Assembly: GCA_014804495.1 (NCBI GenBank)
Contig: JAAUZS010000055.1
Location: 1 to 20,271 of the forward strand
DNA length: 20,271 nucleotides
Reading direction: 5' to 3'
Source: Lachnospiraceae bacterium
GTDB lineage: Bacteria; Bacillota; Clostridia; Lachnospirales; Lachnospiraceae
Positions 1 through 20,271 of the stretch are shown in pieces. The position numbers and the translations under genes were made by a program. Within the stretch, counting starts at the first letter, position 1, and each line of letters begins with the position of its first letter. The notes beneath the pieces are model-generated. The model saw only the letters and a program-made list of their open reading frames with translations, had not been told where the DNA came from and did not search any database.

Positions 1-27
1 TGAAAAGTTTATATTTAATTTATAAAG

Positions 28-89
28 AAATGCAGCTGAAACAAAAATCAAAAATGTGCAGGTGGTGCCTGCCATGGCTGCATTTTTTT
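28..89 (+). terminator. Hairpin with T-run near the left edge
   Basis: AAATGCAGC at 28-36 pairs with GCTGCATTT at 77-85, and an inner hairpin (GCAGG 58-62 with CCTGC 68-72) sits in the loop. Seven T's (83-89) follow. It looks like a terminator for a transcript arriving from left of the window, just ahead of the first complete gene. The large loop makes this moderate evidence. Confidence 0.4.
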
Positions 90-146
90 ATAAGAAAATT
101 CAAGCTTTATAGCTTGAAAATATGGGGAAAAGAAAGAGGTATATTT

Positions 147-392
147 ATGGAGAAAGAAAAAATGGTAACTACTATTCAGCAGCTTGTTCAAAAAATGGAA
201 GAGTTGAAAATGCCTTTTAGTTCGTCTATTAATGCATGGATTGACATGTATGATAATGGAAAACTTAGTGACAGGCTTTTATGTGGATATGTGGATGGTT
301 ATTTATTCGGTTTGGTTGGTACTAATTTTATATCTTTACATGAACGTGATTTAATAATTCATGATTTACATTATTTTTTATATGGAGCTTGA
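147..392 (+). CDS. Small phage protein of unknown function (81 aa)
   Basis: I do not recognise this protein. The open frame runs back to 30, but the start is best placed at ATG 147. There an AAAGAGGT ribosome binding site (133-140) sits at good distance, while the upstream part has none and overlaps a terminator-like hairpin. The product is soluble-looking, with a charged helical N-terminus (residues 1-20, rich in K, E and Q) and an aromatic, hydrophobic C-terminus. The stop TGA lies 2 bases before the next start, so translation is probably coupled with the downstream gene. Confidence 0.6.
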   Translation: MEKEKMVTTIQQLVQKMEELKMPFSSSINAWIDMYDNGKLSDRLLCGYVDGYLFGLVGTNFISLHERDLIIHDLHYFLYGA

Positions 393-394
393 GC

Positions 395-628
395 ATGAAA
401 AAAATAAAAATACAAGGTATAGAATACATGGAATTCAGTCTTGATGTTCCTGTACTTTTAAATATACCTCATTATGAAATATTTAAAGAATCTTATGAGA
501 GATATAAAAAAGCATATGAGAATGATGGTGAACTATACGAAGGAACACTTGATGATTACGCAAATCTGTGCGCTGCTTCTGCAATGAATATAGGATTATT
601 AAAATGCGCGGATATTATAAGCAGGTGA
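395..628 (+). CDS. Small phage protein of unknown function (77 aa)
   Basis: Unknown function. A TTG at 389 is in frame, but ATG 395 has GGAG (384-387) seven bases upstream and is preferred. The protein is mixed-charge with no membrane segment. A run rich in Tyr and Glu occupies about residues 28-55 (HYEIFKESYERYKKAYENDG). It is followed at once by another small gene whose ribosome binding site overlaps this stop codon, consistent with one polycistronic message. Confidence 0.55.
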   Translation: MKKIKIQGIEYMEFSLDVPVLLNIPHYEIFKESYERYKKAYENDGELYEGTLDDYANLCAASAMNIGLLKCADIISR

Positions 629-635
629 TTTTATC

Positions 636-773
636 ATGGTAGACTTACAAGGTTATAAACATGAATTAATTGAAAATATTCTAAGGTTTGATTTAAAGGG
701 TAAATATTCCATAGACAATTTACAATCGAAAACAATTCAAGACCTTGAATATATTCTTTACAGTTTAGAATAG
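636..773 (+). CDS. Very small phage protein (45 aa)
   Basis: ATG at 636 is preceded by AGGTGA (623-628) with seven bases of spacing, and the frame runs to TAG at 771-773. The product starts MVDLQGYKHELIENILRF and ends TIQDLEYILYSLE. It is probably all helical, with no membrane segment. Good ribosome binding site and tight packing (7 bases after the previous stop, 14 before the next start) argue for a real gene; function unknown. Confidence 0.5.
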   Translation: MVDLQGYKHELIENILRFDLKGKYSIDNLQSKTIQDLEYILYSLE

Positions 774-787
774 GGGGAAAAAGATAT

Positions 788-1021
788 ATGTCAAAAATTA
801 TAATTGATGTTTTTAATGTTTTTGGTGATGAGAATTTTCAAAAATCATTAGTAGTAATAATAGGTGCATCTTTAGTATTGTCAATTTCTTTACTTTTATA
901 TCGTTTTAAAGTTTGGCTTATGGAAGGTGATGCCGTGTTTTTGTCAACTTTAGTATATGGAATGATTGTATTTTTGTTATTAGCATATTTAAGTTTTACA
1001 TGTACATATTTGGGGGTATAA
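788..1021 (+). CDS. Small two-span membrane protein (77 aa)
   Basis: The start ATG follows a G-rich site, AGGGGGAAAAAGATAT, a form of ribosome binding site used repeatedly in this phage. Two hydrophobic stretches, at about residues 19-37 (SLVVIIGASLVLSISLLLY) and 50-72, are separated by a short polar loop (RFKVWLMEGD). No family is recognised. Possible roles include a minor virion component or an inner-membrane helper of assembly; nothing in the sequence decides. The next gene starts 1 base after the stop. Confidence 0.55.
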   Translation: MSKIIIDVFNVFGDENFQKSLVVIIGASLVLSISLLLYRFKVWLMEGDAVFLSTLVYGMIVFLLLAYLSFTCTYLGV

Positions 1022-1022
1022 C

Positions 1023-2084
1023 ATGGCTGACAATAAAACAAAAAAGGAATTGAAAATTGATGATTATGATTTTGCTGCTTTTATAAAACAATATACTCCT
1101 GAAATGCTTAAAGATATTTCAAAGCATTCCAATGCTATTACTTCTGCATTAAGCAGTATAGCTAAGAATTATGAAAAAGTGATTTTTAACCTTTACTGGA
1201 TATACAAAACTAAGTCTTATGTTTCATTTGGCTATGATTCCATTATTACATATGCTTCTGAAAAGTTTGGTTTTAAAAAATCCAGTACCTATGATTTCAT
1301 AACTCTTGCTGAGCGTTTCGGAAATAAAGATTTTACTGCTTTTGATGCTAAGTATAAAGATTATGAACATAGCAAGCTTTCTTTGATAGCAGATAAAAGC
1401 GATACTGAAATTGAATCATTAGAACTAAAACCTGATATGAGCGTTAAGGAAATTAAGGCATTAGTTAAGAAACATGATTCTGCTTCAAAGTCTGTTCAGG
1501 ATTCTGTAGATAATGAGTCCGGCATTGACTCAGAAAAACCATATTTTCAGGAATCTTTAGTTATTAATGATAATGAGGTTTCTCTTCCTGAATCTGCTGC
1601 TGATTCTTTTTTATCTGTTTTAGATTATGAATCTTACAAGCCTGATGACTGTTTTTATTTAAATGATAATAAAAAATACGGCTGGGCGCTTAATCAAATT
1701 GTTAAAGATTATATAGAAAATCATATGGATTTGGTTTCAGGAATTATAACATATGAACATGATTATTTAATTGAGGTTTCTTCTACGCTTGAACGTGCTA
1801 GTTATAAAGCTGTATTTTTTGATAATGAATGCGTTGTTCGTTTCTTTTTTGGAACATGTATTTATGATGTTTCTTTTAGACGTCTTGAGAGTGAAAAACT
1901 TGATAGCATTGGTTATTTATTTACTGTTCATAATGGGGAAGGTAAAGATATTTCTACTAAATGGGGATTTATAAATATTGATTATATACAAGACAAGTTA
2001 AAACAATATCCTGATTGCAAAATTACTATCACTTTAAATAATAGTAATGACAATAAAGAGGAAGGGGGAAAAGATACATGTTAA
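1023..2084 (+). CDS. Probable phage DNA-binding or regulatory protein (353 aa)
   Basis: This is the largest gene of the left block. The first half is charged and predicted helical. Residues about 62-100 contain Tyr-rich helices (SYVSFGYDSIITYASEKF, then GFKKSSTYDFITLAERFG), and around 135-150 a PDMSVKEIKALVKKHD segment resembles the helix-turn-helix and linker parts of plasmid replication or partition regulators. A Ser/Asp/Glu-rich linker (about 152-195) leads to a C-terminal alpha/beta-looking domain with many aromatic residues (about 215-335). No catalytic motif is visible. The start follows GGGGGT. As the only sizeable protein near a phage end without an enzyme signature, it could be the lysogeny or copy-number regulator, but that is inference. 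Its stop overlaps the next small gene by 7 bases. Confidence 0.5.
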   Translation: MADNKTKKELKIDDYDFAAFIKQYTPEMLKDISKHSNAITSALSSIAKNYEKVIFNLYWIYKTKSYVSFGYDSIITYASEKFGFKKSSTYDFITLAERFGNKDFTAFDAKYKDYEHSKLSLIADKSDTEIESLELKPDMSVKEIKALVKKHDSASKSVQDSVDNESGIDSEKPYFQESLVINDNEVSLPESAADSFLSVLDYESYKPDDCFYLNDNKKYGWALNQIVKDYIENHMDLVSGIITYEHDYLIEVSSTLERASYKAVFFDNECVVRFFFGTCIYDVSFRRLESEKLDSIGYLFTVHNGEGKDISTKWGFINIDYIQDKLKQYPDCKITITLNNSNDNKEEGGKDTC

Positions 2085-2185
2085 AAAAATGGCTATGGAT
2101 TATCTGCATTGGCATTTGGGCTTTGATTATCATTGCATTTATCGGTATTACCATATTCAACCGGATACGCAATAAGAAGCATTAG
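2078..2185 (+). CDS. Tiny single-span membrane protein (35 aa)
   Basis: ATG at 2078 lies behind GAAGGGGGAAAAGATAC, the typical G-rich site of this phage, and overlaps the upstream stop. The product is almost one transmembrane helix: MLKKWLWIICIGIWALIIIA, then FIGITIF, flanked by Lys at the N-terminus and a basic tail (NRIRNKKH). Size and charge pattern suit a minor coat protein of the pVII/pIX kind or a membrane insertion helper. This is by analogy only. It is too short for most gene finders. Confidence 0.5.
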   Translation: MLKKWLWIICIGIWALIIIAFIGITIFNRIRNKKH

Positions 2186-2294
2186 GACAAGCGGTAACTG
2201 CTCCATTAGTATGTTGTAAGAATGATATCACGGAAAACAATTATTAAAAGATTGCCACGCTGAGACGTGAGCGGAAAGAAAAGAGGAAAATAAC

Positions 2295-2585
2295 ATGACA
2301 ATTCAATCAACTGGAAAAATTAAGGTATTGGCAAAAAATGTAAGAGACGGCAGAGAGAGAAATTCAAAGTTTTATAACTTGGCTATTATGGTGGAAGGTG
2401 AAGCCGGAAACATGAGCTGTAATGAGGAAGCATATGAAAGTGCGGCTGTTGATGAGATTAATGAAGTAGTTTATGCCTACAATGATCAGTATAAGTCTTT
2501 CAGGATTATAAGCGCGCATAAAGCAGTTGAATATACCGCTAAAAATCCTGCAACTGCATCCGGTTCTGACAAGTCCGGCAAATAA
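2295..2585 (+). CDS. Candidate phage single-stranded DNA-binding protein (96 aa)
   Basis: A 96-residue soluble protein with beta-rich composition (TIQSTGKIKVLAKNVRDG, then SKFYNLAIMVEGEAGNMSC, later EVVYAYNDQYKSFRIISA) and aromatic and basic residues spaced as in small OB-fold ssDNA-binding proteins. The C-terminal 18 residues are a flexible Ala/Ser/Gly/Lys tail. Filamentous phages need such a protein (gpV in Ff, about 87 residues) to coat the viral strand before extrusion, and no other gene here is a better fit. There is no diagnostic motif, so the call rests on size, composition and position. Ribosome binding site AAGAGGA lies 7 bases upstream of the start. Confidence 0.45.
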   Translation: MTIQSTGKIKVLAKNVRDGRERNSKFYNLAIMVEGEAGNMSCNEEAYESAAVDEINEVVYAYNDQYKSFRIISAHKAVEYTAKNPATASGSDKSGK

Positions 2586-2597
2586 AACGGTGTTTCT

Positions 2598-2611
2598 GGG
2601 TAGTAATACCC
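2598..2611 (+). other. Small hairpin after the ssDNA-binding gene
   Basis: GGGTA (2598-2602) and TACCC (2607-2611) form a 5-bp stem with a GTAA loop. It is followed about 13 bases on by CTTTTTC and then by AGGGGGT, which resembles a ribosome binding site leading to a five-codon frame (ATG at 2646). It may be a weak terminator or attenuator between the early genes and the next gene. Evidence is limited. Confidence 0.25.
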
Positions 2612-2742
2612 TGTAACATATATCTTTTTCAGGGGGTAAAATAGGATGCGGCAGGGGTTGTAATGATACGTGTATTATAATCTAGTAAAAAAGCTGTGTT
2701 AGGTTGAAAGACCTTTCCCCCTTTCCCCAAAAGGAATAAAAA

Positions 2743-2758
2743 TTCCAAACGTCTGGAA
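2743..2758. promoter_or_regulatory. Near-palindrome TTCCAAACGTCTGGAA, site 1
   Basis: A 16-base palindrome with one mismatched position, 20 bases upstream of the GTG start of the next gene. The same sequence occurs in perfect form on both sides of the transposase gene and with one change upstream of zot. It may be a regulator operator or a transposase recognition site. The preceding GGAAT-AAAA-ATTCC hairpin (2733-2746) overlaps its left half. Confidence 0.55.
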
Positions 2759-2777
2759 AAAAGAAAGAAGGTAAAAA

Positions 2778-3173
2778 GTGAAAACTCTTATTATATCGGT
2801 AGTGTTTTTAATATTCTTGTTCATATTTGTAAAAAACAAGCTTGAAAAAATCGGCATTATTGGCAAAAAGAAACCTGATAAAGATTCTTCTGAAAAGAAT
2901 AAGGATGCACAAGTTGTTCCTGTTTCAGATAATAACAGTCTTCTGGATGGCTATACCAGACATGATGTACATGTATTTGATTATAGCAAGTGCGAGTCAG
3001 AAACATACTTTGCAGGTCTTATAGATGCAAAGCTTTCCATTGTAGAAGCTGAGATGCAGGAAAAGGGATATCCTTACAGTATCAAGTATCTGGTCCTTAA
3101 TAATGCCATTGTGTGCATTGTGGAATACAAGATAAATAGTAACCGCGTATCCCTTAAGGAAGTAAAAGCCTAG
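2778..3173 (+). CDS. Membrane-anchored phage protein of unknown function (131 aa)
   Basis: The start is GTG 2778 behind GAAGAAGGT. An N-terminal hydrophobic helix (MKTLIISVVFLIFLFIFVKN, residues 1-20) is followed by a basic, then charged and Lys/Asp-rich linker (about 24-45) and a soluble domain (about 55-131) ending in YKINSNRVSLKEVKA. There is no clear signal-peptidase site, so it is probably a membrane anchor. No family is recognised. The gene sits directly behind palindrome site 1 and directly before the large non-coding hairpin, so it may be independently regulated. It could be an assembly or secretion accessory protein, but that is a guess. Confidence 0.5.
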   Translation: MKTLIISVVFLIFLFIFVKNKLEKIGIIGKKKPDKDSSEKNKDAQVVPVSDNNSLLDGYTRHDVHVFDYSKCESETYFAGLIDAKLSIVEAEMQEKGYPYSIKYLVLNNAIVCIVEYKINSNRVSLKEVKA

Positions 3174-3287
3174 CACATTAAGGTATCAGGCTTATAAGGT
3201 CATATGACATATCAGTTTTTATATACCTTACCTGTACAGTTATTGTGATACATATTAAAAAATGTCTGGTAATTTTCTTATTGGAGC

Positions 3288-3765
3288 GTCTTCCCTACTC
3301 CGGCGGTAAATCCGGCAGGCGGCGCGGACAACATAGAAAACATATACCATTCACATACATAAAACAATACAATACAGTGTGTACGTGTTAGGTGCAAAGG
3401 ATGTATGCCGTACAGCGTCGTAAGCGTTGTGTATATGTGCATAACTGCCTTGCATATGAAGGTGTGTATAACGTTGTGTGCAGGGTGTGGGTAACTCGGA
3501 GTTGTCCACACGCCTTGAATAAACCGCCTGTACTCCGCAACCTTCATTTTTGTTGTAGCCCTGTGTGGTCAACTCCGAGTTATCCATGCGCTGTGCATGA
3601 CGTTATGCATGCCTGAATAGGCAGTTATACACATATGCATGACGCCCAACGTACCGTAGGACAATACATCTTAGCAGCCAACACACTGCACAAAACAAGC
3701 TTTTCCGCCCGGCTGTGTGGGGTTGTCCGCGCCGCCTGCCGGATTTACCGACTAAGCAGGAAGAC
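3288..3765. repeat. Giant imperfect hairpin (about 480 bases), candidate complementary-strand origin or packaging signal
   Basis: The arms are nested and in register. GTCTTCC 3288-3294 pairs with 3759-3765. A perfect 29-base arm 3304-3332 pairs with 3722-3750. The 18 bases 3433-3450 pair with 3619-3636 with one mismatch. The 20 bases 3492-3511 pair with 3563-3582 with one mismatch. The remaining arm sequence is partly complementary, and the loop is about 3512-3562. In single-stranded viral DNA this would give a long duplex rod. Filamentous phages have imperfect hairpins as packaging signal and as priming sites, though far shorter. The function is inferred; the pairing is read directly from the sequence. 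Confidence 0.75.
3436..3633. promoter_or_regulatory. Cluster of DnaA-box-like 9-mers in the hairpin stem
   Basis: Three 9-mers match TTATNCACA exactly: 3436-3444 (-), 3463-3471 (-) and 3625-3633 (+). Near matches are 3486-3494 (-, TTACCCACA), 3502-3510 (+, TTGTCCACA), 3564-3572 (-, TTGACCACA), 3580-3588 (+, TTATCCATG) and 3603-3611 (+, TTATGCATG). Each box in the left arm faces a box-like 9-mer in the right arm when the hairpin is folded. DnaA boxes within a stem are known from the A-site of plasmid R6K, where DnaA loads the primosome on single-stranded DNA. A similar role here is inference. Confidence 0.5.
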
Positions 3766-3862
3766 AAGCGGAAAGACCCTGAAAAACCTTTGGGTTATAA
3801 GTGCTACTTGTCGTTTGGCATTTTGCAATATCGTATTCAATCAATGAAGGAAGGAGTAAAAC

Positions 3863-4399
3863 ATGGAAAATGAAGAAGTAATAAGTGAATCTGAAACTGA
3901 AAACATTCAGGATTCTTCTTCGGAAGCTGTCCAGCAGGAAACTTCCACCGAAAATGAATCAACTGATAATGACAGTTCTGAAACTGATACAGACACTTCG
4001 GAAACTGTTTCTGAACCTTCCGGAGATAATGAAAAAGAGGATACCACTGACAGTCATAATGATGATATGTCTATCCCGACTCCGGAAGATGAGGAAAATG
4101 AAACATCTGTAGACACTGTATCGGGAAATTCTATAGAATCTTCCTCTGATAACCAGTCTTCCGGTTCTGTAAATTATGAATCCTTAGACGGTGTAAATGA
4201 AGCTCTTGCGCTAATCAGGTCGGAAAATTCTGATTATTATAAAGAAACTTTATTAATACAGGAAAACATGCAGATAGAAATGCAGCATATTTCTTATTTA
4301 TCAGAAATGGCTATCGCATTTATGGCTGTTATCGGTTTCTTTGTAGTAATGCACGTTGGGGGTAAACTGGTTTCGTATTTCTTTGAAAGGATGAAGTAA
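3863..4399 (+). CDS. Acidic Ser/Thr-rich protein with C-terminal membrane anchor (178 aa)
   Basis: Residues 1-110 are low-complexity, dominated by Glu, Asp, Ser, Thr and Asn, with no signal peptide. Residues about 111-148 look helical and amphipathic, and about 149-171 form one transmembrane helix (AIAFMAVIGFFVVMHVGG), followed by a short basic end (FFERMK). The gene leads the coat cluster behind a canonical AAGGAGT site. By position it could be a minor virion protein, or a cytoplasmic tail that handles DNA or host proteins at the assembly site. No family is recognised. With a C-terminal helix it is tail-anchored; the acidic part would stay in the cytoplasm if the basic end also does not cross. 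This topology is unsettled. Confidence 0.55.
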   Translation: MENEEVISESETENIQDSSSEAVQQETSTENESTDNDSSETDTDTSETVSEPSGDNEKEDTTDSHNDDMSIPTPEDEENETSVDTVSGNSIESSSDNQSSGSVNYESLDGVNEALALIRSENSDYYKETLLIQENMQIEMQHISYLSEMAIAFMAVIGFFVVMHVGGKLVSYFFERMK

Positions 4400-4404
4400 T
4401 AAAC

Positions 4405-4581
4405 ATGGAAAGTGTAGATATAACGGAATTTATGCATTTAGATATCAGCACGGCAATTCCTGATTTGTTTAATATATTCGGGTATGCTCTGATCGGCGGC
4501 ATAACAATGGCTATTATGTTTCATATGGCTTCTACGGTTGTTTTTGGACTCATTGAGTTCTTAGACATAAAAGACAAATAA
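4405..4581 (+). CDS. Small hydrophobic protein, probable minor coat component (58 aa)
   Basis: ATG at 4405 comes 5 bases after the upstream stop, with AAAGGATG inside the upstream coding end as ribosome binding site. The N-terminus is acidic (MESVDITEFMHLDIS), the centre hydrophobic (about residues 21-52, LFNIFGYALIGGITMAIMFH and onward), and the end charged (EFLDIKDK). It lies directly before the major coat gene. Size, charge layout and position suit a minor coat protein, comparable to pVII/pIX or to coat-like paralogues in other inoviruses. No sequence motif proves it. Confidence 0.55.
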   Translation: MESVDITEFMHLDISTAIPDLFNIFGYALIGGITMAIMFHMASTVVFGLIEFLDIKDK

Positions 4582-4599
4582 GAAAGGTGGTGAATACAT

Positions 4600-4764
4600 A
4601 TGCTGACCGAATCTATGAAGACTGCGTTCAGTTCCGCAGTTGATAACATTAAGGATGATGTAACCGGTATGATTACCGTTGCACTTCCTGCCGGACTTGC
4701 AATCATGGGTATCCGACTTGCTGTCCGTCTCGGTGTAAGCTTCTTTAGAAGTATCGCCGGTTAA
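4600..4764 (+). CDS. Major coat protein, pVIII-like (54 aa)
   Basis: The product is 54 residues: a short amphipathic, acidic N-terminal helix (MLTESMKTAFSSAVDNIKDD, residues 1-20), a hydrophobic core (about 22-47, VTGMITVALPAGLAIMG onward) and a basic C-terminal part (Arg39, Arg43, Arg50). This is the charge plan of filamentous-phage major coat proteins: acid outside, basic tail facing the DNA. No cleavable signal peptide is visible, so the protein would insert without processing, as in some other inoviruses. The start lies behind AAGGTGGTG, one of the strongest ribosome binding sites of the block, as expected for the most abundant protein. Two hairpins directly follow the gene. The assignment is by pattern and position. 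Confidence 0.75.
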   Translation: MLTESMKTAFSSAVDNIKDDVTGMITVALPAGLAIMGIRLAVRLGVSFFRSIAG

Positions 4765-4769
4765 GCCGC

Positions 4770-4795
4770 TCCCAGTTTGTAAAAACATACTGGGA
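4770..4795 (+). terminator. Hairpin just after the coat gene
   Basis: TCCCAGT (4770-4776) pairs with ACTGGGA (4789-4795) around a 12-base A-rich loop, starting 6 bases after the coat stop. No T-run follows, so it is more likely an RNA-stabilising 3' hairpin or part of a compound terminator with the next hairpin. Confidence 0.4.
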
Positions 4796-4808
4796 ACGTG
4801 CTAAGGTT

Positions 4809-4848
4809 GTATTCACTCCTAGGGCTGCGAACCATTGGGGGTGAATAC
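4809..4848 (+). terminator. Second hairpin after the coat gene, repeating the coat start region
   Basis: GTATTCACTCC (4809-4819) pairs with GGGGTGAATAC (4838-4848), an 11-bp stem with one G-T pair; a T/A-rich stretch follows. The right arm belongs to an 11-base exact repeat, GGTGAATACAT, at 4589-4599 (coat ribosome binding site and start region) and 4840-4850. The left arm could therefore also pair with the coat ribosome binding site. It may act as terminator, attenuator or feedback element. Confidence 0.45.
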
Positions 4849-4877
4849 ATCTTATTATATCATATGAGGTTGTGATA

Positions 4878-5006
4878 ATGAAAGATTTAGATAATTTATA
4901 TTTTAAGCTGCTCGCCTATCTAAAGATATTCCTGAATGCAGCTGAAAAGTTTTATAGAGAGAAAATCCTTTTAGAACATGAGGATAATAACAATGAGCAC
5001 ATATAA
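4878..5006 (+). CDS. Very small protein (42 aa) between the coat gene and the middle gene block
   Basis: ATG at 4878 is preceded by TGAGGT, and the frame ends in TAA at 5004-5006, overlapping the next gene by 14 bases. The product begins MKDLDNLYFKLLAYLKIFLN and ends in an Asp/Asn/Glu-rich tail. It looks like one amphipathic helix; hydrophobicity is too interrupted for a clear membrane span. Function unknown. It is a marginal gene, supported by its ribosome binding site and by filling an otherwise empty gap. Confidence 0.4.
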   Translation: MKDLDNLYFKLLAYLKIFLNAAEKFYREKILLEHEDNNNEHI

Positions 5007-5274
5007 TTCATGGAATGATTTCTTTTCAAACAATAAGAATGCGTATGTAGATAACATAAATAAACATATTGATGAATTTGAAAACCGTTATAAAGAAAGA
5101 TACGGCACATGGCTTGATTATGACTATCTGAAATTTACTAAGAAATATGGAGATAAAAAGGCCCAGGAAATAATTAAGAAAAGGGTAAATGCATTAAATA
5201 ATGAAGATATAAGGAAACAAGCAAAAGAATATGACTGGCAGCCTGTGCCGGAGAATGCTTTTATACCATTTTAG
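4993..5274 (+). CDS. Small soluble phage protein (93 aa)
   Basis: Of two in-frame ATGs (4978 and 4993) the second is preferred, since GAGGA (4980-4984) lies about 8 bases upstream of it and nothing lies upstream of the first. The protein is rich in Lys, Asn, Tyr and Asp (STYNSWNDFFSNNKNAYVDN, later YDYLKFTKKYGDKKAQEIIK) and ends in KEYDWQPVPENAFIPF. It is probably helical and cytoplasmic, with no signal or membrane segment. No family is recognised. Confidence 0.5.
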   Translation: MSTYNSWNDFFSNNKNAYVDNINKHIDEFENRYKERYGTWLDYDYLKFTKKYGDKKAQEIIKKRVNALNNEDIRKQAKEYDWQPVPENAFIPF

Positions 5275-5285
5275 GGGGTAAAGAT

Positions 5286-5477
5286 ATGGATTATAAAAAG
5301 AAAGTTAGAAAATTAGCAAATAAAGCTGCAAGGATACATATACGCAATAGTATAAAAGAAAAATTGTATAAACATAGGAATTTGATTTTGACAATTGGTA
5401 TTGAATTTATGATTGCTGCTGTTATAAGCGGTATATTACTTATTATGGAAGTTATGATTGATTTGGGGGTTATGTAA
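5286..5477 (+). CDS. Small membrane protein with basic N-terminus (63 aa)
   Basis: The start follows TAGGGGGTAAAGAT. Residues 1-30 are strongly basic (MDYKKKVRKLANKAARIHIR and onward); residues about 33-58 form one hydrophobic helix (LILTIGIEFMIAAVISGILL). The orientation rule for positive charge predicts the N-terminus inside the cytoplasm, where it could contact DNA. The stop TAA shares one base with the ATG of the next gene (TAATG), so the two are translationally coupled. Function unknown; a role in capsid or assembly is possible. Confidence 0.5.
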   Translation: MDYKKKVRKLANKAARIHIRNSIKEKLYKHRNLILTIGIEFMIAAVISGILLIMEVMIDLGVM

Positions 5478-5671
5478 TGGAAAATAAAGAATTTATATGT
5501 CCTGATTATTGTGGTGTTACTTGCGTTAGCGGTTTTTGTCCTAAAGCTTTACAAGATGAATATGCAGAGCGTGGCTATGATGTAATTAGAGAATGCGAAG
5601 ATTGTTGTTATTATAAAGGTTGTGAAGACTGCGCTTTTAAAGATAGTGATCTTTGTATCAAAAATAGTTAG
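5477..5671 (+). CDS. Cysteine-rich small protein, probable zinc binder (64 aa)
   Basis: There are ten cysteines in 64 residues: C8, C12, C16, C21, C40, C43, C44, C49, C52 and C60. The spacing CPDYCGVTCVSGFCP, then CEDCCYYKGCEDC, suggests two metal-binding knuckles joined by a helical linker (about 23-39). No signal peptide is present, so metal binding in the cytoplasm is more likely than disulfides. Small Cys-rich proteins of this kind are frequent in mobile elements of Clostridia and are usually of unknown role. It could be a regulator or a host-interaction protein. It is coupled to the upstream membrane protein by a TAATG overlap. Confidence 0.55.
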   Translation: MENKEFICPDYCGVTCVSGFCPKALQDEYAERGYDVIRECEDCCYYKGCEDCAFKDSDLCIKNS

Positions 5672-5681
5672 GTGAATTGAT

Positions 5682-5888
5682 ATGAATTTGGAAAATATTT
5701 TAATTTATTTTTCTTTGGGTATTATTGTTTATTTTATAGCTGATTTTATTGATACAAAAATTATTACGTTTATGTTTAAAATGTACGATAAGAATACATT
5801 AATAACGGATATTATATGGTTTCTTGTTGGAACATTTTTTATTACATGTTCTTTTTGTGGAATTTATTTTTTATATTTTAAGAAATAG
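5682..5888 (+). CDS. Small two-span membrane protein (68 aa)
   Basis: ATG at 5682 is preceded by TTAGGTGA. Two hydrophobic segments (about residues 5-22, NILIYFSLGIIVYFIADF, and about 44-66, IIWFLVGTFFITCSFCGIYF) flank a short loop with Lys and Asp. The end is FKK. No family is recognised. Composition is very AT-rich like its neighbours 5286-6178. A weak hairpin (ACCTGC 5911-5916, GCAGGT 5926-5931) follows. Confidence 0.5.
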   Translation: MNLENILIYFSLGIIVYFIADFIDTKIITFMFKMYDKNTLITDIIWFLVGTFFITCSFCGIYFLYFKK

Positions 5889-5983
5889 CTTCTGCAAATT
5901 TCATCAAAAAACCTGCATTTTTTTCGCAGGTGCTTAACTGAATAATGAAAACTTGCTATACTTCCCTAAAAGGGGGTGATTAC

Positions 5984-6178
5984 TTGGGTTTGCTTTTAGT
6001 CATTGCCGTGTTATTTATAGCACTTGCACTGTGTAATAAGTATTCTCCAGAGGACGCAAAAACGTTAAGATGGATTATAAAAATACTTGTTATTATATTT
6101 TGCGCTATTCTTATTTTCCTTTTGGTAATATTAATTATAGCTATGATTAGTCCAATTATAATTTCCTCAATGTTTTAG
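5984..6178 (+). CDS. Small two-span membrane protein, probable TTG start (64 aa)
   Basis: An in-frame ATG at 5945 has no ribosome binding site, whereas AGGGGGTGA (5971-5979) stands 4 bases ahead of TTG 5984, so the shorter form is chosen (ATG 5945 would add 13 residues). The product is nearly all membrane: about residues 2-18 (GLLLVIAVLFIALALCN) and about 30-60 (IKILVIIFCAILIFLLVILI and onward), with a polar loop NKYSPEDAKTLR between. No family is recognised. Its stop TAG forms the first base of the stem of the terminator that follows. Confidence 0.5.
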   Translation: MGLLLVIAVLFIALALCNKYSPEDAKTLRWIIKILVIIFCAILIFLLVILIIAMISPIIISSMF

Positions 6179-6204
6179 AGAAGTATAACACTTCTCTTTT
6201 TTTT
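6178..6204 (+). terminator. Rho-independent terminator before the adsorption gene
   Basis: GAGAAGT (6178-6184) pairs with ACTTCTC (6190-6196), followed by eight T's (6197-6204). It is a textbook intrinsic terminator at the end of the small-gene block. The adsorption gene starts 11 bases later with its ribosome binding site right after the T-run, so the site either caps the coat transcript or leaks to set a low level of the minor proteins, as the central terminator does in Ff phages. Confidence 0.8.
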
Positions 6205-6214
6205 GGGGGTAATT

Positions 6215-8230
6215 ATGAAAATAAAATTTAAAATATTATATATTATCTTATCAATAGTTCTATTATTTGTTTCTGTCTTTCATTTTTCATTTGTTACATA
6301 TGCTAGTGATTATACCGGACATGGTGGCGGTGGTCATAGTAGTTCATCACATGAAGGGCGTGATAAACTTACCGAAGAAGAAAAGACTGAAAAGAAAAAA
6401 GCATTTATTAATCAATTTGCGTTTTCTATTCAATATTTAGCTTGTAATGTTGGGGCTATTGTTGATCATGATTTTGCTAGTATTTTAGAAAATTATAAAG
6501 TTTATGATAATACAAATTGGAAAGAAGCATGGTGGAAAGAAGAAAATATTGAAATTGATGATTATGGTTGTATTACCGTTCCTGATGATATGGTTTCTTC
6601 AATCAAACAAGCTCTCCGAGAATACAGCGAAGAAACAAACGGCTATTGGCTAATACCTACGGCCTCTATAGATGCCTTAAACCCTCCTGATTTTTATGAA
6701 AAACAAGCGTACGTAACTTTACAGAACTTAATTAATAATCATGGTATTATAGCCTGTCAGCTTGAAGGCGTTTTACCTTCTTGGGGTCATGGTCATGATT
6801 CTTTCTTAGCAGCAGATTTTTCTGAATATATAAGTTCTGAATATAATCTAGTATGTTGGAACACCGGATATGATCCCTATACTGCTACTGATTCTATGTT
6901 TATAGGAATTTATGACAATAATTGGGAAAAATATGATATTGATAAAAAATATGAATGGAATCATACAATATATAGTAATGTCTCAAGCGGTTCTGAATTT
7001 GATAGGGGTGGCTATAATTACTTTTATCCTAATTATCCTAAATATAATGATGGTAAATTATATATATGTTCATCTACGTTAAATAGTAGATATCAATATT
7101 ACGGCATGCTTATCAGTAAAGACGGTTGCCGTATCCGTGTATTTAAGTCTATAAATGCCATGAAGATGTTTGATGCCGGAAAAAGAACGGTTTACTTCGG
7201 TCCCGGCTTTTACGAAAAAGACCCGACTAACATAACTATTACTATTGATGACTTTGAAAAATATTTAAACGGCGATTTAGACGACTATTTTAAACGCCTG
7301 CAGGATACAATCATTTCGCAGGGTCAGAATCTTTCTGAGGCTGATGTTGAGAAACTCACCGATTCAATATTAAAGGAATTGCATAATATCAGCGGTTCTC
7401 TCGGTGATTTAAACGAGTCTTCCGGCGAGACTAACAACCTTTTATCAAAGATACTCGCAGTACTTGAAAACCTTGATAGAAATGTGGCAAGCATACTTTC
7501 CTCTCTTGATGATAAAGTAACTTCCACCCTTGACTTTTCCGGCATTGAAGAGCGTCTCGACACTATAATTATGTCACTTGGTATTATATCAGGCCAGCTT
7601 GACGACATGACCGCGGAAGAAATTGAAAGAAAAACTGATAATGCTTTAAAAGAGATGCAGGACGAGTTTTCAGATATTGGGGAATTGGCAAAAACTAAGT
7701 TTCCTTTATCTCTGCCGTGGGATCTGGGAAAAGCATTTGACAAGATAAGCGGCGGTAATATAACAAGCGGTGAAAGTCCGCCTGAATCTGTAGCTGCGCT
7801 TCTATATGATGAACCTGATAAATTCGTATATACAATGTCATTGTATGATGATAACGGTATCGCTTTGTATGCTTCTGAAAATACAGACAGTTCGCAGGGC
7901 GGCGGTTATTTTCCTTCCATGGAGTTCAGCGTTGACAGCCTTCGCGGAACAGATAACGGCGGTCATATATCATCCGGTGGTCAGGAACATGGCGGCGGCG
8001 GTGCGTCAAGATGGGGTGCATGGCATTCAGACACCGGAGCGCCCATTTTTTATATGCCTGTTGAGTTTTCGCATAACATGAAAATAGGCGGTATGCTGAT
8101 AATAGACTTATCCGGCTTTGAAGTTCTGCACTCAATCGGACGGATAATGTTCAGCGTTATTTTCTGCATGAATCTTGTGCATCTTACATTTAAGGCTATA
8201 TCAGCCGGAAAGGACTTGTTGACATGGTAA
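6215..8230 (+). CDS. Adsorption/attachment protein, pIII-like (671 aa)
   Basis: The frame opens at TTG 6203 but ATG 6215, behind GGGGGTAATT, is the likely start. Residues 1-30 are a signal peptide (KIKFKILYIILSIVLLFVS, then FVTYA before SDYTG). Next come a GHGGGGHSSSSH stretch and a large Tyr/Trp/Asp-rich domain (about 60-360), a candidate receptor-binding part. A Leu/Ser/Asp-rich coiled-coil-like region covers about 370-480 (KILAVLENLDRNVASILSSL and onward), then Gly-rich segments (GGGYFPS, EHGGGGAS) and a C-terminal hydrophobic anchor (about 635-662, IGRIMFSVIFCMNLVHLTFK). Signal peptide, Gly-rich linkers, C-terminal anchor and a location just ahead of the pVI- and pI-like genes are the hallmarks of filamentous-phage pIII. 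The N-terminal part is clearly more AT-rich than the C-terminal part, suggesting an exchanged receptor domain. Confidence 0.75.
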   Translation: MKIKFKILYIILSIVLLFVSVFHFSFVTYASDYTGHGGGGHSSSSHEGRDKLTEEEKTEKKKAFINQFAFSIQYLACNVGAIVDHDFASILENYKVYDNTNWKEAWWKEENIEIDDYGCITVPDDMVSSIKQALREYSEETNGYWLIPTASIDALNPPDFYEKQAYVTLQNLINNHGIIACQLEGVLPSWGHGHDSFLAADFSEYISSEYNLVCWNTGYDPYTATDSMFIGIYDNNWEKYDIDKKYEWNHTIYSNVSSGSEFDRGGYNYFYPNYPKYNDGKLYICSSTLNSRYQYYGMLISKDGCRIRVFKSINAMKMFDAGKRTVYFGPGFYEKDPTNITITIDDFEKYLNGDLDDYFKRLQDTIISQGQNLSEADVEKLTDSILKELHNISGSLGDLNESSGETNNLLSKILAVLENLDRNVASILSSLDDKVTSTLDFSGIEERLDTIIMSLGIISGQLDDMTAEEIERKTDNALKEMQDEFSDIGELAKTKFPLSLPWDLGKAFDKISGGNITSGESPPESVAALLYDEPDKFVYTMSLYDDNGIALYASENTDSSQGGGYFPSMEFSVDSLRGTDNGGHISSGGQEHGGGGASRWGAWHSDTGAPIFYMPVEFSHNMKIGGMLIIDLSGFEVLHSIGRIMFSVIFCMNLVHLTFKAISAGKDLLTW

Positions 8231-8487
8231 ATATTTTAAAAATCGTGATATTAAAAATAATTGGTATGCTGCCGGATAGTCCCATTTCATCATACTTAGA
8301 CAATGTAAACGCTGATTTTTTTGATTATTTAAACTGGTTTCTGCCTATCGACGTTTGCGGTATGATATTCGGCGTTTGGCTTATCTGCATAGGCATATTT
8401 TATATATATCTGATTATAAAGCAGATAACAAAACTTATTATTGAAGGTATCGCCAAGGCTGCATCAATAGCTACATTCTTTGTATAA
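8224..8487 (+). CDS. Small membrane protein, pVI-like minor coat protein (87 aa)
   Basis: The start overlaps the adsorption gene by 7 bases. Hydrophobic segments lie at about residues 3-15 and 43-69 (CGMIFGVWLICIGIFYIYLI), with an amphipathic C-terminal helix (KQITKLIIEGIAKAASIATF). In filamentous phages a small multi-span protein (gVI) sits exactly between gIII and gI and closes the same virion end as pIII. The translational coupling suggests stoichiometric production here too. Assignment rests on position and topology, not on sequence similarity I can verify. Confidence 0.55.
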   Translation: MVNILKIVILKIIGMLPDSPISSYLDNVNADFFDYLNWFLPIDVCGMIFGVWLICIGIFYIYLIIKQITKLIIEGIAKAASIATFFV

Positions 8488-8492
8488 TAAAA

Positions 8493-8508
8493 TTCCAGAC
8501 GTTTGGAA
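8493..8508. promoter_or_regulatory. Near-palindrome TTCCAGACGTTTGGAA, site 2
   Basis: This site differs from the perfect TTCCAAACGTTTGGAA by one base. It lies between the pVI-like gene and zot, 27 bases ahead of the zot start. It is followed by AAATCTGA, close to the AAATATGA that follows the copy before the transposase, so the shared sequence is longer than the palindrome itself. Confidence 0.55.
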
Positions 8509-8535
8509 AATCTGAAATAAAAGAGGGAAAAAGAT

Positions 8536-9276
8536 ATGATTAATTTTTTCACTGGAAGACCGCGTAACGGTAAATCTTTGCATATGGCTATGATTATCTA
8601 TAAGGAAATGAAAAAAGGAAAACATGTTATAGCAAACTTTGAAATTAACGAACATATTTTTGATAAATTCAAAGAAAAGCATCCGGATAAGCTCGGCAAA
8701 TTCATATGCATGAAAAATATCCACTGGCTTAATAACTCTTATATTAATACTATTGATGCCAATGGAAAATATAAGCCGCCCCCAAAGGGCAGATATTCAT
8801 ACATAGAAGGTCTTTACGGCTTTGCTAAACAATTCCTTAAACGCAATAACAGGGGACAGATAATAGAACATCAGGCTATTGTTGTACTTGATGAGTGTCA
8901 GGAATTATTTAACTCCAGAAGTTGGAATCGTCAAGACCGCCTTGAATGGTGTTCATTTTTCAGACAACATGGTAAATATGGCTATGATGTCTATTTGATT
9001 TCCCAAGATGACAAGGTAATCGATAAGCAGATTCGTAATATCTTACAGTATGAATTTGAGCATAGATGTGTAAACAATTACAAGTTTTTTGGCAAGCTTC
9101 TCGGCATAATGGCAGGCGGCAAGCTTTTCTGCTGTGTCCAGAGAATGTACGGAGTAAAGTCAAAAGATGCCAAAATAAAAAGCACATTTTTTACTGGTCA
9201 GACTATGTTCTATGAATTTTATGACAGCTACGAGACTTTCGACAGGGATACTTTGGAATCATTACCGGACCCATGA
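8536..9276 (+). CDS. zot: Zot/pI-family filamentous phage assembly ATPase (246 aa)
   Basis: Walker A is GRPRNGKS at residues 7-14 and Walker B is AIVVLDE at 114-120. The Zot-typical stretch FFRQHGKYGYDVYLISQDDK (141-160), followed by VIDKQIR, is intact. These mark the Zot (zona occludens toxin) / gpI family, the inner-membrane motor that threads phage DNA into the coat during extrusion. Family members usually have one membrane helix after the ATPase domain and a periplasmic tail. Here the protein ends soon after the domain, with only a weakly hydrophobic stretch (about 183-202, KFFGKLLGIMAGGKLFCCVQ), and no obvious large outer domain. That fits a Gram-positive-type cell without outer membrane and the absence of a pIV secretin. 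Start behind GAGGGAAAAAGAT. This is the firmest inovirus marker in the window. Confidence 0.88.
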   Translation: MINFFTGRPRNGKSLHMAMIIYKEMKKGKHVIANFEINEHIFDKFKEKHPDKLGKFICMKNIHWLNNSYINTIDANGKYKPPPKGRYSYIEGLYGFAKQFLKRNNRGQIIEHQAIVVLDECQELFNSRSWNRQDRLEWCSFFRQHGKYGYDVYLISQDDKVIDKQIRNILQYEFEHRCVNNYKFFGKLLGIMAGGKLFCCVQRMYGVKSKDAKIKSTFFTGQTMFYEFYDSYETFDRDTLESLPDP

Positions 9277-9287
9277 AAAGAGAGATA

Positions 9288-9304
9288 CCCCGCCCGCCCC
9301 GCCC
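9288..9304 (-). other. G-quadruplex motif on the complementary strand
   Basis: The + strand reads CCCCGCCCGCCCCGCCC, so the - strand has four G-runs of 3-4 with single-base loops, the tightest kind of quadruplex motif. It stands out in an otherwise AT-rich phage, 12 bases after the zot stop and just before the hairpins of the candidate origin. On the virion strand it could form an i-motif. Confidence 0.6.
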
Positions 9305-9360
9305 TGATGGTACATTCAAGTATGGGGTGCAATGGACAACGAAGAAACAGTATAGCGGTA

Positions 9361-9480
9361 GTCTTATGTGTGGGAATCCTGAAGCGCAGCGGAAGGATAA
9401 CCGCGCATAAGACGCGAGCGGCACAAGTGCATGAAGTGAAGGTTGGGTCATGGCATCCGCTCCCCCTCTACTTGACAATA
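9361..9480 (+). other. Candidate plus-strand replication origin upstream of rep
   Basis: GTCTTATG (9361-9368) pairs with CATAAGAC (9406-9413); inside it GCGG and CCGC form a smaller stem. A second hairpin pairs GAGCGG (9416-9421) with CCGCTC (9457-9462), extended by TGCATGA (9428-9434) with TCATGGCA (9448-9455). Directly after comes CTACTTGACAATAG (9468-9481), which has the look of a rolling-circle nick site (pyrimidines then TTGA/CAATA). The 279-base gap between zot and rep holds no credible gene. Rolling-circle origins commonly lie beside rep; the nick position is a guess. Confidence 0.45.
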
Positions 9481-9555
9481 GCAACACTTCTGATTCATTT
9501 TTGAAAAAAAAAATAAAATTTGAGTATCTAAAAAATAGAAATAAGGGGAAAAAAT

Positions 9556-10353
9556 ATGCAATATAACTGCAGGTTGTATGAATACCCTGCAGGTCAGCAT
9601 GTCACTATTTATAAAAAGACTATATCGCGTAAAGAAAAAGATATATCAGATTCAAAGAAAACCACAAACAAAACACAAAAAAATGAAACTACTGACAATG
9701 AAACAAATATATTAAGAGAGAATGAAGAACGCTCGGAAGAATCCATAGAACATAGTAAAAGCGTCTCACTCTCACGTACCAAAAACAGTATATATAATAT
9801 AGCACGCTCTAATGAATGGCAATGGTTTATCACTCTTACATTTGACAGAAATAACACTGATTCAAGCGATTATGACATGATAACCTGCAAGCTTCATACA
9901 TTCTTAAACAATTTACAGACTCGTAAATGCCGGAACATGAAATATATCATAGTTCCTGAACTGCATAAGGATAAGCAGCATTATCATTTTCATGGACTAC
10001 TTAGCGGCGTTGAAAATCTCCGCTTCTGCTTTTCAGGGCATTTTGACAATAACGATAATCCGGTATATAACATAAAAGACTGGAAGTATGGTTTTACTAC
10101 TGCAACGCAAGTCAAGGATTCTCAAAAGGCATCTAGTTATATAACAAAATATATAACTAAGGATACCGATATAAAACTAAAAAACAAAAGGCGCTATATG
10201 TGTTCCCGAAACATTGAACGCGCTAAAGCAACATATCACGTAATTGATGAAGAAGATTTTTTAAATACGTATTCAGACAGGATAACATGGGCTAAAAACA
10301 TCAAGGTAGCTCCGGCACATCAAAGTATAAATTATTATGAATTAACCTATTGA
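9556..10353 (+). CDS. HUH rolling-circle replication initiator (265 aa)
   Basis: The three HUH endonuclease motifs appear in order: motif 1 FITLTF (91-96); motif 2 HYHFHGLL (142-149), the metal-binding His cluster; and motif 3 SYITKYITK (194-202), whose Tyr195-x3-Tyr199-x2-Lys202 matches the two-tyrosine YxxxYxxK site of the phiX174 gpA superfamily. Two tyrosines allow repeated cleavage and rejoining in rolling-circle replication, as expected for a phage initiator. The N-terminal 20-75 region is charged and low-complexity, probably disordered. Start ATG 9556 follows AAGGGGAAAAAAT. It is transcribed after zot through the presumed origin and ends at a clear terminator. The protein would nick the plus strand, probably just upstream of its own gene. 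Confidence 0.85.
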   Translation: MQYNCRLYEYPAGQHVTIYKKTISRKEKDISDSKKTTNKTQKNETTDNETNILRENEERSEESIEHSKSVSLSRTKNSIYNIARSNEWQWFITLTFDRNNTDSSDYDMITCKLHTFLNNLQTRKCRNMKYIIVPELHKDKQHYHFHGLLSGVENLRFCFSGHFDNNDNPVYNIKDWKYGFTTATQVKDSQKASSYITKYITKDTDIKLKNKRRYMCSRNIERAKATYHVIDEEDFLNTYSDRITWAKNIKVAPAHQSINYYELTY

Positions 10354-10354
10354 A

Positions 10355-10380
10355 AAGAAGGCTGACAACCTTCTTTTTTA
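10355..10380 (+). terminator. Rho-independent terminator after rep
   Basis: AAGAAGG (10355-10361) pairs with CCTTCTT (10369-10375), with a 7-base loop and a T-run continuing to 10379. It separates the phage replication/assembly transcript from the transposase gene, which has its own promoter. Confidence 0.8.
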
Positions 10381-10422
10381 TTGTCAAAAATTCCTGTTTT
10401 TATGCTACTTTTTCTGCATTTA

Positions 10423-10451
10423 TTGAAACGCAAACACATGTTTGGTATAAT
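10423..10451 (+). promoter_or_regulatory. SigA-type promoter of the transposase gene
   Basis: TTGAAA (10423-10428), 17-base spacer, TATAAT (10446-10451): a near-consensus vegetative promoter. The spacer carries CAAACA-CA-TGTTTG (10431-10444), a looser version of the CAAACGTTTG core of the palindrome found just downstream (10466-10481). A protein bound to these two sites would cover promoter and start point, which suggests repression. Confidence 0.7.
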
Positions 10452-10465
10452 AATTATAGGGGAAA

Positions 10466-10481
10466 TTCCAAACGTTTGGAA
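10466..10481. promoter_or_regulatory. Perfect palindrome TTCCAAACGTTTGGAA, site 3 (left of transposase)
   Basis: This is a perfect 16-base palindrome 15 bases after the TATAAT box and 27 bases ahead of the transposase start. With the five following bases (AAATA then T) it forms a 21-base inverted repeat with 11540-11560 on the other side of the gene, so it can be read as the left terminal repeat of an IS30-type unit or as an operator. Confidence 0.65.
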
Positions 10482-10508
10482 AATATGAAAAAGATATAGG
10501 TGTAAGAT

Positions 10509-11540
10509 ATGGGGAAACACATAACAGAAATTGAACGCTATAAAATTGAAACTATGCTAAAAGACGGAATCAAGCCATGTGATATAGCTGTTCGGCTTGG
10601 AAAGCATTTTACTACAATCTATAAGGAAATTGAAAAGGGGACTGTTGAACTTCTCAATTCTGATCTTACATATAGAAAAGAATATTGTGCGGATGCAGCG
10701 CAAAGAATAACCAACGAAAGAAAAGCTAATAAGGGGCGTGATTTAAAGGTCGGCAATGATTACGCTTTTGTAAAGCGTGTTGAATATCTTATCGGTGAAC
10801 TGCATTATTCTCCATATGCAGCTGTTCAGGATATCAGAAAGAATAAACCATGTAAAACAGACGTATGTAAAACTACACTTTACAGTTATATAGATAAGGG
10901 CATCTTTTTAAACATATCTAATAAAAACCTTTATTCTAAGAGTAAACAAAAAAATGAATATGATAAGGTTGAACGTCCATCACTTAAAAAACTTAAATCA
11001 AAGACTATAGAAGACCGCCCAAAGGATATATATAATCGTGATGAGTATGGACATTGGGAAATGGACACGGTTTATAGCGGCAAAAACAAAAGTAAAAGCT
11101 GTCTTCTGGTCCTTACTGAACGCTGCACACGTGATGAGTATCTCTTACTTATGCCGGATAGAACTTTAGAAAGTACTATAAAAACAATTAATAACCTTGA
11201 AAAAACATTAGGCTATGAAGTTTTCAGTAATCGTTTTAAAACAATTACCTGTGACAACGGCTCTGAGTTCGGGGACTCTTCCGGCATAGAAACAAGCTGC
11301 ATATATCCTGATAAGCAGCGTACGCAAGTTTATTTCTGTCATCCTTATTCTTCATTTGAGCGTGGCTCTAATGAGAACGCTAATAAACTTATAAGGCATT
11401 GGATTCCAAAAGGTGAAGATATAAGCAAATATGATGATGAGTATATACAATTCATTCAGGACTGGATTAATAATTACCCTCGGGAACTGTTCAGTGGTCT
11501 TTCATCTAATGAATATAAAGCATCTCTAAAAATATCCTGA
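10509..11540 (+). CDS. IS30-family DDE transposase, probable phage integrase (343 aa)
   Basis: An N-terminal helix-turn-helix (about residues 1-45, with IKPCDIAVRLGKHFTTIYKE) recalls the IS30 HTH. The catalytic triad is visible: D186 in HWEMDTV, D249 in ITCDNGSEF, and E284 in SSFERGSNENANKLIRHW, with the ERGxNEN signature of IS30 and about 34 residues between the last two. The length is normal for the family and no frame is broken. The enzyme would cut and join element ends; IS30 enzymes favour palindromic targets or other terminal repeats. No other recombinase exists in the block, and some Spiroplasma inoviruses (SpV1 group) also carry IS30-type transposases, so it may integrate the phage. 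It has its own promoter, a ribosome binding site AGGTG, and a terminator. A separate insertion sequence that landed in the phage is the alternative. Confidence 0.88.
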   Translation: MGKHITEIERYKIETMLKDGIKPCDIAVRLGKHFTTIYKEIEKGTVELLNSDLTYRKEYCADAAQRITNERKANKGRDLKVGNDYAFVKRVEYLIGELHYSPYAAVQDIRKNKPCKTDVCKTTLYSYIDKGIFLNISNKNLYSKSKQKNEYDKVERPSLKKLKSKTIEDRPKDIYNRDEYGHWEMDTVYSGKNKSKSCLLVLTERCTRDEYLLLMPDRTLESTIKTINNLEKTLGYEVFSNRFKTITCDNGSEFGDSSGIETSCIYPDKQRTQVYFCHPYSSFERGSNENANKLIRHWIPKGEDISKYDDEYIQFIQDWINNYPRELFSGLSSNEYKASLKIS

Positions 11541-11544
11541 TATT

Positions 11545-11560
11545 TTCCAAACGTTTGGAA
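11545..11560. promoter_or_regulatory. Perfect palindrome TTCCAAACGTTTGGAA, site 4 (right of transposase)
   Basis: Identical to site 3 and 4 bases after the transposase stop. Read on the - strand it continues into AAATAT and then CA, matching the bases after site 3, so the two copies are inverted terminal repeats of 21 bases around the gene. The outer side differs (TTTTTATTT here). Confidence 0.65.
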
Positions 11561-11569
11561 AAATAAAAA

Positions 11570-11594
11570 CCTCTATCCAGAGATAGGGGCTTTT
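11570..11594 (+). terminator. Terminator after the transposase gene
   Basis: CCTCTATC (11570-11577) pairs with GATAGGGG (11582-11589) with one G-T pair and a 4-base loop, followed by C and TTTT. Upstream A's give it some function in the other direction. Confidence 0.75.
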
Positions 11595-11805
11595 ATCATG
11601 TTCATTATTCAGTTGTTTTGTGCAATTTGTATATAAATGTTAAATTTATCCGGAGAGATCTAACCTCTTATTTATGATTTATTTGTATAAAATCACTAAT
11701 TATCATATTTTTAGAAATATTTCTTGACTTTTACCTTATAGAATAGACAGTAATTTATTATCGAATAAATAGAAAATAGTTCCAAAATGCTCATCCAATA
11801 CCCAG
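11595..11805. other. AT-rich gene-free stretch, probable right phage-host junction
   Basis: I see no gene, tRNA or clear repeat here. Composition stays phage-like AT-rich to about 11.8 kb and then changes at the pilT-side hairpin. TTCCAAAA at 11780-11787 is a half-copy of the phage palindrome. The host junction probably lies in this stretch, but no target duplication can be shown because the left end was not found. Confidence 0.35.
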
Positions 11806-11880
11806 AACTTAGGAAAAATAATCAAAGCCGGCGCGATTTCGCTTGCGGTGAGCGCCGGCTTTGATTATTTTTCCTAAGTT
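11806..11880. terminator. Perfect 29-bp inverted repeat, bidirectional terminator after pilT
   Basis: Arms 11806-11834 and 11852-11880 are exactly complementary, with a 17-base loop. The GC-rich core GCCGGCGC is flanked by A-runs on one side and T-runs on the other, so it ends transcripts in both directions. The tip sequence TTCCTAAGTTCG recurs at 11871-11882 and 11901-11912. The length is far beyond a usual terminator. Confidence 0.7.
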
Positions 11881-11944
11881 CGTGAGCCGAGATAACTTTC
11901 TTCCTAAGTTCGCGAACTGCAATAACTGTTTCGCAAATACCCTG

Positions 11945-13000
11945 TTAAAATATTTTATTCTGCATTCCGTCCGGGTCAACCGCGAACTGAACAGCCATCT
12001 CCCTGTCAATCTTTCCTTCAAAGTACAGCTGTATAATGCTTTCATCCATAGTAATCATTCCCATCTTGCGGTTTGTCTGCATAACCGATACAAGCTGATG
12101 TGATTTGCCTTCACGAATCAGATTTCTGACCGCGTGGTTGGCATGCATAACTTCAAACGCCGCTACACGTCCTCTTCCATCCAACGTAGGAATGAGCTGC
12201 TGGGAAATAACCGCTTCCAGAACGTTTGCAAACTGTACACGGATCTGCTGCTGCTGATGGGGCGGGAAAACGTCAATGACACGGTCAACCGTACTTGCCG
12301 CACCAATCGTATGCAGTGTGGATAAAACAAGATGTCCTGTTTCCGCCGCAGTTATGGCAACACTGATTGTCTCAAAATCACGCATCTCTCCGACCAGAAT
12401 AACATCCGGGTCTTCACGCAGGGCAGCTCGCAGCGCATTGGCATAGCTCTGTGAATCCAGTCCGATTTCACGCTGGTTTACCATAGACATTTTATGCTGA
12501 TGCAGATACTCAATCGGATCCTCAAGCGTAATAACATGTGCATCTCTGTTATTATTTATCTTATCGATAATCGCGGCAAGGGTTGTAGATTTACCGCTTC
12601 CGGTAGGTCCCGTAACCAGAATCAGACCTCTTTTTCTTTCATACAGATTAATAACGGAATCAGGAACGCCAAGCACTTCGGGTGACGGCACCTGAGTGCT
12701 GACAAGACGCAGCGCCATGGCACATGTTCCTCTCTGCTTATAGGCATTTACACGATAACGTCCAAGTTCGGGAATGGAAAAGGACATATCATACTCTCCG
12801 CGCTCTTCGAATCTTTCACGCTGTACTTCCGACATGACCTCTAATACTATCTCTAATGTATCAGCCGGCAGCATTTTAGGAAAATTCATTGCAAGCAGAT
12901 TACCGTTTACACGCATCTTCGGCGGCACACCTACCGTAATATGTACATCAGACGCGCCCGCATCATGGGCAACTCTCATAATCTCATTTATCGTTGGCAT
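11945..13000 (-). CDS. pilT: PilT, type IV pilus retraction ATPase (351 aa)
   Basis: This is a full-length member of the GspE/PilT secretion ATPases. Walker A is GPTGSGKST (131-139), the Asp box TLEDPIEY (158-165), Walker B ILVGEMRD (201-208) and the His box TGHLVLSTLHT (221-231). The N-terminal PAS-like domain (MPTINEIMRVAHDAGASDVH) is typical of PilT, as is the absence of the long extra N-terminal domain and zinc-binding Cys pairs of PilB. PilT depolymerises the pilus at the inner membrane and powers twitching. AAGGA lies 8 bases before the start. It is the last gene of a probable sigK-HD-pilT operon. Other pilus genes are not in this window. Pili pulled by PilT are the entry route of many filamentous phages, which makes the adjoining phage notable. 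Confidence 0.93.
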   Translation of the reverse strand: MPTINEIMRVAHDAGASDVHITVGVPPKMRVNGNLLAMNFPKMLPADTLEIVLEVMSEVQRERFEERGEYDMSFSIPELGRYRVNAYKQRGTCAMALRLVSTQVPSPEVLGVPDSVINLYERKRGLILVTGPTGSGKSTTLAAIIDKINNNRDAHVITLEDPIEYLHQHKMSMVNQREIGLDSQSYANALRAALREDPDVILVGEMRDFETISVAITAAETGHLVLSTLHTIGAASTVDRVIDVFPPHQQQQIRVQFANVLEAVISQQLIPTLDGRGRVAAFEVMHANHAVRNLIREGKSHQLVSVMQTNRKMGMITMDESIIQLYFEGKIDREMAVQFAVDPDGMQNKIF

Positions 13001-13030
13001 CTGTTAAATCCTTCTTTCTGTATATTTATG

Positions 13031-14188
13031 TTACTCAGCACTAAATTCTTTTTCAAGCTGCGTCTCCTGCGCATAAACAGGTTCTTCTACCTTAATTCCC
13101 TGACGCTTCAAAAGATCCATGTTCATGACATAGCGGTTATCCATAGTCTTCATGACATCTTTAATTTCCAAGTGTCCGTCGTATGCGCGATGGCTCAAAT
13201 CAATAAGTCTGTTATCGCCAAAAGTCAGTACCAGAGGCTGAAGAATATTTACCGGATTCTCCACAAGTACGAGAGCTTTGTCTCCGTTATTAAGCTCCAC
13301 ACTGACACCGGCAAAAAGGATATTAATTGATTTGCACAACGCGCTTACTACCTTTTCATCAAAATATTTAGGGTTCTCCTGCAGGAACCTGAGAGCTTCG
13401 ACTTCGGAAGCCGCTTCCTCAGCGTCAATCTGCACCGCCGTCATCGTATCAAATGTTTCTGCTACAGACAGCACCTTTGCACCCATAACCATCTTAGAGA
13501 GGTCGTTATCTTTACCCTTCTCAAGATTTTCCAGATTATTCTGCGCCTGTACGCAGATTCGTTTGATATTCGGCGATGCCGCAAACACATGCTCAATCAG
13601 ACCAAAACCTGCAACTTCCGCTGCTTTAATCCGCTCTTTCTCAGCATCGGTCCACACATCCTGCAGCAAAATCTCCTTCGGCGCCGAAAGCTTTCCTATA
13701 TCGTGAACAATTGCAGAAGTAACCGTATCAAGCTGCTCTGACACCGTCAGCTTCATAGTGTGCGTTATGAGTGCGCATAAAATTGAAACATTCAGGGAAT
13801 GTTTATAAATATAATCATCTTTACTGCGCAGATTCTGCATGAAGGTGATTTTTCTATCCAGGTGTCCATAATATCTGATAACATTCGATGTTAGCACCTG
13901 CATCTTGGCCGTCTTTGATTTTAATAAGATATTATCCAGTTCTTCACGAATGGAAAACACGCACATGGTCTGAAAACGCTCAAACTCAATGTCGTCTCTT
14001 GTCATCGGCGGTACAGGTTCTGCCGGTTCCAATACAAAAACACCAATCAAGCCGAAGTTCTTAATACTGTTAATGCTCTGAGTGGTAAGTTTTGAATTCC
14101 TTTCATATAGCAGAACGCCATTTTTATTGTAAATAGGACGGGCAAGCCGCATACCTGTCTTTAAATCATCCTTTTTTACAAATATCAT
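13031..14188 (-). CDS. HD-domain (degenerate HD-GYP) protein (385 aa)
   Basis: An N-terminal domain (about 1-55, KTGMRLARPIYNKNGVLLYE) is the one often seen before HD-GYP domains. The HD core is present: H130 in YKHSLNVSILCAL, and H162-D163 in VHDIGK. The later MGAKVLSVAETFDTMTA (235-251) also fits HD-GYP. The stretch that normally carries HHExxDGxGYP is replaced by sequence without these residues (about 205-230, ICVQAQNNLENLEKGKDNDL), so c-di-GMP hydrolysis is doubtful. It may bind a nucleotide or act as a scaffold. The C-terminal part (GDKALVLVENPVNILQPLVL) is beta-rich. An ideal ribosome binding site AGGAGG precedes ATG 14188. Only 30 bases separate it from pilT, suggesting a link to pilus control by a second messenger. 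Confidence 0.75.
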   Translation of the reverse strand: MIFVKKDDLKTGMRLARPIYNKNGVLLYERNSKLTTQSINSIKNFGLIGVFVLEPAEPVPPMTRDDIEFERFQTMCVFSIREELDNILLKSKTAKMQVLTSNVIRYYGHLDRKITFMQNLRSKDDYIYKHSLNVSILCALITHTMKLTVSEQLDTVTSAIVHDIGKLSAPKEILLQDVWTDAEKERIKAAEVAGFGLIEHVFAASPNIKRICVQAQNNLENLEKGKDNDLSKMVMGAKVLSVAETFDTMTAVQIDAEEAASEVEALRFLQENPKYFDEKVVSALCKSINILFAGVSVELNNGDKALVLVENPVNILQPLVLTFGDNRLIDLSHRAYDGHLEIKDVMKTMDNRYVMNMDLLKRQGIKVEEPVYAQETQLEKEFSAE

Positions 14189-14213
14189 CTGCTCTTATCC
14201 TCCTGTTTATCTA

Positions 14214-14843
14214 TTAACTGAATCCTTCCCGCAATTTTTCCAAAGCTTTTTTCTCGATTCTGGAAACATAACTTCTGGAAATTCCCAGACTCTTTCCTAT
14301 TTCACGCTGCGTAATTTCGTGATCGTCTTTAAGCCCGTAGCGCATGGTAAGAATTTCTTTTTCACGCCTATTCAATTTTTTATCCAGCAGTCCGGATAAA
14401 CATTTCAGATGTTCTTCAACTTCCATCTGCTCTATAATATCAGGCTGTTCCTGTTCTATTATGTCTAACAGGTTGATTTCATTTCCTTCTCTGTCCGTTC
14501 CAATCGGTTCATAAAGGGAAACTTCTCTGGAAGTTTTCTTCTTCGCCCGAAGCAGCATTAACAGTTCATTGTCTATGCATCTTGAGGCATATGTGCTGAG
14601 TTTTCCTTTGCCTGCATCGAAAGAATCTATCGCTTTAATGAGCCCTATAGTTCCTGTTGAAATCAGGTCTTCCATGTCCTCATCAACATTCTGGTACTTT
14701 TTGGCAATGTGTGCCACCAGACGAAGGTTATGTTCAATCAGTATTTCTTTGGCAAGCTGTCTCTGCCTGCCTTCTCCTTCTTTCAGTTGGCGAAGGTATG
14801 CGGCTTCTTCTTTCGCCGTCAGCGGTTGCTTAAATGTTTTCAA
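14214..14843 (-). CDS. sigK: Sporulation sigma factor SigK (209 aa), no pro-sequence
   Basis: This is a sigma-70 family protein with region 2 (EHNLRLVAHIAKKYQ, then EDLISTGTIGLIKAIDSF and TYASRCIDNE), a SigK-type linker (SREVSLYEPIGTDREGNEIN) and region 4 (TQREIGKSLGISRSYVSRIE). In B. subtilis SigK directs late mother-cell sporulation genes and carries a 20-residue membrane pro-sequence. Here the protein begins MKTFKQPLTAKEE, directly at the mature part. Upstream in-frame codons hold no start before a TAG at 14874-14876. The start is TTG 14843 behind GGGGG. It is thus pro-less, as in C. difficile, and would need no cleavage. The gene is not interrupted by a skin-like element. The HD-domain gene follows 25 bases downstream. 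Confidence 0.88.
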   Translation of the reverse strand: MKTFKQPLTAKEEAAYLRQLKEGEGRQRQLAKEILIEHNLRLVAHIAKKYQNVDEDMEDLISTGTIGLIKAIDSFDAGKGKLSTYASRCIDNELLMLLRAKKKTSREVSLYEPIGTDREGNEINLLDIIEQEQPDIIEQMEVEEHLKCLSGLLDKKLNRREKEILTMRYGLKDDHEITQREIGKSLGISRSYVSRIEKKALEKLREGFS

Positions 14844-14936
14844 AAGAAGCCCCCAAAGTTCATTTACTCTATTCTATGACTTCGGGACAGTTCAAGTGCC
14901 TTTCCATGAAAATAAAAATAAATTGTTACATAATAT

Positions 14937-14965
14937 ATTATACAGGCATATTGTACAAAATTCAA
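14937..14965 (-). promoter_or_regulatory. Promoter upstream of sigK
   Basis: On the - strand TTGAAT (14965-14960), 17 bases, TATAAT (14942-14937): close to the vegetative consensus, about 95 bases ahead of the sigK start. The 176-base hemW-sigK gap contains little else. It would also serve the HD-domain gene and pilT. A SigE-type element may coexist but is not evident. Confidence 0.6.
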
Positions 14966-15019
14966 TACAATTCTGCGAGTAGATTCAGCAGAGTGTTCAA
15001 GGACAAACTTGACAACAAC

Positions 15020-16201
15020 TCAGCTTAAAAGAAACTTCGACATAACATAGTTACTGACATCAATTCCCAGCGGCGTCAGACGGACTTGCTCATCTGAAAT
15101 AATTAATGCTTCATTCTGTAATCTTCCCAACGTTTCTCCATATATATCTTCTATATCAAGACCAAATTTTATTTTAAATGCCTTCTTTTCTTTCCTTTCC
15201 ATCAAACGAAGACCAAGAAACATGAATTCTTCCATCTGTTCCTCTATTGTCAGATATTGAACATTCTCGCCAAATTGCGTACGGGCTTTAGATAAGCTGT
15301 CAGGACTTATAGGCTGTTCATTATGTTCAGACTTTTTACGTAAAGCTTTTTCATACTCTTTTACCGTGCGTTTATTATTCCAACGCACCTCATCCACCAA
15401 TGATGCGGCGCCCAGACCAAAGCCTACATAGTTTCCTCTTAGCCAGTAAGTCTTATTATGAATGCATTCAAAACCCTTTTGAGCATAATTAGAAATTTCA
15501 TAACGGTTGTAATTGCATTCTGAAAGCATCTCTTCTGTAAGCTTATAAAGCCGTATTTCTTCTTCCTCTGTATGAAATGTCAGTTCAGCGCTATGTTCAT
15601 AGAACCATGTGCCTTCCTCCAGAATCAGACTGTATGCCGAAATATGCTCCGGCTCAAGTGAAAGCACTTTCTTAAGAGTTTCGCGGTGCGAAAGATAAGT
15701 CTGCCCCGGAATTGCTGATATCAGATCTACATTGATATTCCGAAAGCCAAGCTTCCTTGCAAGCTCGTACGTGCAGAGAAAAGTATTATAATCATGGATT
15801 CTTCCAAGAGTCATAAGCTCATTGTCATCCGCGGTCTGAAGCCCGATGCTTAATCTGTTTATTCCCGTTCTTAAGTATAATTCCAATTTATCCTCTGTCA
15901 CAGTACCGGGATTGACTTCTATTGTAATTTCAGGGCTTTTTATGAAATTAAATCTTTCCTTAAGTTTACGCAGAATCACTTCTATTGCTTTTCCTTCTAG
16001 CACGGAAGGGGTTCCTCCGCCGATAAATACAGAGATAACCTGAAAGTCTTGATAAAAAAACGCTTGTTTTTCTATTTCCGTAAGAAGCAGAGCGACATAG
16101 GATTCCTGCTCTCCTTGCGTTGCGCAATAGGACAAAAAATCGCAATATTTGCATTTTTTTATGCAGAAAGGAATATGAATATAAATACTCAGTCTTTTCA
16201 T
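15020..16201 (-). CDS. hemW: HemW, radical SAM heme chaperone (393 aa)
   Basis: An open frame begins at 16303, but ATG 16201, behind AAAGGATG, starts at the conserved MKRLSIYIHIPFC. The radical SAM cluster motif is CIKKCKYCDF (C13, C17, C20), followed by the SAM-binding GGGTPS. Phe22, where true coproporphyrinogen oxidase HemN has a fourth Cys, marks HemW, a heme-binding chaperone that delivers heme to target proteins. The C-terminal HemN-like region (about 290-370, EQMEEFMFLGLRLMERKEKK) is present. Length is normal. It lies just downstream of lepA in the same direction, a common clostridial order, with 114 bases between. Confidence 0.9.
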   Translation of the reverse strand: MKRLSIYIHIPFCIKKCKYCDFLSYCATQGEQESYVALLLTEIEKQAFFYQDFQVISVFIGGGTPSVLEGKAIEVILRKLKERFNFIKSPEITIEVNPGTVTEDKLELYLRTGINRLSIGLQTADDNELMTLGRIHDYNTFLCTYELARKLGFRNINVDLISAIPGQTYLSHRETLKKVLSLEPEHISAYSLILEEGTWFYEHSAELTFHTEEEEIRLYKLTEEMLSECNYNRYEISNYAQKGFECIHNKTYWLRGNYVGFGLGAASLVDEVRWNNKRTVKEYEKALRKKSEHNEQPISPDSLSKARTQFGENVQYLTIEEQMEEFMFLGLRLMERKEKKAFKIKFGLDIEDIYGETLGRLQNEALIISDEQVRLTPLGIDVSNYVMSKFLLS

Positions 16202-16315
16202 ATGAACATCCTTTACTTTATATGAATTTAGCGTGTTATTCCGCCGCTTTTTCAGTAAGTTAAATCCTGTTTTAACCATGTATAGTTTCATGAATTCCGG
16301 CATAAATATGCTTTT

Positions 16316-18130
16316 TCAGTCATCATCCAACTTAAGCACGCTCATGAATGCTTTCTGTGGAATCTCCACGCTGCCTATCTGGCGCATCCGCTTTTTACCT
16401 TCCTTTTGCTTCTCAAGCAATTTCTTTTTACGGGTGATGTCACCGCCGTAACATTTAGCCAGAACGTCTTTACGCATCGCTTTAACCGTCTCTCTTGCAA
16501 TAATTCTTCCGCCTACGGCAGCCTGAATCGGAATCTCAAATAAATGTCTGGGTATCTCGTCTTTCAGCTTCTCGCACATTTTTCTGCCGCGCTCATAAGC
16601 GCTGTCAGCGTGAACGATAAATGAAAGTGCATCTACTTCCTCATGATTAATAAGAATATCCAGTTTGACAAGTTTTGACTCCTCGTATCCTTTCAGCTCA
16701 TAGTCAAAGGAAGCATATCCTCTGGAACGTGATTTCAGAGCATCAAAGAAGTCATAAATTATCTCATTTAACGGCAGATCATATTTGAGTAAGGCTCTGG
16801 CGCTTTCAATGTATTCTGTACTGATATAGCGCCCTCTTCTCTCCTGACACAGCTGCATAATCGGTCCGATAAATTCCGACGTCACCATAATTTCCGCGCT
16901 GACGACAGGTTCTTCCATATAATCAATTTCCGAAGGGTCGGGCAGATTGGAAGGGTTCGTCAGTTCAATCATTTCACCATTCGTCTTATGCACACGATAA
17001 ATAACACTTGGCGCTGTAGTTACCAAATCCAGATTATACTCTCTCTCCAGACGTTCCTGTATAATTTCCAGATGCAGAAGCCCCAGAAAACCGCAGCGGA
17101 AACCAAAACCAAGCGCAATGGAAGTCTCAGGTTCATAATTTAATGAAGCGTCATTAAGTTTCAGCTTCTCTAATGCATCGCGTAAGTCCGGATATTTGGC
17201 TCCATCGGCCGGATACATTCCGCAGTATACCATGGAATTAACTTTCTTATAGCCCGGAAGCGGCTCTTTACACGGATTGGTAACATCTGTTATTGTATCT
17301 CCTACCGCCGTGTCTTTTACATTCTTAATAGAGGCCGTCAGATAACCTACCATACCCGCCGTAAGTTCATCGCAGGGTATGAACTGTCCGGCACCGAAAT
17401 ATCCGACTTCCACAACCTCGGCCGTTGCACCGGTCGCCATCATTTTGATATTTGTTCCCTTGCGCACCCTGCCATCCATGATACGGAAGAATACAATAAC
17501 GCCCTTATATGAATCATATATAGAGTCAAATATGAGCGCCTGCAGGGGGTTGTCCGGATTGCCTTTAGGCGCAGGAATCTTAGCCACTATAGCCTCTAAC
17601 ACTTCCTCAATACCTATTCCGTTCTTTGCGGAGATAAGCGGGGCATCCTGCGCTTCTATTCCGATAACATCCTCTATCTCGTTCTTCACGCGCTCCGGGT
17701 CTGCACTGGGAAGGTCTATTTTATTAATAACAGGAAATACGTCCAAATCATGATCGAGCGCCAGATATACGTTCGCCAGAGTCTGCGCCTCTATTCCCTG
17801 CGCTGCATCTACTACCAGAATTGCACCGTCACATGCTGCAAGACTTCTGCTGACCTCATAGTTGAAATCCACATGTCCGGGGGTATCAATCAAATTGAAA
17901 ATATATTCTTGTCCGTCATTCGCCTTATATATAATTCGGACTGTCTGTGCCTTGATGGTAATGCCTCTCTCCCTCTCAAGTTCCATATTGTCAAGAACCT
18001 GCGCCTGCATTTCCCTGCTGGTCAGAAGGCCTGTTTTTTCTATAATCCTATCGGCAAGAGTAGATTTACCGTGGTCTATATGCGCCACAATACAAAAATT
18101 CCTGATTCTGCTTTGGTCTATAGCTGCCAT
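16316..18130 (-). CDS. lepA: Elongation factor 4 (LepA), ribosomal back-translocase GTPase (604 aa)
   Basis: GTPase motifs are intact: G1 AHIDHGKS (16-23), G3 DTPGHVDF (82-89) and G4 NKID (136-139). Domain II, the EF-G-like domains III and V, and the LepA-specific C-terminal domain ([20 protein letters not shown], then [14 protein letters not shown]) follow. Length is standard. LepA acts on stalled ribosomes and promotes back-translocation; it is membrane- or cytosol-located depending on conditions. Start ATG 18130 follows GAAAGG. It has its own strong promoter about 95 bases upstream and is probably co-transcribed with hemW downstream. Confidence 0.97.
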
Positions 18131-18225
18131 GTTTTTATATGCCTTTCTTTTATATTAACGTAACTTTTGCTTTAGCTCTTACTGTTTCATAGCTTTCTTA
18201 TAGCTCGTACTGCAAGTCTGTGCTT

Positions 18226-18254
18226 ATTATAGCAAATTACGGCTGGTATGTCCA
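18226..18254 (-). promoter_or_regulatory. Promoter of lepA
   Basis: On the - strand TGGACA (18254-18249), 17-base spacer, TATAAT (18231-18226), with TGC directly before the -10 box, giving an extended -10. It lies about 95 bases ahead of the lepA start and just downstream of the structured element. Confidence 0.75.
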
Positions 18255-18301
18255 ATATATCAAAATGTAAAGTTTATAGGCTGTGACTTTATAGGCTGAG
18301 A

Positions 18302-18531
18302 GGGCGGATTGCACAAAATGTTCGCTTGCGCCTGACTTGCGAATATGGATTTTCTAAATATTCCGACTAAGTTGTGAATACGGACGCAACCGCCCGCTAT
18401 TCGCCGTCCGGGCTCAGAGCGGGCTTTTCGGGACATCCATGTCCCGAAATTGCTGGACATCTAACCGGAATATTAAGAAAATCTCATATTCTACAGTAAG
18501 GCACTTCGAGAACATTTTGTGCAATCCGCCC
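18302..18531. repeat. 230-base nested hairpin element
   Basis: The outer 22-base arms (18302-18323 and 18510-18531) are perfectly complementary. A second pair (18341-18365 with 18466-18491) is nearly so. The centre holds CCCGCT/AGCGGG (18393-18398, 18418-18423) and a perfect TTCGGGACAT-CC-ATGTCCCGAA hairpin (18427-18448). It may be a small non-autonomous mobile repeat or a structured RNA. No coding frame is convincing. Confidence 0.6.
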
Positions 18532-18571
18532 ACCGGGGTTATTTATTTTTACCTCTCTTTTTCAATACGCA

Positions 18572-18708
18572 GTTGGACAATATAGACAAATCACAACAGG
18601 GTGCTTTGGAGCCGCCGGTACTTAGCGAGGTCCTTTCGAGCTTAGTACCGCTGCGAGCGACAACGCAGCGAAAGCGTGCCCTGCTGTGATTTGTCTATAT
18701 TGTCCAAC
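18572..18708. repeat. 137-base cloverleaf-like inverted repeat after spoIIP
   Basis: Arms 18572-18601 and 18679-18708 (30 bases) match with one mismatch. Inside are two hairpins: CGGTACTTAGC/GCTTAGTACCG (about 18616-18650) and GCTGCG/CGCAGC (about 18650-18669). It starts 24 bases after the spoIIP stop. No T-run follows, so it is not a simple terminator; a mobile palindromic repeat is likelier. Confidence 0.6.
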
Positions 18709-18731
18709 GTCCGCCTTGAAAAAACTTCTCC

Positions 18732-20108
18732 TCAATCCACATCCGGCACATCCCCGATAAACACCAGATTCAAAACATGTGCCAACGGATCTATAGCATT
18801 CATAATCTCTTCCACCGTATTGGTCTGCGCCCCAAGTTCTATAAGCAGGGATTTCGGCCGCAGGTGCATATTGTAGCGATAGGCTTTCAGGTATATTCTT
18901 CTGGCTATTCCCGGATAGTATTCGTTACTTGCTGTCTGCATCTGGAATGAAAATGCCAGATTATCGTCAAGATAAGGATTTTCCAGATATTCAATCGCCC
19001 CATTTTTGGCGGTACGGCTCAGACCATTAAAAAACATAAACTGTGCTGTGGGTCTGCCCTGCAAGTCTATGACGAGCTTTTTGTCTTCCGGCACTGCATC
19101 TCTATGTAAATCAATTACCACTTCTATTGTCGGATTCTCTGCAAGTATCTGCTCTATTCCCGGAAGCGCATTACTGTACGCATAGTCGCGTGATTCAGCA
19201 TCATAGCTTACCGTATGATGTATGACATTATAGCCATACTTTTCACGAAGTACCTGCGCCAATTTCTCGCCGGCTCCTACGATTGAAGTCGAACTGTCAT
19301 TCGGAATGGAATCTGCGAATGCTTCCTGTGAATGAGTATGGTAGATAAGAATCTGTGGATTCTCGTTTCCGCCCTGCATCCGCATATCCTTATTCAACAG
19401 CTTATCTGCACTTAAAAGGTCTTCTCCTGCCTTTGTCGTCGAATCTATAGCATAAAAAGCTTTTACCAATTCTTCATAGCTTTGTAATGTATCCCACCTA
19501 TAACGGAACAACGGTTCTTCAACCTCATGAAAAACCGTGATATCCGGAAGCTGCTGCCCGGTTTCACCATATTCTTCCGCCCGTTCTTCTATTTCCTGAT
19601 TTTCATGTACCATTCCGTTCTCGGCAAGAAACGCTTCTTCCAGACTTTTATCAAGATGTATCGCATCTTCCCCATATTCCAAGGATTCTCCCTCTATTTC
19701 CTTTTTGTCCTCATCAGTACCTTCCAATAAAAGCAGTTCTTCAAAACTGCTCTCTTTACTTGCAAGCAGGTCATATTCTGCCGGCTGCTCCATACCGTAA
19801 AGAAGTACCGGAAAGTTATCCATTACCAAACGGTCCATCAGGCTATAATAATAATTATATCCATAATTATTATTGCTCTCTATACTAAGTGAAGAAATTC
19901 CCGGCAGCCAGACTTCCATAATTGACTTCTCCAGCCATTGATGCGCCCTGCCTCCGCTCTCCTTCTCTCTGTTTTTAAAAGCACGGTATATCTCCCACAA
20001 AAAAGACATAACTGCCATAATGCACAGAATGGACAGTAGAATGCGAAGAATACCGCGCCCAATATGAATCTGATTATTCCGCCTTAGCTGTAAGCACCTT
20101 TTTTTCAT
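18732..20108 (-). CDS. spoIIP: SpoIIP, stage II sporulation peptidoglycan hydrolase (458 aa)
   Basis: Start at ATG 20108 gives MKKRCLQLRRNNQ, a membrane helix (about 19-38, GILRILLSILCIMAVMSFLW), an acidic Glu-rich linker (about 120-200) and the catalytic domain. A longer frame from TTG 20171 lacks a ribosome binding site. The SpoIIP zinc and catalytic motifs are present: HTHSQEAF (H257, H259), DLHRD (H335) and IELGAQTNT (E424), with the conserved RDYAYSNALPGIEQIL between. SpoIIP, with SpoIID and SpoIIM, cuts septal and then wall peptidoglycan to drive engulfment of the forespore; it acts outside the mother-cell membrane as amidase and endopeptidase. The linker is longer than usual. It lies just downstream of the gpr end, the standard clostridial order. 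Confidence 0.92.
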   Translation of the reverse strand: MKKRCLQLRRNNQIHIGRGILRILLSILCIMAVMSFLWEIYRAFKNREKESGGRAHQWLEKSIMEVWLPGISSLSIESNNNYGYNYYYSLMDRLVMDNFPVLLYGMEQPAEYDLLASKESSFEELLLLEGTDEDKKEIEGESLEYGEDAIHLDKSLEEAFLAENGMVHENQEIEERAEEYGETGQQLPDITVFHEVEEPLFRYRWDTLQSYEELVKAFYAIDSTTKAGEDLLSADKLLNKDMRMQGGNENPQILIYHTHSQEAFADSIPNDSSTSIVGAGEKLAQVLREKYGYNVIHHTVSYDAESRDYAYSNALPGIEQILAENPTIEVVIDLHRDAVPEDKKLVIDLQGRPTAQFMFFNGLSRTAKNGAIEYLENPYLDDNLAFSFQMQTASNEYYPGIARRIYLKAYRYNMHLRPKSLLIELGAQTNTVEEIMNAIDPLAHVLNLVFIGDVPDVD

Positions 20109-20114
20109 ATTTCC

Positions 20115-20144
20115 ATTATATGCAAGATTACAGTTCAGACATGC
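20115..20144 (-). promoter_or_regulatory. Possible SigE-type promoter of spoIIP
   Basis: On the - strand CATATAAT (20122-20115) equals the SigE -10 consensus CATAyAhT, with GCATGTC (20144-20138), 5 of 7 to the -35, at 15-base spacing. spoIIP is SigE-controlled in B. subtilis. However, the -10 ends only 6 bases before the chosen ATG, so the message would be nearly leaderless or translation starts later. Confidence 0.3.
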
Positions 20145-20193
20145 AGAAATGATTAAGAATAATGTCAACAAGATTAAGTTTACATAAATTTGC

Positions 20194-20271
20194 TTATGCT
20201 ATTGAAAGGTCAAGCGCTTTATTCAGTGCGTCACATAAGATATGAGAAATCTGCTGTATCTGCAAATCCAC
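20194..20271 (-). CDS. gpr: C-terminal end of germination protease Gpr (partial)
   Basis: The frame is open from the window edge to TAA at 20196-20194 and gives the last 25 residues: VDLQIQQISHILCDALNKAL, then DLSIA. This resembles the C-terminal helix of Gpr, and gpr directly precedes spoIIP in many Clostridia. Gpr degrades small acid-soluble spore proteins at germination. Given the short fragment, the call leans on context. Confidence 0.55.
   Translation of the reverse strand: MDLQIQQISHILCDALNKALDLSIA

Follow-up and report, generated by a model that had tools for sequence, protein, structure and literature searches.

A strand-specific hairpin with paired DnaA-box-like sites in a filamentous prophage and on conjugative elements of gut Clostridia: a candidate single-strand initiation site

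An intergenic gap of a filamentous prophage in a Lachnospiraceae bacterium contains a very long hairpin, the core of which is, judged from its match to a covariance model, one member of a family of hairpins of about 155 nt residing mainly on other mobile elements. According to the computational data, members of this family fold preferentially on one strand, show covariation in the stem, are homologous to each other, carry DnaA-box-like sites and keep a nearly constant orientation relative to transfer genes. In our best reading they represent a site that resembles the A-site or an sso, has its boxes in pairs and occurs both in a filamentous phage and on conjugative elements. We assign a probability of about 0.5 to the assumption that synthesis of the complementary strand is initiated at the folded core on single-stranded DNA, with DnaA as the probable reader. 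The first-pass annotation, which described a giant phage hairpin with DnaA-box-like sites in its stem, was partly confirmed: the phage, the single-strand hairpin and the facing boxes stand, while the view as a whole was too narrow, as the hairpin is not phage-specific.

The prophage hairpin and its counterpart in a related locus

The window, i.e. the whole stretch of DNA analysed (20,271 bp), is a whole contig (C55 of genome G000). Its first 11,700 or so positions resemble a filamentous prophage of inovirus type, as indicated by two genes of the forward strand, both assigned by Pfam and PHROG: a Zot/protein I homologue at 8536–9276 (PF05707; PHROG for protein I of M13) and a rolling-circle Rep at 9556–10353 (PF23343; PHROG for rolling-circle initiation). 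Inoviridae are recognized by these two genes together with small coat genes, and the finding of Zot and Rep bears out the earlier assignment to filamentous phages. A DDE transposase (families rve, HTH_38 and phrog_4646), which we take to be IS30, is encoded further downstream at 10509–11540 (+). IS30-like transposases occur 3′ of rep in many inovirus loci, including the window, L035, L036, L039, L040 and others, and may serve these inoviruses as integrase. A 54-aa ORF kept in inovirus records L035 and L036 is a putative small coat gene. The host part of the contig contains a TwoAYGGAY RNA (RF01731, 118.9 bits) at 18334–18498 on the reverse strand.

The hairpin lies between a 131-aa ORF on its left (2778–3173, +) and a 178-aa ORF on its right (3863–4399, +), both used as synteny markers. 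Folded as ssDNA, the 478 bases of 3288–3765 reached −121.4 kcal/mol, whereas 100 dinucleotide shuffles averaged −68.0 (sd 4.6; z = −11.7) and none of them folded as well, so that the hairpin described earlier is real. As a stable structure the proposed single long stem was retained, while as one continuous stem it was not: there are two nested stems, and 21 of the 37 pairs between them are broken in the related locus L039. The outer stem, delineated by the ssDNA fold and by pair comparison with L039, has its arms at 3288–3332 and 3722–3765 (+), and the core is paired approximately as 3410–3515/3563–3652. Over its full length (3410–3652, +) the core matches covariance model R1 of the mobile-element family with 114.2 bits (E 6.6e-27) on the plus strand and with 41.4 bits on the minus strand. 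The apical region (3516–3562, +) exceeds the family length and is identical to L039 at 36 of 47 aligned positions.

For comparison, 24 other zot-bearing loci (L035–L058), several of them cut by contig ends, were used. The hairpin was found in one of them, L039, which belongs to the same genus and has it between the same two genes; this copy matches R1 with 94.3 bits on the plus strand and 47.5 on the minus strand. Measured by the refuting condition of the first-pass annotation, i.e. relatives lacking boxes or stem, its absence from the other 23 of 24 loci, several of which are truncated, speaks in part against that annotation. Identity to L039 amounts to 81 and 84% in the core arms, 77% in the apical part, 57–58% in the outer stem, 52–59% between the stems, 74% in the downstream flank and, over 30 aligned positions only, 73% in the upstream flank. 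Since the downstream flank and the apical part reach 74 and 77%, the core arms surpass them in conservation to a moderate degree. Comparison of 90 core pairs revealed 66 identical, 6 changed on both sides, 4 changed on one side, 12 broken and 2 falling in gaps, while for 42 pairs starting in 3288–3335 (three of them local) the corresponding numbers were 11, 3, 2, 3 and 23.

In locus L040, the Zot, Rep and transposase of which are 68–70% identical to those of the window, neither such a hairpin nor an exact DnaA box was found. Three exact boxes within 250 nt are present only in the window and L039 among these loci; L050 has two. Bajarodino virus 74 (L035, a circular inovirus record) has in the corresponding gap an unrelated 277-nt hairpin (5709–5985) without boxes, and in 14 of the 24 inovirus loci the 400-nt segment of lowest energy spans the end of zot or comes right after it (for instance in L042, which has a strong hairpin there at 10317–10640). 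The strong hairpins of L035 and L042 were considered as counterparts and rejected, as there is no exact box in either locus. Searches of IMG/VR by protein with Zot and Rep as queries gave no close relatives, and the exact right-arm pattern gave no match there. Two matches to a looser pattern were attributed to chance: L328 has no model match, L329 scores 14 bits, and their genes resemble, by eye, those of other phages.

DnaA-box-like sites in the stem

Both the exact and the near matches to the DnaA box, to which attention had been drawn earlier, exceed chance within the hairpin. Three exact TTATNCACA boxes (at 3436 and 3463 on the minus strand and at 3625 on the plus strand) were registered against 0.05 expected. 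None of 5000 shuffled sequences contained three and four of 5000 contained two, the latter figure being fairer, since facing boxes are not independent. Allowing up to one mismatch, there are seven boxes against 0.86 expected (0 of 1000 shuffles). The whole window with 32 such sites against 26.9 expected is not enriched, and thus enrichment is confined to the hairpin.

All four proposed facings (3436/3625, 3463/3603, 3486/3580 and 3502/3564) are paired in the minimum-energy fold. Pair 1 combines exact boxes TTATGCACA in the left arm (3436–3444, −) and TTATACACA in the right arm (3625–3633, +), both conserved in L039. Pair 2 sets exact box TTATACACA of the left arm (3463–3471, −), which is TTATGCACA in L039, against box-like TTATGCATG of the right arm (3603–3611, +), and pair 3 is made of box-like TTACCCACA (left arm, 3486–3494, −) and TTATCCATG (right arm, 3580–3588, +), again conserved in L039. 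In pair 4 box-like TTGTCCACA (3502–3510, +) faces TTGACCACA (3564–3572, −). Pairs 1, 2 and 3 are kept in L039, while pair 4 retains much of its pairing there and loses the box sequence on both sides. Thus, the idea of four facing pairs is sustained by the fold and weakened at the level of sequence: each of the right-arm sites at 3564, 3580 and 3603 departs from the box by two mismatches, and pair 4 is not preserved as boxes.

In the family as a whole exact boxes were found on the plus strand (right arm) of 35, on the minus strand (left arm) of 30 and in both arms of 27 out of 45 copies. Its inner box-like sites consist of GTGGGTAAC facing GTTATCCAT, with conserved G·T wobbles. For box pairs 2 and 3 these wobbles fall inside the right-arm box (GTTATCCAT), which is poor for a standard DnaA box, and the inner sites are therefore weaker candidates for DnaA binding. 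There are also further invariant words, for instance GTTTGCAG, that are not DnaA-like.

The candidate boxes were compared with those surrounding dnaA of related bacteria. In the dnaA neighbourhoods of five relatives (5 × 5,001 bases) 16 exact TTATNCACA boxes were counted against 1.1 in shuffled sequences (0 of 300 shuffles). The variant GTTATNCACA accounts for 12 of these 16 boxes and for all three exact boxes of the hairpin. Judged by the dnaA-flanking boxes of five relatives, the exact hairpin boxes conform to the host consensus, as would be expected of an A-site of the ABC primosome, known from plasmid R6K. In the own genome, represented by an incomplete assembly, dnaA was not found.

A hairpin family on mobile elements

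With the core as a query, a DNA search in 77 genomes of the genus gave four matching genomes, two of which, besides the own genome and that of L039, have the match at non-phage places. With the 155-nt hairpin of one such place (L068), situated near mobilisation genes, 34 of 294 related genomes were found to match, counting the own genome, and nine of ten genomes searched in depth contain from one to nine matches. Model R1 was built from 36 copies, neither phage copy being among them. In a class-wide sample, where the model search was run with stricter filters, 7 of 391 genomes matched, including the own one. A pattern scan of genomes of named species gave at least 120 stretches of gut Clostridia with the family hairpin; all those listed are recognized by R1 with an E value no higher than 0.001, the score being below 50 bits for six, and some of the listed loci are the same copies from which R1 was built. 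Taxa recorded for 80 of these at least 120 matches are mainly Lachnospiraceae, with Oscillospiraceae, Blautia, Ruminococcus, Roseburia, Flintibacter and Acutalibacter also present. A mobile-element copy of 181 bases gave no match in a plasmid collection and one record in a phage collection, which resembles by eye a fragment of a conjugative element with a TraG-like gene. Two patterns, the first of which would not fit the phage copies, gave on viral contigs one true copy, located on a contig with conjugation-like genes, and two chance matches. A mini-version, in which the family ends enclose a short different stem, was observed in two genomes of different families (L194, 7262–7324; L195, 7677–7739).

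Compensatory changes in the stem, named as a check by the first-pass annotation, are evident both in the core of L039 (six pairs changed on both sides, see above) and in the family. The alignment included 36 of 45 collected copies, picked by hand to cover their spread, copies cut by contig ends or containing N having been left out of the 45. Standard pairs occupy 97.9% of alignment cells against 91.2% after shuffling (0 of 500 shuffles), and 18 of 47 pairs are changed on both sides against 9.0 (0/500), which corresponds to 100 cells against 23.2 (0/500). The covariation score is 0.260 against 0.135 in shuffled alignments (0/500) and at most 0.055 for slid structures; further pair types number 49 against 42.6 (2/500). 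As the copies are related by descent, these counts overstate the number of independent events.

When each strand was folded separately, the plus strand appeared more stable in all 47 sequences (45 copies and two phage hairpins), and therefore the fold belongs to one single strand, DNA or RNA, and not to a duplex palindrome. This agrees with the difference in R1 scores between the strands of the prophage core and substantiates the single-strand-specific structure proposed earlier. In the same 47 sequences G·T pairs number 495 on the plus strand and 35 on the minus strand, the bias being mild in the two phage copies (14 versus 8 and 11 versus 7). At the consensus level 10 of 47 pairs are G·T and no pair is A·C; the RNAalifold structure used here favours G·T by construction, while separate folding of the strands does not.

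Genomic contexts were analysed for 126 occurrences from among the scan matches listed, reduced to 120 unique contexts; the scan loci are about 8 kb long or shorter, so that transfer genes further away are missed. As exemplar neighbours we took genes recognized by Pfam as relaxase, NikA-like/MobC, T4SS coupling protein (TraG), DUF3801, RepA_N, ArdC N-terminal domain and serine recombinase. Among the listed matches 92 of 120 contexts have at least one of them and 72 contain conjugation or mobilisation genes; 28 have no exemplar gene, 11 of these being inspected by eye. Genes antisense to the plus strand of the hairpin were 39 of 39 for relaxase, 42 of 42 for MobC, 11 of 11 for DUF3801 and 29 of 33 for TraG in the 120 listed contexts. 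In the first set of 45 contexts, which overlaps with the 120 and cannot be added to them, the corresponding ratios were 18/19, 24/25, 7/7 and 12/14. The exceptions are a relaxase in L126 and MobC in L160 in the set of 45, and TraG in four of 33 cases in the listed 120. The position of the hairpin varies: it is found close to the relaxase 3′ end, 3–5 kb away on the other side or, in a few contexts, 3–5 kb away on the near side, and the orientation to the relaxase is kept. In one class of contexts the relaxase gene terminates some 190 bp from the left hairpin edge, which is about 40 bp beyond the right foot. Of eight listed loci with at least two strong hairpins, two (L222 and L265) hold them in opposite orientations.

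Filamentous phages package the coding strand, and the folding strand of the phage copies is the coding and presumably the virion strand. On conjugative elements the strand antisense to relaxosome genes is expected to be the transferred one, because such genes are typically situated close to oriT, within the lagging region (PMC11541004). Based on this, the folding strand would be the transferred strand of conjugative elements.

Several features of the neighbourhood were recorded along the way. A 126-aa ORF without Pfam family (C3; L135, 14123–14503) shares the strand of the hairpin and is separated from its left side by about 140 nt; similar ORFs occur in 15 of the 120 listed contexts. A pst phosphate operon, labelled by eye, follows the hairpin in L101, L102, L103, L105 and L108.

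Possible function, rival explanations and known systems

If the core is a single-strand initiation site, the plus strand of the phage would fold upon entry into the cell or upon displacement by rolling-circle replication, and the double-stranded stem would present DnaA boxes on both arms at distances of about 22–27 bp. Host DnaA would bind the stem, helicase and primase would be loaded and the complementary strand synthesised; on conjugative elements the same hairpin would act on the transferred strand. The virion or transferred identity of the folded strand, the priming function and the role of DnaA are what we infer. The wider proposal, namely that gut Clostridia possess a natural single-strand origin which depends on DnaA, a kind of two-sided A-site, common to a filamentous phage lineage and to integrative conjugative or mobilisable elements, is offered tentatively, as we consider it less probable than its opposite. 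Several observations stand against the initiation reading: family copies that lie inside DDE transposons, hairpins of opposite orientation within two of the eight listed multi-hairpin loci, presence in only one of 24 other inovirus loci, exact boxes in both arms of only 27 out of 45 copies, as well as module junctions and one precise unit end. To these are added the exceptions to the orientation rule, the mild G·T bias of the phage copies, the wobbles inside box pairs 2 and 3, the invariant words that are not DnaA-like, the moderate excess in conservation of the core and the 28 of 120 listed contexts with no exemplar gene.

The main rival, which seems to us rather unlikely, is a mobile or recombining palindrome, i.e. 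a REP/MITE-like element, an attC-like cassette site or the end of an ssDNA transposon, spreading in non-coding gaps without any role in replication. In many pairs of copies homology ends 20–40 nt to the left and 5–10 or about 100 nt to the right of the hairpin, different modules meet at it, and left and right neighbours are shuffled. A shared tail motif is present in 24 of 120 listed contexts, and in 22 of these 24 it has a precise right end, reaching ..ACATGAGCAT, after which the sequences differ, some flanks being recurrent. In this tailed class (L207, 408–579 and right flank) the hairpin continues into some 100–130 nt that end at ..ACATGAGCAT, a point that may mark where an inserted unit stops; in some cases such a unit lies immediately upstream of an element's own hairpin. 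Several copies have at the hairpin foot an insertion-sequence-like end with AAGTTTGGATT; such repeats were observed on either side in L109, L157, L164, L165, L167, L170, L255, L278 and L316, as if the hairpin were a target of a AAGTTTGGATT-bearing insertion sequence. Family copies also reside within DDE transposons: six matches in genome G374 belong to an IS240-like (Pfam) transposon of about 1.97 kb as far as contigs reach (L186–L191, two copies with an internal gap), and two in G618 belong to a transposon of about 2.7 kb (L192–L193), for which "IS21-like" is our own label. In both the hairpin is on the transposase strand, and we know of no transferred single strand for DDE transposons. The opposite orientations in L222 and L265 are also easier to reconcile with a mobile palindrome. 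However, it does not predict that the hairpin is nearly always oriented in the same way to relaxase and MobC, whatever their position, and many copies in random orientation, typical for REP/RAYT and MITE, were not found: copy number is low (one to nine in nine of ten genomes) and the only true copy on viral contigs, searched with two patterns the first of which is unfit for phage copies, accompanies conjugation genes. In 38 contexts inspected by eye no transposase was a constant neighbour, serine recombinase being frequent.

The second rival, which we find improbable, assumes that the plus strand is transcribed and the long hairpin is a regulatory or structural RNA. Covariation and wobble pairs suit RNA as well as ssDNA, the right flank is T-rich in many copies, and in the two DDE transposons hairpin and transposase share the strand. 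Nevertheless, no Rfam match at the gathering threshold was obtained over the window hairpin or in six mobile-element loci; homology commonly stops 20–40 nt upstream, which leaves little room for a shared promoter; left neighbour genes show no common direction into the hairpin (36 plus and 41 minus in 77 contexts); and an RNA role gives no reason to expect the constant antisense relation to relaxase. A single-stranded promoter or an RNA-polymerase-primed origin of Frpo or ssoA type instead of a DnaA site would follow the same strand logic, and ssDNA promoters are common on conjugative elements (PMC11541004, PMC9849209). We nevertheless give it little credence, as no −35/−10 (sigma-A) match in the stems of 47 sequences goes beyond mononucleotide shuffles, the best being 9/12 in 10 of 47 and 8 or 7 in the rest. 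A phage packaging signal, for which the M13 packaging hairpin is a model, is in our opinion very improbable. It would be in line with the great length and stability of the hairpin, with its place in the gap that precedes the presumed structural genes and with three outer-stem pairs changed on both sides in L039, but the core is common to conjugative elements, which package nothing, and 14 of the 24 other inovirus loci have their segment of lowest energy at or right behind the zot end instead. The outer stem is a phage addition and, like the fourth box pair, lies outside the shared family; it may have a role in packaging or protection.

A search of the open-access literature (one library) revealed no description of this hairpin or of ssDNA-to-dsDNA conversion by conjugative elements or filamentous phages of gut Clostridia. 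The conserved strand-specific hairpin in at least 120 stretches is a concrete candidate for such conversion. If single-strand initiation by DnaA is true, it links phage and conjugation biology, implies DnaA acting away from oriC and offers a means of telling which strand of an unannotated element is transferred; mobile DNAs of different kinds would then establish themselves by recruiting the initiator of the chromosome to their folded single strand. Even without a priming role, the strong covariation and the nearly constant relaxase orientation of the family need explanation.

Among known systems, REP/RAYT, MITE and integron attC are repeated palindromes of mobile DNA, some of them single-strand-specific. 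The family resembles them in its repeated palindromes at module junctions and, for some, in strand specificity, and differs in having few copies, nearly constant relaxase orientation and, by eye, no constant transposase. M13 has an intergenic minus-strand origin and packaging hairpins, and with these the prophage structure shares its place in an intergenic region of a filamentous phage, differing in DnaA-like boxes, length, homology to conjugative elements and genome position. Like Frpo and ssi sites, it is an ssDNA hairpin expected on the transferred strand, but unlike them its −35/−10 matches do not exceed chance (PMC11541004, PMC9849209). One-strand-specific structure, characteristic of sso and ssi, is seen here in the greater stability of the plus strand in all sequences folded. 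The hairpins occur on phage and conjugative elements in nearly constant orientation, and also on DDE transposons and in two loci of mixed orientation. The experimentally tested sso1 of ICEBs1 is orientation-specific and located directly downstream of the relaxase gene (PMC4595007). Likeness to it consists in a strand-specific structured site near the relaxase 3′ end (one class here) on integrative conjugative elements, whereas sso1 has three predicted stem-loops and resembles plasmid sso's (PMC4595007), and here there is one long hairpin with DnaA-like boxes. The precedent invoked by the first-pass annotation, a DnaA box in an ssDNA hairpin directing helicase loading, is indeed on record: at the A-site hairpin of the E. 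coli system DnaA loads DnaB on SSB-coated ssDNA (PMC6127211). By sequence and fold the present hairpin likewise has DnaA-box-like sites in the stem of an ssDNA structure, comparable with the A-site and its proposed DnaA-directed helicase loading. In the E. coli system one DnaA box is present on the A-site template (PMC6127211), while here repeated putative boxes face each other on both arms in mobile elements of Clostridia.
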